This document shows positions 1 to 64,000 of a stretch of DNA of 64,000 bases, piece by piece. Source of the DNA: Bacteroidales bacterium (GTDB lineage Bacteria; Bacteroidota; Bacteroidia; Bacteroidales; UBA932). The notes under the pieces are model-generated. The model made no database searches. It was not told where the DNA came from and saw only the letters and a list, made by a program, of their open reading frames with translations. Position numbers and translations under genes: made by a program. Each line of letters starts with the position of its first letter. Position 1 is the first letter of the stretch. The stretch covers positions 62,001 to 126,000 of the forward strand of contig JAFROX010000006.1 of assembly GCA_017429475.1 (NCBI GenBank), given 5' to 3'.

Positions 1-408
1 TTTTCACGCTACGGCGTCTTGCGCGGCCTGCATTTCCAGCTGCCGCCCCACGACCAGGCAAAACTTGTTTCGGTGGTCCGTGGCAAGGTGATCGACGTGG
101 CGGTGGACCTCCGCAAGGGGTCGCCTACATACGGTCGCTACGAGGCTGTCGAGCTGTCTGGCGACAACCATCTCAGGCTCTTCATCCCCCGCGGGTTCGC
201 GCACGGCTACCTTGTGCTTAGCCGCACCGCACTTTTCCAGTACAAGTGTGACGGTTTTTATGCACCCAAGGCTGAGGGCGGACTTGCCTGGAACGACCCT
301 GCTATCGGCATAGACTGGCCGGTCCCCGCCAAAGACATCATACTTTCGGAGAAAGACCGTAACCGCTGTCTGCTGAAAGATTTCGACTCACCTTTCATTT
401 ATCGTTAG
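1..408 (+). CDS. rfbC: dTDP-4-dehydrorhamnose 3,5-epimerase, 5' end outside the window
   Basis: Epimerises dTDP-4-keto-6-deoxyglucose at C3 and C5 on the way to dTDP-L-rhamnose for surface polysaccharide. The frame is open from base 1, so the start codon and roughly the first 50 residues lie upstream; 135 codons remain. Visible family motifs are RGLHFQ near the left edge, which carries the catalytic-base histidine, then VAVDLRKGSPTYG and FIPRGFAHGYLVLS, all typical of the RmlC cupin. It ends 4 nt before rfbB, so the two are co-transcribed; rhamnose genes probably continue upstream. No anomaly is seen in the part present. Confidence 0.93.
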   Translation, partial: FSRYGVLRGLHFQLPPHDQAKLVSVVRGKVIDVAVDLRKGSPTYGRYEAVELSGDNHLRLFIPRGFAHGYLVLSRTALFQYKCDGFYAPKAEGGLAWNDPAIGIDWPVPAKDIILSEKDRNRCLLKDFDSPFIYR

Positions 409-412
409 AACT

Positions 413-1528
413 ATGGCTTACGAAAGGAACATATTGATAACCGGAGGCGCCGGATTCATCGGCAGCCACGTCGTGCGCCACTTCGTCAGGAAGTATCCGC
501 AGTACCGCATCATTAACTTCGACAAGCTTACCTACGCCGGTAACCTGGCCAACCTGAAGGATGTGGAGAACGAGCCCAACTATGTTTTCGTGAAAGGTGA
601 CATCTGCGACTTCGACTTCGTCTGCAGCATGTTCGCTGCATACGACATAGACGGGGTTATCCACCTTGCGGCAGAAAGCCATGTGGACCGCAGCATCAAG
701 GATCCTTTCACTTTTGCGAAGACGAACGTGCTTGGCACGCTGTCGCTGCTTCAGGCCGCCCGCCTGCAGTGGAAGAAGACAGGCTATGAAGGCAAGCGCT
801 TCTATCATATCTCGACCGACGAGGTTTACGGGGCTCTTGAACTCACCCATCCCGAAGGCGTGGAGTCAGACTTTTCAGCCCACGAGGTGTATGGAGACGA
901 GTTTTTCACTGAGGAGACTCCCTACAGGCCACACAGCCCCTACAGTGCTGCCAAGGCTTCGTCTGACCACTTCGTGAGGGCGTTCCACGACACCTACGGA
1001 ATGCCGGTGGTTATCACCAACTGCAGCAACAACTACGGCCCTTACCAGTTCCCGGAGAAGCTGATACCTCTCTTCATAAACAACATACGCCACCGCAAGC
1101 CCCTGCCAGTCTACGGCAAGGGAGAAAACGTGCGCGACTGGCTGTATGTCGAGGACCACGCACGTGCTATTGACGTGATTTTCCATAAGGGGAAGGATGC
1201 CGAGACTTACAACATCGGCGGCTTCAACGAGTGGAAGAACATCGACCTGATAAAGGTGCTGATTGCAGAGGTCGACAGACAGCTCGGCCGTCCGGCTGGT
1301 GCGGATGAGGACCTTATCACTTTTGTCACCGACCGTGCCGGTCACGACCTGCGATATGCCATAGACAGCCGCAAGCTCAGCCGCGAATTGGGCTGGAAGC
1401 CATCCCTCCAGTTTGAGGAAGGCATAGAAAAAACAGTCCGCTGGTACCTTGACAACCAGGAGTGGTTGGACAATGTCACCAGCGGAGACTATCAGAACTA
1501 TTACGATGCCATGTACGGCAACCGTTGA
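413..1528 (+). CDS. rfbB: dTDP-glucose 4,6-dehydratase
   Basis: NAD-dependent short-chain dehydrogenase/reductase of the RmlB type that converts dTDP-glucose to dTDP-4-keto-6-deoxyglucose, the step before RfbC. The 371-residue length is normal. The Rossmann motif GGAGFIGSH lies at residues 10-18, the STDEVYG segment at about 136 carries the Thr/Asp/Glu catalytic set, and the YSAAK pair (Tyr-x-x-x-Lys) is at about 176-180. It follows rfbC by 4 nt, so it belongs to the same operon and is probably its last gene, because the next gene faces it from the opposite strand only 6 nt away. Confidence 0.95.
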   Translation: MAYERNILITGGAGFIGSHVVRHFVRKYPQYRIINFDKLTYAGNLANLKDVENEPNYVFVKGDICDFDFVCSMFAAYDIDGVIHLAAESHVDRSIKDPFTFAKTNVLGTLSLLQAARLQWKKTGYEGKRFYHISTDEVYGALELTHPEGVESDFSAHEVYGDEFFTEETPYRPHSPYSAAKASSDHFVRAFHDTYGMPVVITNCSNNYGPYQFPEKLIPLFINNIRHRKPLPVYGKGENVRDWLYVEDHARAIDVIFHKGKDAETYNIGGFNEWKNIDLIKVLIAEVDRQLGRPAGADEDLITFVTDRAGHDLRYAIDSRKLSRELGWKPSLQFEEGIEKTVRWYLDNQEWLDNVTSGDYQNYYDAMYGNR

Positions 1529-1534
1529 GTCCCG

Positions 1535-2647
1535 TTAAAGTACTGAAAGTATATTGTCGAATATAAGGTCGAGTTCTTTCTGTGCATTGCGTGAGTTTGC
1601 AGTGCAAGCGATGACTACGTCCTTGTCGGGGAAGATAAGGATGAACTGGCCCATTGCACCATCTGCACGGTAGCCGTTGTGGCGGCTTCTCCACATCTGG
1701 TAGCCATATCCCTGGACGAGATCGCTGTTTTCCTCAGTTATGTTTCTCTCAGCAAGCTGTTCCTGGCGGACACCGGCGGGCAGACTGTATATCTGCTTCT
1801 TTGAAGCCTCTGCAATCCATCCTGCGGGAATGAGCTGCTTGCCGTTCCATTCGCCGTTCTGAAGGAAGAGCTGTCCCATCTTGGCCATGTCTTCGGTCTT
1901 CAGGAACAGGCCCCAGCCACCGTGGTTGATGCCGTCGGCTGTCTCGCTCCAATGGATGCCGGAGATATGGAGCGGTTCGAACAGACGGGGCTGCAGATAG
2001 CTGAAAACATTCTCTCCTTCCACTTTCTGAACGATTGCGGAAAGCATAAGGGTAGCGATGCTGTTGTAGCAATAGAATTCGCCGGGCTTGTGCTCTACAG
2101 GGTATGCGAGGAAGTCTTTTACCCAGTCAAAATCAGCGTTCTGTCCATTGGCGCCTGAAAGTGCGTTGCCACCTTCCTTGCCCATTGCTTCAAAAGTGTG
2201 GTCGGTGTCGTGGCCGGCGCTCATTGTGAGCAGGTCCCATACGGTCATCGCTGCGAGGTTGTCGCTCACTTCTGCGGGAAGTTTGTCCGGGAAAAATGAA
2301 ATCACCTTGTCGGAAAGATTGATCTTGCCTTCTTCGATGGCGAGACCGACTGCCGTGGCAGTGAAGGTCTTGCTGACAGAATACATTATATGGAGGCTGT
2401 CCGGAGTCCAGCCGTTAAGCCAGCGCTCTGCGAGCACTTTGCCGTGCTGCATCACCATAATGCTGTGCATCGTGACGTCTTTTGTAGTGTCGAGGGCGGC
2501 ATAGTAGCGGTCCATTGCGGCGACCAGTTCTGCAGAAGGTTCAGCACGCTCGAGTGAGTCGCCTGTTCCTTTTGCCTGACTGCAGGATACTGCTGCGATG
2601 AGCATAAAAGCCCCAAGGGCGTTGATAAGTATTTTCTTCAAATTCAT
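1535..2647 (-). CDS. Serine hydrolase lipoprotein, class C beta-lactamase-like family
   Basis: Predicted exported serine hydrolase of the beta-lactamase/DD-peptidase-like family; substrate unknown. I place the start at 2647, where the protein begins MNLKKILINALGAFMLIAAVSC, a lipoprotein signal ending in a cysteine; the frame stays open to 2704 but that extension has no signal character. The catalytic SxxK motif is in YSVSKTFTAT, and a later YCYNS segment matches the Tyr-x-Asn region. There is no evidence for antibiotic hydrolysis, since most members of this family in Bacteroidota are esterases or peptidases of unknown role. It is a single gene convergent with rfbB and divergent from glnN. Confidence 0.85.
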   Translation of the reverse strand: MNLKKILINALGAFMLIAAVSCSQAKGTGDSLERAEPSAELVAAMDRYYAALDTTKDVTMHSIMVMQHGKVLAERWLNGWTPDSLHIMYSVSKTFTATAVGLAIEEGKINLSDKVISFFPDKLPAEVSDNLAAMTVWDLLTMSAGHDTDHTFEAMGKEGGNALSGANGQNADFDWVKDFLAYPVEHKPGEFYCYNSIATLMLSAIVQKVEGENVFSYLQPRLFEPLHISGIHWSETADGINHGGWGLFLKTEDMAKMGQLFLQNGEWNGKQLIPAGWIAEASKKQIYSLPAGVRQEQLAERNITEENSDLVQGYGYQMWRSRHNGYRADGAMGQFILIFPDKDVVIACTANSRNAQKELDLIFDNILSVL

Positions 2648-2675
2648 AGTAGTGCTGTGTATGGTTGTTGATGCG

Positions 2676-2704
2676 CAAATATATAAATTAATCGTAACTA
2701 TCAA
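2676..2704 (-). promoter_or_regulatory. Promoter for the serine hydrolase gene
   Basis: Read on the minus strand, TATATTTG (2683-2676) matches the Bacteroidota -7 box TAnnTTTG, and a TTG (2704-2702) lies 18 nt upstream of it. The expected transcription start is about 20 nt before the proposed ATG at 2647. Confidence 0.55.
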
Positions 2705-2726
2705 TATTTTGATACTGTTTGTTGTA

Positions 2727-2742
2727 AAATGATAATTTTTAA
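2727..2742. promoter_or_regulatory. Possible operator upstream of glnN, similar to a site at 17085-17100
   Basis: The 16-nt sequence AAATGATAATTTTTAA differs at one base from AAATGACAATTTTTAA between lrp and dapF. It lies about 30 nt upstream of the glnN -33 box. Function is inferred only from the resemblance and the shared nitrogen context. Confidence 0.3.
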
Positions 2743-2771
2743 AACGATACCCCCTGAAAAATGGGGGTGTG

Positions 2772-2804
2772 TTTCTGAAAAATGCAAAAAATAATCTATA
2801 TTTG
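2772..2804 (+). promoter_or_regulatory. Promoter of the first glnN
   Basis: TATATTTG (2797-2804) matches the Bacteroidota -7 consensus, with TTTCTG (2772-2777) as a plausible -33 box at a 19-nt spacing. The predicted transcription start is only about 12 nt before the ATG at 2823, so the leader is very short. Confidence 0.65.
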
Positions 2805-2822
2805 CCGAAAATTTAAGATTAG

Positions 2823-5009
2823 ATGGCAGATTCTACAAGATTCAGGGCTATAGAACAGATGCAGACCCGTGCATCTGTTGAGTTCAAGCCCAGCGACAGG
2901 CAGATTTCGGAATATTTTGGAATAGACGTGTTCGGCAAGGAGCAGATGCGCGAGTATCTGTCGAAGGATGCGTTTGCTAGCGTGATGGAAGCAATTGAGG
3001 GAGGCAAGCGCATCGACCGCAAGATTGCCGACCAGGTCGCAGCGGGTATGAAGATGTGGGCCATTTCGCGCGGCGCCACACATTATACCCACTGGTTCCA
3101 GCCTCTGAACGAATCTACCGCAGAGAAGCACGACGCATTCTTGGAGCCTCTGCCCGGCGGCAAGTCTTTCGAATCTTTCAGCGGTAATGTGCTCTCGCAG
3201 CAGGAGCCCGACGCCAGCTCTTTCCCGAGCGGCGGCATCCGCAACACCTTCGAGGCCCGCGGATACAGCGCCTGGGACCCTTCTTCTCCCACCTTCGTGA
3301 TCGACAAGACCCTCTGCATCCCCAGCATCTTCGTGGCGTATACCGGCGAGGCCCTCGACTTCAAGGCTCCGCTGCTGAGGGCGATGGCAGCAGTCGACAA
3401 AGCAGCCGTGGAGGTATGCAAGCTGTTCGACAAGGAGATTGACAGGGTCATCACCAATCTCGGATGGGAGCAGGAATACTTCCTGGTGGACGAGGACCTC
3501 TTCAATTCCCGGGCCGACCTACAGCAGACAGGCCGTACGCTTATGGGCCATCCCGCAGCCAAGGATCAGCAGCTCGAGGACCACTACTGGGGCGCGATTC
3601 CCAAGAGGGTGGAGAGCTTTATGAAGGAATTCGAGGAGCAGGCCTACAAGCTCGGCATTCCTCTCAAGACCAGGCACAATGAGGTGGCTCCCAACCAGTT
3701 CGAGTGCGCTACGGTCTACGAAGAGGCCAATGTGGCCGCCGACCACAACATCCTCCTGATGACCATAATGAACAAGGTGGCACCCAAGCATCACCTCAAA
3801 GTCATATTCCACGAAAAACCCTTCCAGGGCGTGAACGGCAGCGGCAAGCACTGCAACTGGTCACTATCCACCAACACCGGGGTGAATCTGCTGGCTCCCG
3901 CCCGCAACCCGAAGGGCAATATGCTGTTCCTGACGTTTTTCGTATGCACCCTGATGGCTGCCGAGAAATACGGCACCCTGCTGATGTCTTCCATCGCGTC
4001 GGCCACCAATGCGCACCGTCTCGGCGGCAACGAGGCCCCGCCTTCAGTCCTTTCGGTGTTCTGCGGCAGCACTATGACCGCTATGCTGAACGACATCGAG
4101 AAGAGCGCGGCCAGCAAGTTCACCCCCGAAGGCAAGACTGCCATCAAACTGAACATCGGCAAGATTCCCGAGATTATGCTCGACAACACCGACCGCAACC
4201 GAACTTCGCCCTTTGCCTTCACCGGCAACCGTTTCGAGTTCCGCGCCACCGGTTCGTCGGCCAACTGCTCGATGCCGATCATCGTGATCGACACTGCGGT
4301 GGCAGAGCAGCTCGATGCTTTCAGAGTTGAGGTGGAGAAGCTTGTGGCCAAGGGAATGAAGAAGGACGAAGCCATACTCAAGACCATACGCAAGTTCGCC
4401 ATAGCCTCTAAGGACATTCGCTTCGACGGCAACGGATACAGCGAACAGTGGCTCGCCGAGGCCTACAAGCGAGGCCTCAAGGACATCAACTGCGTGACCG
4501 AGGCGTTCAAGGAATATCTCGACGAGAAGAACGTGGCACTCTTTGAAAAATACAAGGTGATGAACCGCAGCGAGATCACCGCCCGCTTCGAAATCAAGGA
4601 GGAAACCTATCTCAAGAAGATTCAGATAGAGTCCAAGGTGCTGGCCGATATGGCGATGAACCACATCATACCTACGGCCATAAAATACCAGAACATCCTC
4701 ATCGAGAACATACGCGGCATCAAAGAATTCTTCCCCGACAAGCTCCAGGAGTATGCCGGGAAGGAGATGGAGGCGCTGGCGCGAATCGCCGAGCTGTCGA
4801 ACATCATCAGCGACACCGTGGACAGGATGACCGTCATCCGCCACGAGGTGAACCGCATCGCCGACATCCCGGAGAGGGCAGGGCAGTACGAGGCCCGCGT
4901 GGTTCCGTTTATGAGCGAACTCAGGCAGTCTATAGACGAGCTGGAGATGATAGTCGACGATTCGCTCTGGCCATTGACAAAATACCGCGAGCTTTTGGCG
5001 GCGCTCTGA
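2823..5009 (+). CDS. glnN: Glutamine synthetase type III, first copy
   Basis: ATP-dependent ligation of ammonia to glutamate in the cytoplasm. The 728-residue length and the sequence assign it to the large GSIII family, not GSI or GSII. Visible family segments are FPSGGIRNTFEARGYSAWDP at about 131, RHNEVAPNQFE at about 283 (metal/glutamate site region) and NRTSPFAFTGNRFEFRATGS at about 458 (ATP/glutamate site). The C-terminal region is a long helical extension typical of GSIII. It is monocistronic with its own promoter, unlike the second copy at 19307-21496 inside the nitrogen operon. The two have near-identical length and share all these motifs but diverge between them, so they are old paralogues rather than a recent duplication. 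Confidence 0.95.
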   Translation: MADSTRFRAIEQMQTRASVEFKPSDRQISEYFGIDVFGKEQMREYLSKDAFASVMEAIEGGKRIDRKIADQVAAGMKMWAISRGATHYTHWFQPLNESTAEKHDAFLEPLPGGKSFESFSGNVLSQQEPDASSFPSGGIRNTFEARGYSAWDPSSPTFVIDKTLCIPSIFVAYTGEALDFKAPLLRAMAAVDKAAVEVCKLFDKEIDRVITNLGWEQEYFLVDEDLFNSRADLQQTGRTLMGHPAAKDQQLEDHYWGAIPKRVESFMKEFEEQAYKLGIPLKTRHNEVAPNQFECATVYEEANVAADHNILLMTIMNKVAPKHHLKVIFHEKPFQGVNGSGKHCNWSLSTNTGVNLLAPARNPKGNMLFLTFFVCTLMAAEKYGTLLMSSIASATNAHRLGGNEAPPSVLSVFCGSTMTAMLNDIEKSAASKFTPEGKTAIKLNIGKIPEIMLDNTDRNRTSPFAFTGNRFEFRATGSSANCSMPIIVIDTAVAEQLDAFRVEVEKLVAKGMKKDEAILKTIRKFAIASKDIRFDGNGYSEQWLAEAYKRGLKDINCVTEAFKEYLDEKNVALFEKYKVMNRSEITARFEIKEETYLKKIQIESKVLADMAMNHIIPTAIKYQNILIENIRGIKEFFPDKLQEYAGKEMEALARIAELSNIISDTVDRMTVIRHEVNRIADIPERAGQYEARVVPFMSELRQSIDELEMIVDDSLWPLTKYRELLAAL

Positions 5010-5030
5010 TTATCGTAATGTATTTTTATT

Positions 5031-5038
5031 TAAATTTG
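5031..5038 (+). promoter_or_regulatory. -7 box for the metallopeptidase gene
   Basis: TAAATTTG fits the TAnnTTTG consensus and lies about 40 nt before the ATG at 5079. No convincing -33 TTG is seen at the usual spacing, so support is partial. Confidence 0.4.
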
Positions 5039-5078
5039 TCTGATACAAATCTGATTTAACAATACAAAATCTACAGAT

Positions 5079-5939
5079 ATGCAACTCGAAGGAAGAAGGC
5101 AAAGTACCAATGTGGAAGACCGCAGAGGTTCATCAACCGCCAAGACCGTGGGAGGTCTAGGACTGGGCGGTGTCGTTATCGCAGGTATTATATGGATGCT
5201 TCTCGGCCGCAATCCTGCCGAAGTGCTCCAGATGGCCAACCAGATGGGCGGCGGTGTGGCAGGCACTGAATATGTCGAGACCGAGGAGGATCGCCAGCTC
5301 TTTGAATTCGCCACCAAGATCCTGGCCGGCACCGAAGACGTGTGGACCGCCATCTTCCGTCAGAACAACCGTACGTATGTTCCTCCGAAACTCGTGATTT
5401 TCAACGGTGCAGTGCAGTCAGGCTGCGGCGGAGCTTCGGCTTCATCAGGTCCTTTCTACTGCTCTGCCGACCAGAGCGTCTATCTCGACCTGTCGTTCTT
5501 CAAGGATATGAAGCGTCAGTTCGGCACCAGCGGCGACTTCGCCTGGGCGTATGTGATCGCCCACGAGGTGGGGCATCACGTGCAGTATCTGCTCGGAACC
5601 CTCGACCAGGTGCACCAGCAGATGGCCCGTTCGTCGCAGACCGTAGCTAACCAGCTCAGCGTAAGGCTTGAGCTCCAGGCCGATTTCTACGCAGGCGTCT
5701 GGGCATACCACGACAACAGGAACTTCGGTTCGCTCGAGGACGGAGACATCAAGGAAGGTCTTGACGCAGCGTCAGCCATCGGAGACGACCGTCTCCAGAA
5801 ACAGACCTACGGCCGTACCATTCCCGATTCATTCACCCACGGTACTTCCGCACAGAGGATGAAATGGCTCAAGAAGGGCCTGAGCACCGGCAATCCTGCC
5901 GACGGAGATACATTCTCACCTGCTTATTCAGCCCTTTAG
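5079..5939 (+). CDS. ypfJ: YpfJ-family neutral zinc metallopeptidase
   Basis: Predicted membrane-anchored zinc peptidase of the neutral zinc metallopeptidase family; physiological substrate unknown. The first 25 residues are polar and the helix GLGLGGVVIAGIIWMLLG at about 30-47 is the single membrane anchor. The HExxH zinc site is in AHEVGHHVQ at about 160, and the third ligand is probably the glutamate of ELQADFYAG at about 200. The full length of 286 residues is normal. It is a single gene with its own -7 box, and a terminator follows it. Confidence 0.88.
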   Translation: MQLEGRRQSTNVEDRRGSSTAKTVGGLGLGGVVIAGIIWMLLGRNPAEVLQMANQMGGGVAGTEYVETEEDRQLFEFATKILAGTEDVWTAIFRQNNRTYVPPKLVIFNGAVQSGCGGASASSGPFYCSADQSVYLDLSFFKDMKRQFGTSGDFAWAYVIAHEVGHHVQYLLGTLDQVHQQMARSSQTVANQLSVRLELQADFYAGVWAYHDNRNFGSLEDGDIKEGLDAASAIGDDRLQKQTYGRTIPDSFTHGTSAQRMKWLKKGLSTGNPADGDTFSPAYSAL

Positions 5940-5964
5940 CGGCTTGATTATCACTTCATCCGAT

Positions 5965-5999
5965 GAAATACGCCGGCTGCAACCCAGTCGGCGTATTTC
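5965..5999 (+). terminator. Hairpin terminator after the metallopeptidase
   Basis: GAAATACGCCG (5965-5975) is perfectly complementary to CGGCGTATTTC (5989-5999), giving an 11-bp stem with a 13-nt loop followed by GTTTG. The T-run is short, so it may be inefficient, but its place between two separately promoted units fits. Confidence 0.6.
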
Positions 6000-6016
6000 G
6001 TTTGTAAATAAATTAA

Positions 6017-6024
6017 TATCTTTG
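6017..6024 (+). promoter_or_regulatory. -7 box of the leu operon
   Basis: TATCTTTG matches the Bacteroidota -7 consensus and lies 29 nt before the leuC ATG at 6053. The -33 region is poor (ATTTCG near 5995). The leader is too short to hold a leader-peptide attenuator. Confidence 0.55.
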
Positions 6025-6052
6025 CCGTTTGGAATCTAATCTTGAAGCCTCT

Positions 6053-7447
6053 ATGAACACACTCTTCGACAAAATCTGGGACAGACACGTGGTTCAGCAG
6101 GTAGAGGACGGCCCCGTACAGCTCTATATCGACAGACTTTACTGCCACGAGGTGACTACACCCCAGGCATTCGACGGTATGCGCGCACGCGGCATAAAAT
6201 GTCTTCGCCCAGACCGGATTGTCTGCATGCCTGACCACAATACTCCTACCCACGACCAGGACAAGCCCATTGCGGATCCCGTATCAAAGCAGCAGGTAGA
6301 TACCCTGGCTGCCAATGCAGCCGAGTTCGGCCTGACGCACTATGGAATGATGGACCCCCGCAACGGAATTATCCACGTCGTAGGACCCGAGAGAGGTCTC
6401 TCGCTACCCGGAATGACCATAGTATGCGGTGATTCGCACACCTCGACTCACGGTGCGATGGGTGCTGTAGCCTTCGGCATCGGCACTTCCGAGGTCGAGA
6501 TGGTGCTCGCATCCCAGTGCATCCTCCAGCAGAAGCCCAAGTCAATGCGTATCAGCGTTGAGGGCAAGCTTGGAAAAGGAGTGACCGCGAAGGATGTGGC
6601 TCTGTACATTATGAGCAAGATGTCGACCAGCGGCGCTACAGGCTATTTCGTGGAATATGCAGGAAGCGCGGTAAGGTCGCTGAGTATGGAAGGCCGTCTG
6701 ACTCTGTGCAACCTGTCGATAGAGATGGGTGCCCGCGGAGGATTCATAGCTCCCGACGAGGTTTCTTTCGAATACCTCAAAGGACGCGAGCACGCCCCGA
6801 AGGGAGAATCCTGGGACAAGGCGGTTGAAGAGTGGAAGACCCTGCGAAGCGGCGAAGACGCAGTGTTCGACCGCGAGATACGCTTCGAGGCGGAAGACAT
6901 CGAGCCTATGGTTACATACGGCACCAATCCCGGTATGGGTATGGGCATTTCAAGCCATATTCCTGCAGAGGAGGATATTCCCGCAGCAAGCCGCGAGTCT
7001 TTCAAGAGGGCTTTGGACTATATGCAGTTCGCCCCCGGCGATTCGCTCAAGGGCAAGAAGGTAGACTATGTTTTCTGCGGTTCCTGCACCAACGGCCGCA
7101 TCGAAGACTTCCGTGCGTTCGCTTCTATCGCAGCAGGACGCAGGAAAGCTGACTGGATCACCGCCTGGCTGGTGCCCGGATCCTGGATGGTAAAGAAGCA
7201 GATCGAAGACGAAGGCCTTGACAAGATTCTCGAGGCCGCAGGTTTCGAAATCCGTCAGCCCGGTTGCTCTGCCTGCCTGGCGATGAACGACGACAAGATA
7301 CCTGCAGGCAAGCTTGCAGTTTCCACCTCTAACCGCAATTTCCAGGGCCGTCAGGGTCCCGGAGCCCGCACAGTTCTCGCAAGCCCCCTGATGGCAGCGG
7401 CTGCCGCCGTCACCGGCTATATCACCGATCCAAGGACACTTTTGTAA
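6053..7447 (+). CDS. leuC: 3-isopropylmalate dehydratase large subunit
   Basis: With LeuD forms the [4Fe-4S] isomerase of leucine synthesis; the same enzyme type also handles citramalate in the pyruvate route to isoleucine. I chose ATG 6053 ([14 protein letters not shown]), which aligns with the family; an in-frame TTG at 6029 overlaps the promoter region. The cluster ligands are visible as a Cys in CGSCTNGR at about 345 and the CxxC pair in CSACLAMN at about 405. The 464-residue length is normal. It is the first gene of a five-gene operon and is followed by leuD after 11 nt. Confidence 0.95.
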
Positions 7448-7458
7448 ACCACCCTGCC

Positions 7459-8055
7459 ATGAAACAGAAATTCAATATAATCAAGAGCACCTGTGTTCCT
7501 CTGCCTCTGGAGAATGTAGACACCGACCAGATCATCCCTGCACGTTTCCTCAAGGCTACCACCAAGGACGAAAAGTTCTACGGTGACAATCTGTTCTGCG
7601 ACTGGCGGTTCAACGCCGACGGAACCCCCAACAAGGATTTCGTCCTCAACAACCCCGTATATGGCGGAGACATCCTTGTGGCAGGCAAGAACTTCGGCAG
7701 CGGAAGCAGCCGCGAGCACGCAGCCTGGGCCATAGCAGGATATGGATTCAAGGTGGTTATTTCAAGTTTCTTCGCTGATATCCACAAGAACAACGAACTC
7801 AACAACTTCGTGCTCCCGGTGGTGGTAAGCGAGCAGTTCCTTGCCGAGCTTTTCGACAGCATCGCCAAGGATCCGAAGATGGAAGTGACTGTAGATGTTC
7901 CGGCTCAGACCGTTACCAATAACGCTACCGGCCGCAGTGAGCATTTCGCCATCAACGGCTACAAGAAATACTGCCTGATGAATGCTCTGGACGACATCGA
8001 TTTCCTGCTTCAGAGCAAAGACAAGATCGAAGCCTGGGAAAAGGCCAACGCATAG
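7459..8055 (+). CDS. leuD: 3-isopropylmalate dehydratase small subunit
   Basis: Swivelling small subunit that completes the LeuCD hydro-lyase. The 198-residue length is standard for the bacterial long form. The substrate-recognition motif NFGSGSSREHAAWA is at about 78-91, and the N-terminal VDTDQIIPARFLK segment at about 20-32 is diagnostic. It lies between leuC and the isopropylmalate/citramalate synthase with gaps of 11 and 6 nt, so it is co-transcribed. Confidence 0.95.
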   Translation: MKQKFNIIKSTCVPLPLENVDTDQIIPARFLKATTKDEKFYGDNLFCDWRFNADGTPNKDFVLNNPVYGGDILVAGKNFGSGSSREHAAWAIAGYGFKVVISSFFADIHKNNELNNFVLPVVVSEQFLAELFDSIAKDPKMEVTVDVPAQTVTNNATGRSEHFAINGYKKYCLMNALDDIDFLLQSKDKIEAWEKANA

Positions 8056-8061
8056 ACTGCC

Positions 8062-9597
8062 ATGAGAGTTGAAATAATGGACACGACTCTGCGCGACGGC
8101 GAGCAGACCACGGGGGTGAGTTTCCTCTCCCACGAAAAGCTGCTTATCGCACGCACATTGTTGAAAGACCTCAAGGTAGACCGCGTTGAGGTGGCCTCAG
8201 CCCGCGTTTCGGCAGGAGAGAAGGAGTCTGTGCGCGAGATATGCGCCTGGGCTGCCCGTCACGATATGCTCGACCGCATCGAAGTGCTCGGCTTCGTGGA
8301 TGGAGGAACCTCCCTGCAATGGATTCTGGATTGCGGCTGCCGCACGATGAACCTGCTCTGCAAAGGTTCGCTGCGCCACTGCACACAGCAGCTCGGCAAA
8401 ACTCCGGCCGAGCATTTCTCCGACATACGCAAGGCAGTAGCTGATGCCACTGCAAAAGGTGTGTCAGTCAATCTCTACCTTGAAGACTGGAGCAACGGAA
8501 TGAAAGATTCTGAGGAATATGTCTTCCAACTGATGGGACATCTGACGGACTGTGGCGTGAAAAGGTTCATGCTGCCCGATACCCTGGGCGTGCTGAGTCC
8601 CTGCCAGGTATCTGTCTTCATCAAGAAGATGGTGGACGCTTTCCCCGGCCTTCATTTCGATTTCCACGCACATAACGATTATGACCTCGCTGCTGCTAAT
8701 ACCCTTGCTGCCGTCAAGGCCGGTTGCAAAGGTGTCCACACCTGCGTCAACGGTCTTGGTGAAAGGGCTGGCAACGCCCCTCTTGCAAGCGTCCAGGCAA
8801 TACTGAAGGATCTTGCCGGCGTTGAGACCGGTATCGAAGAGGGCCGTCTGCACGAAGTCAGCCGTATGGTCGCCAGCTATTCAGGCGTTCCTATTCCGCC
8901 CAACCGTCCCGTGGTGGGAGAGTATGTCTTCACCCAGGTGGCAGGCGTCCACGCCGACGGCGACAAGAAGGACAACCTCTATTGCAACGACCTGATTCCG
9001 GAGCGTTTCGGCCGCAAGAGGGAATATGCCCTCGGCAAGAACAGCGGCAAGGCCAACATCCTCAAGAATCTCGAGAGTCTCGGCCTTGAACTCACTCCCG
9101 AGCAGACAAGACGCGTTACCGAGCGGATCATCGAACTTGGTGACAAGAAGGAAGTGGTGACCGCCGATGACCTGCCGTACATCGTGAGCGACGTGCTCAA
9201 GCACGACAGCGCAGTGGAAGACAGGGTCAAGCTACTGAGCTATATGGTTACTACCGCATACGGCCTGAAGCCCATTGCGAGCGTCAAGCTCGAGATTGAC
9301 GGCGAGATATATGAAGGACAGGCAAGCGGAGACGGTCAGTACGACGCCTTTGTCCGTGCCGTCCGCCATATATACAAGGACAATATGCATACGGCATTCC
9401 CGTGGCTGACCGACTATGTCGTGTCGATCCCTCCCGGAGGCCGCACCGACGCCCTGGTCCAGACCACCATCTACTGGGACTGGAACGGTCGCGTGATCCA
9501 TACCCGCGGGCTCGATGCCGACCAGGTCGAGGCTGCCATCAAAGCTACTCTCAAGATGCTGAACATACTGGCCAGCGAACAGAAAGAAAACAATTAA
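8062..9597 (+). CDS. 2-isopropylmalate / citramalate synthase family enzyme
   Basis: Claisen-type acyl-CoA condensing enzyme of the LeuA/CimA/homocitrate synthase family, 511 residues. The N-terminal TIM barrel opens with MDTTLRDGEQTTG (metal and catalytic residues), carries FDFHAHNDYDLAAAN at about 195 (the metal-binding HxH) and the GLGERAGNAPLA signature at about 232. The C-terminal third is a LeuA-type dimerisation and allosteric domain (region GLKPIASVKLEIDG), implying feedback control by leucine or isoleucine. The family does not reveal whether the acceptor is 2-oxoisovalerate (leucine) or pyruvate (isoleucine), because LeuC, LeuD and LeuB serve both routes. It is the only such gene in the window. 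Confidence 0.85.
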   Translation: MRVEIMDTTLRDGEQTTGVSFLSHEKLLIARTLLKDLKVDRVEVASARVSAGEKESVREICAWAARHDMLDRIEVLGFVDGGTSLQWILDCGCRTMNLLCKGSLRHCTQQLGKTPAEHFSDIRKAVADATAKGVSVNLYLEDWSNGMKDSEEYVFQLMGHLTDCGVKRFMLPDTLGVLSPCQVSVFIKKMVDAFPGLHFDFHAHNDYDLAAANTLAAVKAGCKGVHTCVNGLGERAGNAPLASVQAILKDLAGVETGIEEGRLHEVSRMVASYSGVPIPPNRPVVGEYVFTQVAGVHADGDKKDNLYCNDLIPERFGRKREYALGKNSGKANILKNLESLGLELTPEQTRRVTERIIELGDKKEVVTADDLPYIVSDVLKHDSAVEDRVKLLSYMVTTAYGLKPIASVKLEIDGEIYEGQASGDGQYDAFVRAVRHIYKDNMHTAFPWLTDYVVSIPPGGRTDALVQTTIYWDWNGRVIHTRGLDADQVEAAIKATLKMLNILASEQKENN

Positions 9598-9609
9598 TAT
9601 TCAAACGAT

Positions 9610-10671
9610 ATGGATTTCAAGATAGCAGTTCTTGCCGGAGACGGCATCGGACCTGAAATTTCAAAGCAGGGTGTTGACGTAATGAGCGCCGTTTGCGCCA
9701 AATTCGGCCATAAAGTGACATACAAGGATGCGATATGCGGTGCCGCAGCGATCGATGCGGTAGGCGACCCCTTCCCTGAGGAAACTTTCCAGGCCTGTAT
9801 GGAAGCCGATGCGGTTCTCTTTTCTGCAGTAGGCGACCCCAAGTTCGACAACGACCCGACTGCGAAGGTCCGTCCCGAGCAGGGTCTTCTCGCAATGCGC
9901 AAGAAACTCGGCCTGTTTGCCAACATCCGTCCTGTCGAGACCTTCGACTGCCTCATCCATAAGTCACCGCTCCGCGAGGACCTCGTCAAGGGCGCCGACT
10001 TCATATGCATCCGCGAACTCACTGGAGGTATGTATTTCGGTGAGAAATATCAGGACGACGACAAGGCTTACGACACGAACTACTATACCCGTCCGGAAAT
10101 CGAGCGTATCCTCAAGGTCGGCTTCGAATATGCCCGTCGCCGCAACCGTCACCTTACCGTGGTGGACAAAGCCAACGTGCTTGCGTCAAGCCGTCTTTGG
10201 CGCAAAGTAGCCCAGGAGATGGAGAGCAGCTATCCCGATGTCCGCACCGACTATATGTATGTGGACAATGCCGCGATGAGGATGATTCAGGAACCTACCT
10301 TCTTCGATGTGATGGTGACTGAGAATACTTTCGGAGACATCCTTACCGACGAGGGCAGCTGCATCACCGGAAGTATGGGCCTTCTGCCTTCTGCCTCTAC
10401 CGGAGAACATACTCCCGTGTTCGAGCCCATCCACGGTTCGTGGCCGCAGGCAAAGGGGCTTAACATTGCCAACCCGCTGGCTCAGATCCTCTCGGTGGCT
10501 ATGCTGTTCGAATATTTCAACCTTATGGAAGAGGGTGCACTCATCCGCAAGGCTGTGAAGGCTTCTCTCGACGCCAATGTACGTACTCCCGAGATCCAGG
10601 TCGAAGGCGGTGCCAAATATGGAACCAAAGAGGTCGGCGTCTGGATAGTGGACTACATAAAAAAAGCTTGA
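9610..10671 (+). CDS. leuB: 3-isopropylmalate dehydrogenase
   Basis: NAD-dependent oxidative decarboxylase of the isocitrate/isopropylmalate dehydrogenase family, 353 residues as usual. The N-terminal [12 protein letters not shown], the substrate-arginine region [18 protein letters not shown] at about 190 and the [17 protein letters not shown] stretch with the NAD-site EPIHGSWP at about 275 are all present. It acts after LeuCD in leucine synthesis and possibly on 3-methylmalate in the citramalate route. Its stop codon overlaps the TTG start of the transporter gene, which suggests translational coupling. Confidence 0.95.
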
Positions 10672-11618
10672 GCAGGCTTGTAACATTCCTGAAGAACTGG
10701 GCCCTGCCCGTGTCGATGGTCGCGGGTGTGGCTGCATATTTCATCTTTGCTGCTCTGCATCTGCCTCCGGCTGCCCACGTGGCGGCCAACAAGCTGGTGG
10801 GCTTCCTTCAGCCAGCACTGCTGTTCTGCATGCTGTTCCTGTCGTTCAGCAAGATCGATCCGAAGACAGTGCGTTTCCGCCCGTGGCATCTGTGGATGCT
10901 GCTGATACAGGGCGGCACATATCTGCTGATGGTGTTGCTGCTCGTCCTGACAGACTTCAGCGAGTCGGTCGACATACTCATTGAGAGTTTCATGCTGTGC
11001 ATGATATGCCCGACGGCGACTGCCGCCGTGGTGGTGACCGACAAGCTTGGCGGCGACATGGCTTCTACCGTGACCTATACGATGCTGATCAACGTGCTTA
11101 CGGCGTTCCTGATTTCAATTTCCGTCCCGTTGCTGAATCCGGACACTACGATGAGTTTCGGCCAGGCGCTTGGCACTATGATGGGCAAGGTGTTCTCTGT
11201 GCTCGTCCTGCCTCTTATCCTGGCTGTTCTTGTCAGGTACCTGATGCCGAAAGTCAACAAGCTCGTCTGCAAGCCGAAAGATCTCGCTTTCTATCTCTGG
11301 ACAATCTGTCTTGCATTGGCGCTGACACTGACTACAAGGTCGCTGGTACACACCGACATCGCCTGGTATTATATCGTCGGCATCGGAGTAATCTCGGCGC
11401 TGACCTGTGTGCTGCAGTTCGTGCTCGGCCACAGGATAGGGGAACGCTATTCCGACCGCGTGACCGCCGGTCAGTCTTTCGGCCAGAAGAACACGATGTT
11501 CCTGATCTGGGTGGCATACACCTTTATGAATCCCGTCACCTCCCTGGCCGGAGGCCTTTACAGCATATGGCACAACCTCTACAATTCCTGGCAGCTCTAT
11601 AAGGAGCGGGAAAAGTAG
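10668..11618 (+). CDS. BASS-family (bile acid:sodium symporter-like) transporter
   Basis: Integral membrane protein of 316 residues with about nine hydrophobic segments, resembling the bile acid:Na+ symporter family and putative sodium-dependent transporters. The segment [20 protein letters not shown] at about 107-126 fits the crossover region that binds sodium and substrate. The frame begins at TTG 10668, overlapping the leuB stop by 4 nt; the first ATG (10716) would cut into the first membrane segment, so I keep TTG. Its place at the end of the leu operon suggests transport of a branched-chain keto acid, an intermediate or an end product. The substrate is inference only. Confidence 0.7.
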
Positions 11619-11629
11619 CGCTTGCCTTT

Positions 11630-11661
11630 TTTGCAGTTTTTTGCGATTTACGATACATTTG
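11630..11661 (+). promoter_or_regulatory. Promoter of trpB
   Basis: TTTG (11630-11633) and TACATTTG (11654-11661) are separated by exactly 20 nt, a near-ideal Bacteroidota promoter. The predicted start is about 25 nt before the ATG at 11693. Confidence 0.8.
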
Positions 11662-11692
11662 CAACTATTAACAATCTCTTATAATAACTACG

Positions 11693-13054
11693 ATGCAGAA
11701 ACGTTTCATACTTCCGGAAGACCAGATTCCGAAACAATGGTACAACATTCAGGCAGAGATGCCCAACAAACCCCTGCCCATGCTCAACCCCGGTACCAAG
11801 CAGCCAGTTACTGTAGACGAACTCAGCCATATCTTCTCAAGAGCGGCATCAGAACAGGAATTGAACACGACAGATGCCTGGATTGACATCCCTGAGCCTG
11901 TACGTGAGCTCTATAAATACTATCGTTCAACCCCGCTCGTGCGTGCTTACGGTCTTGAGAAGGCTCTCGGCACACCTGCACACATCTATTTCAAGAACGA
12001 GAGCGTAAGCCCTGTGGGGTCGCATAAACTGAACAGCGCACTTCCGCAGGCATATTACTGCGCTCAAGAAGGCATCACCAACGTTACTACCGAGACCGGT
12101 GCCGGCCAGTGGGGAACAGCCCTCTCATACGCCGCTAAGGTTTTCGGCCTCGAGGCAGCCGTCTATATGGTGAAGATCTCATACGAGCAGAAACCTTACC
12201 GCCGCAGCATAATGCAGACTTACGGCGCACAGGTGATTGCTTCTCCTTCGATGTCAACCCGCGCCGGTAAGGATATCCTTACCGCCCAGCCCAACTACCA
12301 GGGTTCACTTGGCACAGCCATCAGTGAGGCGGTCGAGCTCGCGATGAATACTCCTAACTGCCGTTATTCACTCGGTTCTGTGCTCAACCACGTCGTTCTC
12401 CACCAGTCAATCATCGGCCTTGAGGCTGAGAAACAGATGGAGATGGCCGGCGAGTATCCCGACCTCGTGATCGGATGCTTCGGTGGCGGCAGCAACTTCG
12501 GCGGAATTTCCTTCCCGTTCATGCGCCACGTCTTTTCAGGCAAGAAGAAGACCAAATTCCTGGCTGCAGAACCCTCAGCCTGCCCGAAATTCACCAAAGG
12601 CGTATATCACTATGACTTCGGTGACGAAGCAGGTTACACTCCGCTGATCGCGATGTATACCCTCGGCCATACCTTCCAGCCTGCAAACATCCACGCCGGT
12701 GGTCTCCGCTACCACGGTGCAGGAATGATCATCTCCCAGCTCTACAAGGACGGCTATCTGTCGGCTGTCGATATCCCGCAGACCGAAACCTTCAAGGCAG
12801 GACTGCTTTTCTCACAGACTGAGAGCATCATTCCCGCTCCCGAGTCTTGCCACGCCATCGCAGCTACCATCCGCGAGGCTGAGAAATGCAAGAAGACAGG
12901 CGAAGAGAAGGTCATCCTCTTCAACCTCAGCGGCCACGGACTGATCGACATCGCCGCTTACGACAAATATCTGGCAGGCGACCTCACTGACGCTACCGTT
13001 TCTGACGAGTATATCCAGAAGAGCATCGCTGAACTGAAATCGAAATTAGGGTAA
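11693..13054 (+). CDS. trpB: Tryptophan synthase beta chain, TrpB2 type
   Basis: Pyridoxal-phosphate enzyme condensing indole and serine to tryptophan. At 453 residues, with an N-terminal extension (PEDQIPKQWYNIQAEMPNKP), it belongs to the longer TrpB2 class rather than the TrpA-bound TrpB1. The PLP lysine is in SPVGSHKLNSA at about 119, and the phosphate-binding glycine run is CFGGGSNFGG at about 263. No trpA or other trp gene lies nearby. TrpB2 enzymes are thought to salvage free indole or to act without the alpha subunit, which fits. It probably heads a unit with the two lipid genes downstream (gap 7 nt). Confidence 0.9.
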   Translation: MQKRFILPEDQIPKQWYNIQAEMPNKPLPMLNPGTKQPVTVDELSHIFSRAASEQELNTTDAWIDIPEPVRELYKYYRSTPLVRAYGLEKALGTPAHIYFKNESVSPVGSHKLNSALPQAYYCAQEGITNVTTETGAGQWGTALSYAAKVFGLEAAVYMVKISYEQKPYRRSIMQTYGAQVIASPSMSTRAGKDILTAQPNYQGSLGTAISEAVELAMNTPNCRYSLGSVLNHVVLHQSIIGLEAEKQMEMAGEYPDLVIGCFGGGSNFGGISFPFMRHVFSGKKKTKFLAAEPSACPKFTKGVYHYDFGDEAGYTPLIAMYTLGHTFQPANIHAGGLRYHGAGMIISQLYKDGYLSAVDIPQTETFKAGLLFSQTESIIPAPESCHAIAATIREAEKCKKTGEEKVILFNLSGHGLIDIAAYDKYLAGDLTDATVSDEYIQKSIAELKSKLG

Positions 13055-13061
13055 TTCCTGA

Positions 13062-13784
13062 ATGGAAGAAAACAACAGCCATAAGGTTAAGCAGAGCCAG
13101 AGGATCCAGACCTCAATTCTCAGCAAGGCAGAGAAGAAGGCCCTCAACTGGCTTGCCGCAAGGCAGCCGGCCTGGGTTACATCCGATATGCTCACTGCAG
13201 TAGGATGTGTCGGTACGGTCCTTATAGCATTGGGATATGCGCTGTCCGGAAAGGACATCAATTTCCTCTGGCTCGCCACCTTGGGTCTGCTTGTCAACTG
13301 GTACGGGGATTCGCTGGACGGAACCCTGGCCCGCTACCGCGGCACGCAGCGGCCGACCTACGGTTTCTTCGTGGACCATATGGTCGACTGTATGAGCGAA
13401 GTGGTGATGTTCGTGGGGCTGGGACTGTCTCCGCTGATCCATTTCAACCTGGCGATGCTGGCGCTGGTGTGCTATCTGCTGATGTCTATCTACGTCTACA
13501 TCACTGCACATCTCAAAGGACAGTTCAAGCTGTCCTATGCCAAACTGGGACCGACAGAACTTCGCGTGCTGGCAGCCCTGGTCAACACCGTACTGATATA
13601 TGTGGCTGCCATCAGGGATTTTTCTCTGGATCTGGCCGTGTTCGGCCGCAGTGTCAGCCTGTCGTTGCTCGATCTGGTGGCGATTGCGATATGCCTGGTC
13701 CTGCTGGTATCGTTGTTAGTCAACTTCTTCAAGGATGCAAAGGAATATGCCAAGCTCGACCCCAAGGTCAGGAAAGGGGAGTGA
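13062..13784 (+). CDS. CDP-alcohol phosphatidyltransferase family membrane protein
   Basis: Integral membrane enzyme of the family that transfers a phosphatidyl group from a CDP-activated lipid to an alcohol. The signature DGxxAR...GxxxDxxxD is present in DGTLARYRGTQRP followed by GFFVDHMVD (residues about 86-110), with all four aspartates kept and nine residues between AR and G. Several hydrophobic helices follow. The 240-residue length is in range. The alcohol acceptor cannot be read from the sequence. The next gene encodes an acyltransferase, so the pair probably makes or remodels a membrane lipid. Confidence 0.8.
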   Translation: MEENNSHKVKQSQRIQTSILSKAEKKALNWLAARQPAWVTSDMLTAVGCVGTVLIALGYALSGKDINFLWLATLGLLVNWYGDSLDGTLARYRGTQRPTYGFFVDHMVDCMSEVVMFVGLGLSPLIHFNLAMLALVCYLLMSIYVYITAHLKGQFKLSYAKLGPTELRVLAALVNTVLIYVAAIRDFSLDLAVFGRSVSLSLLDLVAIAICLVLLVSLLVNFFKDAKEYAKLDPKVRKGE

Positions 13785-13794
13785 GCCTGCAAAC

Positions 13795-14649
13795 GTGATT
13801 CTCGGCATAGACGAACTGTGCCGTATGTCACCGTTGTTCCGGGGGCGCATCGGCAGGGGGCTTGCCCGCTTGCTGATGGATGTCTTCAGCGTTTCCCGCA
13901 TCAACAGGCTTTATGACGGTGCGGCCTGCAGCCGCGGTATCGAGGCTTGTTCCAAGGTAATCGACGGAATGGGCTGCAATTACCTGATAGGAAATGTCGC
14001 CAATTTGGAAAAGATTCCCGCCGACGGCGCCTTCATTACTGTCAGCAACCATCCTTACGGCGGCCTTGACGGACTCATCTGCATAGAACTGGTGGGTTCC
14101 AGGAGGAACGACTACCGTTTCGTTGTAAACAATATCCTGGCCCGTGCAAAGTCGCTCGGAGATGCCTTCATTACCGTGACTCCGACCACTACCGAGAAGA
14201 AAGCACCGGACTCGGTCACGATGAGCGGTGTCAGGGCAATAATGAAACAGGTGCAGGAAGGCCACGGCCTCGGATGCTTCCCTTCCGGCGCCGTGTCGGA
14301 CTACATGCCGAAACTTCGCAGGCTCCAGGACCGGGAATGGCAGGAAAGCATGCTTCGCATAATCCAGAAGGCAAATGTGCCGGTCATTCCCATTTACTTT
14401 CCTGACCGCAACTCGCGGTTCTTCTATTTTCTCGGTCTCATCAGCTGGAAACTCCGTCTGCTGAGGCTGCCTTCAGAATACTTCAACAAGCATAAAGGTA
14501 TGCACCGTGTGATAGTAGGCGAACCTGTTTCCGTCAAAGAACAGTCTGCGTTCAAAGACCTCAAGGCTTACGGCAAAATGTTGCGCTCCAGGGTATACGA
14601 TATGCCCGTACCGGACAACTGCATACCGAGGAGCGAACACTTCCGATAG
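13795..14649 (+). CDS. PlsC/hemolysin-type lipid acyltransferase
   Basis: Predicted acyltransferase of the glycerolipid/aminolipid O-acyltransferase group. The catalytic block is SNHPYGGLDG (His-x5-Asp, as in Bacteroidota relatives of the HX4D family), and CFPSGAVSDY is the acceptor-site block. I prefer GTG 13795, 10 nt after the preceding stop (284 residues); ATG codons at 13735 and 13747 are in frame but would overlap the previous gene by 38-50 nt. It lies next to the CDP-alcohol phosphatidyltransferase and converges on amtB with a 5-nt gap and no clear terminator. Confidence 0.75.
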   Translation: MILGIDELCRMSPLFRGRIGRGLARLLMDVFSVSRINRLYDGAACSRGIEACSKVIDGMGCNYLIGNVANLEKIPADGAFITVSNHPYGGLDGLICIELVGSRRNDYRFVVNNILARAKSLGDAFITVTPTTTEKKAPDSVTMSGVRAIMKQVQEGHGLGCFPSGAVSDYMPKLRRLQDREWQESMLRIIQKANVPVIPIYFPDRNSRFFYFLGLISWKLRLLRLPSEYFNKHKGMHRVIVGEPVSVKEQSAFKDLKAYGKMLRSRVYDMPVPDNCIPRSEHFR

Positions 14650-14654
14650 TTTTC

Positions 14655-15872
14655 TCAACTGTTGTAGCACGTTTCTCCGTGTTCATAAATGTCCAGTCCC
14701 TCTTCCTCAATACGAGGCTCCACACGTATGCCATGTATCTTGTCCAGCACTTTGAAAGTAATCAGTCCCAACGAAAATGCCCACGCTGCCGTAACGAGGA
14801 CACCCAGTGCCTGAATGCCCAGAAAATGCGCTCCACCACCGTAGAACAGGCCGCCGTCAGTGGCAAACAGGCCAGTGAGGATGGTGCCGAGAATGCCGCA
14901 GGTGCCGTGAACTGAGACTGCTCCGACAGGGTCGTCGATTTTGCAGACTTTGTCGATGAGGGCGACGGAACCGACCATAGCCACGCCGCAGATGGCTCCT
15001 ATGATGGCAGCGCCTCCTATGGAGACCATGTCACAGCCGGCCGTGATTCCTACCAGGCCTGCCAGGATGCCGTTGCATACCAGCGAGAGAGAAGGTTTGC
15101 CGTATGCCAGCCAGGTGAGGAAAAGGACAGAAAGCCCGCCTGTCGCTGCTGCCATATTAGTGGTGCACATAACGTGTGATATGGCTATGGCATTTGCGGA
15201 ACCGTCGGCTGCCAGTTGAGAGCCCGGGTTGAAACCAAACCATCCGAACCAGAGTATGAACACTCCGAGCGCGCCGAATGTCAGGTTGTGGCCGGGAATG
15301 GCGTGCGACTGGCCGTTCTTGGAGTATTTGCCAAGTCTTGGGCCGAGCACCATCGCTCCGGCAAGGGCGATTACGCCTCCGCAGGTGTGGACCACCGTAG
15401 AGCCGGCGAAATCGTGGAACCCCAGCTCGCTGAGCCAGCCGCCTCCCCAGGACCAGTGTCCTTCGATGGGATAGATCAGGACCGAAATGATGATAGAGAT
15501 GAGTATGTACATTGAGAATTTGGTGCGCTCTGCCATGCCGCCGGAAACGATCGTCGCCGCAGTGGCGCAGAATACTGTCTGAAATATCAGCGTGCATTCG
15601 GCCGGAATGTTGGAATCGCCGATGAATTTCCAGTCGAAAAGGTGAAGGCCTCCTATGAAGCCGTTGCCGCTGCTGTGCATAAGACCGAAACCTATCATCC
15701 AGAACAGGAACGAGCCTATCATAAAGTCGGCAAAGTTTTTCATCAATATGTTGGCGGTATTCTTCGAACGTGTGAAACCGGCTTCAACAAGGGCGAATCC
15801 CGGTTGCATGAAGAAAACTAGCATAGCTGCAATCAAAACCCAAGCAGTGTCAAGTCCATTTATTGTTGTCAT
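14655..15872 (-). CDS. amtB: Ammonium transporter
   Basis: Inner-membrane Amt/Rh channel for ammonium, 405 residues, eleven predicted helices. Family segments such as FFMQPGFALVEAGFTRSKNT near the N terminus (the first helices) and the DFAGSTVVHTCGGVIALAGA signature at about 150-169 are clear. The C-terminal cytoplasmic tail that transmits PII control is present (KIHGIRVEPRIEEEGLDIYE). It is the second gene of the glnK-amtB unit, 21 nt after glnK, and so depends on the promoter and leader terminator at 16263-16481. Confidence 0.95.
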   Translation of the reverse strand: MTTINGLDTAWVLIAAMLVFFMQPGFALVEAGFTRSKNTANILMKNFADFMIGSFLFWMIGFGLMHSSGNGFIGGLHLFDWKFIGDSNIPAECTLIFQTVFCATAATIVSGGMAERTKFSMYILISIIISVLIYPIEGHWSWGGGWLSELGFHDFAGSTVVHTCGGVIALAGAMVLGPRLGKYSKNGQSHAIPGHNLTFGALGVFILWFGWFGFNPGSQLAADGSANAIAISHVMCTTNMAAATGGLSVLFLTWLAYGKPSLSLVCNGILAGLVGITAGCDMVSIGGAAIIGAICGVAMVGSVALIDKVCKIDDPVGAVSVHGTCGILGTILTGLFATDGGLFYGGGAHFLGIQALGVLVTAAWAFSLGLITFKVLDKIHGIRVEPRIEEEGLDIYEHGETCYNS

Positions 15873-15893
15873 AGCTGTAATCGTTTAAAGGTT

Positions 15894-16241
15894 CTACTTC
15901 TTGTCTGCCAGTACGGTGTCCCCGTGTTCGCCTGTGCGTATAGACCAGGTGTCGTCTACCGGACTGACGAATATTCTGCCATCTCCCACGCTGCCGGTGC
16001 GGGCAGCGCCCATTATTGCGTCGATTGCCGGCTGGACGAACTGGTCTCTGCAGATGATGGTTATCTCGATGCGGGAGATGATGTCTGTGCTGTACATCAC
16101 TCCTCGGTAGATTCTGTCCTCGCGGTCCTGGCCTATGGCCTTGACTTCCGCATAGGAAAACCAGTTGATGTCGGCCTCGAACAGAGCTTCCTTGACATCG
16201 TCGAAACGGGTCTTCCTGATAATGGCTTCAATTTTCTTCAT
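15894..16241 (-). CDS. glnK: PII signal-transduction protein
   Basis: Trimeric sensor of 2-oxoglutarate and ATP/ADP that plugs AmtB when nitrogen is plentiful. It has 115 residues. The T-loop reads DRIYRGVMYSTD, and Tyr50 corresponds to the Tyr51 that is uridylylated in proteobacteria; whether that happens here is unknown. The B-loop TGSVGDGRIFV at about 82-92 binds nucleotide, and RTGE near the C terminus is conserved. Linkage to amtB favours the GlnK type over GlnB. Expression is probably attenuated by the upstream Gln-rich leader and terminator. Confidence 0.93.
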   Translation of the reverse strand: MKKIEAIIRKTRFDDVKEALFEADINWFSYAEVKAIGQDREDRIYRGVMYSTDIISRIEITIICRDQFVQPAIDAIMGAARTGSVGDGRIFVSPVDDTWSIRTGEHGDTVLADKK

Positions 16242-16262
16242 TGGTTAGTAGTATTTGTTAAT

Positions 16263-16296
16263 AAAAAAAAGACCGGCCTCGGTTGAGACCAGTCTT
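16263..16296 (-). terminator. Intrinsic terminator in the glnK-amtB leader
   Basis: On the minus strand AAGACTGGTCTC (16296-16285), a 4-nt loop, and GAGGCCGGTCTT (16280-16269) form a 12-bp stem with two G-U pairs, followed directly by a run of Ts (16270-16263). It lies between the leader peptide stop codon (16322) and the glnK start (16241), so it would stop transcription before the structural genes. An alternative partner for its 5' arm is GGGCCAG in the leader ORF (16343-16337), which could form an antiterminator. Confidence 0.85.
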
Positions 16297-16321
16297 CGTG
16301 ATTAAGCTTTATTATGTCAGA

Positions 16322-16426
16322 TTATTGTCTTTCCTGCTGGCCCAAAGGAGTGACTGTCCGAACCTGATTCTGATTCTGACGCTGGCAGTTCTGATTGCCG
16401 AAGTGGATCATCAAACCTTTGGACAT
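16322..16426 (-). CDS. Gln/Asn-rich leader peptide of glnK-amtB (34 aa)
   Basis: A 34-codon open frame starting with ATG about 17 nt after the predicted transcription start and ending with TAA 25 nt before the terminator hairpin. It contains eight glutamine and four asparagine codons, with the densest run NQNCQRQNQNQ at residues 11-21 and a second cluster QQERQ at the end. Such composition, a consensus promoter just upstream and an intrinsic terminator just downstream are the marks of a ribosome-mediated transcription attenuator, as in the classical amino-acid leader peptides. The inferred role is to sense charged tRNA-Gln: stalling at residues 12-21 would free GGGCCAG (codons 28-30) to pair with the terminator's 5' arm and let transcription continue. 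I know of no described homologue. Confidence 0.75.
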   Translation of the reverse strand: MSKGLMIHFGNQNCQRQNQNQVRTVTPLGQQERQ

Positions 16427-16449
16427 GTTTGTGTTTTCTATTTTCGTGG

Positions 16450-16481
16450 CAAAGATATGAAATGGATATCTATTTGACAAA
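16450..16481 (-). promoter_or_regulatory. Promoter of the glnK-amtB unit
   Basis: On the minus strand TTTG (16481-16478), a 20-nt spacer and TATCTTTG (16457-16450) match the Bacteroidota consensus exactly. The -33 box lies inside the palindrome TATTTGACAAATA (16471-16483), so a bound regulator would compete with RNA polymerase. Confidence 0.85.
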
Positions 16482-16510
16482 TATTTTGCGAATTAATTGT
16501 CAAATTGACA
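16471..16510. promoter_or_regulatory. Candidate Lrp-type operators at the glnK promoter
   Basis: Two palindromes lie here: TATTTG-A-CAAATA (16471-16483), covering the glnK -33 box, and TGTCA-AAT-TGACA (16498-16510). Related palindromes occur in the promoter region of the lrp gene. The adjacent lrp product is the obvious candidate ligand, but this is inferred from position and motif similarity. Confidence 0.45.
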
Positions 16511-16522
16511 GGGATACTATAT

Positions 16523-16539
16523 ATAATAAGATAAAATGT
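16523..16539. repeat. 17-nt direct repeat, copy 1
   Basis: ATAATAAGATAAAATGT occurs here, reaching the last base of the lrp stop codon, and again exactly at 17209-17225 in the dapF promoter spacer. The two copies flank the lrp coding region. Confidence 0.9.
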
Positions 16540-17006
16540 TAATCGTCAATCGGGATGGACCGTTTGATCCGCTGGTCGAGTGACGTGAGAGTCTCTGTGT
16601 TGATGACGCCGGGGATTTCCTGGATACGGCCGTTCAGCAGTTCCATCAGGTGGTTGGCGTCGTGGGCGTATAGCTTGATGAGGATTGTGTACGCTCCCAG
16701 AGTGAACTGTGATTCCACGATCTCGGGAATCTTCTCGAGTTCTGAAACGACGCTGTTGTACAGCGAGCCCTTCTCGAGGGTGATTCCGACATAAACGCAC
16801 ATGTTGAATCCGAGTTTCTGGGGGTTGACGTGGAATCCGGAATTCTTGATAACGCCTATATCGGTCATTCTCTGCACCCTCTGGTGGACCGAAGTGCGCG
16901 ATATGCCGACCTGTTCGGCTACATCGCGGAAAGGAATGCGTGCGTTTAGCGTAATAATCTTGAGGATTTTGCGATCGATTGAGTCAGTCAGTTCGTTGGT
17001 GTTCAT
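16539..17006 (-). CDS. Lrp/AsnC-family transcriptional regulator
   Basis: DNA-binding feast/famine regulator of 155 residues. The N-terminal winged helix-turn-helix covers about residues 8-65 (core FRDVAEQVGISRTSVHQRVQ), and the C-terminal RAM ligand-binding domain covers about 70-150 (ending VINTETLTSLDQRIKRSIPI). Family members bind amino acids and form octamers that wrap DNA. It lies between the glnK-amtB unit and the divergent dapF-to-pyrG operon, and palindromes of the TGACAAA/TTGTCA type occur at both of its ends. Control of nitrogen assimilation and of its own gene is therefore likely but unproven. The effector cannot be deduced. Confidence 0.9.
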   Translation of the reverse strand: MNTNELTDSIDRKILKIITLNARIPFRDVAEQVGISRTSVHQRVQRMTDIGVIKNSGFHVNPQKLGFNMCVYVGITLEKGSLYNSVVSELEKIPEIVESQFTLGAYTILIKLYAHDANHLMELLNGRIQEIPGVINTETLTSLDQRIKRSIPIDD

Positions 17007-17049
17007 AGGTGGTCAAAATTGTTGCTGTAGTAAAGTTAATAAATATTCT

Positions 17050-17100
17050 GACAAATTGTCCAAATTTTATGTAAATATTATGACAAATGACAATTTTTAA
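17050..17100. promoter_or_regulatory. Candidate operators between lrp and dapF
   Basis: GACAA-A-TTGTC (17050-17060) is a perfect palindrome about 45 nt upstream of the lrp start, and TGACAAATGACAATTTTTAA (17081-17100) holds two tandem TGACA half-sites. The latter shares 15 of 16 bases (17085-17100) with a site upstream of the first glnN (2727-2742). They probably belong to one regulator, most likely the adjacent Lrp protein. The rest of the 247-nt lrp-dapF gap is AT-rich, with no gene seen. Confidence 0.45.
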
Positions 17101-17203
17101 GTTCATTTGGGCTCTAAAATGAACATATTGCACGATAATTTAAAATTCCTAAAACAAAAAGTTGGCTTAATGGGTAATTGTAAAGACAAAAAGTCAAAGA
17201 AAA

Positions 17204-17235
17204 TATTGATAATAAGATAAAATGTCATAACTTTG
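17204..17235 (+). promoter_or_regulatory. Promoter of the dapF-to-pyrG operon
   Basis: TATTG (17204-17208), a 19-nt spacer and TAACTTTG (17228-17235) match the Bacteroidota promoter. The start is expected about 10 nt before the ATG at 17254. The spacer holds the second copy of the 17-nt repeat. Confidence 0.7.
17209..17225. repeat. 17-nt direct repeat, copy 2, in the dapF promoter spacer
   Basis: Exact second copy of the sequence at 16523-16539. It fills nearly the whole spacer between the -33 and -7 boxes of the dapF promoter, so a protein recognising it would affect that promoter directly. Confidence 0.9.
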
Positions 17236-17253
17236 CGGCAAAGTTCGACCACA

Positions 17254-18063
17254 ATGATGCGCACGATCCACTTCACAAAAATGCATGCAGCCGGGAACGA
17301 CTACATCTACGTCTATGGCCAGAACTTTAAGGCCAGTGATGCCGTCCGGCAAGCTCCGACCTGGTGCGACAGGCACAAAGGAATAGGAGCTGACGGGATC
17401 GTCCTGATCAATCCCTCCCACAAGGCCGATTTCAAAATGGAGATGTTCAATGCCGACGGCTCCCAAGGCATGATGTGCGGCAATGCAGCCCGCTGTATCG
17501 GCAGCTTTGTTGCCAGCCGGGGCTATGCAAAGGATTTCGATATCACTTTGGAAACAGCATCAGGCATAAAGCTTCTTCATATTGACGATGCCACCGGAAA
17601 TATCTCCGTCAATATGGGACAACCTTCTTTCTCTGTCCCTTCTCAATTCCGTCCGCGCAAGGAGGATGTGATACCCGTATCACTTCGCGGAAACTTTGTT
17701 TCTATGGGCAATCCTCACTACGTAATATTTGTTGAGGATATCGAGGCCGTCAATCTGGAGGTGACAGGAATGATGCTGGAGCACGCGGCCTGCTTTCCTG
17801 CGGCAGCAAACATTGAGTTTGCCCAGCTGCTCGGCGATGATTGCATCCGGATGAGAGTATGGGAGAGGGGCAGTGGAGTTACTATGGCCTGCGGCACGGG
17901 AGCTTGCGCAACGGCAGTGGCAGCCATTTCCCGATTTGCCCTGAACCGCGAGCAGACGATTATTATGGACGGAGGAAGCGTCAAGGTGAGCTGGGACGGA
18001 GATGAAGTCCTGCTGACAGGGGACGCAGTAGAAGTTTATAACGGTAAAATTGATATTGAGTGA
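17254..18063 (+). CDS. dapF: Diaminopimelate epimerase
   Basis: Converts LL- to meso-diaminopimelate for lysine and peptidoglycan, a PLP-independent two-base epimerase. The 269-residue protein starts at ATG 17254 (a second ATG follows at once). The two catalytic cysteines are visible, one in MMCGNAARC at about 76 and the other in MACGTGACATA at about 214; MHAAGNDYIYV near the N terminus is diagnostic. It is the first gene of the 21 kb run and overlaps the dapL start by 1 nt, so the two lysine-pathway genes are translationally coupled. Confidence 0.95.
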   Translation: MMRTIHFTKMHAAGNDYIYVYGQNFKASDAVRQAPTWCDRHKGIGADGIVLINPSHKADFKMEMFNADGSQGMMCGNAARCIGSFVASRGYAKDFDITLETASGIKLLHIDDATGNISVNMGQPSFSVPSQFRPRKEDVIPVSLRGNFVSMGNPHYVIFVEDIEAVNLEVTGMMLEHAACFPAAANIEFAQLLGDDCIRMRVWERGSGVTMACGTGACATAVAAISRFALNREQTIIMDGGSVKVSWDGDEVLLTGDAVEVYNGKIDIE

Positions 18064-19286
18064 TGATACGCGTCAACGACAACTATCTTAAACTACCGGG
18101 ATCCTATCTGTTCGCCACGATTGCTGCGAAAGCAAAGGCGTTCAGGCAGACCCTTGCCGTCGATGACGTTATTTCCCTCGGTATAGGCGACGTGACACAA
18201 CCCCTCTGCGATGCTGCAATAGGGGCAATGCACGATGCGGTGGACGAACTTTCCCGTGCAGGGAGTTTCCGCGGCTACGGTCCGGAGCAGGGCTATGAAT
18301 TCCTGCGCAGGGCGATTGCCGAAGGCGATTATGCGTCCAGAGGCGTAAGGATCAGCCCGGACGAGATTTTCATCAGTGACGGTGCTAAGAGTGACACCGG
18401 GAACATTGTGGATATACTCGGCAGCGGACGCGTGGCTGTCACGGATCCGGTCTATCCTGTGTATGTCGACTCGAATGCAATGGCAGGTCGGGCCGGAGAC
18501 TACACCGGTACGAAGTGGAGTGGAATTACCTATCTTCCCTGTCTTGAGGAGAACGGCTTTGTGCCGCAACTGCCCTCAGAAAAAGTAGATGTGGTGTACC
18601 TGTGCTTTCCCAACAACCCTATGGGCACAGTTCTGACTAAAGATGAGTTGGCCAAATGGGTGGAGTGGGCAATGGAAAATGACGTGCTGATACTCTATGA
18701 TTCCGCCTACGAAGCTTTCATCACCAACCCTTCAGTACCGCACAGCATTTATGAGATTGACGGGGCAAAGAAGGTGGCAATTGAATTCAGGTCATACTCG
18801 AAGACAGCTGGGTTCACCGGAGTGAGGTGCGGCTACGCTGTGCTTCCCGACGAACTGTGCGCAGAAGAAGGTGGACGCAGGGTAAAGCTCAATGAATTGT
18901 GGAAGCGCCGCCAGTGCACCAAGTTCAACGGAGCCAGCTATATTTCACAACGGGGAGCTGCTGCGATCTATACGGAAGATGGGCGCAGGCAGACAGCACG
19001 AACGATAGGATACTATCTGGAAAATGCAGCTTATCTAAAAGGGGCATTGGAGGATATTGGTATCAAGGCATTCGGCGGTACCGATGCTCCCTACCTCTGG
19101 GTGAAGACTCCCGGCGGAATTCCTTCCTGGGACTTTTTTGACATCCTTCTTAAGCAGACCCATCTTATCTGCACCCCCGGAGCCGGTTTCGGCCCTTCAG
19201 GAGAAGGATTTGTAAGATTCACAGCCTTTGGTCACCGCGAATCGTACTATGAGGCGGCAGACAGGCTTGGAAAACTGATAATATAA
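18063..19286 (+). CDS. dapL: LL-diaminopimelate aminotransferase
   Basis: PLP-dependent class I aminotransferase that makes LL-diaminopimelate directly from tetrahydrodipicolinate with glutamate as amino donor, so the succinylase/acetylase steps are not needed. The protein has 407 residues from ATG 18063 (GTG 18060 also possible). The PLP lysine lies in RSYSKTAGFTGVRCGY at about 243, and VYLCFPNNPMGT at about 179 holds the cofactor asparagine. Its product is the substrate of DapF, encoded just upstream. Its need for glutamate fits its place before the glutamine synthetase and glutamate synthase genes. Confidence 0.93.
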   Translation: MIRVNDNYLKLPGSYLFATIAAKAKAFRQTLAVDDVISLGIGDVTQPLCDAAIGAMHDAVDELSRAGSFRGYGPEQGYEFLRRAIAEGDYASRGVRISPDEIFISDGAKSDTGNIVDILGSGRVAVTDPVYPVYVDSNAMAGRAGDYTGTKWSGITYLPCLEENGFVPQLPSEKVDVVYLCFPNNPMGTVLTKDELAKWVEWAMENDVLILYDSAYEAFITNPSVPHSIYEIDGAKKVAIEFRSYSKTAGFTGVRCGYAVLPDELCAEEGGRRVKLNELWKRRQCTKFNGASYISQRGAAAIYTEDGRRQTARTIGYYLENAAYLKGALEDIGIKAFGGTDAPYLWVKTPGGIPSWDFFDILLKQTHLICTPGAGFGPSGEGFVRFTAFGHRESYYEAADRLGKLII

Positions 19287-19306
19287 ACAATCTAAAATAT
19301 ACCACT

Positions 19307-21496
19307 ATGTCTTATTTGAGATTCGATGTTCTGGGTGAGGCCTTCAAGAAACACCCCCTGGAAGTGAAACTGCCGGGCGTACGGCCTGACGAGTACTTTG
19401 GAAAGTACGTATTCAACAAGGAGAAAATGTTCAAATATCTGCCTTCTGATGTCTATGCAAAGATGGTGGATGTGATGGAAAACGGGGCCGTGATGGACAG
19501 GGCCCTTGCCGATAAAGTTGCTGAAGGAATGAAGAAATGGGCCATGGATATGGGCGCCACCCACTACACCCACTGGTTCCACCCTCTGACCGACACCACT
19601 GCCGAGAAGCACGATGCTTTCATAGAGCATAACGGCAAAGGCGGAGTCCTCGAAGAGTTCGAAGGCAAACTGCTCGCACAGCAGGAGCCTGACGCCAGTT
19701 CGTTTCCGAGCGGCGGTATCCGGGCAACTTTCGAAGCGAGGGGTTATTCTGCCTGGGATCCTACATCTCCTGCATTCGTAATGGATGACACTCTCTGTAT
19801 TCCGACAATCTTCATTTCATATACTGGTGAGGCTTTGGACTACAAAGCTCCTCTGCTGAAAGCCTTGCACGCAGTTGACAAGGCTGCTGTGGACGTATGC
19901 CATTATTTCGATCCCGCCGTGAAGAAAGTCTTTTCATATCTGGGATGGGAGCAGGAGTACTTCCTGGTAGACGAAGGATTGTATGCCGCACGTCCCGACC
20001 TGCTGATGAGCGGGCGTACCCTGATGGGCCATAATTCTGCAAAGAACCAGCAGCTTGACGACCACTATTTCGGTGCAATTCCCGAGAGGGTTCAGGCTTT
20101 TATGAAGGAGCTGGAAATCGAGGCCATGAAACTTGGCATTCCTACGAAAACCCGTCACAACGAGGTGGCTCCCAACCAGTATGAACTGGCTCCGATATTC
20201 GAGGAGACAAACCTCTCCTGCGACCACAATATGCTGGTGATGACTCTGATGCGCAAGATTGCTCGCAAGCATGGATTCCGCTGCCTGCTGCACGAGAAAC
20301 CTTTCGAGGGCGTCAACGGTTCCGGCAAGCACAACAACTGGTCGCTTGGCACCGACAACGGACACCGTCTGATGTCACCGGGCAAGACCCCGACGGACAA
20401 CCTTATGTTCGTGACATTCGTGGTCAACACGCTGACTGCTGTGTATCGTCACAATGCCCTGCTCAAGGCTTCCATAATGAGTGCGACCAACGCCCACAGG
20501 CTCGGTGCAAACGAGGCTCCGCCTGCAATCATATCAAGTTTCCTCGGCAAGCAGTTGTCAGGCCTGCTCGATTCCCTCGAGAAATCATCAAGCGACGAAC
20601 TGTTCAAGATCGCCGGCAAGACTGGCAAGAAGATGCTCGATATGCCTCAGATCCCCGAGCTGCTCATTGACAATACGGATCGTAACCGCACCTCGCCGTT
20701 CGCGTTCACCGGCAACCGTTTCGAGTTCCGTGCCGTCGGTTCTGAAGCTAACTGTGCCAGCGCGATGATTGCCCTGAATACCGCGGTTGCTGAGCAGCTG
20801 GTGGACTTCAAGGCCGCTGTGGACAAACTGGTCGCCGGCGGAATGGACACGAAGGAGGCGATTATCAAGGAACTGCAGAAACTCATAAAATACAGCAAGC
20901 CTGTCCGCTTCGACGGGAACGGCTATTCCGACGAATGGAAAGAGGAAGCCGCCCGCAGGGGACTGGACTGCGAGACCTGTCCTCCCGAGATATTCAAGCA
21001 CTACACCTGCAACGACAGCGTCAAGTTGTTTGAGTCTACAGGTGTGATGAACAAGGCTGAACTTGCAGCCCGCACGGAGATCAAGTGGGAGATTTACACA
21101 AAGAAGATACAGATTGAAGCCAGGATATTCGGTGATATGGCCATCAACCACATCATCCCCGTCGCGACTTCTTACCAGAGCAACCTAATAGACAATGTTT
21201 ACAAGATGAAAGGAATCCTGGGAGACGAAGCTGATGAACTTGCATCTACCAATATCGAACTTATCAAGAAGATAGCTAAGCACGTAAAGGCCATCGAGGA
21301 AGGTGTCAACCAACTTGTGGAGGCCCGTAAGGTTGCCAATGTGCTTGAGGATGAATATGAAAAAGCGATGGCATATTACAAAACGGTAGTTCCCAAGATG
21401 GAAGAGATCCGCTACGACATCGACAAGCTCGAGGAGGTAGTGGACGACAATCTGTGGCCTCTTCCTAAATACAGGGAATTGTTGTTCGTATGCTAA
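19307..21496 (+). CDS. glnN: Glutamine synthetase type III, second copy
   Basis: Type III glutamine synthetase of 729 residues with the same motifs as the first copy: FPSGGIRATFEARGYSAWDP at about 131, RHNEVAPNQYELAP at about 283 and NRTSPFAFTGNRFEFRAVGS at about 460. It lies 20 nt after dapL and 10 nt before gltB, so it forms a GS-GOGAT ammonia-assimilation unit with gltBD. The N-terminal and C-terminal regions differ clearly from the first copy, which argues for long separation and probably different regulation or kinetics. Confidence 0.95.
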   Translation: MSYLRFDVLGEAFKKHPLEVKLPGVRPDEYFGKYVFNKEKMFKYLPSDVYAKMVDVMENGAVMDRALADKVAEGMKKWAMDMGATHYTHWFHPLTDTTAEKHDAFIEHNGKGGVLEEFEGKLLAQQEPDASSFPSGGIRATFEARGYSAWDPTSPAFVMDDTLCIPTIFISYTGEALDYKAPLLKALHAVDKAAVDVCHYFDPAVKKVFSYLGWEQEYFLVDEGLYAARPDLLMSGRTLMGHNSAKNQQLDDHYFGAIPERVQAFMKELEIEAMKLGIPTKTRHNEVAPNQYELAPIFEETNLSCDHNMLVMTLMRKIARKHGFRCLLHEKPFEGVNGSGKHNNWSLGTDNGHRLMSPGKTPTDNLMFVTFVVNTLTAVYRHNALLKASIMSATNAHRLGANEAPPAIISSFLGKQLSGLLDSLEKSSSDELFKIAGKTGKKMLDMPQIPELLIDNTDRNRTSPFAFTGNRFEFRAVGSEANCASAMIALNTAVAEQLVDFKAAVDKLVAGGMDTKEAIIKELQKLIKYSKPVRFDGNGYSDEWKEEAARRGLDCETCPPEIFKHYTCNDSVKLFESTGVMNKAELAARTEIKWEIYTKKIQIEARIFGDMAINHIIPVATSYQSNLIDNVYKMKGILGDEADELASTNIELIKKIAKHVKAIEEGVNQLVEARKVANVLEDEYEKAMAYYKTVVPKMEEIRYDIDKLEEVVDDNLWPLPKYRELLFVC

Positions 21497-21506
21497 TCTT
21501 GATAAA

Positions 21507-24500
21507 ATGGAACAATACCATCAGCAGGGAGGACTTTACAGCAGCAGCTATGAACATGATGCGTGCGGAATAGGAATGGTCGCAAACATCCACGGCGACA
21601 AGTCCCACGCGCTGGTCGAATCTGCTCTTAAAGTCCTCGAAAATATGCGTCACCGCGGAGCGGAAGGCGCCGACGGGAAGACCGGCGACGGAGCCGGTAT
21701 CCTGGTCCAGATACCGCACGAGTTCATACTTCTCAATGGAATCCCGGTTCCTGAGAAAGGGCATTACGGCACCGGCCTGGTGTTCATGCCCAAGGATGAG
21801 CAGCGGCAGAACGCTATTTTGGAAACGATGATCGACGTAGTTGAAGCCGAAGGACTGTCCCTGATGCGAGTCAGGGACGTTCCTGTAAATTCGGAATGTC
21901 TCGGCGAGACTGCACACAAGACAGAGCCGGCCATAAAGCAGGTATTCATTACAGGCGTCAAGGCCGACGAACTGCAAGACTTCGAGCGAAGGCTCTATGT
22001 CATACGCAAGAAGGTTGAGCATCGTGTGGCCGACAAGGATTTCTACGTGGTGTCGCTGTCCAGCAAGAGCATCGTCTACAAGGGAATGCTCACCAGCATG
22101 CAGCTGCGAGACTATTATCAAGACCTGACCGATACATATTTCACTTCCAGCCTCGCACTGGTACACTCGAGGTTTTCAACCAACACCTTCCCGGCCTGGC
22201 CTCTTGCCCAGCCGTTCCGCTTCTTGTGCCACAACGGCGAGATCAACACCATTCGTGGCAACCGCAACTGGATGAAGGCCCGCGAGAGCGTGCTTAACAC
22301 GGGACTGCTGGGAGACATCAGTGAACTGCGCCCCATCATCCAGCCCGATATGAGCGACTCGGCTTCTCTCGACAACGCTCTGGAGTTCTTTGTAATGTCC
22401 GGACTGTCGCTGCCTCACGCAATGGCGCTGCTTGTGCCTGAGTCGTTCAACGACAAGAATCCCATCAGCGACGAACTTAAGTCATTCTATGAATATCATT
22501 CAATCCTGATGGAACCGTGGGACGGTCCTGCAGCCCTGCTGTTCTCCGACGGACGCTATGTGGGAGGTATGCTCGACCGCAACGGCCTGCGTCCCGCCCG
22601 CTACCTGATAACGACAGGCGGGGACATGGTTGTTGCGTCGGAAGTCGGAGTGCTGGACCTCGATCCCGCCGACATTAAACAGAAAGGAAGACTGGAGCCC
22701 GGCAAGATATTGCTGGTCGACACGCAGGAAGGCAAGGTATTCTATGACGGAGAACTCAAGGCCCAGCTTGCGGCAGAGCATCCCTATAAAGCCTGGCTGG
22801 CCGACAACCGCATCCAGCTTGAGAACCTCAAGAGCGGCCGCAAGGTCGAGAACTCGGTGGATGGTTATGCCGGCAAGCTGATATCCTTCGGATTTGCCCA
22901 GGAAGATATCGACAAGACTTTGATACCTATGGCGGTCAACGGTTCAGAGCCAGTGGCGTCGATGGGCAATGACACCCCTCTGGCTGTCATTTCGGACAGG
23001 CCGCAGATATTCTTCAACTATTTCCGCCAGCAATTCGCGCAGGTTACAAACCCCGCCATAGACCCTATCCGCGAGGAACTCGTGATGTCCCTGACCGAAT
23101 ATATCGGCTGTGTGGGTAACGGTATCCTGACTCCTGACGAGAGCAACTGCAAGATGGTGCGTCTGCCGCATCCCATCCTCAACAACACTCAGCTCGACAT
23201 CCTTTGCAACATACGCTACAAGGGATTCTATACTGAAAAACTGAATATGTCATTCGAGGCCGCCAAAGGTGGCGAAGGACTCAGGGACGCTCTCGACGAC
23301 CTCTGCAGAAAGGCGGAAAAGAGCGTGGATGAGGGCATCAACTACATCATCCTGTCCGACCGTGACATCGCTCCCGGCCGGGCTGCGATCCCCAGCCTGC
23401 TGGCTGTTTCTGCCGTGCATCACTATTTGATCGCCGCAGGAAAGAGGGTCCAGACCGCCCTGATCGTAGAAAGCGGTGAGATTCGCGAGGTGATGCACGC
23501 CGCTCTGCTTCTGGGATACGGAGCATCCGCCATCAACCCCTATATGACCTTCGCGGTGCTGGACGACCTGGTCAGGAACCACGTCATTCAGGAAGATTAT
23601 CCCACAGCCGAGCACAACTACATCAAGGCAGTTTGCAAAGGACTCTACAAGATAATGTCCAAGATGGGCATATCCACCATACGTTCATATCGAGGTGCGA
23701 TGATATTCGAAAGCATCGGACTCGGAGAGTCCCTTCTGCACAGCTATTTCGGCACCGAGGTATCGACTGTGGGCGGCATCGGCCTGAAAGAGATTGCGGC
23801 AGATGCCGTGCGTCTGATGGAAGCGGGGCAGAAGGCTGGGGCAGATTCCATTCTGCCGAACACCGGTCTGTTCGCATATCGCAAGGACGGCATACAGCAC
23901 GCCTGGAATCCGGAGACAATCGCTGCCTTGCAGATAGCGACCCGGACCGGCGATTACAAGAAATACAAGGAGTTTGTCTCCCACGTCGACAACAAGCCGC
24001 AGCCCGCATTCCTGCGTGACTTCCTGGACTTCAGAAAAGCCGCACAACCTCTGCCGGTAGAAGATGTGGAGCCTGAGGAAAGCATTGTGAAGCACTTCGT
24101 TTCGGCGGCCATGTCGTTCGGAGCCATAAGCATAGAAGCTCACGAGGCCATCGCGCTGGCTATGAACAAGCTGGGAGCCCGAAGCAATACCGGAGAAGGA
24201 GGTGAGGACAATGTCCGTTACCACAGTGACGTGGACGGAATCTCCCTGAGTTCAAAGACGAAGCAGATAGCTTCCGGCCGTTTCGGCGTCACTGCCGAAT
24301 ATCTGGTCAATGCCCAGGAGATACAGATCAAGGTCGCCCAGGGTGCAAAGCCCGGCGAAGGCGGCCAGCTGCCCGGCTTCAAGGTCGACAAGATAATCGC
24401 CAAGACCCGCAACTCCATCCCCGGCATTTCTCTGATATCCCCGCCGCCTCACCACGACATCTATTCGATAGAGGACCTTTCACAACTTATCTTCGATCTC

Positions 24501-25991
24501 AAGAATGTCAATCCTAAAGCTGCGGTCAGCGTCAAGCTGGTTGCAGAAAGCGGAGTGGGTACAGTGGCTGCAGGAGTGGCCAAGGCCAGTGCCGACATCA
24601 TAGTCATCTCAGGAGCCGAGGGCGGAACGGGAGCATCTCCCGTATCATCCATGCGCTTTGCCGGCATCTCTCCCGAGATCGGCCTGGCGGAGGCTCAGCA
24701 GACACTGGCTTTGAACGGTCTTCGCGGCAAGGTGCGCTTGCAGACTGACGGCCAGATCAAGGATGGCCGCGATGTCATCCTGATGGCTCTGCTCGGAGCG
24801 GACGAGTTCGGTTTCGGAACGCTGCCGCTGATCGTGCTGGGTTGCGTTATGATGCGCAAATGCAACACGAACACCTGCCCGGTCGGTGTTGCGACACAGG
24901 ATCCTGAGCTTCGCAAGCGCTTCCGCGGACGCTATGAGTATATTGTGAACTACTTCACCTTCCTGGCAAGGGAGGTCCGCGAATATCTGGCCGAAATGGG
25001 ATTCCGCAGGCTGGACGACATAATCGGCCGTACAGACCTCGTGGAGTTGAAACCGATACCTGCAGGCTCAAAGCAGTCTACCCTCGATTTCAGCAGGCTG
25101 CTTCACCGCGTGGAAAGCAACGACCTGCACTGGGACGGCAGACCTTTCTCGGCTGTGGGCAGTGTCAAAGACCGTGAGATTATCGCAGCCGCCGCTCCTG
25201 CACTTGAAAGCGGCAGGGAAGTAAACCTGAACTACGATATCAGGAATACAGATCGAGCCTGCTGCACCATGCTCTCCGGAATGATAGCGGAGAAGTACGG
25301 TGCCGAAGGTTTGCCTGATTCTACCATAAACATCTATTTCAAGGGCTCAGCCGGCCAGTCCTTCGGCGCTTTCCTCGCAAAAGGAGTGAATCTGAAGCTG
25401 GAAGGCGAGACCAACGACTACTTCGGAAAAGGTCTGTCAGGTGGAAGGATAGCGATTATGCCTCCTATGCGCAGCACATTCATCGCTGAGCATAATATGA
25501 TTGCCGGCAACACCGGCCTCTATGGCGCGACAAGCGGCGAAATGTATATCAACGGCTGTGTCGGCGAGCGTTTTGCCGTGCGCAATTCCGGTGCGATAGC
25601 TGTCGTGGAAGGAGCGGGAGACCATTGCTGCGAATATATGACAGGCGGCAGGGTTGTGGTTCTCGGAACCACGGGACGCAACTTTGCCGCTGGTATGAGC
25701 GGCGGTATCGCCTATGTATGGGATCCTACGCATAAGTTCGACTATTTCTGCAATATGGATATGGTGGAGCTCAGCCTCATCGAGGAGTCGGGCTATCGCA
25801 ACGAACTGCACGACCTGATCCGCAGGCACTGGCTCTACTCCGGCTCGAAGCTCGCCCGTACGATGCTCGACGACTGGAACCACTATGCCGGCGAATTCAT
25901 ACAGGTCATCCCGATCGAATACAAGAGAGTATTGAAAGAAGAACAGTTGCGCAAGTTGCAGGACAAACTTGCAGAAATAAAAGCAGAGTGA
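21507..25991 (+). CDS. gltB: Glutamate synthase large (alpha) subunit
   Basis: Transfers the amide of glutamine to 2-oxoglutarate, giving two glutamates. The 1494-residue protein has the standard layout: class II amidotransferase from about 20 to 420 with the nucleophile in YEHDACGIGMV (Cys20, exposed after removal of a short propeptide), a central domain, the FMN-binding synthase domain at about 800-1200, and the C-terminal beta-helix with the NDYFGKGLSGGRI type repeats. The [3Fe-4S] ligands C-x5-C-x4-C are in CVMMRKCNTNTC at about 1116-1127. It precedes gltD by 4 nt. Confidence 0.96.
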   Translation: MEQYHQQGGLYSSSYEHDACGIGMVANIHGDKSHALVESALKVLENMRHRGAEGADGKTGDGAGILVQIPHEFILLNGIPVPEKGHYGTGLVFMPKDEQRQNAILETMIDVVEAEGLSLMRVRDVPVNSECLGETAHKTEPAIKQVFITGVKADELQDFERRLYVIRKKVEHRVADKDFYVVSLSSKSIVYKGMLTSMQLRDYYQDLTDTYFTSSLALVHSRFSTNTFPAWPLAQPFRFLCHNGEINTIRGNRNWMKARESVLNTGLLGDISELRPIIQPDMSDSASLDNALEFFVMSGLSLPHAMALLVPESFNDKNPISDELKSFYEYHSILMEPWDGPAALLFSDGRYVGGMLDRNGLRPARYLITTGGDMVVASEVGVLDLDPADIKQKGRLEPGKILLVDTQEGKVFYDGELKAQLAAEHPYKAWLADNRIQLENLKSGRKVENSVDGYAGKLISFGFAQEDIDKTLIPMAVNGSEPVASMGNDTPLAVISDRPQIFFNYFRQQFAQVTNPAIDPIREELVMSLTEYIGCVGNGILTPDESNCKMVRLPHPILNNTQLDILCNIRYKGFYTEKLNMSFEAAKGGEGLRDALDDLCRKAEKSVDEGINYIILSDRDIAPGRAAIPSLLAVSAVHHYLIAAGKRVQTALIVESGEIREVMHAALLLGYGASAINPYMTFAVLDDLVRNHVIQEDYPTAEHNYIKAVCKGLYKIMSKMGISTIRSYRGAMIFESIGLGESLLHSYFGTEVSTVGGIGLKEIAADAVRLMEAGQKAGADSILPNTGLFAYRKDGIQHAWNPETIAALQIATRTGDYKKYKEFVSHVDNKPQPAFLRDFLDFRKAAQPLPVEDVEPEESIVKHFVSAAMSFGAISIEAHEAIALAMNKLGARSNTGEGGEDNVRYHSDVDGISLSSKTKQIASGRFGVTAEYLVNAQEIQIKVAQGAKPGEGGQLPGFKVDKIIAKTRNSIPGISLISPPPHHDIYSIEDLSQLIFDLKNVNPKAAVSVKLVAESGVGTVAAGVAKASADIIVISGAEGGTGASPVSSMRFAGISPEIGLAEAQQTLALNGLRGKVRLQTDGQIKDGRDVILMALLGADEFGFGTLPLIVLGCVMMRKCNTNTCPVGVATQDPELRKRFRGRYEYIVNYFTFLAREVREYLAEMGFRRLDDIIGRTDLVELKPIPAGSKQSTLDFSRLLHRVESNDLHWDGRPFSAVGSVKDREIIAAAAPALESGREVNLNYDIRNTDRACCTMLSGMIAEKYGAEGLPDSTINIYFKGSAGQSFGAFLAKGVNLKLEGETNDYFGKGLSGGRIAIMPPMRSTFIAEHNMIAGNTGLYGATSGEMYINGCVGERFAVRNSGAIAVVEGAGDHCCEYMTGGRVVVLGTTGRNFAAGMSGGIAYVWDPTHKFDYFCNMDMVELSLIEESGYRNELHDLIRRHWLYSGSKLARTMLDDWNHYAGEFIQVIPIEYKRVLKEEQLRKLQDKLAEIKAE

Positions 25992-25995
25992 CGTT

Positions 25996-27339
25996 ATGGG
26001 AAATCCAAAGGCATTTATGACTGTGCCTCGCATCGAGGCTGGTTATCGCGCTGTAGAAGACCGAATCCGCGATTTCGGAGAGGTCGAGCAGACTCTCAAT
26101 TCAAGGGACCGTCAGCTACAGGCATCCCGCTGCATGGACTGTGGCGTGCCGTTCTGCCACTGGGCCTGTCCGCTCGGCAACAAACAGCCGGAATGGCAGG
26201 ACGCTCTCTACAAAGGAGAATGGGAGAAGGCATACAAGATTCTTTCCCTGACCAACGATTTTCCGGAATTTACCGGAAGAATCTGTCCCGCCCTGTGCGA
26301 GAAAAGCTGTGTGCTTAATCTGACGCTCGGCGAGCCTGTGACTTGCCGGGAAAATGAATGTGCCATAATCGAAAGGGCATTCCTTGAGGGCTATGTGCCA
26401 GTGAACGAGTACAAGCGCAATGGGAAAAAGGTGGCGGTGATTGGGGCCGGTCCTTCTGGACTCTCTACTGCCAGCCAGCTCAACAAGATGGGCTACGAAG
26501 TTACAGTGTATGACAAGAACGAAGCCGCAGGCGGCCTGTTGCGTTTCGGCATCCCCAACTTCAAACTCAACAAGTCAGTCATAGACAGGCGCATCAGGCT
26601 GATGGAAGCCGAAGGTATCAAGTTCCTTTATGGGCAGACCATTGAGGAAGACAAGTTGCCGGAAGGCTATGACGCCTACGCGATATGCACCGGTACTCCT
26701 GATGCCCGCGACCTGAAGATCGAAGGCCGGGGGTTGAAGGGTGTATATTTTGCCCTGGAACTGCTTGGACAGCAGAACAGGGTGCTGGCCGGACAGCAGT
26801 TCAGCGATGATGAGCGGGTAAGCGCCAAGGGCAAGAAGGTGCTTGTGATAGGAGGCGGTGACACCGGCTCCGACTGTATCGGAACAGTCATCCGCCAGGG
26901 TGCGACATCCGTCTGTCAGATAGAGATTATGCCCGAACCCCCCGAGGGATACAACCCGGCAACCCCGTGGCCTATGTGGCCCAACATCAAGCGCACAAGT
27001 TCTTCGCACCACGAAGGCTGCACGCGCCGCTGGCTTCTCAATTCCAACAAGTTCATCGGAAAGGATGGGAAGCTCATCGGTGTCGAGGTAGAGGGCGTCA
27101 TATGGGAACCGAACCCTGAAGGTGGCCGGCCGCTTATGAAACTCGACGGAAACAAAGAAATAATAGAATGCGATATGGCCCTGCTTGCAATGGGATTCCT
27201 CAAGCCGGAACACAAGCCTCTTGCCGAAAACGTATTCCTGGCCGGAGATGCAGCCAGCGGTGCAAGCCTCGTTGTGAGGGCCCTGGCATCAGGTCGGCAG
27301 GCGGCTTCGCAGATTGATTCTTATCTAACCAAGAAATAG
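25996..27339 (+). CDS. gltD: Glutamate synthase small (beta) subunit
   Basis: FAD and [4Fe-4S] subunit that passes electrons from NAD(P)H to GltB. The 447-residue protein opens with the cysteine-rich electron-transfer region (CMDCGVPFCHWACPLG at about 46-61 and CPALCEKSC at about 97), followed by the FAD motif VIGAGPSGLSTA at about 146 and the NAD(P)H motif VIGGGDTGSDC at about 285. It lies 4 nt after gltB and 2 nt before asnB, so it is fully embedded in the operon. Confidence 0.95.
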   Translation: MGNPKAFMTVPRIEAGYRAVEDRIRDFGEVEQTLNSRDRQLQASRCMDCGVPFCHWACPLGNKQPEWQDALYKGEWEKAYKILSLTNDFPEFTGRICPALCEKSCVLNLTLGEPVTCRENECAIIERAFLEGYVPVNEYKRNGKKVAVIGAGPSGLSTASQLNKMGYEVTVYDKNEAAGGLLRFGIPNFKLNKSVIDRRIRLMEAEGIKFLYGQTIEEDKLPEGYDAYAICTGTPDARDLKIEGRGLKGVYFALELLGQQNRVLAGQQFSDDERVSAKGKKVLVIGGGDTGSDCIGTVIRQGATSVCQIEIMPEPPEGYNPATPWPMWPNIKRTSSSHHEGCTRRWLLNSNKFIGKDGKLIGVEVEGVIWEPNPEGGRPLMKLDGNKEIIECDMALLAMGFLKPEHKPLAENVFLAGDAASGASLVVRALASGRQAASQIDSYLTKK

Positions 27340-27341
27340 CT

Positions 27342-29003
27342 ATGTGCGGAATCACAGCAATATTCAACATAAAGGAGCAGACTCCCGAACTTAGGGAGAA
27401 AGCTCTTGAAATGTCCAGGCGACTGCGTCACAGGGGCCCGGACTGGAGCGGCATCTGGTGCGGCGGAAGCTGCATACTCACTCACGAGCGTCTCTCCATC
27501 GTAGACCCCCAGTCAGGCCGCCAGCCTCTGTTCTCCCCGGACAGGAAACAGGTTCTTGCGGTGAACGGCGAGATATACAACCACCAGGCTATCCGCGAAG
27601 CGATGAAGGGCCTGTATGAATTCCAGACAGGTTCAGACTGCGAGGTTATCCTTGCCCTCTACAAGATGAAGGGCATCGACTTTCTGGAGGACATCAGCGG
27701 TATCTTCGCGTTTGCTCTCTATGACGAGGCAGAGGACTCTTTCCTGATAGCCCGTGATCCGATAGGAGTGGAATCGCTATATATAGGATCGGATGCCGAG
27801 GGAAGAGTTTATGTGGCTAGCGAGTTGAAAGCTCTCGAAGGACAGTGCGATGACTACCGCCCGTTTCCTCCCGGTCATTATTACTACAGCAAGGACAGGC
27901 AGATGAAGCGCTGGTATAAGCGCGACTGGATGGAATATGACTCTGTCAAGGACAATCCTGTGGATATTGACGACCTGAGGGTGTCACTACTGTCGGCAGT
28001 AAAGCGCCAGATGATGAGCGATGTGCCATACGGTGTGCTGCTTTCCGGCGGTCTGGACAGCTCGATAATATCAGCCATTGCAAAAAAATATGCCAGGAAA
28101 CGTATCGAGACTTATGACGTCCACGACGCCTGGTGGCCCCAGCTGCACTCGTTCGCCATAGGACTCAAAGGCGCTCCTGACCTGGAGAGGGCACGAGAGG
28201 TGGCACAGTACATCGGTACGGTCCACCACGAGATCAACTATACCGTGCAGGAGGGTCTGGATGTTCTGAAAGATGTAATTTATCATATAGAGACCTATGA
28301 CATCACCACAGTGAGGGCAAGCACTCCTATGTTCCTGCTGGCAAGGGTCATCAAGAGCATGGGAATCAAGATGGTCCTCAGCGGTGAAGGAGCCGACGAA
28401 GTGTTCGGTGGATATCTCTACTTCCACAAGGCCCCTGATGCCCAGGCATTCCACGAAGAAACGGTCCGCAAGCTGGACAAGCTGCATCTGTATGACTGTC
28501 TCAGGGCAAACAAGTCGCTTATGGCGTGGGGAGTCGAAGGAAGGGTGCCTTTCCTCGACAAGGAATTCCTCGACGTGGCGATGCGGCTTAACCCGCAGGC
28601 GAAGATGTGCCCGGGCAGCGTCATAGAGAAACGCATTCTCAGGGAAGCTTTTTCGGATATGCTGCCGGAAAGCATTCTCTGGAGGCAGAAGGAACAGTTC
28701 TCCGACGGTGTTGGTTATTCTTGGATCGACAGCCTGAAGGCCCTTGTCGAAACACAGGTTTCTGACAGCGAGATGGCTGAGGCAGCCGTGCGTTTCCCCA
28801 TAAATCCGCCGAGGAACAAAGAAGAATATTACTATAGAAGCATTTTCGAGTCGCATTTCCCCAGCGAGTCTGCGGCAAGGTCAGTTCCGAGCGTTCCAAG
28901 CGTTGCGTGCTCCACTGCGGAAGCTTTGAGATGGGATGCTGCATTCGCGGGCAGGAATGACCCCAGCGGACGTGCGGTGCAGATGCACAATGCGGCTTAT
29001 TGA
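27342..29003 (+). CDS. asnB: Asparagine synthase B (glutamine-hydrolysing)
   Basis: ATP-dependent amidation of aspartate using glutamine. The 553-residue protein starts with MCGITAIFN, so Cys2 is the class II amidotransferase nucleophile once Met is removed. The synthetase half carries the PP-loop in YGVLLSGGLDSSIISA at about 230, and the normal tail GRNDPSGRAVQMHNAAY is present. A Ser/Val/Pro-rich stretch (SVPSVPSVACS) just before the tail is a minor local feature. It is the second class II amidotransferase in the operon. Confidence 0.95.
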   Translation: MCGITAIFNIKEQTPELREKALEMSRRLRHRGPDWSGIWCGGSCILTHERLSIVDPQSGRQPLFSPDRKQVLAVNGEIYNHQAIREAMKGLYEFQTGSDCEVILALYKMKGIDFLEDISGIFAFALYDEAEDSFLIARDPIGVESLYIGSDAEGRVYVASELKALEGQCDDYRPFPPGHYYYSKDRQMKRWYKRDWMEYDSVKDNPVDIDDLRVSLLSAVKRQMMSDVPYGVLLSGGLDSSIISAIAKKYARKRIETYDVHDAWWPQLHSFAIGLKGAPDLERAREVAQYIGTVHHEINYTVQEGLDVLKDVIYHIETYDITTVRASTPMFLLARVIKSMGIKMVLSGEGADEVFGGYLYFHKAPDAQAFHEETVRKLDKLHLYDCLRANKSLMAWGVEGRVPFLDKEFLDVAMRLNPQAKMCPGSVIEKRILREAFSDMLPESILWRQKEQFSDGVGYSWIDSLKALVETQVSDSEMAEAAVRFPINPPRNKEEYYYRSIFESHFPSESAARSVPSVPSVACSTAEALRWDAAFAGRNDPSGRAVQMHNAAY

Positions 29004-29008
29004 CGCTG

Positions 29009-30436
29009 ATGGATGATATAAGAGACATATCCTTGCACGAAGAATGCGGCGTGTTCGGCATCTTCGGTACGTCGAATGCGGCGGAGATGACCTACTATGG
29101 CCTGCATTCGATGCAGCACCGGGGCCAGGAAGGCTGCGGGATAGTCACTGCTGACTCTGAAGGCAAACTATGCTGCATCAAGGGAGAGGGTCTCGTGCAC
29201 GAAGTATTCGACGAGTCAAAGATTTCAAGGCTCAAGGGCGGTATGGCGATAGGCCATGTCAGGTACGCCACGACAGGGGCTGGTGTCATAGAGAATGTCC
29301 AGCCTTTTCTGTTCAGGCATGGGACGGGCGACTTTGCACTTGCCCACAACGGGAACCTTGTGAATTACGCCCAGTTGCGCAGCAGTCTTGAGAGCACAGG
29401 AAGCCTTTTCCAGACTTCTTCGGACAGCGAGATACTGGCTCACCTCATAAAAAAGGCCCCGTCCCGGAAGAAGCAGCCAAGGATATATAATCTTATCGAG
29501 GCTTTGCAGAAGATTGAGGGTGCTTTCGCCTTTTTGGTGATGACATCCAACAGGATTTACGCCTGTCGTGACAGCAACGGACTGAGACCGCTTTCGATAG
29601 GCGTTCTTGAGCACGGCGGTTATGTCGTGGCGAGCGAAACCTGCGCGTTCGACGTCATCGGAGCTTCCTTCGTGAGGGACGTGGAGCCGGGAGAGATAGT
29701 TACCATAGACAGGCACGGCCTGCGCAGCAACTTCTTCTGTGAGACGTGCCGTCACGCGATGTGTGCAATGGAATATGTCTATTTCTCCAGACCTGACAGT
29801 GATGTTGAAGGCCGGAATGTCCATGCCTACCGCAAAGAGTCCGGCAGGTTGCTGTTTGAGGAAGCCCCTGCAGATGCCGACATCGTCGTCGGTGTTCCCG
29901 ACAGCAGCCTCAGTGCTGCAATGGGATATGCGGAGGCTGGCGGACTTCCGTACGAAATGGGGCTCATCAAGAGTAAGTATGTGGGACGCACGTTCATCGC
30001 TCCTTCTCAGGAACTCAGGGACAAGGGAGTCAGGATGAAGCTGTCGGCGGTTAAGAGTGTGGTAAAAGGCAAACGTGTGGTTCTGATCGACGACTCGATA
30101 GTCCGTGGCACTACTTCCATGCGGATTGTGAGGATGCTCAGGGAAGCCGGAGCTGTGGAAGTCCACGTCCGCATAGCCAGCTCTCCGCTGCGTTTTCCCT
30201 GTTTCTACGGTGTAGACATCAAGAGCAGGGAAGAACTCATCAGCGCCCGACACACGGAGGAAGAAGTCAGGGATATGATAGGCGCCGATTCTCTTTCATT
30301 CCTCTCTGAGAAAGGAATGATTGCCGCAGGCCGTTGCAGCGACCTCTGCCTGGCCTGTTTCAATGGAAAATACCCGACTGCCCTGCACGGGGCCAATAAC
30401 AAAATGATAAAGCAAAGCATATGTGCGGAATTGTAG
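29009..30436 (+). CDS. purF: Amidophosphoribosyltransferase, Fe-S type
   Basis: First committed step of purine synthesis: glutamine plus PRPP to phosphoribosylamine. The protein has 475 residues from ATG 29009. The catalytic Cys13 follows a 12-residue propeptide (HEECGVFGIF), as in Bacillus-type PurF. The PRPP loop is VVLIDDSIVRGTTS at about 353. The four putative [4Fe-4S] ligands are visible: one in RHAMCAMEYVYF, one in RFPCFYG and two in CLACFNGKYP. Its last 16 nt overlap the glmS start. A second, cysteine-less paralogue lies at 52151-53563. Confidence 0.95.
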   Translation: MDDIRDISLHEECGVFGIFGTSNAAEMTYYGLHSMQHRGQEGCGIVTADSEGKLCCIKGEGLVHEVFDESKISRLKGGMAIGHVRYATTGAGVIENVQPFLFRHGTGDFALAHNGNLVNYAQLRSSLESTGSLFQTSSDSEILAHLIKKAPSRKKQPRIYNLIEALQKIEGAFAFLVMTSNRIYACRDSNGLRPLSIGVLEHGGYVVASETCAFDVIGASFVRDVEPGEIVTIDRHGLRSNFFCETCRHAMCAMEYVYFSRPDSDVEGRNVHAYRKESGRLLFEEAPADADIVVGVPDSSLSAAMGYAEAGGLPYEMGLIKSKYVGRTFIAPSQELRDKGVRMKLSAVKSVVKGKRVVLIDDSIVRGTTSMRIVRMLREAGAVEVHVRIASSPLRFPCFYGVDIKSREELISARHTEEEVRDMIGADSLSFLSEKGMIAAGRCSDLCLACFNGKYPTALHGANNKMIKQSICAEL

Positions 30437-32301
30437 GATACGTAGGCGGCAGACAAGCTTTCCCCATACTGATTGAAGGGCTCGAAAAACTGGAGTACAG
30501 GGGATATGACAGTGCCGGAGTATGTATACTCAAGCCAAGCCGGACTTATGGTCAGCCAGGTTCAATGGAAATCATAAAATCTGAAGGAAGGGTAAGCAGG
30601 CTCAAGTCTCTGGCTGCCGGCAAGGATACTGCCGGAACTTGCGGCATAGCCCACACACGTTGGGCAACCCACGGCAATCCGTGTGCTGCGAATGCCCATC
30701 CGCACGTGTCTATGAGCGGGAACCTCGCCATAGTTCACAATGGCATAATAGAGAATTACAGGGTCATCAAGAACCAGCTCCTTGAGCGCGGATATGTTTT
30801 TACGAGCGACACAGATACGGAAGTGCTGGTCCAACTGATAGACTATTATTACAAGTCCAACGGCCACGTGCTTACAAAAGCAGTGCGCAGTGCGCTTGGC
30901 CGCTGCTACGGAGCGTATGCAATAGCGGTGACGGAACGTGAGGATCCGGAACATATAGTCGTAGCCCGCAAGGCGAGCCCTCTTGTGATAGGCATAGGGG
31001 AGGATGAGGGAGAATATTTCATCGCCAGCGACGCAACCCCGATGATTGAATACACCCATAAGGTCGTCTATCTGGATGACGATCAGATTGCGGATGTCCG
31101 TCCAGGACAAGATATTGCTCTTACTGACCTTGTTGGCGTAAAAGCTGATGTCACCGTTCACGAAGTTGACGTGGACATCTCTATGCTCAGTAAAGGCGGC
31201 TTCCCGCATTTTATGCTGAAAGAGATTTTTGAGCAGCCGGATTGTCTGAGGGATTGTATGAGAGGCCGCGTCATCCTGGGAGACCGGGAAGAAGACAACC
31301 GCATAGTGTTGTCTGCCCTCAGGGATTGTCACGACAGGCTTGTCAACGCAAAAAACATAATAATAGTGGCCTGCGGCACCAGCTGGCACGCAGGGCTCAT
31401 CGGCAAACAGTTGATTGAGCAGCTATGTCGCCGTCGGGTTGAGGTCGAGTATGCATCTGAGTTTCGCTACCGCAACCCAGTCATTGAACCCGATGATGTG
31501 GTGATAGCCATCAGCCAGAGCGGAGAAACGGCGGATACCCTTGCGGCCATTGAGTTGGCAAAGAGGGCTGGGGCTCTTGTATTCGGCATCGTGAACGTCG
31601 TTGGCAGCAGCATCGCACGCGAGTCGGATACCGGTATCTACATCCATGTGGGGCCTGAGCTGGGTGTGGCTTCGACCAAGGCCTTCACCGGCCAGGTGGC
31701 AGTGCTTGTGATGCTTGCCCTGGCACTCGGCTTTGAACTCGGCACCCTTGACAGAAAGGAATACTGCAGGACTATAAGCGAGCTTGCGGCTATCCCCGAC
31801 AAGATGAAAGAAACTCTGCAAACCAACGATTATATCAAGGACCTTTCAAAGATTTATACCTATGCAAGCAACTTTCTCTATCTGGGCCGTGGCTTCAACT
31901 ATCCCGTGGCCCTCGAGGGAGCGTTGAAACTCAAGGAAATCAGCTACATCCACGCTGAAGGCTATCCTGCAGCTGAGATGAAGCACGGCCCTATAGCCCT
32001 GGTGGATGCCAATATGCCTATTGTCTTCCTTGCGACGCATCACCAGCTATATGAGAAGATTATCAGCAATATGAGGGAGGTTCAGGCTCGCAACGGACGC
32101 ATTCTGGCTATTGTGACAGAAGGAGATGAAGAAGTCAGGACCATAGCCAGGGACATTATTGAAGTGCCGCCTACTCTGGCGCTGCTGGCACCTCTGCTCA
32201 GCGTTTTGCCGTTGCAGATGCTGGCCTATCACATAGCTGTGCTCAAGGGCCTTGACGTGGATATGCCGCGCAATCTGGCAAAGAGTGTTACTGTTGAATA
32301 A
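30421..32301 (+). CDS. glmS: Glutamine-fructose-6-phosphate aminotransferase (isomerising)
   Basis: Makes glucosamine-6-phosphate for peptidoglycan and lipopolysaccharide. It has 626 residues. The start at ATG 30421 is fixed by MCGIVGYVGGRQA, because Cys2 must become the N-terminal nucleophile, so the 16-nt overlap with purF is real. The class II amidotransferase covers about 1-230, followed by two SIS sugar-isomerase domains (ACGTSWHAG at about 319 and YLGRGFNYPVALEGALKLKE at about 486) and the conserved tail MPRNLAKSVTVE. No glmS ribozyme is seen upstream; control must come from the operon promoter. Confidence 0.95.
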   Translation: MCGIVGYVGGRQAFPILIEGLEKLEYRGYDSAGVCILKPSRTYGQPGSMEIIKSEGRVSRLKSLAAGKDTAGTCGIAHTRWATHGNPCAANAHPHVSMSGNLAIVHNGIIENYRVIKNQLLERGYVFTSDTDTEVLVQLIDYYYKSNGHVLTKAVRSALGRCYGAYAIAVTEREDPEHIVVARKASPLVIGIGEDEGEYFIASDATPMIEYTHKVVYLDDDQIADVRPGQDIALTDLVGVKADVTVHEVDVDISMLSKGGFPHFMLKEIFEQPDCLRDCMRGRVILGDREEDNRIVLSALRDCHDRLVNAKNIIIVACGTSWHAGLIGKQLIEQLCRRRVEVEYASEFRYRNPVIEPDDVVIAISQSGETADTLAAIELAKRAGALVFGIVNVVGSSIARESDTGIYIHVGPELGVASTKAFTGQVAVLVMLALALGFELGTLDRKEYCRTISELAAIPDKMKETLQTNDYIKDLSKIYTYASNFLYLGRGFNYPVALEGALKLKEISYIHAEGYPAAEMKHGPIALVDANMPIVFLATHHQLYEKIISNMREVQARNGRILAIVTEGDEEVRTIARDIIEVPPTLALLAPLLSVLPLQMLAYHIAVLKGLDVDMPRNLAKSVTVE

Positions 32302-32310
32302 GATTCCAAG

Positions 32311-33401
32311 ATGAACTACTCGGATTTCAAGAAATGCACGCTGGAACTGGAGAACGGGATGGTTTTCCCAGGTTATGCTTTCGGTGCGCTGGCTTCAGCC
32401 AGAGGGGAAACGGTATTTTCCACTGCTATGGTAGGTTATCCTGAGACGCTGACCGATCCGTCTTTCGAAGGACAGCTGTTGTGCGTGACGTATCCTCTCA
32501 TCGGCAACTATGGAGTGCCTGCCAGAGAGGTAGATGGAGATGGCCTACATTCGACTTTTGAATCCGAAAGAATACACGTACGTGCTCTGATAATATCCGA
32601 CCTTTCATTCGACTACAGCCATTGGAGTGCCGCGATGAGTCTTGACGAATGGCTATGGGAACAGGGGATTCCGGGTATCTGGGGCGTGGACACCCGCCGT
32701 CTTACACAAGTCCTGAGGGAGAACGGATCTATGCTGGGAAGGCTTGTGCAGGAGAACGGCATCGCCCCTGATTTCGAAGATCCCAACGCCACCAATCTGG
32801 TGGCTGCGGCTTCGTGCAGCCACGTCATCCGTTACCGTGAAGGTGCAGGCAAGAAAGTGGTGCTGGTGGACTGCGGGGTCAAGCACAATATAATCCGCTG
32901 TCTTCTCAAGACTGGTGTTGAGGTGGTGCGTGTGCCGTGGGACTATGACTTCAACGCCGACAAGACGATGGATGACTATGACGGCCTTTTCATCTCTAAC
33001 GGCCCCGGCAATCCGGATCTATGCGAAACGACTGTCGGGCACATTCGGGAAGCCATGAAAAGAGGAAGGCCGATTTTTGGCATCTGCATGGGCAATCAGC
33101 TGCTCGCCAAGGCAGCCGGAGCAAAGACTTACAAACTCCGTTATGGGCACAGAGGGCATAACCAGCCAGTGCGTATGGCAGACAGCGAAAAATGTTTCAT
33201 AACCTCACAGAATCACGGCTTTGCCGTGGATGAAACAACTTTGCCCGATGACTGGGAACCGTTCTTCACGAATCTCAATGATGGAACGAATGAAGGCATC
33301 CGTCACAGCAGCAAACCCTTCTTCTCCGTGCAGTTCCACCCGGAAGCATCCAGCGGCCCCCTGGACACGATGTACCTGTTCAACCACTTTGTCTCAATGC
33401 T

Positions 33402-33405
<4 letters not shown>
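32311..33405 (+). CDS. carA: Carbamoyl-phosphate synthase small subunit
   Basis: Glutaminase subunit that supplies ammonia to CarB for arginine and pyrimidine synthesis. The 364-residue protein has an N-terminal CPSase domain and a C-terminal class I amidotransferase with the nucleophile in FGICMGNQL at about 258 and the His-Glu pair in QFHPEASSGP at about 343. Its stop overlaps the carB start in ATGA, the usual coupling for a 1:1 complex. It is the first class I amidotransferase after four class II enzymes in this operon. Confidence 0.95.
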
Positions 33406-38251
<4,846 letters not shown>

Positions 38252-38254
38252 AGG

Positions 38255-39781
38255 CTACTCCCACTCGATGGTTGCCGGCGGTTTCGAACTGATGTCGTAA
38301 ACTACGCGGTTGACGCCCTTGACACGATTGATGATCTCGTTAGAAATCTTTGCGAGGAAATCGTAGGGCAAGTGAGCCCAGTCGGCGGTCATACCGTCCA
38401 CAGACTCCACGGCGCGCAGCGAAACGACGCTTTCATAGGTTCTCTCATCGCCCATCACACCCACGGAACGTACCGGCAGCAGCATTGCTCCTGCCTGCCA
38501 TACCTTGTCGTAGAGATTGTTGTCGCGAAGGCCGCGGATGAAAATGTCATCGACTTCCTGAAGGATGCGGACCTTCTCGGGAGTGACATCCGAAAGGATG
38601 CGGATGGCCAGGCCGGGGCCCGGGAAAGGATGCCGGCCAAGCAACTCCTGCCTCATCTGCAACTGACGGCCCACTTTGCGCACTTCATCCTTGAAGAGCA
38701 GGCGCAGCGGCTCCACGAGCTTCAGCTGCATATATGCGGGAAGCCCTCCGACATTGTGATGAGACTTTATGGTGACGCTCGGGCCCTTGACCGAAGACGA
38801 TTCAATCACGTCGGGATAGATGGTGCCCTGGGCGAGCCATTTCGCATCCTTTACGAGCGCAGCCTCGGCATCGAAGACCTCTATGAAAGTCTTGCCGATG
38901 GCCTTGCGCTTCGCCTCAGGATCGCTTACGCCGGCAAGCACCTTGTAGAAACGATCCTTCGCATCAACACCCTTGACGTTGAGGCCCATATCGTGATATG
39001 ATTCGAGAACCGAACTGAACTCGTCCTTGCGCAGCAGTCCGTTGTCCACGAAGATGCAGTGCAGGTTACTGCCGATGGCCCTGTGGAGCAGCATCGCAGC
39101 CACTGATGAATCCACACCGCCAGACAGGCCGAGGATGACCTTGTCGTCTCCCAGTTTTTCCTTCAGTTCCCTGACGGTAGTGTCTACGAACGAAGCCGCA
39201 GTCCAACCCTGGTCGCAGCCGCAGATGTCCACCACGAAATTGCGGAGGATGGCAAGACCGTCCACGGAATGGTGGACTTCGGGATGGAACTGGATGGCGT
39301 ATGTTTCTTCATCGTCGATCTTGAAGCCTGCGTACTTCACATTGTCTGTAGAGCATATGCAGCGGTAATTGTCGGGAATGGCCTCGATGGTGTCGCCGTG
39401 ACTCATCCATACCTGCGACCGGTCGCTTACGCCGCGCATCAGCGGACAACTGCGGTCAATGTACTGGAGGTTCGCACGGCCGTATTCCCTGATCTTGGAC
39501 TGCTGCACTTTGCCGCCTCCCCATCTCGCGAGATACTGCGCACCGTAGCATATGGCAAGCAGCGGCAGTTTGCCTTTCACTGCAGCAAGGTCAGGCACGG
39601 GAGCGTCTGCCGCATTGCAGGAATATGGACTTCCTGAGAAGATCACGCCTTTGACGTCCGGCGTAAGCTCCGGAAGTTTGTTATAGGGATGGATTTCACA
39701 ATAGGTGTCCAGTTCCCTAACCTTGCGGGCTATCAACTGAGTGTACTGGGAACCGAAGTCAAGGATGATGATTGTGTCCAT
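38255..39781 (-). CDS. guaA: GMP synthase (glutamine-hydrolysing)
   Basis: Aminates XMP to GMP. The 508-residue protein starts with [20 protein letters not shown], and the class I amidotransferase nucleophile is in [13 protein letters not shown] at about 78 with its His-Glu in QFHPEVHHS at about 165. The ATP-pyrophosphatase P-loop is [15 protein letters not shown] at about 217, and the C-terminal dimerisation domain ends KPPATIEWE. It is another glutamine amidotransferase in this neighbourhood, but on the opposite strand and in a different unit (downstream of mgsA and an acid phosphatase). Confidence 0.95.
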
Positions 39782-39799
39782 TGGGGTAGATTGACGGGC

Positions 39800-40258
39800 T
39801 TATTTAAGTTTACGGTTCTTGTATGTTTCGATGCAGGCGGGAATCATTCTCTCGTACCCCTTGTCAGTAAAGAGAGGTGAAGATATGATGAAGTCTGCTG
39901 AAGATCGGTTGGAGGCATAAGGGATGTTGTAGAGCGATGCAAGCCTGCTGAGGCCCAGCACATCGTTCTGGTGTCCTTGTACAATGAGGTTGTCGCAGAA
40001 GAATACAAGCATATCGAGCCTGCCTTCGGCAATCATTGCGCCGACTTCGGCGTCGCCTCCCAGCGGTCCGCTGAGAAGTGCGTTGACCTCCGGACACTCG
40101 TCGCCCAGTTTCTCGACGAGGGCTGTCTTGATGAGCCTTCCCGTCGTGCCTGTACAATACAATGTACAATGCTTAATTGTTTCGGCATTGTATTTCACCC
40201 AGTCAATCAACTCCTCCTTTCTGGAGTCGTGGGCTACAAATCCTATGGTTTTAATCAT
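39800..40258 (-). CDS. mgsA: Methylglyoxal synthase
   Basis: Converts dihydroxyacetone phosphate to methylglyoxal, a bypass that relieves phosphosugar stress. It has 152 residues. Key residues of the family are kept: the aspartate in VFFCDNL (equivalent to Asp71 of the E. coli enzyme), and His and Asp in GHQNDVLGL (His98/Asp101), although the surrounding loop differs from the common PHDPDV form. NIPYASNRSSADFIISS closes the fold. It lies 18 nt upstream of guaA and 12 nt after the phosphatase, so it is the middle gene of a three-gene unit. Confidence 0.9.
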   Translation of the reverse strand: MIKTIGFVAHDSRKEELIDWVKYNAETIKHCTLYCTGTTGRLIKTALVEKLGDECPEVNALLSGPLGGDAEVGAMIAEGRLDMLVFFCDNLIVQGHQNDVLGLSRLASLYNIPYASNRSSADFIISSPLFTDKGYERMIPACIETYKNRKLK

Positions 40259-40270
40259 TGTTTCAAAGTT

Positions 40271-41563
40271 TTAATCGAGACCGCATCTGTCGGCCAGATA
40301 GGCCCTGAGGTCTTTCCATTTATAATAAGGCCCGTCAAAAGTGGGGAGGCCGGGAATGACGGTCTCTTTCTCGTTGCGGAGCATCTTTACGATTACGTCG
40401 CCCTGGCGGTTCTTGTAGAAAATCATCTGGAGGTTGGTTCCCATCGGGATGTATTCGTATGCCGGCCATTCTTTCCACGCATCTTTGAGTGAAGGTGTCG
40501 TATCATATCCTTCTACGCCGATGGTGCCAAGCAGCGGGCCGATGCCCGAGTCGTGACCGAAGCGCAGGTCGGCGCATTTGGTGCTGTTAGGCTTCAGCGC
40601 CTCGTCAGCCTTCAGAATGAAGTCGAGGAGCAGCGGAACGCCGGTGATGGTGTTGTTCGGGTTGCCGCATTCCTTGCTGCGGTGAAAGGCATACATAGTG
40701 CGCGCGTTGTAGATCTTGCCGAAAGCAAGTATCTCTTCGTCAGTGAAGTGAGAGAAAGGATCTACGTCAATGTCGAGACATTTGGCGATTGAACTCTCTT
40801 CAAGCAGAGTGTACATAAACTTGGCAAGGGACTCGTCACCAAGAACCTGCTGCACTCTGTTCGTATTCTTGAATATCTTGTTTCCGACTTTCGGGCCAGA
40901 AAGCATCTCGCCGCGCATCTGTTCCAGAACGGCATTGCTTATCTCCTCGAGCGGGTTCCTGACAGAGTCGGGAACCGATCGGGCCAGATAGTCTTTGTAT
41001 TTGTCACCGCTGTAGAGCTGGAACTTGAGGTCCGGCTCCAGGCCTTTCAGAGTACCGGTGAAGTTGAAGGCGCTCTGCAGCACGCGGTGCACAGGGGTAG
41101 AAACCACAAGCACGTCCCTGCGTTTTTTTTGCTGGAACACTTTCTTCGCTCTCTTGTAGAGGCGGCTGCTGATGCCCTGGTGTTCACGGCTTCCAACCTG
41201 TGTGAGGATACCGTCCTGACCGGCGTGGGCTTCCTTCATAGCCATAAGGTCTCTGCGAAGTGCTTCCCCTTCTGCAGTAAGCAGACCGGCTTCGTGCAGC
41301 TTGTCCATCATCTCGGTGGAGTGGGTATATCTGGTGGCGCCGATCAGATAGCGGCTTCCGTGGCGTCCATAGTGGCTGACATAGAACGGGGTATAGCCTT
41401 TAGGAGCTTTTGTGTCGGAATATTTGGGCACCGGATATGGATGATAGTTGCCAGCTGCATTATAGGGATCGGCCTTAAGGGCATTGCTGTAGGGATCTGA
41501 AGCAGCCGTAGTCATAAAGACGATTGCAGTCAGAGTAGCAATGAGAGTGAAAAAGCGTTTCAT
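40271..41563 (-). CDS. Secreted histidine-type acid phosphatase (MINPP/phytase-like)
   Basis: Predicted periplasmic or exported phosphohydrolase of the histidine acid phosphatase superfamily. An N-terminal signal peptide (about 20 residues, ending near TTAASD) is followed by the catalytic SHYGRHGSRYL motif at about 68, whose histidine is phosphorylated, and FGHDSGIGPL at about 337 carries the His-Asp proton donor. Bacteroidota relatives include multiple inositol polyphosphate phosphatases that act on phytate, but this member's substrate is not readable. It has 430 residues. It is the first gene of the minus-strand unit with mgsA and guaA. Confidence 0.82.
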   Translation of the reverse strand: MKRFFTLIATLTAIVFMTTAASDPYSNALKADPYNAAGNYHPYPVPKYSDTKAPKGYTPFYVSHYGRHGSRYLIGATRYTHSTEMMDKLHEAGLLTAEGEALRRDLMAMKEAHAGQDGILTQVGSREHQGISSRLYKRAKKVFQQKKRRDVLVVSTPVHRVLQSAFNFTGTLKGLEPDLKFQLYSGDKYKDYLARSVPDSVRNPLEEISNAVLEQMRGEMLSGPKVGNKIFKNTNRVQQVLGDESLAKFMYTLLEESSIAKCLDIDVDPFSHFTDEEILAFGKIYNARTMYAFHRSKECGNPNNTITGVPLLLDFILKADEALKPNSTKCADLRFGHDSGIGPLLGTIGVEGYDTTPSLKDAWKEWPAYEYIPMGTNLQMIFYKNRQGDVIVKMLRNEKETVIPGLPTFDGPYYKWKDLRAYLADRCGLD

Positions 41564-41603
41564 ATGGTTACGACAGTAGTTTAGTGTGTTTCAGTTTCAG
41601 CCG

Positions 41604-41611
41604 CAAAGATA
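41604..41611 (-). promoter_or_regulatory. -7 box for the phosphatase-mgsA-guaA unit
   Basis: TATCTTTG on the minus strand (41611-41604), about 40 nt before the ATG at 41563. A good -33 TTG is not seen at 19-21 nt. Confidence 0.5.
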
Positions 41612-41646
41612 AGAATCTGTTGGAAAAACTGCGTAAATTAGCCCCC

Positions 41647-42075
41647 ATGAAAGAGAATGTACCGGAGTATGTCTACCGCCTTCGAATGAGGGTCCGCGAC
41701 TATGAATGCGACATTGAAGGCGTGGTCAACAACGCCAATTACCAGCACTATCTTGAGTGCGGCCGAAACGAATTCCTGAGATCGATAGGAATCGAGTACA
41801 GGGAATGTACGGCCAACGACTATCTGTTTATGGTATCACGCATAGAGATGCGCTTCAAAACCCCGCTCAGGGGCGGCGAAGATTTCGACGTATGCGTGAA
41901 TCTCAGGCGCGAAGGCGTGCGATACGTGGTCTATGAGGATATAATAAGGGTTTCTGACGGCAAGGTCGCCGTGAATGCGGTAGTGGAATGCATAGCAGTG
42001 CACGGGGGACGCATCGCCAAGGAGACTCCCTATGACCGCCTTATGGAACCCTACTATATGAAGAGTTCTGATTAA
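41647..42075 (+). CDS. Acyl-CoA thioesterase, 4-hydroxybenzoyl-CoA thioesterase family
   Basis: Hotdog-fold thioesterase; the acyl substrate is unknown. I choose ATG 41647 (MKENVPEYVYRLRMRVRDYE, 142 residues); the frame is open to 41584, but that stretch overlaps the divergent promoter and does not resemble the family. The active-site region DIEGVVNNANYQHYLECGRN at about 18-37 corresponds to the D-x-x-G-V-V-x-N-x-x-Y motif of the YbgC/4HBT group, with Glu replacing the usual histidine after D-I. It converges on clpC, and the two stop codons overlap. Confidence 0.8.
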   Translation: MKENVPEYVYRLRMRVRDYECDIEGVVNNANYQHYLECGRNEFLRSIGIEYRECTANDYLFMVSRIEMRFKTPLRGGEDFDVCVNLRREGVRYVVYEDIIRVSDGKVAVNAVVECIAVHGGRIAKETPYDRLMEPYYMKSSD

Positions 42076-44477
42076 ATGCTTTCCGGCCGCTGGCCTGCGA
42101 TGATCATCTCTGCCAGCGGATCTTCGATATATTTCTGGATGGCGCGTTTCAACGGACGGGCTCCGTACTCGGGATCATAACCCTGCTCGCACACGAGCTT
42201 CTTGGTCTCGGGCTTGATCTCGATCTCATAACCCATAGCCTTCATCCTGCCGAGCAGTTCCTGGAGTTCGATGTCGCATATCTTCTCGATGTCTTCCTCG
42301 CTGAGCGAATTGAAGAGTATGCGGTCGTCTATCCTGTTGAGGAATTCCGGGGTGAACTTCTTGTTCAGGGCCTTTTCGATAATCTCGTTGTTGCGCTGGT
42401 TGCGGTCCGTCGAAGGGGTCTTGAAACCTATGCTGTTGCCGAAATCCTTCAGTTCGCGGCTTCCGATATTGGATGTCATAATGAGGATGGTGTTGCGGAA
42501 GTCGATGTGGCGTCCGGCGCTGTCGGTCAGACGGCCTTCGTCAAGCACCTGGAGCAGTATGTTGAAGATGTCGGGGTGAGCCTTCTCTATCTCGTCGAGC
42601 AGCACCACAGAATAGGGTTTGCGGCGCACGCGCTCGCTGAGCTGTCCGCCCTCGTTGTATCCGACATAGCCCGGAGGCGCTCCGATGAGTGCGCTCACGG
42701 AGAACTTCTCCATATATTCGCTCATATCGATGCGGATCATATTGTCGCTGCTGTCGAACATATATTCGGCAAGCTTCTTGGCCAGCTGCGTCTTGCCGAC
42801 GCCGGTAGGGCCGAGGAATATGAATGTGCCGATGGGCTTGTTGGGATCTCGCAGGCCGGCGCGGTTGCGCTGGATGGCCCTTACCACCTTGTCGACGGCG
42901 TCGTCCTGGCCGATGATCTTGGTCTTCAGGCGCGGGGCCATCTGTATGAGCTTGTCGGTTTCGGCTTCCGATACCTTGCTGACGGGCACGTTCGACATCA
43001 TAGAGATGACGCCGGCTATATCCTGCTCTGTGACGACCGGTCGCTGCTGCTCCGAGTCAGGTGCAGCCAGAGCCTGCTGCTCGTTCTCAAGTGCAACTTC
43101 TTCCTTGCGCAGCTCGGCCGCTTTCTTGAAGTCTTCACCGTTAGCGGCATCCCTCTTTTCCTGCCTTACCTTCTCGAGCTTTGCGTTGACGGCATCCATC
43201 TCGGAAGAAGTCTGGCTGTCATATTTCCTTACGCTGTAGCGGGCGGCCGCCTCGTCCATCGCGTCGATGGCCTTGTCGGGCTGGCTGCGGTCGGTGATAT
43301 AGCGGTTCGACAGCACTACGCAGGCGTTCAGGGCCTCCGGAGTATATTCCACATTATGGAATGCTTCGTATTTGGGCTTGAGAGTCTGCAGGATGAGCAG
43401 TGTCTGGTCGAAGTCGGTCTGGTCTACGATTACTTTCTGGAAGCGGCGCTCAAGCGCTCCGTCCTTTTCGATGATTTCGCGGTATTCGTCGAGTGTCGTC
43501 GCTCCGATGCACTGGATTTCTCCACGCGCCAGGGCAGGCTTGAGGATGTTTGCCGCATCAAGCGAGCCTGCGGGGCCTCCGGCTCCGACAAGAGTGTGGA
43601 CTTCGTCCACGAAAAGGATCACGTCTCCGGCTGATTTCACTTCGTCGAGCACGGCTTTGAGCCGTTCCTCGAACTGGCCACGGTATTTTGTTCCGGCCAC
43701 GATGGCGCTCATATCCAGGCTGACAATTCTTTTGTCAAGCAGGGCGAGGGGAGCCTTCTTGTTGGCTATGTCCTGTGCAAGGCCTTCTACGATGGCCGAC
43801 TTGCCAACGCCGGGGTCGCCTATCAGCACCGGGTTGTTCTTCTTGCGGCGGCAGAGAATCTGGAAGATGCGCTCCACTTCCTTCTCGCGGCATACGACGG
43901 GGTCGAGCTTGCCGCTGACGGCTTCGGCCGTGAGGTCGATGCCGTATTTGTCGAGGGTGGCGGTGCCCTTCTTCTCAGGCTTGGGTGCTGCCTGCGGTTG
44001 AGGTTTCGCTGCTGCAGGTTCGTCTTTGGACGTTGCTTTCCCCTCAATGTTGCCGGCCATCACATAGTTGCGAACGCTTTCGTGGGTGATGCCATAGCGG
44101 CGCAGTACAGGGGTGACAGTATTGTACGACTCCTTTATGATGGCAAGCAGCAGGTGCGTCATCTTCGGGGTGTCGGCGTTGCATTCGATGAGTTCGGTCG
44201 AGAGGTTGCGGTACACGTCTTCGATGTCCTTCGAAACTTTCACGCTCGATGCTTTGTCGTAGGGGATGTACTGCTGGGTTCCGATAACGCTCTCGATCTC
44301 GGCCTTTATGTTGTCGGGATTGCCCCCGAATGTCTTAATGGTGTCTATCGCGTCGTTGTCGCCGTCGCGCAGGATACCGAGGAACAAGTGGTCGGTGGTG
44401 ACTGTGTTGTTGCCCAGCCTTGCGGCCTCTTCCTTGGCGTATGATAAAATCTTCTGAAGTATCTTGGTAAAATCCAT
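42072..44477 (-). CDS. clpC: ATP-dependent Clp protease ATP-binding subunit, ClpC type
   Basis: AAA+ unfoldase that feeds substrates to ClpP. The 801-residue protein has an N-terminal double Clp repeat domain (about 1-145), a low-complexity linker rich in Ala/Pro/Lys, the first ATPase module (Walker A GDPGVGKS at about 218), a middle region with a UVR-like coiled segment (EDFKKAAELRKEEVALENEQ), and the second ATPase module (GPTGVGKT at about 553). It ends soon after the C-terminal small domain. It is the only gene of its unit; its 3' end overlaps the thioesterase gene. Confidence 0.93.
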   Translation of the reverse strand: MDFTKILQKILSYAKEEAARLGNNTVTTDHLFLGILRDGDNDAIDTIKTFGGNPDNIKAEIESVIGTQQYIPYDKASSVKVSKDIEDVYRNLSTELIECNADTPKMTHLLLAIIKESYNTVTPVLRRYGITHESVRNYVMAGNIEGKATSKDEPAAAKPQPQAAPKPEKKGTATLDKYGIDLTAEAVSGKLDPVVCREKEVERIFQILCRRKKNNPVLIGDPGVGKSAIVEGLAQDIANKKAPLALLDKRIVSLDMSAIVAGTKYRGQFEERLKAVLDEVKSAGDVILFVDEVHTLVGAGGPAGSLDAANILKPALARGEIQCIGATTLDEYREIIEKDGALERRFQKVIVDQTDFDQTLLILQTLKPKYEAFHNVEYTPEALNACVVLSNRYITDRSQPDKAIDAMDEAAARYSVRKYDSQTSSEMDAVNAKLEKVRQEKRDAANGEDFKKAAELRKEEVALENEQQALAAPDSEQQRPVVTEQDIAGVISMMSNVPVSKVSEAETDKLIQMAPRLKTKIIGQDDAVDKVVRAIQRNRAGLRDPNKPIGTFIFLGPTGVGKTQLAKKLAEYMFDSSDNMIRIDMSEYMEKFSVSALIGAPPGYVGYNEGGQLSERVRRKPYSVVLLDEIEKAHPDIFNILLQVLDEGRLTDSAGRHIDFRNTILIMTSNIGSRELKDFGNSIGFKTPSTDRNQRNNEIIEKALNKKFTPEFLNRIDDRILFNSLSEEDIEKICDIELQELLGRMKAMGYEIEIKPETKKLVCEQGYDPEYGARPLKRAIQKYIEDPLAEMIIAGQRPESI

Positions 44478-44525
44478 CTTTTCGTAAATCTTCTGCTACA
44501 AATTTAGAAAAGTTTTAAAATTGAG

Positions 44526-44556
44526 GTTGCAACTTAGAAAAAGTTGACTACCTTTG
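44526..44556 (+). promoter_or_regulatory. Promoter of tRNA-Lys
   Basis: GTTG (44526-44529), a 19-nt spacer and TACCTTTG (44549-44556) fit the Bacteroidota promoter. The -33 box is part of the palindrome GTTGCAAC, placed between the divergent clpC and tRNA genes. Confidence 0.7.
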
Positions 44557-44573
44557 CAATCCCAATCGGGAAT

Positions 44574-44646
44574 GCTTCCTTAGCTCAGTTGGTAGAGCAC
44601 GACACTCTTAATGTTGGGGTCCAGGGTTCGAGACCCTGAGGGAGCA
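44574..44646 (+). tRNA. tRNA-Lys, anticodon CUU
   Basis: A 73-nt cloverleaf: acceptor stem GCTTCCT pairs with AGGGAGC (one G-U), D-stem GCTC/GAGC, anticodon stem CGACA/TGTTG with loop CTCTTAA giving anticodon CUU (lysine AAG codons), and T-stem CAGGG/CCCTG with loop TTCGAGA. The discriminator base is A at 44646 and CCA is not encoded. It has its own promoter and an unusual downstream hairpin that reuses its 3' end. Confidence 0.97.
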
Positions 44647-44694
44647 CGAAAAAACGGCAGCGATTCGCTGTCGTTTTTTTGTGCTCCCTCAGGG
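44634..44694. repeat. 29-bp inverted repeat joining the tRNA 3' end to the terminator
   Basis: The left arm 44634-44662 begins inside the tRNA T-stem (CCCTGAGGGAGCAC...) and the right arm 44666-44694 ends with GTGCTCCCTCAGGG; the loop is 3 nt. All 29 positions pair, two of them as G-U. The inner 15 bp with T7 (44674-44680) works as the tRNA terminator, while the outer 14 bp exactly mirror the tRNA 3' end. Confidence 0.9.
44649..44680 (+). terminator. Intrinsic terminator of tRNA-Lys
   Basis: Hairpin core CGGCAGCG-ATT-CGCTGTCG flanked by A6 and T7, starting 3 nt after the tRNA discriminator base. It is the inner part of the 29-bp inverted repeat. Confidence 0.85.
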
Positions 44695-44697
44695 AAC

Positions 44698-44744
44698 TGA
44701 AATAAAAAACCTGTCGAATTTATTTCGGCAGGTTTTTTATTTCA
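44698..44744. terminator. Bidirectional terminator between tRNA-Lys and the MFS gene
   Basis: Two 21-nt arms (44698-44718 and 44724-44744) pair over their full length with one G-U and a 5-nt loop. The arms contain A6 and T6, so the hairpin has a T-run on either strand. It ends 15 nt from the stop codon of the convergent MFS transporter and probably serves that gene, and also as a back-up for the tRNA. Confidence 0.85.
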
Positions 44745-44758
44745 ATCGTATCCTAATG

Positions 44759-46213
44759 TTATACCTCGATGGGTTTGTACTTCGGAACGAGAGATTTCAT
44801 AATGATCCAGCCGATCAGGTAAGCGACGGCGCAGTAGCAGAAGATTACGAAATATCCTGCAGGCTTGCCTTCGAATCCGAGGAAGGTGAAGGCTGAACCG
44901 GCGTTCTCTGCATATGTGAAGAGGTTACCTGCAACTTTCTGGACAATCATTGAACCGATACCTCCGGCCATTGTGCCGATGCCGGTGATTGATGCGATGG
45001 CACCCTTCGGGAACATGTCACCGATAGTAGAGTAGAGGTTGGCTGACCAAGCCTGGTGTCCTGCACCTGCCAGACCGATGAGGATGGCCGGCCACCAGGG
45101 GCTGATCTGTCCGAGAGGCTGGGCGAAGAGCGCAGCGATGGGGAAGAAGGCGAAGATCAACATAGCGAGCATACGGCCGGGATAAGGGTGCATGCCTTTC
45201 TTCTCGACGAACAGTTTCGGCAGATATCCTCCGAAGATGGAAACTACAGTCACGATAGCGTAGAGAGTGAAGATGAGAGCCTGGCCTTTAGGGCTTGAAG
45301 CTTTGATTCCGAACTGGTTTGCGAAGTAAGAAGGAGCCCAGAACAGGAAGAACCACCATACACCGTCGGTAAAGAACTTGCCGGTGATGAAGCTCCAGGT
45401 CTGTTTGTATTTGAAGCACTGCAGGAAAGAAATGGATTTCTCTTCTTTCGCAGCAGCGGCGGCCTTGGCTGCTTCAGCCTTTTCTTCAGCGTCATCCTGG
45501 TGGATATACTCGAGCTCAGATGAGTTCACATATTTGCTCTTCTCGGGTTTGTTGTAGAGCCATGCCCAGAAGAACATCCATACGAAACCGATGGCACCGA
45601 TGATGATGAATGCCATTTCCCATCCGAGGTTCTTTGCGAGAGCGGGGATGCAGAGAGGAGCTGCGAGAGCGCCTACAGATGCACCGGCGTTGAAAATAGA
45701 AGTCGCGAAAGCCCTGTCCTTCTTCGGAAAATATTCGGCAGTCGTCTTGATGGCGGCCGGGAAGTTTCCGGACTCACCAAGGGCCAATATGCCTCGACAG
45801 AACAGGAACATGTAGACGGATACCGTCGATATGGCTAGCGCGACGTTGCTTCCGGCTTCAACTGCCCTGAGAGCTGCAACGCTGTCGACACCGTCAACGA
45901 AAAGGGTGGTGGCCCAACCGCAGGCGGCGTGCAGGACGGCACCGAATGACCATACTCCGATGGCGATCAGGTAGCCCTTCTTCGTTCCCATCCAGTCGAT
46001 GAACTTGCCGGCGAAGAGGCTGACGAGCGCATAGAAGATAGAGAAGAAGCTGGTGATTGTACCGTAGTTTGCATCAGTCCAGTGGAATTCCGGCTTGATG
46101 AATTCATCGTAGGTCAGTGAGAGCACCTGACGGTCCAGATAATTGACCGTTGTCGCCAGGAACAGCATGGAGCATATCACCCACCTGAAATTTGTAGCTT
46201 TTGTGTTAGTCAT
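44759..46213 (-). CDS. MFS transporter, anion:cation symporter (hexuronate-like) family
   Basis: Twelve-helix major facilitator of 484 residues. The N-terminal region (RWVICSMLFLATTVNYLDRQ) and the motif around FIDWMGTKKGY between helices 2 and 3 place it with the ExuT/GudP type sugar-acid transporters. The central cytoplasmic loop carries an Ala/Glu/Lys-rich insert (DDAEEKAEAAKAAAAAKEEK), likely a charged helix. The likely substrate is a hexuronate or related sugar acid, inferred from family only; no uronate catabolic genes are near. It ends at a strong bidirectional terminator. Confidence 0.8.
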   Translation of the reverse strand: MTNTKATNFRWVICSMLFLATTVNYLDRQVLSLTYDEFIKPEFHWTDANYGTITSFFSIFYALVSLFAGKFIDWMGTKKGYLIAIGVWSFGAVLHAACGWATTLFVDGVDSVAALRAVEAGSNVALAISTVSVYMFLFCRGILALGESGNFPAAIKTTAEYFPKKDRAFATSIFNAGASVGALAAPLCIPALAKNLGWEMAFIIIGAIGFVWMFFWAWLYNKPEKSKYVNSSELEYIHQDDAEEKAEAAKAAAAAKEEKSISFLQCFKYKQTWSFITGKFFTDGVWWFFLFWAPSYFANQFGIKASSPKGQALIFTLYAIVTVVSIFGGYLPKLFVEKKGMHPYPGRMLAMLIFAFFPIAALFAQPLGQISPWWPAILIGLAGAGHQAWSANLYSTIGDMFPKGAIASITGIGTMAGGIGSMIVQKVAGNLFTYAENAGSAFTFLGFEGKPAGYFVIFCYCAVAYLIGWIIMKSLVPKYKPIEV

Positions 46214-46294
46214 ATAGTGAATATTATAATCAGAAAATTCGCAAATAATCGCTCGAATTTAAGAAATAAAATTGAAGAAACCTATCATCCGGCA

Positions 46295-47248
46295 TCAGAA
46301 TCCGCTCGAATAGGCTTGCTGGGGATTTGCGTAAACCTTGCCGATCTTGTGGTCCATATTGTTTATCTCCATATCGATCTGCCAGTTGCATCCCTTGTCA
46401 ATATAGTTGTCGATGAACCACATCACTGCGTCGAACTGCTCCATCTGGAACCCTGCGACCTCGTGCGAATGGTTGATGAAAGTGGCGAAGCAGTAAGGAT
46501 ATCCGGCATCCTTGAAACCTGCAGCCAGCGGCTTGCTGCCGAACATTCCAAGACGGAAGATCTGTATCTTGTTGTAGGGTACCAGCCTGTCGGCGTCGCC
46601 GTGCATAAAGAATGTGGGGGCGGGGTCGTGGACTTCGTATTTGCATTCGCCCTTGCTTGAGAAGACTCCTCCCGAGAAAGAAATCACGCCGGCAATGCGG
46701 AAGTCGGCTGGCATTGCGGCCGTCATCGGGGTGCGGTTGCTCAGTTCATAGTTGGCCTGAAGCACGGAAATGGCGCCGGCGCTGCTGCCGCAGAGTATTA
46801 TCCTGTCCTTGTCGATGCGCAGCGCTTCGGCGTTGCGGAGGATATAGTCAATCGCAGCAAATAGGTCTTCTGTGGCGATGTCGATGGAATTGCGGACAGG
46901 CTCCATCATCTTGAGTATGCTTCCACCGTGGAAATCCCTGAGGCCGAGACGGTAGTCGCTTGCAACCGTCACATATCCCGCTTCGGCCATGGCGCGGCAG
47001 AACTTTGTGTAGAAGGGGCTGCGCTGGTTGTTGTCGACGAAGCCTCCGCCATAGACGAATATCATGCACGGCCTGAGCGAGTCTGACTTCTGCTGATGCT
47101 GGGGAAAATAGAAATCAAGTGCGAGGGTCTGTGTGTCGCGGACCGCAAAAACCTGGGAGCTGTCCCAGGGGTCGGCTTCCTGGGCCATCGCGTCATATGT
47201 GCAGAATAATGCAGTAATTGCAATTAAAGCAATGATGAACTTTTTCAT
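46295..47248 (-). CDS. Exported alpha/beta hydrolase (esterase/lipase-like)
   Basis: Predicted secreted serine esterase of 317 residues. A signal peptide (MKKFIIALIAITALFC... cleaved near AMA-QEA) precedes the catalytic domain. The oxyanion-hole segment is FVYGGGFVDNN at about 69, the nucleophile elbow is CGSSAGAIS at about 155, and HGDADRLVP and NHSHEVAG supply the likely Asp and His. The fold resembles carbohydrate-ester or hormone-sensitive-lipase-like hydrolases. The start codon lies 2 nt after the stop of the upstream gene (47251-47991), so the two are co-transcribed. Confidence 0.82.
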   Translation of the reverse strand: MKKFIIALIAITALFCTYDAMAQEADPWDSSQVFAVRDTQTLALDFYFPQHQQKSDSLRPCMIFVYGGGFVDNNQRSPFYTKFCRAMAEAGYVTVASDYRLGLRDFHGGSILKMMEPVRNSIDIATEDLFAAIDYILRNAEALRIDKDRIILCGSSAGAISVLQANYELSNRTPMTAAMPADFRIAGVISFSGGVFSSKGECKYEVHDPAPTFFMHGDADRLVPYNKIQIFRLGMFGSKPLAAGFKDAGYPYCFATFINHSHEVAGFQMEQFDAVMWFIDNYIDKGCNWQIDMEINNMDHKIGKVYANPQQAYSSGF

Positions 47249-47250
47249 AA

Positions 47251-47991
47251 TTATGGTTTTATATATTGTTTCAAGTATTTCAAGCTGCCGAAGTTTCTGA
47301 TTTTTACTCCTCTGCAGTCGGGCGTGCGCTCCCGGGCAAAAGTGACGGGATTGACCCAGAAGGTCACCGGTTCACGAAGCCCTGCCTCGTGGAACCCCAT
47401 CCGTGAATAGACCGAGCCGTCTGACCACTCCAGGTCGGCATAGGTCATCACTTCATCCGGATTGGTGTCTTCGACGAAACGGGCGAGCATTCGGCTCATC
47501 CCGCCGGAAATGCGGCTGCCGGAAAGGCTGGCGTAGCGCACCCATTCGAAAGAGCGCAGCGGCACCTGCCTGCCTTCGATGTCCCTGGGGATGGTGCGGG
47601 GTGATGAGAACAGCGACACGGCCACGAGTTCGCTGCCCAGGAACATACCGTATTTATATTTTGCCTTTGCGGTGCCGTAGCTGTGGTGGCAGTCCAGGAA
47701 TGCGGCGGCCGAGACGGCGTCTATCCGCTTTATATCGCATTTTCTTGCGAAAACCTTTCTGTAAATGCCAAGATGCGCCAGTATCCTTTCCCTGATATAC
47801 TGCCCAGATGTCCGCCATCTGTCCTCATAAAGATAAATGGTTCCTTTCTTGCGTTCCGGACGCTCGAATCCGTCGATGGGGACAAGCCTTATGTCTATTC
47901 CCTTCTCGGGAAAAGAAAAAAGCAAATCCTCTCTGCTGCAGGATATTCCCTGGGCGGCTATGAATCCGGCGAATTCGTCTGCGAAAGTCAT
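47251..47991 (-). CDS. Uncharacterised protein with a GNAT/Mom-like C-terminal half
   Basis: A 246-residue protein that I do not recognise as a named family. Its C-terminal two thirds (about 95-215) show the run FLDCHHSYGTAKAKYKYG, GSELVAVSLFS, then RYASLSGSRISGGMSRMLA and MTYADLEWSDGSVYSRMGF. This order of blocks recalls a domain seen in phage proteins and Mom-like acyltransferases (GNAT fold). The N-terminal third is unassigned. No signal peptide or membrane segment is seen. It is the first gene of a unit with the esterase and is divergent from gyrA. Acyl transfer is only a hypothesis. Confidence 0.6.
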   Translation of the reverse strand: MTFADEFAGFIAAQGISCSREDLLFSFPEKGIDIRLVPIDGFERPERKKGTIYLYEDRWRTSGQYIRERILAHLGIYRKVFARKCDIKRIDAVSAAAFLDCHHSYGTAKAKYKYGMFLGSELVAVSLFSSPRTIPRDIEGRQVPLRSFEWVRYASLSGSRISGGMSRMLARFVEDTNPDEVMTYADLEWSDGSVYSRMGFHEAGLREPVTFWVNPVTFARERTPDCRGVKIRNFGSLKYLKQYIKP

Positions 47992-48036
47992 GGTGTAAAG
48001 GTATGAAAGTTCTTAGAATCTGTTGATAGATTCTTC

Positions 48037-48066
48037 TTGCCCCTTACAAATATTTTCGTATCTTTA
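48037..48066 (+). promoter_or_regulatory. Promoter of gyrA
   Basis: TTG (48037-48039), a 19-nt spacer and TATCTTTA (48059-48066) match the Bacteroidota promoter with one change at the last base. The start is expected about 20 nt before the ATG at 48093. Confidence 0.6.
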
Positions 48067-48092
48067 CCCGATATTTGAAGAGAAGTTTTTAG

Positions 48093-50645
48093 ATGGATTT
48101 TGAAGAAAACAACATTGTAGAAGAACCCACCGAGCGCCTGATTCCAATTAGCGTTGAGTCGGAGATGAAAAGCGCCTACATAGACTATTCTATGTCGGTG
48201 ATAGTTTCACGTGCCCTCCCGGATGTCCGGGACGGTATGAAGCCCGTTCACAGGCGTGTGCTGTTCGGAATGGAAGGGTTGGGCGTCGGTTCAAGCGGAA
48301 GCACCAAGAAGTCCGCCCGTATCGTAGGTGAGGTTCTCGGTAAATATCACCCTCACGGTGATTCCAGCGTATATGACGCCATGGCCCGCCTTGCGCAGCC
48401 CTGGAATATGAGATATCCCCTTGTCTTCGGACAGGGTAACTTCGGAAGCGTGGACGGCGACCCGGTCGCTGCAATGCGTTATACTGAGGCGAAGCTTGAG
48501 AAACTGGCCGAAGAAGTGCTTGAAGACCTCGACAAAGACACCGTCGACTTCATGCCGAACTTCGACGAGTCCCTGCAGGAACCCACTGTGCTTCCCGCGA
48601 AGGCTCCGCTTCTGCTGCTTAACGGCGCCGCCGGCATCGCTGTCGGTATGGCCACAAATATGGCTCCGCACAACCTCACTGAAGTCTGCAACGCAATCTG
48701 CGCCTATATAGACGATCCCGACATAACTGTCGAAGGCCTGATGGAGCACGTCAAGGGCCCCGACTTCCCCACCGGAGGCATCATCCAGGGCCTTTCAGGA
48801 ATACGTGACGCTTTCGAGACCGGACGCGGAAGGATCGTGGTCCGCTCCAAGACGGACATAGAGGTTTCTGAAAGCGGCCGCGAGACCATTGTGGTTTCAG
48901 AGATACCTTATCAGATCAACAAGAAGGAACTGATCGAGAAGATTGCCGAGCTTGTGGAGGCCAAGAAGATCGACGGCATTTCATACATCAATGACGAGAG
49001 CGACCGCAAGGGTATGCGCATCGTCATAAAATTGAAGATGGGCGCCGTTGCCAACGTCGTGCTGAACACTCTGTTCAAGTACACCCAGTTGCAGGCCAGC
49101 TTTTCCGTCAACAACATCGCCCTTGTGGATGGCCGCCCGAAGCTGCTCAACCTCAAGGACCTCATCAAGTATTTCGTGCGCCACCGCCACGAAGTCGTGG
49201 TCCGCAGGACACGCTTCGACCTTGACGCAGCCCAGAAGAAGGCTCATATCCTAGAAGGTCTGCTGAAGGCGCTTGACATCATCGACCTCATCATCGAGCA
49301 TATCCGTGCGTCAAAGACCGTCCAGGAAGCACGTGATGGCCTGATGGAGAAATTCGGTTTCACGGAGCCGCAGGCTGATGCCATCGTCGAGATGCGTCTG
49401 CGTCAGCTGACAGGTCTCGAGAGAGACAAGCTCCAGGCCCAGTACGATGATCTCGAAGCCCTGATCCACCACCTTCAGGCTATTCTTGCAGACGAGAGCC
49501 TCCAATATGGCATTATCAAGGACGAGATGCAGGACCTCATCGCCAAGTACGGCGACGACCGTCGCACGGAAATCGCGCCGAGTGCGGAAGACTTCAATCC
49601 CGAAGACTTCTATGCCGACGAGGACGTGGTCATCACCATTTCGCACCTCGGCTATATCAAGCGCACCCCGCTGACCGAATACCGTCTCCAGAACCGCGGA
49701 GGCATCGGGTCAAAGGGCAGTACCACCCGCGAAGAAGATTTCATTGAACATATATATGTAGCCAATATGCACAGCACGATGATGTTCTTCACCAAGAACG
49801 GCAAGTGCTACTGGCTTAAAGTATACGAAATCCCTGAAGGCACCAAGGCTTCGAAGGGTCGCGCCATTCAGAACGTGATCAACATAGAGCCGGAGGATGT
49901 CGTGCAGGCATACATCAACGTCAAGTCTTTCGACGACAAGGAGTATGTCGACAGCCACTACGTAATTCTGGCTACCAAGTCCGGCATCATCAAGAAGACC
50001 TCCCTCGAGGCATATTCGCGTCCCCGCGCCAACGGTGTGATCGCCGTTAATATCAGAGAAGGGGATGCTCTGATCGAGGCCCGTCTGACCGACGGCAACA
50101 ATTACGTGCAGCTTGCAGGCCGCAACGGATACCTTTGCAGCTTCCACGAGAGCAAGGCCCGCGCAATAGGAAGAACGGCCACAGGAGTGCGTGGAATAAG
50201 CCTTGCAGAGGGTGATGAAGTCGTTGGCATGATTTGTGTTGAAGGTGACATTCCGGAAGAGAACCTGCCGCAGGTTTTGGTAGTCAGCGAGAACGGATTC
50301 GGCAAGAGATCGAGGATAATGGACTACCGAATTACCAACAGGGGTGGAAAGGGAGTAAAGACCATTAACATAACTGAAAAGACAGGCCCGCTGATAGCCA
50401 TAAAGGATGTGACCGACGACAACGACCTGATGATCATCAACAAGTCAGGCATCACCATTAGGATGGCGGTTTCGGACATCAAGGTGGCAGGCAGGGCGAC
50501 TCAAGGAGTCAAACTGATAAACATCAGGGAAAACGACAGCATCGCAGCTGTCTGCGTGGTGAGCAAGAGCGAAGACAATGCTACGGCAGAGCAGGCTGCA
50601 GATTCAGAACCCGGCCCAGACAATCAGCAAACACAAACAGAATAA
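48093..50645 (+). CDS. gyrA: DNA gyrase subunit A
   Basis: Breakage-reunion subunit of gyrase, 850 residues. The catalytic tyrosine is Tyr130 in [10 protein letters not shown]. The quinolone-determining region reads [12 protein letters not shown], with Ser91 and Asp95 equivalent to Ser83 and Asp87 of E. coli, so the usual resistance changes are absent. The C-terminal beta-pinwheel carries a GyrA-box-like segment, [10 protein letters not shown] at about 532, which favours gyrase over topoisomerase IV. The tail is acidic and Gln-rich. The TPR gene follows after 18 nt. Confidence 0.93.
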
Positions 50646-50663
50646 CAACTAATCTACACTAAA

Positions 50664-52085
50664 ATGAAAAAGATTCTCCTTTTTGTTCTTGCATCTTCAA
50701 TTTCGATGATGACAATGGCGCAGCCCCCTATGGGTGGCGGCGGAATGCGCGGTGGCGCCCCTGGCGGAGCCCGTCCTCAGGGTGGTGGAAACACTATTTC
50801 TGCAGCTCTCGGCGCAGGTACCAACGCATCTGAAGTCAAGGCTGTATTAGATGCCAAGAAGGCACTGGATAAGGCTATAGCAGCTTCACAGAATGCCGGA
50901 AAGGCTGCCAAGGCTGCAACCTGGACCGCACTCAGCGATGCATATGTGAAAGCTTATGACGCTCCCGCTCAGAATATTCTGGCCGGCAGTTCGTCAGATG
51001 ATGTGAATGTTTTCCTTAAAGGCCAAAAGGCTACAGGCATCAGCAACAAGACCGGTGCAGAGGGAACTCAATACGAAGTCGTCTCTTACGACAACAAGGA
51101 CCTCTACTTCAGGGACGGTGTCCTCGATTTCTGGGTAATTACCAAACCGGTTGTCGACAATCCCCTTGACAAAGCTATCGAGGCTCTTGACAAAGCTTAT
51201 TCACTCGATCCCAAGGCTGCAACCAACAAGGCATATGCAGAAAAGGCGAATACAATTCACGACAATATGTATACTGAGGCCGTGAATACCTATCTTGCCG
51301 GCAATGCAGCCGAGGCAAGCAGGATCTTCGACAAAGCAGCTGCAATTTCTGCAGGCAAGATCCTCAACTCTTTCGATTCCCTCAGCATTTACAACGCCGG
51401 CCTTATGGCAGCTTTGGCAGGAAACAGAGCACTGGCCATTCAGAAATACAAAGCCTGCATGGACAAGGGATACTTCAATGAAGGTAACGTATTCTCTAAC
51501 CTTGCTGACCTTTACAAGGCAGAAGGTGATGCGGAAACTGCAATGAAGACTCTTGAAGACGGTTTCGCCAAATTCCCCAACAGCCAGGCAATTCTCGTCG
51601 GCCTCATCAACCACTATCTTGAGACCGGTACCGAGCCCGACAAACTGTTCACCCTGCTTCACAACGCACAGGCCAACGATCCCAACAATGCATCTCTCTA
51701 CTATGTAGAAGGTGACGCATACAAGAAACTCGGCGACTATGACAAGGCTCTCGAACTTTATGACAAGTCCAGCGCTGTTGATCCCACCTATATCTATGGT
51801 GTCCTCAACAAAGGTCTCCTCTACTACGACCGTGCAGTCGAGACTCAGGAGAAGGCCAGCCTTGAACTGGACGATGCCAAGTATGCTAAACTCCTAGACG
51901 AACTCAACGGTTATCTTGAGAAAGCCATCGATCCCTTCGAGAAGGCATTCGCAATGGCAAAGGACAACGACATCAAGACAGCGATCGCTGACTACCTGAA
52001 GAATATTTACTACAGATTCAGGGATAAAAGCGCCGACTATCAAGCTGCCTACGAGAAATACAACAACATGTTGAAAGGCGAATAA
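50664..52085 (+). CDS. Periplasmic tetratricopeptide-repeat protein
   Basis: Exported protein of 473 residues of unknown function. A signal peptide (MKKILLFVLASSISMMTMA) is followed by a Gly/Pro/Arg-rich stretch (residues about 20-43) that looks flexible. The rest is helical with several TPR-like units, clearest at about 340-380 (NNASLYYVEGDAYKKLGDYD, then KALELYDKSSAVDP). TPR proteins usually act as scaffolds; no partner can be named. It is close behind gyrA and ends at a strong terminator, so it is probably transcribed at least partly from the gyrA promoter. Confidence 0.75.
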   Translation: MKKILLFVLASSISMMTMAQPPMGGGGMRGGAPGGARPQGGGNTISAALGAGTNASEVKAVLDAKKALDKAIAASQNAGKAAKAATWTALSDAYVKAYDAPAQNILAGSSSDDVNVFLKGQKATGISNKTGAEGTQYEVVSYDNKDLYFRDGVLDFWVITKPVVDNPLDKAIEALDKAYSLDPKAATNKAYAEKANTIHDNMYTEAVNTYLAGNAAEASRIFDKAAAISAGKILNSFDSLSIYNAGLMAALAGNRALAIQKYKACMDKGYFNEGNVFSNLADLYKAEGDAETAMKTLEDGFAKFPNSQAILVGLINHYLETGTEPDKLFTLLHNAQANDPNNASLYYVEGDAYKKLGDYDKALELYDKSSAVDPTYIYGVLNKGLLYYDRAVETQEKASLELDDAKYAKLLDELNGYLEKAIDPFEKAFAMAKDNDIKTAIADYLKNIYYRFRDKSADYQAAYEKYNNMLKGE

Positions 52086-52099
52086 ATCTACACGACCAT

Positions 52100-52133
52100 A
52101 AGGAAGGCTGCCCGAACGGCAGCCTTCCTTTTT
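52100..52133 (+). terminator. Terminator after the TPR gene
   Basis: AAGGAAGGCTGCC (52100-52112) pairs perfectly with GGCAGCCTTCCTT (52118-52130) over 13 bp with a 5-nt loop, followed by T5. It ends only 17 nt before the next start codon, so the next gene needs a promoter inside this hairpin region or depends on readthrough. Confidence 0.92.
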
Positions 52134-52150
52134 AAACTAAAACTATTGCA

Positions 52151-53563
52151 ATGGGGGGTCTTTTCGGAGTCATTTCCAAAAGAAAATGTGTGACTGACCT
52201 GTTCTACGGAACTGACTATCATTCACATCTGGGAACAAAAAGAGGCGGCATGGCGGGTATCAACCCTGACGGTTCGTTCGTGCGGTCCATCCACAGTCTC
52301 AAACAATCTTATTTCAGAGTCAAATTCGAATCCGAGCTCTACAAGTTCGAAGGCAACAGCGGCATCGGCGTCATCAGTGACAACGAATCCCAGCCGATAG
52401 TGATGAGTTCACATCTTGGCCGGTTCGCCGCCGTCACCGTTTCCAAGATCAGCAATATAGCTTCTCTCGAGCAGCAGGTGCTCGACTCGGGCAAGAACTT
52501 CACGGAAATGAGCGACGGCACCACCAATGCCACCGAACTTGTATGCCATCTCATCACCGAGGGAGCGACTTTTGCCGAGGGAATTGACTATATGCACCAT
52601 AAGGTCTACGGCTCCTGCACACTTCTGCTGCTGACCCAGGAGGGTATAATCGCAGCCAGGGATTTCAATGGCCGCACTCCTCTCGTCATCGGCAAGAAGG
52701 AAGATGCCTACGCAGTGGCCAACGAGGATTTCAGTTTCTGCAATCTGGGCTACGAGAAGTGTTATGAACTGGGCCCCGGCGAGGCTGTCCTTATCACCGC
52801 GGATGGCTTCAAACAGATTCTGAAGCCCAGGGGCAGGCTCCACATCTGCTCTTTCCTCTGGATATATTACGGCTACCCCTCAGCCACTTACGAAGGTGTG
52901 AATGTCGACGATGTCCGATACAATCTCGGCCATCTTATGGGACGGCAGGACGATACTCCGGTGGACATAGTGTCTTCCATTCCTGATTCCGGAACCTGTA
53001 TGGCGCTGGGTTATGCCCAGGGACGCGGCATTCCGTACCGCAATGCAGTGGTCAAGTATACTCCGACCTGGCCCCGCAGCTTTATGCCATCAGACCAGAG
53101 TATGAGGGATGTCGTGGCAAAGATGAAGCTCATCCCCAATTACTCCATAATGAGGGGCCGCAGCATAGCGTTCTGCGACGACTCGATAGTCCGCGGCACT
53201 CAGTTGCGCGACAATGTGCAGGCTTTCAAGAGCCACGGTTCGCGTGAGGTTCACATCCGCATCAGCTGCCCTCCGCTGATCTTCCCTTGTCCCTTCCTCA
53301 ATTACTCCGCGTCGAAGTCACCCCTTGAATTCATTTCGCGCAGGGTGATCAAGAACCTTGAGGGCAGCCACGACAAGCATCTCAACGAATATGCGATGTA
53401 TGGCAGCGACAAGTATAACGCGATGGTAGACGCCATCCGTAAGGAGCTGAAGATGAATACTCTCAAGTTCAACACCATCGACAACCTGGTGAAAGCCGTC
53501 GGGCTCGACAAGAGCTGCATCTGCACCCATTGCTTCGACGGAAGCGACAGCAGTGTCATTTAA
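52151..53563 (+). CDS. PurF-like amidophosphoribosyltransferase paralogue lacking the catalytic cysteine
   Basis: A 470-residue homologue of PurF with both domains: N-terminal Ntn-hydrolase fold and C-terminal phosphoribosyltransferase with the PRPP loop IAFCDDSIVRGTQ at about 338. It starts MGGLFGVISKRK; where true PurF has Cys-Gly-Val-Phe-Gly, this has Gly-Gly-Leu-Phe-Gly, and an in-frame TAA 18 nt upstream excludes a longer N terminus. The glutaminase site is therefore dead. The cysteines matching Fe-S ligands are kept (HICSFLWIYYGYP, IFPCPFLNYS, CICTHCFDG). It may use free ammonia, or regulate PurF, or have another phosphoribosyl acceptor. The complete PurF is at 29009-30436. Confidence 0.85.
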   Translation: MGGLFGVISKRKCVTDLFYGTDYHSHLGTKRGGMAGINPDGSFVRSIHSLKQSYFRVKFESELYKFEGNSGIGVISDNESQPIVMSSHLGRFAAVTVSKISNIASLEQQVLDSGKNFTEMSDGTTNATELVCHLITEGATFAEGIDYMHHKVYGSCTLLLLTQEGIIAARDFNGRTPLVIGKKEDAYAVANEDFSFCNLGYEKCYELGPGEAVLITADGFKQILKPRGRLHICSFLWIYYGYPSATYEGVNVDDVRYNLGHLMGRQDDTPVDIVSSIPDSGTCMALGYAQGRGIPYRNAVVKYTPTWPRSFMPSDQSMRDVVAKMKLIPNYSIMRGRSIAFCDDSIVRGTQLRDNVQAFKSHGSREVHIRISCPPLIFPCPFLNYSASKSPLEFISRRVIKNLEGSHDKHLNEYAMYGSDKYNAMVDAIRKELKMNTLKFNTIDNLVKAVGLDKSCICTHCFDGSDSSVI

Positions 53564-53599
53564 TTTCATATTTTGTTACATTTTTAGGCGGATTTGTGC

Positions 53600-53607
53600 T
53601 ATCTTTG
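53600..53607 (+). promoter_or_regulatory. -7 box of the RRM protein gene
   Basis: TATCTTTG about 35 nt before the ATG at 53642. The best -33 candidate, TTTTG at 53571-53575, is 24 nt away, longer than usual. Confidence 0.5.
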
Positions 53608-53641
53608 ATATACCACTTTAACCTATTAATGTTTAACAAAT

Positions 53642-53893
53642 ATGACCATTTTCGTTTATGGCCTGAGCTTTAAGGCCAGAAGAGAAAATCTTATCGAGCT
53701 TTTCACCCCGTTCGGAACAGTAACATCAGCCAGAATCATCGTAAACAAAGAAACCCGCCGTTCTCGCGGATATGGTTTTGTAGAAATGGATGATGCAGAT
53801 GCAGAGAGAGCTATCGAAGCTCTCAACGGCACCGAACATATGGGTCGTACAATAAACGTAACAAAAGCCAACGATCGACCTGCTGCAGAATAA
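53642..53893 (+). CDS. RNA-binding protein with a single RRM domain
   Basis: An 83-residue RNA-recognition-motif protein of the type common in Bacteroidota and cyanobacteria. RNP2 is IFVYGLSF at the N terminus and RNP1 is RGYGFVEM at about 39-46; the whole protein is one domain with a short basic tail. Such proteins are thought to act as RNA chaperones or global post-transcriptional regulators, sometimes cold-induced. It is a single gene whose stop lies 4 nt from the convergent comEC stop. Confidence 0.93.
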   Translation: MTIFVYGLSFKARRENLIELFTPFGTVTSARIIVNKETRRSRGYGFVEMDDADAERAIEALNGTEHMGRTINVTKANDRPAAE

Positions 53894-53897
53894 GGCT

Positions 53898-54977
53898 TCA
53901 TAACGATGCTATGATGCTTATGACCCCGTTCAGGGTCTTGAGTATTCCCAGCAGAACCCTGCCGCCCGGTACTCCTATCAGAGGGATGTTCCGGGCGGCA
54001 ATCGTTATAGGAAGCAGCCACATCGCCGCTGAACTGAGGGGTATGGCCAGCAGGTTCGTGACCATGAAATATTTGGGAAAAGTGCCGAAATAAAGATAAG
54101 ACAGAGGCGCTGTAGCGGCCTGGCAGCTGATGGAAAGACACAGTGTGTTCCATATGTAACCGAGCAGGGGAGTGCGGTAATTCAGAAGCGCCTTCAGTCT
54201 GGGAAATATGAAATGTATTCCCAGCACAGCACTGTATGAAAGCTGGAACCCTATGCCGAACGGGGCGTCGGGATCTACGATGCATATCAGCAGGGCGCTG
54301 ATTGCCAGAGAGTGGAGCATGTCGCGGCCTGCTCCGATGAAACTCCCTGCTTCGTAGACGGTTATCATCGTGACGGCACGGCAAATAGAACTGCTGAGTC
54401 CTGAGACAAAGGCAAATGCCCAGAGGACGGTGAGCACCGCTATGCTTTTTATGATTCTTGCTGCAGGACTGTTTCCGATGATTGACAGGACCGCTCTCAG
54501 AAAGGCATATACTACACCCACGTGAAGTCCGCTCAGGGCCAGCAGGTGCATCGCGCCGCTGGCTTTGTACTGGTTCCTGAGGGCCGAATCGATCATCGTC
54601 TTGTCGCCGATTGCCAGTGCTTTGGCAATGGCGACTTCAGCGGCATTGCCGTCCCCGGTCAGGCCGTCCAGCAACCTGGATATTGCGGTCTTGATCTGTG
54701 CGGCCTTTTCGATGATGGACATGCCTTCGCTCCGGATGCCTCCGACGGCTGCACCGGACGCTCCGAGCAGCGCGAAGCACAGAATAATGATTCCTGCCGG
54801 GGCGGAGTCCGAACCTCTTCCGCTGAGAGTGACGATGCAGAAGCAGGATGCCGCGGCGAGAAGAGCCGCAAGGATTATATCCGGAATGATGCCTGAAGAA
54901 GACAGAAGGACCTGCCAGAGCACGTCCCCCAGTATGTATGCAAGCGCATAGAAAATAATGTCCCTACCTTTCCCCAT
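53898..54977 (-). CDS. ComEC/Rec2-family membrane protein, reduced form
   Basis: Polytopic membrane protein of about 359 residues (ATG 54977, preceded by GGAGG; an upstream ATG at 55007 would add 10 residues). The ComEC core is clear from MHLLALSGLHVGVVYAF at about 142, with a further block GFQLSYSAVLGI. In competence ComEC forms the DNA-uptake channel. Here the usual N-terminal OB-like part is much reduced and the C-terminal metallo-beta-lactamase domain is absent; no nearby frame continues it. It may be a degenerate or specialised copy, or the short form usual for this lineage. Monocistronic, divergent from ackA. Confidence 0.75.
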   Translation of the reverse strand: MGKGRDIIFYALAYILGDVLWQVLLSSSGIIPDIILAALLAAASCFCIVTLSGRGSDSAPAGIIILCFALLGASGAAVGGIRSEGMSIIEKAAQIKTAISRLLDGLTGDGNAAEVAIAKALAIGDKTMIDSALRNQYKASGAMHLLALSGLHVGVVYAFLRAVLSIIGNSPAARIIKSIAVLTVLWAFAFVSGLSSSICRAVTMITVYEAGSFIGAGRDMLHSLAISALLICIVDPDAPFGIGFQLSYSAVLGIHFIFPRLKALLNYRTPLLGYIWNTLCLSISCQAATAPLSYLYFGTFPKYFMVTNLLAIPLSSAAMWLLPITIAARNIPLIGVPGGRVLLGILKTLNGVISIIASL

Positions 54978-55017
54978 TTCAACCTCCTCTGCCGACGAAG
55001 TTATCATTTATTTTTGT

Positions 55018-55025
55018 TAAATTTG
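55018..55025 (+). promoter_or_regulatory. -7 box of the ackA operon
   Basis: TAAATTTG matches TAnnTTTG and lies 28 nt before the ATG at 55053. The -33 region is weak. Confidence 0.5.
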
Positions 55026-55052
55026 AAGGATTAATGATAATATTTTGACAGT

Positions 55053-56297
55053 ATGAAGATTCTTGTTCTGAACTGTGGAAGTTCCTCTTTGAAATACCAG
55101 GTGCTCGAGATGGGTGCCAATGAGAATACCCTTCTTGCAAAAGGCCTTGTAGAGCGGATCGGCAGCCCGAATGCCTGCCATACCCATAAGGTCGACGAAA
55201 GGGAAGACTACAAGGTTGAGAAAGCGATAGCCAATCACACCGAAGGCATCAAGAGCGTTCTCGATATCCTGACAGACCCCGTATACGGAGTGCTGTACAG
55301 TCTGTCCCAGATTGATGCGGTAGGTCATCGCGTGGCGCACGGAGGAGAATATTTCTTCAAGAGCGTGGCAGTAGACGCAGATGTGATAGAGAAGATCGAG
55401 AAGTGCTGCGAACTGGCCCCGCTCCACAACCCTGCTAACCTCACCGGCATAAAGGCTATGGCTGAACTGATGCCCGACGTTCCCCAGGTGGCTGTCTTCG
55501 ATACTTCATTCCACCAGAGCATGCCTGATTATGCATATATGTATGCGCTCGACTATTCTTATTACGAGAAATACAAGATCCGCCGCTTCGGTTTCCACGG
55601 CACCAGCCACAAATATGTGGCAGAGAAGGCCTGCAGGCTTGCCGGAATGCGCCTCGACAAGACCAAGCTCATAACCTGCCATCTCGGCAACGGAAGTTCC
55701 ATCACAGCCATCGACTGCGGCCGTTCGGTAGATACATCTATGGGCTTTACGCCGGTCGAGGGTGTGACTATGGGAACCCGCAGTGGAAATCTCGATATCG
55801 GCGTAGTCACTTTCCTGATGGAGAAGGAAGGCCTCGACGCAGCCGGAATAAACAACCTGGTGAACAAACAGAGCGGCCTTCAGGGACTTAGCGGTTTCTC
55901 TTCAGACTGCCGTGACCTCGTAGATGCTGAGAAATCGGGTTACAACCGCGCGAAACTGGCCCTTGCCAAGCTTGCATACGACATCAAGAAATATATCGGT
56001 GCATATGCGGCTGTCCTCAACGGAGTGGATATGATTGTGTTCACAGGCGGTATCGGTGAGAATTCCGACAGGGTTCGCGAACTCGTATGTACCGGCCTCG
56101 ATTATCTGGGCGTCGATTTCGATTTCGAGAAGAACGCCGGCACCAGGGGTGTGGATGTCGTGCTCAGCAAGCCGTCTTCAAAGGTGAAGGTTATGGCAGT
56201 GACTACCAACGAGGAGCTCGTCATCGCAACAGATACGATGAACATAGTGAACGCCCTTAAGGAAAAGGCCGCACAGAATGAAAATGACAACAATTAA
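55053..56297 (+). CDS. ackA: Acetate kinase
   Basis: Forms ATP and acetate from acetyl phosphate, a main energy-yielding step in fermentative Bacteroidota. The 414-residue protein has the ASKHA motifs: MKILVLNCGSSSLKYQ at the N terminus, GHRVAHGGE at about 91, DTSFHQSMP at about 149, HLGNGSSITA at about 210 and FTGGIGENSDRVRE at about 330. It heads a six-gene plus-strand run, and the next gene encodes the likely partner acyltransferase. Confidence 0.95.
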   Translation: MKILVLNCGSSSLKYQVLEMGANENTLLAKGLVERIGSPNACHTHKVDEREDYKVEKAIANHTEGIKSVLDILTDPVYGVLYSLSQIDAVGHRVAHGGEYFFKSVAVDADVIEKIEKCCELAPLHNPANLTGIKAMAELMPDVPQVAVFDTSFHQSMPDYAYMYALDYSYYEKYKIRRFGFHGTSHKYVAEKACRLAGMRLDKTKLITCHLGNGSSITAIDCGRSVDTSMGFTPVEGVTMGTRSGNLDIGVVTFLMEKEGLDAAGINNLVNKQSGLQGLSGFSSDCRDLVDAEKSGYNRAKLALAKLAYDIKKYIGAYAAVLNGVDMIVFTGGIGENSDRVRELVCTGLDYLGVDFDFEKNAGTRGVDVVLSKPSSKVKVMAVTTNEELVIATDTMNIVNALKEKAAQNENDNN

Positions 56298-56309
56298 CAA
56301 ATTAAGGAT

Positions 56310-57221
56310 ATGATTACGAATTTCGACCAAATGTTCGAGGCTCTGCGCTCGAAACCGAAAAAAAGACTTGTTGCAGCCTGGGCTGTAGATGACCATACAA
56401 TAACCGCAGCATTCAAGGCCTGCTCGCTCGGCATCGTTGATGCCACGCTCGTGGGTGACGCCGATATGATCAAGGCTGTCTGCGAAAAGGAAGGCATCGA
56501 TATGGCTGCTTTCGAGATCGTGGACAACAAGGACGAGCTGGCAAGCATCGCACAGGCCATCGACCTCATCAACGAGGGCAAGGGTGACATTCTTATGAAA
56601 GGTCTCTGCAGCACCGACAAATATATGCGCGGCATCCTTAACAAGGAACGCGGACTTCTGCCTCCCAAGGCTGTCCTGAGCCACGTCAGCGTACTCCAGA
56701 ACCCGAACTATCCCAAGTTCATCATACTCGGCGACATGGCCGTGATCCCCGCACCCGACCTCAAGCAGAAGGAAGCCATCACCAAGTATCTGGTGGCTAC
56801 AGCCAAGGCTTTCGGCATCCAGACTCCCAAGGTTGCTTTCATCGCCGCCACAGAGCAGATGATGGAAGGTATGCAGGCCTGCGTTGATGCAGCAATCCTC
56901 AGCAAGAAGTGCGACCGCGGCCAGATCAAAGGCTGCATCGGTGACGGTCCTCTGGCCCTCGACGTGGCTCTCAGCCCCGAGGCTGTTGCCATCAAGAAAC
57001 TCAAGAGCGAAGTGGCCGGTGACGCTGACTGCCTCGTCTTCCCCAACATAGAGTCTGCGAACGTGTTCTACAAGAGCAACTCACAGTTGATGAAGGGTGT
57101 CAAGCAGGCTGCCATCGTGGCAGGTGCTGCAGCTCCGTGCGTGCTTTCAAGCCGTGCCGACAGCATCGACACAAAACTGAACTCAATCGCGCTGGCAGCA
57201 CTTACCGCCAAATCGAAATAA
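56310..57221 (+). CDS. Phosphate acetyl/butyryltransferase (Ptb type)
   Basis: Transfers an acyl group between CoA and phosphate. At 303 residues it resembles phosphate butyryltransferase more than the 330-residue or longer Pta; conserved blocks are GDILMKGLCSTDKYMRGILN at about 91, LSHVSVLQNPNYPK at about 123, and CIGDGPLALDVALSPEA at about 210. It is 12 nt after ackA, so the pair makes acetate from acetyl-CoA; use of butyryl-CoA or another short acyl-CoA is possible. The start of the MATE gene follows directly after its stop. Confidence 0.85.
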   Translation: MITNFDQMFEALRSKPKKRLVAAWAVDDHTITAAFKACSLGIVDATLVGDADMIKAVCEKEGIDMAAFEIVDNKDELASIAQAIDLINEGKGDILMKGLCSTDKYMRGILNKERGLLPPKAVLSHVSVLQNPNYPKFIILGDMAVIPAPDLKQKEAITKYLVATAKAFGIQTPKVAFIAATEQMMEGMQACVDAAILSKKCDRGQIKGCIGDGPLALDVALSPEAVAIKKLKSEVAGDADCLVFPNIESANVFYKSNSQLMKGVKQAAIVAGAAAPCVLSSRADSIDTKLNSIALAALTAKSK

Positions 57222-58574
57222 ATGATCCCTACCGAACTGGGAACCGAGAACGTGGGCAAACTGCTCAAGCAGTATGCCATGCCGGCCATTGTGGCTATGG
57301 CTGCGGCCAGCCTCTACAATATGGTCGACAGCATCTTCATCGGGCAGGGAGTCGGTCCTATGGCCATCGCCGGCCTGGCCGTCACCTTTCCCCTGATGAA
57401 CTTGTCCACTGCCTTCGGAACCCTGGTCGGAGTGGGCGCCGTCACCCTCATCTCGATGCTGCTTGGCCAGAAGAACTACTATATGGCCAACAGGGTCCTG
57501 GGAAACGTGGTGATGCTGAATGTCGGGATAGGACTCCTGGTGACCATACTGGGACTTGTCTTTCTCGACCCTATACTCTATTTCTTCGGAGCCAGTGAAG
57601 CTACGATTCCGTATGCACGCGAGTATATGGTAATCATCCTTGCCGGCAATGTGATCTCCCATCTGTATCACGGCCTGAATGGAGTGGTGCGTGCCAGCGG
57701 CCTGCCCAAGAAAGCAATGGCGGCCACCCTGCTCGCAGTGGGACTCAATACTGTCCTTGATCCCATATTCATTTTCGGACTGGATATGGGCATCCGGGGT
57801 GCGGCCATCGCCACCATCCTTGCCCAGGTCGTTTCTCTGTTATGGATACTGAAGATGCTGACAGACAAGGAGCACGTCGTTCATTTCAGCAGGGAAGTGT
57901 TCCATTTCGACATAAAGATTGCGGAACGGTCCCTGTCAATCGGTATGGCTCCGTTCCTGATGAACGTCGCTTCCTGCTTCGTGGTGATCCTCATCAACCG
58001 TCAGCTTCAGTTCCACGGCGGAGATATGGCTATCGGAGCCTACGGTATCGTGAACCGTATAGTATTCCTGTTCATAATGCTCAATATGGGCTTTACGCAA
58101 GGCATGCAGCCCATTGCGGGCTACAATTACGGCGCGAAGCTGTATCCCAGGGTCAAGAAGGTCCTGACCCTTACCATCATATGCGCGACTGCCACAACCA
58201 CCCTCGCGTTCCTGGTCGGAGAACTGGCGCCCAATGCAATGGTGTCTCTCTTCACCAGGGATCCTGAGCTCCGGGAGCTGTCTGCACACGCCCTCAGAAT
58301 CATCGTAGCGGTGTTTCCGATAGTCGGTTACCAGATAGTGGTGACCAGTTTTTTCCAGAGCATCGGTTATGCACGCAAGGCCATCTTCCTGTCACTCAGC
58401 AGGCAGTTGCTCTTCCTGCTGCCATTCCTGATTGTTTTCCCCCGTCTTTGGGGTACCGACGGAGTGTGGTGGAGCATGCCGGCTTCTGACACCGTAGCTG
58501 CCTTGATCGCGTTATTGATGATATCCCGATTGATGAAATCCTTCGGTACAGAAGAAAAAGCCATCTTAGAATAA
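57222..58574 (+). CDS. MATE-family efflux transporter
   Basis: Twelve-helix multidrug and toxin extrusion family protein of 450 residues. The start NVGKLLKQYAMPAIVAMAAA and the segments SLYNMVDSIFIGQGVGPMAI and GFTQGMQPIAGYNYGA are typical of the DinF/NorM-like subgroup. It probably exports cationic compounds against sodium or protons; the substrate is unknown. It begins immediately after the ptb-like stop and is 6 nt before the kinase-like gene. Confidence 0.9.
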   Translation: MIPTELGTENVGKLLKQYAMPAIVAMAAASLYNMVDSIFIGQGVGPMAIAGLAVTFPLMNLSTAFGTLVGVGAVTLISMLLGQKNYYMANRVLGNVVMLNVGIGLLVTILGLVFLDPILYFFGASEATIPYAREYMVIILAGNVISHLYHGLNGVVRASGLPKKAMAATLLAVGLNTVLDPIFIFGLDMGIRGAAIATILAQVVSLLWILKMLTDKEHVVHFSREVFHFDIKIAERSLSIGMAPFLMNVASCFVVILINRQLQFHGGDMAIGAYGIVNRIVFLFIMLNMGFTQGMQPIAGYNYGAKLYPRVKKVLTLTIICATATTTLAFLVGELAPNAMVSLFTRDPELRELSAHALRIIVAVFPIVGYQIVVTSFFQSIGYARKAIFLSLSRQLLFLLPFLIVFPRLWGTDGVWWSMPASDTVAALIALLMISRLMKSFGTEEKAILE

Positions 58575-58580
58575 TCAGCC

Positions 58581-59204
58581 ATGGAAAGACAGATCATCAT
58601 CACCCTCGGAAGGAGGATTGGTGCCGGTGGCCTGGAGATAGCGCATATGCTTGCCGACCGTCTTGGCATCAAGGTCTATGACAAGGAACTTATAGAGATA
58701 GCCGCCGAAGAAAGCGGTCTTGCTCCGGATGTCTTCGAAAAGACCGACGAAGTCCCGGCATCAAAGAGCCGTTTCGCCCGTTTCTTCGGGCAGCGCAGCA
58801 GCAACTATGTAGACACGAGAAGCTACAGTCCTGACAGCGCAATCTCCGAAGATGACCTGTTCAAGACACAGAGCGACATCATACGCCAGCTTGCCGACGA
58901 GGGCTCCGGCATCTTTGTCGGTCGTTGTGCCGATTATGTGCTCCGCGACAGGGAAGGGATGCTGAGCGTGTTCATTACGGCCGACATTGAAGACCGTGTG
59001 GCAAGAATCGTGGAGAAACGTGGCCTTGCAGCCAAGGAAGCCGAGAAGCTCATCTTCCAGGGGGAACGCCGTCGAGCTTCCTACTACAACTATTATACAT
59101 TCAAGGAATGGGGGGACAGCGGCAGTTATGACCTCTGCCTCAGCAGCAGCCGCTTCGGAATAGAAGGCTGCGTGGACATCATCATAAGTATGCTGGGCAA
59201 GTGA
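58581..59204 (+). CDS. Cytidylate kinase-like family protein
   Basis: P-loop nucleotide kinase-like protein of 207 residues, distinct from the essential Cmk. The P-loop is ITLGRRIGAGGLEIAHMLAD near the N terminus, followed by LGIKVYDKELIEIAAEES; FVGRCADYVLRDREGM at about 112 and the Arg-rich segment around GERRRASYYNYYTF at about 158 are typical of this group. True substrate not established. It lies between the MATE and ettA genes in the ackA run. Confidence 0.82.
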   Translation: MERQIIITLGRRIGAGGLEIAHMLADRLGIKVYDKELIEIAAEESGLAPDVFEKTDEVPASKSRFARFFGQRSSNYVDTRSYSPDSAISEDDLFKTQSDIIRQLADEGSGIFVGRCADYVLRDREGMLSVFITADIEDRVARIVEKRGLAAKEAEKLIFQGERRRASYYNYYTFKEWGDSGSYDLCLSSSRFGIEGCVDIIISMLGK

Positions 59205-59217
59205 TACCTCTACAGTT

Positions 59218-60888
59218 ATGGACGAAAAGATAATATTCTCGATGAACGGGGTGGGCAAGATCCTGCCTCACAACAACAAGGTAATCCTCAAGGATATCTA
59301 CCTGTCATTTTTCTATGGTGCCAAGATCGGCATCGTGGGTATGAACGGCGCAGGAAAGTCCACTCTGATGAAGATCATCGCGGGCATTGAGAAATCCTAT
59401 CAGGGCGAAGTCGTCTGGGCCCCCGGCTACAGCGTCGGCTATCTTGAGCAGGAGCCTCTGCTGAACGACAGCAAGACAGTTCGTGAAGTCGTTCAGGAAG
59501 GCGTCCAGGAAGTTATGGATGCCCTCAAGGAATACGAGGAGGTGAACATGAAGTTCGCCGAGCCGATGGACGACGACCAGATGAACGCCCTTATCCAAAG
59601 GCAGGGTGAACTGACGGAACTCATTGAACACCTTGGAGGCTGGGACATCGACAGCAAGCTGGAACGGGCGATGGATGCCCTTCAGTGCCCGGATCCTGAC
59701 GCCCTGACTGCCAACCTCTCCGGAGGAGAACGGCGCAGGGTGGCTCTCTGCCGCCTGCTGCTGCAGGAACCGGACGTGCTGCTGCTCGACGAGCCCACTA
59801 ACCACCTCGATACGGAAAGTATCCAGTGGCTCGAAGCGCATCTGCGCCAGTACAAGGGAACGGTGATCGCCGTCACGCACGACCGTTACTTCCTCGACAA
59901 TGTCGCAGGATGGATACTGGAACTCGACAGGGGAGAAGGCATTCCCTGGAAAGGCAACTATTCGAGCTGGCTGGAACAGAAGACTGCCCGTCTGGCAATT
60001 GAAGAAAAGCAGCAGAGCAAGCGTGCCAAGACGCTGGAACGTGAACTGGAGTGGGTGCGTATGGCACCCAAGGCCCGCCAGGCCAAATCCAAGGCCCGTC
60101 TGGGCGCATATGAGAAACTGCTGAACGAAGAGACGAAGCAGCAGGAAGAAAAACTCGAAATCTATATTCCCAACGGTCCCCGTCTCGGCAACAAGGTCAT
60201 CGAATTCAACGATGTCAGCAAGGCCTATGGCGACAAGCTGTTGTTCGAACACCTTACATTCAAGCTGCCTCCAGCAGGCATAGTGGGCGTCATCGGTCCC
60301 AATGGCGCCGGCAAGACAACACTGTTCCGTCTTATAATGGGCCTCGAAACCCCGGACAGCGGAAGCTTCGAAATAGGGGAGACCGTGCAGCTTGCGTATG
60401 TGGACCAGCAGCACAAGAAGATCGATCCCGACAAGACCATTTACGAAACGGTAGCGGGCGATTCCGAGTATGTCTATCTTGGCAACAAGGAGGTCAATGC
60501 GAGAGCCTACATTTCCCGTTTCAACTTTTCCGGCGCCGACCAGCAGAAGAAGTGCGGCATCCTTTCGGGAGGTGAACGCAACCGTCTCCACCTTGCCCTT
60601 ACTCTTAAGGAGGGGGCAAACGTACTGCTGCTCGACGAGCCTACCAACGACGTTGACGTAAACACCATCCGTGCGCTGGAGGAAGGCCTTGAGAACTTTG
60701 CCGGCTGTGCTGTGGTAATCTCCCACGACCGCTGGTTCCTGGACCGTATCGCAACCCATATCCTGGCATTCGAAGGCGACAGCAACGTCTATTTCTTCGA
60801 AGGTACTTATTCGGAATACGAAGAGAACAAGAAACGTCGTCTGGGCGACGTGGAACCGAAACGATTCAAGTATAAAAAACTAAAATAA
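59218..60888 (+). CDS. ettA: ABC-F translation factor, EttA type
   Basis: Energy-sensing translation factor that binds the ribosomal E site. The 556-residue protein has two ABC modules without membrane domains: Walker A GMNGAGKST at about 41 and GPNGAGKTT at about 360, with signatures LSGGERRRVAL and LSGGERNRLHL, joined by the basic P-site tip linker (about 250-310, rich in Arg/Lys: RAKTLERELEWVRMAPKARQ). The N-terminal MDEKIIFSMNGVGKILPHNN matches EttA rather than resistance-type ABC-F proteins. It is followed by the LOG gene after 7 nt. Confidence 0.93.
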   Translation: MDEKIIFSMNGVGKILPHNNKVILKDIYLSFFYGAKIGIVGMNGAGKSTLMKIIAGIEKSYQGEVVWAPGYSVGYLEQEPLLNDSKTVREVVQEGVQEVMDALKEYEEVNMKFAEPMDDDQMNALIQRQGELTELIEHLGGWDIDSKLERAMDALQCPDPDALTANLSGGERRRVALCRLLLQEPDVLLLDEPTNHLDTESIQWLEAHLRQYKGTVIAVTHDRYFLDNVAGWILELDRGEGIPWKGNYSSWLEQKTARLAIEEKQQSKRAKTLERELEWVRMAPKARQAKSKARLGAYEKLLNEETKQQEEKLEIYIPNGPRLGNKVIEFNDVSKAYGDKLLFEHLTFKLPPAGIVGVIGPNGAGKTTLFRLIMGLETPDSGSFEIGETVQLAYVDQQHKKIDPDKTIYETVAGDSEYVYLGNKEVNARAYISRFNFSGADQQKKCGILSGGERNRLHLALTLKEGANVLLLDEPTNDVDVNTIRALEEGLENFAGCAVVISHDRWFLDRIATHILAFEGDSNVYFFEGTYSEYEENKKRRLGDVEPKRFKYKKLK

Positions 60889-60895
60889 CACAGAT

Positions 60896-61609
60896 ATGCT
60901 TACAAAGGAAGAAAAGGAAAGGATCCGAAAGAGTTTCGTTCAAAAGAACTGGAGCGAGACCAAGGCCGAAGATGCCTGGTCCATCTTCAAGATTATGGGC
61001 GAATTCGCAAACGGCTATGAGAAGATGTCGGCCATAGGCCCCTGCGTGGCTATTTTCGGCTCGGCACGTACTGCTCCAGACAACAAATTTTACATTATGG
61101 CTGAAGAAATCGCCTATGAGCTGACTCAGCGCGGTTTCGGTGTCATCACTGGCGGTGGTCCCGGTATTATGGAAGCAGGAAACAAAGGTGCTGCCAGAGG
61201 TGGCGGAAAGAGCGTGGGCCTGAATATCGTACTGCCGATGGAGCAGACCAGCAATCCCTACATCGACAAGGACAAGAGCATCGATTTCCAGTATTTCTTC
61301 ACCCGCAAGACCATTTTCACCCGCTATGCGCAGGGATTCATCGTTATGCCCGGCGGTTTCGGCACCCTTGACGAGTTCTTCGAGGCTCTTACGCTGGTCC
61401 AGACGCAGAAACTTGCCAACTTCCCCATCATCCTGGTGGGAAAATCTTACTGGCAGGGTATGATAGACTGGATTTCGACTGCGATGGTCGAGGAAGGCAA
61501 CATCGGAGCTGAAGAGATGCAGCTGTTCAAGGTGGTGGACACCGTGTCAGCCGCAGTGAATATCGTGGAGGATTTCTATACCAGATACGCTCTGCGTCCC
61601 AATTTCTGA
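60896..61609 (+). CDS. LOG-family protein (TIGR00730), nucleotide-monophosphate phosphoribohydrolase-like
   Basis: Rossmann-fold protein of 237 residues in the lysine decarboxylase-like/LOG family, whose members hydrolyse nucleotide 5'-monophosphates or cytokinin ribotides. The motifs GGGPGIMEAGNKGA at about 88 and PGGFGTLDEFFEALTLVQ at about 152 form the active site. It is the last gene of the ackA run and converges with the FKBP-lipoprotein gene. Confidence 0.9.
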   Translation: MLTKEEKERIRKSFVQKNWSETKAEDAWSIFKIMGEFANGYEKMSAIGPCVAIFGSARTAPDNKFYIMAEEIAYELTQRGFGVITGGGPGIMEAGNKGAARGGGKSVGLNIVLPMEQTSNPYIDKDKSIDFQYFFTRKTIFTRYAQGFIVMPGGFGTLDEFFEALTLVQTQKLANFPIILVGKSYWQGMIDWISTAMVEEGNIGAEEMQLFKVVDTVSAAVNIVEDFYTRYALRPNF

Positions 61610-61625
61610 TGAAAGCGGGGAACCG

Positions 61626-62651
61626 CTATTTCTTGGCGGCAGTCCTGATGTAGAAGACAAGAGGGCAGTAGGCGGGAATCTCGCCGCTGCCTTCGTCTTT
61701 ATATCCGAATCCTGAAGAGAAGAATACGACGCCTTCCTCTCCGTATTTGAATTCAGACATCGCCCTTGCGAATCCATCCACCAGCGAGTTTGTAGATATG
61801 GACTCTTCAGGATCTTTCTTGTAAGTGACAGCCAGGGCATTGTATTGATTGCCCTTGTTGTATCGCCTGTACATCCTCGCAGTGTCGGCTACATTTGTGT
61901 CGAACAGGAAATTGTCGGTTATTCCATCGATGATGTGGCCTGAATAGTACACGTCAACAGACGTGCCTTCAAAAATAGTGTCTCCTTCTGCGGGGTTCTC
62001 TTTCAGTTTCTTGAAATAGTATCCTCTCATCGTGGAGTCCAGGCCGTTCCAGTATTTCTCGGCATACGCTTCGAGAAGGTCGATTTCATATTGAGTGATA
62101 TCGTTTACCGTCTTCTCGAGGGAAATTTCGTAGATGGTGTTTTCGCTGAATTCCCTGATGTTGGTTTGTGTGATGGTGTTTTGGGTTTTGGGCAATGTGA
62201 TTGCCGACATTTCCGGGGAAACGATAGCCTTAATCTTGCCGCCGGCCTTCATCATCGACAGCAGTTCGCGGACTCCGTCGTTTTCGGTATAATTGGCTAT
62301 CCTCCATATTTCAGGGCACCAGTAGAGGGTGTCGCTGTATGTTCCGAGATTTCTCTTGGCCACCTCGGGATCCGAAGTCTTTTTATATGTACCGTCAAGG
62401 CTTCTGGTCGAATAGTGCACGAAGCAGTATGTGGAATCCTTCACCTTGTCACCGGTCCCCGGAGTCTCTTCGAGGATATATAATCCGGATTCGGTCAGGG
62501 CTACGTAGTTCGTGCCGTAGTTGACTCTTACCCAGGCATCCCTGACTGTTTTCTGCTGGCTGGTGGAATCATCGACGGGAGTAACCTCGCACGATGCGAG
62601 CAGTGCAGCAAGGACTGCTCCGATGAGTGTGAAGGACAAGGACTTCTTCAT
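61626..62651 (-). CDS. FKBP-like lipoprotein, possible peptidyl-prolyl isomerase
   Basis: Predicted outer-membrane or periplasmic lipoprotein of 341 residues. I choose ATG 62651 (MKKSLSFTLIGAVLAALLAS, then Cys), 1 nt after the stop of the preceding gene; the frame is open to 62672 but overlaps that gene. The lipobox is LLASC. A C-terminal FKBP-like domain (about 225-340; TSVDVYYSGHIIDG, and YCPLVFYIRTA at the end) is preceded by an unassigned domain with another degenerate FKBP-like look. Activity is uncertain because several FKBP active-site aromatics are not evident. Confidence 0.7.
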   Translation of the reverse strand: MKKSLSFTLIGAVLAALLASCEVTPVDDSTSQQKTVRDAWVRVNYGTNYVALTESGLYILEETPGTGDKVKDSTYCFVHYSTRSLDGTYKKTSDPEVAKRNLGTYSDTLYWCPEIWRIANYTENDGVRELLSMMKAGGKIKAIVSPEMSAITLPKTQNTITQTNIREFSENTIYEISLEKTVNDITQYEIDLLEAYAEKYWNGLDSTMRGYYFKKLKENPAEGDTIFEGTSVDVYYSGHIIDGITDNFLFDTNVADTARMYRRYNKGNQYNALAVTYKKDPEESISTNSLVDGFARAMSEFKYGEEGVVFFSSGFGYKDEGSGEIPAYCPLVFYIRTAAKK

Positions 62652-62652
62652 A

Positions 62653-63129
62653 TTATTTGTAGATGTCTTCAAGTTTTACGTAATAGATGAGCGGGGTCAT
62701 AGGGTCCACGGCTGCAACGGATTCGTTGAAGAATCCATTCCTGGCCGAAAACAATATGAATGCCTCCTCTGACAGGGACATGCCGACAATCCCTTCGTCC
62801 AGGCCTTTGATCAGGTTCCCATCGCCAAGTTTGGCCTTGGTGATGCCTTCCGTGAACTGGTTCTTGGGTCCGTTGTTGAAGGTATATCCCTGGTATAATA
62901 CGATCACGCTGTCTCCGGGTTGGGCTGTTGCTCCGCTTCCCGGCACCATAAGGATCCTGGAGATTCCGGAGTCGGTGACCGTGACCGTTGAATCGGCAAA
63001 TTTATCCGCTATGTATTTTTCGATGGCCTCTTCCTGGGTGACGCACAGGGCAAGCTTGTCGTTCAGCGTGCAGGCCGATACGATTGCTGCCATCAGTGTC
63101 ACTGTTGCGAGGAGGATCGTTTTTTTCAT
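62653..63129 (-). CDS. FKBP-type peptidyl-prolyl isomerase lipoprotein, GldI-like
   Basis: Short lipoprotein of 158 residues. Signal MKKTILLATVTLMAAIVSAC has the lipidation cysteine at 20. The FKBP domain spans about 50-158, with DSVIVLYQGYTFN and LIKGLDEGIVGMSLSEEAFI as the recognisable core. A small FKBP lipoprotein beside an NrnA/DHH gene recalls the gldI neighbourhood of Bacteroidota, but no other gliding gene is present, and a general periplasmic folding role is as likely. It is followed at once by the second FKBP-like lipoprotein. Confidence 0.75.
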   Translation of the reverse strand: MKKTILLATVTLMAAIVSACTLNDKLALCVTQEEAIEKYIADKFADSTVTVTDSGISRILMVPGSGATAQPGDSVIVLYQGYTFNNGPKNQFTEGITKAKLGDGNLIKGLDEGIVGMSLSEEAFILFSARNGFFNESVAAVDPMTPLIYYVKLEDIYK

Positions 63130-63155
63130 GATGTAAAACGCAAATTTAGCAAAAG

Positions 63156-64000
63156 CTATGCCTTTTTGAAATATTCCTCTATGCTATTGGTGAAATAGTC
63201 CGGCGTTTCGTCGATGCTGATGTACAGCCTTCCTCCGGATGCATTGCGGTGGCCGCCTCCGTTGCAGTATTCCCTTGCAAACCGGTTCACGTCGAGGTCA
63301 CCCTTTGAACGCAGGGACACTTTCACGAACCCGTCGTCTTCGGTGAGCAGGGCTGACATACAAACCTTGCGTATCTTGAGAGGCAGGTTGACAAAGCCCT
63401 CTGAGTCCCCGGTGCGGAATGAGTATTTTTCCTTCTCAGACTTGTCCAGGATGATGAACGCCACGGTGCCGTCGTGTATCAGCGTCATCTTCTCGGAGAG
63501 GAGGTACCCCATCAGTTCCATCCTGGTGGCGGAATATGAACAGAATATCTCATTGTAGAGACGGTCCCTGTCGACACCCCGCTTCAGCAGCTGTGAGAAT
63601 CGCTCCAGCGTTGCCGGGAAAATCGAATTGGCGAAATTGTTGGTGTCGGTGAGGATGCCGGCTGCAATGGAATTAGCGCACTCCAGGCTGAGCCCGGTGA
63701 TGTCTCCGCTGATGGCGGAAGACTCCAGTATCAGCGAGAGCAGAAGTTCGCAGGTGGATGACACTTCAGTGTCTGAAACCACTATGTCGAAGGCTTCGAC
63801 CACGGGATTCAGGTGGTGGTCGATCAGAATTTTTCTTGCGGAACTGTTGGTGAAAATGTCGTCAGCCAGGTCGTCGATACGGCTGGGACCGCTCATGTCA
63901 AGGCAGATGACAAGGTCCGAATCGGAGATTTTCTGCTTGCAGACAGCAGTGTCGTCCCGGTAGATGAGGATCGGGTCAGTGTCGGGGTCAAGGCAGGACA
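63156..64000 (-). CDS. DHH-family phosphoesterase (NrnA-like), 5' end outside the window
   Basis: Bifunctional oligoribonuclease / pAp phosphatase type enzyme; only the C-terminal 280 codons are here, and the frame stays open to the right edge, so the N-terminal DHH motif is outside. Visible are VICLDMSGPSRID (an aspartate motif of the DHH domain), DHHLNPVVEAFDIVV (the DHH-type motif), and the DHHA1 signature EYCNGGGHRNASGGRLYIS near the C terminus. It leads the minus-strand unit with the two FKBP lipoproteins (gap 26 nt). Confidence 0.9.
   Translation of the reverse strand, partial: SCLDPDTDPILIYRDDTAVCKQKISDSDLVICLDMSGPSRIDDLADDIFTNSSARKILIDHHLNPVVEAFDIVVSDTEVSSTCELLLSLILESSAISGDITGLSLECANSIAAGILTDTNNFANSIFPATLERFSQLLKRGVDRDRLYNEIFCSYSATRMELMGYLLSEKMTLIHDGTVAFIILDKSEKEKYSFRTGDSEGFVNLPLKIRKVCMSALLTEDDGFVKVSLRSKGDLDVNRFAREYCNGGGHRNASGGRLYISIDETPDYFTNSIEEYFKKA

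What the first reader, a model, noticed from the sequence alone, without database searches (positions are those of the whole stretch)
16263..16481. Gln/Asn-rich leader peptide with terminator: a candidate glutamine-sensing attenuator for glnK-amtB
Seen in sequence: a consensus promoter (TTTG-20-TATCTTTG), a 34-codon frame starting about 17 nt after the expected transcript start with 8 Gln and 4 Asn codons (densest at codons 11-21), then 25 nt after its stop a 12-bp hairpin with a T-run, then glnK-amtB. Also seen: GGGCCAG within codons 28-30 can pair with CTGGTCT in the 5' arm of the terminator (7 bp, two G-U). Known: amino-acid operons in proteobacteria use this architecture for ribosome-mediated attenuation. 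Inference: a ribosome slowed at the first Gln cluster by lack of charged tRNA-Gln leaves GGGCCAG free to block the terminator, so AmtB and PII are made when glutamine is scarce; a ribosome reaching the stop codon covers GGGCCAG and lets the terminator form. I know of no description of a glutamine leader peptide controlling ammonium transport in Bacteroidota.
Basis: partly seen in the sequence, partly recalled or inferred. Interest (0 to 1): 0.88.

Follow-up and report, generated by a model that had tools for sequence, protein, structure and literature searches.

The report
Glutamine/asparagine leader-peptide switch for ammonium uptake
In some gut and rumen Bacteroidales, genes for taking up ammonium and for making and using glutamine are preceded by a tiny gene packed with glutamine and asparagine codons plus an RNA stop signal, which probably lets the cell switch these genes on when those amino acids run short.

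Summary
In detail: promoter, 34-codon Gln/Asn-rich frame, 13-bp terminator and a competing GGGCCAG/CTGGTCT pairing lie before glnK-amtB. Of 1157 short frames in the window it alone has at least 6 Gln/Asn in 12 residues. Gaps in 27 aligned frames are multiples of three. Both helices survive sequence change: antiterminator 86% of cells paired, terminator 97%.

Covariance models blind to the downstream gene found such leaders before asnB, glnN, amtB, pyrG, glmS and purF too: 82 of 88 with a readable next gene precede ammonium or glutamine genes. Best reading: ribosome-mediated attenuation sensing Gln and/or Asn tRNA charging in a nitrogen regulon. Sensing, coupling and termination are inferred; no expression data were seen. 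Gln alone is not shown, as Asn codons are as frequent. Ten open-access searches listed no description; most subscription papers were not searchable.

The parts
16450..16481 (-). Bacteroidetes-type promoter: TTTG (16481-16478), 20 nt, TATCTTTG (16457-16450)
   Evidence: read directly; matches the recalled Bacteroidetes consensus; transcription start inferred, not mapped
16322..16426 (-). leader ORF, 34 codons, Gln/Asn-rich (8 Q, 4 N)
   Evidence: related diverged Gln/Asn-rich frames in relatives; gaps in 27 aligned frames are multiples of 3
16364..16396 (-). Gln/Asn control codons (codons 11-21, NQNCQRQNQNQ)
   Evidence: the Gln/Asn run is the peptide feature shared between leader families
16416..16424 (-). 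region 1: GTCCAAAGG, pairs with region 2 (protector stem)
   Evidence: 1:2 pairing beats shuffles at p<0.05 in 22 of 64 non-redundant leaders, combined p about 6e-17
16337..16348 (-). region 2: CCTTTGGGC (16348-16340) overlapping the antiterminator strand GGGCCAG (16343-16337)
   Evidence: aligned block columns 72-78 of A4 pair with the terminator 5' arm in 86% of cells
16285..16297 (-). region 3: 5' arm of the terminator (contains CTGGTCT 16292-16286)
   Evidence: covariation
16263..16280 (-). region 4: 3' arm of the terminator (16280-16268) and T-run (16270-16263)
   Evidence: 97% of cells paired in 31 leaders, 7 of 10 pairs with changes on both sides
15894..16241 (-). glnK (PII), first controlled gene
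   Evidence: Pfam PF00543
14655..15872 (-). amtB ammonium transporter, second controlled gene
   Evidence: Pfam PF00909

Best explanation
The element is a ribosome-mediated transcription attenuator. A short leader peptide rich in Gln and Asn codons is translated just behind RNA polymerase. If charged tRNA-Gln and/or tRNA-Asn is scarce, the ribosome stalls in the Gln/Asn run; region 2 (GGGCCAG), about 20 nt further on, is then free to pair with the 5' arm of the terminator, so polymerase reads on into glnK-amtB. If the amide amino acids are plentiful, the ribosome reaches the stop codon, covers region 2, and the terminator forms. With no translation, region 1 ties up region 2 and the terminator again forms. 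Relatives use the same device before other genes of glutamine supply and use, so this is one member of a Gln/Asn attenuation regulon. Shown: the parts, their conservation and the alternative pairings. Inferred: stalling, coupling, termination and direction.
For: Leaders with a Gln/Asn run, stop, antiterminator block and terminator directly before glnK: g1, 6 of 14 genomes with close GlnK, plus 1 with one gene between; genus of G594, 20 of 21, the other having a leader further upstream; genus of G593, 2 of 6; genus of G595, 6 of 13 in a sample of 61 genomes. Terminator: all five covariation measures reached by 0 of 500 shuffles and above every slid version. Antiterminator: 86% of cells paired against at most 41% when slid; covariation score reached by 1 of 500 shuffles; A-U to G-C exchange in 10 leaders and C-G to U-A in 2. 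2:3 duplex beats dinucleotide shuffles at p<0.05 in 28 of 64 non-redundant leaders, combined p about 4e-24; 1:2 in 22 of 64, about 6e-17. Targets: of 88 leaders with a readable downstream ORF, 82 precede glnK 40, asnB 17, glnN 13, glmS 5, pyrG 4, amtB 2, purF 1. Controls: no Gln/Asn ORF with terminator in 30 loci taken by AsnB similarity (2547 short ORFs), nor in 27 of the 30 loci returned by the order-wide model search (1539 short ORFs); the other three are the window and two Asn-rich leaders.
Against: No expression data. In the window 3:4 (-19.9) is more stable than 2:3 (about -11 kcal/mol), so antitermination needs 2:3 to form first; full-length folds with a stalled ribosome still prefer the terminator. 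With polymerase at the loop, 2:3 forms for a stall at codon 21; for stalls at codons 12, 15 and 17 the terminator 5' arm is also paired upstream, but with other partners than region 2. Region 1 lies before the Gln/Asn codons, so a stalled ribosome covers it only in part. 2:3 does not reach p<0.05 in 36 of 64 leaders; pairing is not specific between families; two antiterminator measures are unexceptional against shuffles (138 and 103 of 500). In the MFIG class variant codons are 9 synonymous and 19 nonsynonymous. Many Bacteroidales glnK loci have no leader. Transcription-translation coupling in Bacteroidota was not examined.
Confidence: 0.82

Rival explanations
1. The attenuator is real but reads mainly Asn charging (or general amide or amino acid shortage) rather than Gln.
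For: Asn codons 794, Gln 582 in 97 leaders; leaders of G431/G571 are Asn- and Lys/Arg-rich with few Gln; Asn codons are the gene-atypical AAT (75%) while the controlled genes use AAC (76%); asnB is a frequent target.
Against: Gln codons occur in each of the 34 glnK leaders and dominate in the window (8 Q, 4 N); most targets make or consume glutamine.
Confidence: 0.3
2. The terminator is controlled by something other than leader translation (a metabolite-binding RNA or an RNA-binding protein), and the frame is incidental or makes a small protein.
For: Strong RNA conservation; the Rfam scan gave only a chance-level L20_leader match at E 0.9, which does not exclude an unknown aptamer.
Against: The Gln/Asn run stays while peptide and RNA around it change; apart from the run and the alternative stems I saw no conserved aptamer-like core in A2-A4; gaps in 27 aligned frames are multiples of 3.
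Confidence: 0.07
3. A nascent-chain arrest peptide that binds free glutamine, rather than codon-level stalling.
For: Leader peptides can sense small molecules in the exit tunnel (recalled: TnaC, SpeFL).
Against: Peptide sequence outside the Gln/Asn run differs widely between families.
Confidence: 0.04
4. It is the ordinary terminator of the upstream Lrp/AsnC gene with a chance ORF.
For: An Lrp-type gene ends at 16539, same strand.
Against: The promoter and ORF lie between; the same unit occurs in many loci before glnK, asnB, glnN, pyrG, glmS or purF; 9 Q/N in 12 is unique among 1157 short ORFs of the window.
Confidence: 0.02

Closest known systems
Classic ribosome-mediated attenuators of amino acid operons (trp, his, leu, ilv, thr, phe; recalled; leuA described in passages of PMC2659441)
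   Same: short leader ORF rich in the regulated amino acid, protector/antiterminator/terminator stems, terminator before the structural genes
   Different: codons are Gln and Asn; targets are ammonium uptake, PII, glutamine synthetase and glutamine amidotransferases spread over several loci; found in Bacteroidales
Cysteine uORF attenuators: cysS motif of Rhodobacterales (PMC8632094, passage seen); mycobacterial poly-Cys ORFs (recalled)
   Same: control-codon uORF before a gene of the matching amino acid
   Different: other amino acid, phylum and targets
Glutamine riboswitch and gltD motif (PMC8632094, passage seen)
   Same: cis-RNA control of nitrogen genes linked to glutamine
   Different: an aptamer senses free glutamine; here control codons and no such Rfam match
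Gln/Asn T-box leaders of Firmicutes (recalled)
   Same: sense tRNA charging before amino acid genes
   Different: uncharged tRNA binds the RNA directly, no leader peptide
NtrBC / sigma-54 control of glnK-amtB in Proteobacteria (recalled)
   Same: same target operon, induced on nitrogen limitation
   Different: protein-based promoter control instead of transcript attenuation

Membership tests
ribosome-mediated transcription attenuator | leader ORF with clustered codons of the regulated amino acid(s) | tested here: met
   35% Gln+Asn codons in 97 leaders against 6.7% in ten window genes
ribosome-mediated transcription attenuator | intrinsic terminator between leader stop and first structural gene | tested here: met
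ribosome-mediated transcription attenuator | antiterminator pairing mutually exclusive with the terminator, conserved with covariation | tested here: met
   weak in single leaders such as L036, L137/L167 and not significant for the window alone
ribosome-mediated transcription attenuator | protector (1:2) stem competing with the antiterminator | tested here: met
   22 of 64 leaders at p<0.05, so shown for the set and the window, not for each leader
ribosome-mediated transcription attenuator | stalled ribosome frees region 2, terminating ribosome covers it | tested here: inconclusive
   distances fit in most leaders, folds only partly
ribosome-mediated transcription attenuator | structural genes belong to the metabolism of the sensed amino acid | tested here: met
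   82 of 88 readable targets
ribosome-mediated transcription attenuator | readthrough depends on tRNA charging and leader translation | not testable with these tools
   needs reporters, Term-seq, ribosome profiling
glutamine riboswitch (Rfam) | match to a known RNA family | tested here: not met
   only one match at E<=1 in 15800-17300, L20_leader at E 0.9

The most novel reading that the evidence does not exclude
Some Bacteroidales run nitrogen control through a dispersed set of leader-peptide attenuators that read charging of the two amide tRNAs (Gln, Asn) and jointly govern ammonium uptake, PII, glutamine synthetase III, asparagine synthase and the glutamine amidotransferases PyrG, GlmS and PurF: a multi-operon nitrogen regulon whose sensor is translation of Gln/Asn codons, in place of an NtrC-like protein.
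Probability: 0.65. Interest if true: 0.87.

Novelty: new variant of a known kind. Interest (0 to 1): 0.8.

Why it matters
How Bacteroidota control ammonium assimilation is, to my knowledge, poorly known. In Prevotella ruminicola, amtB, glnK and asnB transcripts change 38- to 69-fold with ammonium; in the passages I saw (PMC5552732) the direction is stated inconsistently and no transcription regulator is named. A Gln/Asn codon-reading regulon would give a concrete, testable sensor in rumen and gut bacteria. It would extend ribosome-mediated attenuation to amide amino acids and to ammonium transport, and show one attenuator type covering many separate operons.

Tried and rejected
Rfam gave only a chance-level L20_leader match. 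Leaders before asnB throughout the order: not found; 30 fetched AsnB loci (the best, from 111 genomes with a match in 393; one is the window's own) had none. Model R2 in the order hit 336 of 393 genomes at E<=0.01; many matches cover only the terminator end of the model, so I used such hits only when a Gln/Asn ORF was present. Of the 30 loci returned, one is the window, two have Asn-rich leaders and 27 have none; the other hits were not read, except stretches of G431 and G571. In one search, 61 hits were listed, 51 read, 40 with a Gln/Asn leader and 11 without; 10 weak ones (E 0.0046-0.0099) were not read. Of one search's hits I read the loci it returned and the secondary hits in the stretches, not the weak rest. 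In one search region 2 of the window leader was set wrongly; redone. The GlnK tree (150 rows, 31 labelled leader) needs 10 label changes, at least 7 by its starred branches, but several 'none' labels are wrong or unsure (L035 has a leader; L006 is cut; L008, L034, L117 and L166 have a leader further upstream), it has few columns and the bootstrap had not settled, so I conclude only that leader presence seems to change often. Pairing R2 and R3 across families did not separate own from foreign partners. In one search one of two L249 leaders is doubtful and L310 is truncated; both are in the counts. Five of 164 GlnK-selected loci had under 300 nt upstream.

Full report
What was claimed and checked. 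The finding describes a promoter, a 34-codon Gln/Asn-rich ORF and a terminator upstream of glnK-amtB. All are present on the minus strand. The ORF runs 16426-16322, the terminator stem 16297-16268 with a T-run to 16263, and GGGCCAG (16343-16337) is complementary to CTGGTCT (16292-16286). glnK and amtB are confirmed by Pfam. A further pairing, GTCCAAAGG (16424-16416) with CCTTTGGGC (16348-16340), gives the third alternative stem. In the 64-kb window 1157 ORFs of 12-60 aa were listed; one has at least 6 Q/N in 12 residues, this one, and 10 are followed by a terminator-like hairpin.

Orthologous leaders. GlnK was searched in 199 genomes of the family (36 with a match), in named genome contigs (80 best loci kept), in the 26 genomes of the genus (14 with a close match), in 393 genomes of the order (12 at E<=1e-45) and in genera of carriers. 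Leaders directly before glnK: in g1 six of 14 (G000, G014, G079, G187, G202, and G181, whose leader and the start of its glnK lie at a contig end), plus G175 with one gene between; 2 of 6 in the genus of G593; 20 of 21 in the genus of G594, the remaining one (L166) having a leader further upstream; 6 of 13 in a sample of 61 of the genus of G595. G596, of the same genus as G595, also has one. By the criterion of at least 6 Q/N in 12 plus a terminator, the loci titled Bacteroides, Prevotella, Tannerella or as Flavobacteriaceae showed none; two marginal hits lie in one locus titled Bacteroidetes bacterium, L105 (five of all 164 GlnK loci had under 300 nt upstream). Peptides differ widely, e.g. 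MFIGFKNITTVQLNNNQQQNNQNQNNNQVPMVIPFDRSGM, MTANVHIFGILNQQNNNVKSCLAGRIG, MYFNRQNQQNKQQQSQQTPLLMLFSGR. What stays is the Gln/Asn run, an RNA block after it and the terminator. In the 27 frames of alignment A3 every gap in the coding part is a multiple of three.

A wider regulon. A covariance model of 29 glnK leaders was run on 400 genomes of the genus of G595; 50 had a hit at E<=0.01. Of 61 listed hits I read 51: 40 have a Gln/Asn leader and 11 do not. Their next genes were glnK 21, glnN 10, asnB 5, an outer-membrane-like protein 1, a CP_ATPgrasp_2 protein 1, cut off 2 (glnN by similarity). A second model from 31 leaders was run on 393 genomes of the order and on 50 chosen genomes: all 26 of g1, 21 of 37 of the genus of G594, 2 of 19 of the genus of G593, and G596. 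After fetching stretches, 92 distinct leaders with terminators were found in loci L167-L345. BLAST of the next ORF against window proteins gave glnK 40, asnB 17, glnN 13, glmS 5, pyrG 4, amtB 2, purF 1, no match 6, cut 4; the window proteins used as references for these are named. So 82 of 88 readable targets are ammonium or glutamine genes. Of the other six, four are small outer-membrane-like proteins (by eye), three of which lie directly before glnK by coordinates; the fourth, L200, has no nitrogen gene of the reference set within its 4.3 kb; one is CP_ATPgrasp_2; one is a membrane protein (by eye) in a genome without a GlnK match at E<=1e-45. The models contain no information on the downstream gene.

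Controls. In 164 loci selected by GlnK similarity (some overlap), 98 of 14842 short ORFs had at least 6 Q/N in 12 and 45, in 43 loci, also had a terminator. In 30 loci selected by AsnB, 0 of 2547 short ORFs had both features; in 27 of the 30 loci returned by the order-wide model search, 0 of 1539. The window's own AsnB lies in an operon without a leader.

Structure. On the MAFFT alignment of 31 leaders (A4) the terminator is paired in 97.1% of cells, 7 of 10 pairs change on both sides, no shuffle of 500 reaches the observed values, and slid versions reach at most 57%. The antiterminator helix (columns 72-78 with 143-149) is paired in 86.2% of cells against at most 41.0% slid; the covariation score is reached by 1 of 500 shuffles and cells with a double change by 20, while two count measures are not exceptional (138 and 103 of 500). 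The helix was chosen on this alignment, which favours it. Energies against dinucleotide shuffles for 64 leaders below 85% identity: 2:3 p<0.05 in 28, 1:2 in 22, combined p about 4e-24 and 6e-17. The leaders are related, so these p values are optimistic. The window's own 2:3 has p 0.14 and 1:2 p 0.02 (with an upstream-extended start for region 1).

Geometry. The antiterminator begins 19-31 nt after the last residue of the Gln/Asn run in 49 of 64 leaders; with a recalled footprint of about 15 nt either side, a ribosome on the stop codon covers it fully in 40 and partly in 18 of 64. In the window a ribosome with codon 21 in the A site leaves UUGGGCCAG free, and it pairs with CUGGUC-CAA when polymerase is at the terminator loop; with codons 12, 15 or 17 in the A site the 5' arm of the terminator is paired with earlier stretches instead. 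Once the full terminator is made, 3:4 is more stable, so the mechanism needs an upstream pairing to form first.

Codons. Leaders use CAG 547, CAA 35, AAT 600, AAC 194 (97 leaders). Compared with the next gene in the same locus (88 leaders), Asn is AAT in 540 of 717 leader codons but in 205 of 856 gene codons; 48 of 52 leaders with more than two Asn codons in both have a higher AAT share than their gene. This may sharpen stalling or simply keep the run unstructured; unresolved.

Mechanism and signal. The anatomy matches ribosome-mediated attenuation, and the targets match glutamine and asparagine metabolism. Whether Gln, Asn or both are sensed cannot be settled from sequence. Leaders in G431 and G571 are Asn/Lys/Arg-rich, which suggests the control codons differ between lineages.

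Known or new. Ten searches of the open-access library listed, by title and start of abstract, no paper describing a Gln or Asn leader peptide for nitrogen genes; one search listed 10 of 86. I read passages of PMC7366714 (sORFs in 5' UTRs of B. thetaiotaomicron reminiscent of leader peptides), PMC8632094, PMC4833913, PMC2659441 and PMC5552732, and no paper in full. Subscription papers, including the attenuation survey of Lopatovskaya 2010 cited in PMC4833913, were not seen, so absence from print is not proven. The mechanism class is known; the amide codons and the ammonium/glutamine regulon in Bacteroidales appear new.

Noticed in passing
window 17254-38251 (+): A run of same-strand genes dapF, dapL, glnN, gltB, gltD, asnB, purF, glmS, carA, carB, pyrG (dapF, dapL, carA, carB named by eye only) gathers many glutamine-using enzymes in one stretch near glnK-amtB; no Gln/Asn leader precedes it.
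   Followed up: partly
leader loci: Asn codons in leaders are mostly AAT while the controlled genes use AAC; 48 of 52 leaders compared have a higher AAT share than their gene.
   Followed up: partly
L306, L307, L248, L249: Leaders before glnN, amtB and an OMP-glnK unit in G431/G571 are rich in Asn, Lys and Arg rather than Gln, so the control codons may differ by lineage.
   Followed up: no
L290 (G693): A glnK-type leader and terminator in a genome without a GlnK match at E<=1e-45; the next ORF begins with a stretch resembling the AmtB N-terminus (by eye), suggesting a deletion that left the leader behind.
   Followed up: no
L116, L117, L118 against window glnK: GlnK 93% identical between genomes of different families (f18, f55 and the window's f1), suggesting horizontal transfer of the operon.
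   Followed up: no
L207: Gln/Asn leader and terminator before a circularly permuted ATP-grasp protein (CP_ATPgrasp_2), a possible further target.
   Followed up: partly
L200, L301, L306, L307: A small outer-membrane-like protein (by eye; no Pfam match for the L200 copy) follows the leader, and in three of the four glnK comes next.
   Followed up: partly
window 2823-5009 (+): A second glutamine synthetase-like gene (728 aa; NCBIfam matches below cut-off) without a Gln/Asn leader.
   Followed up: no
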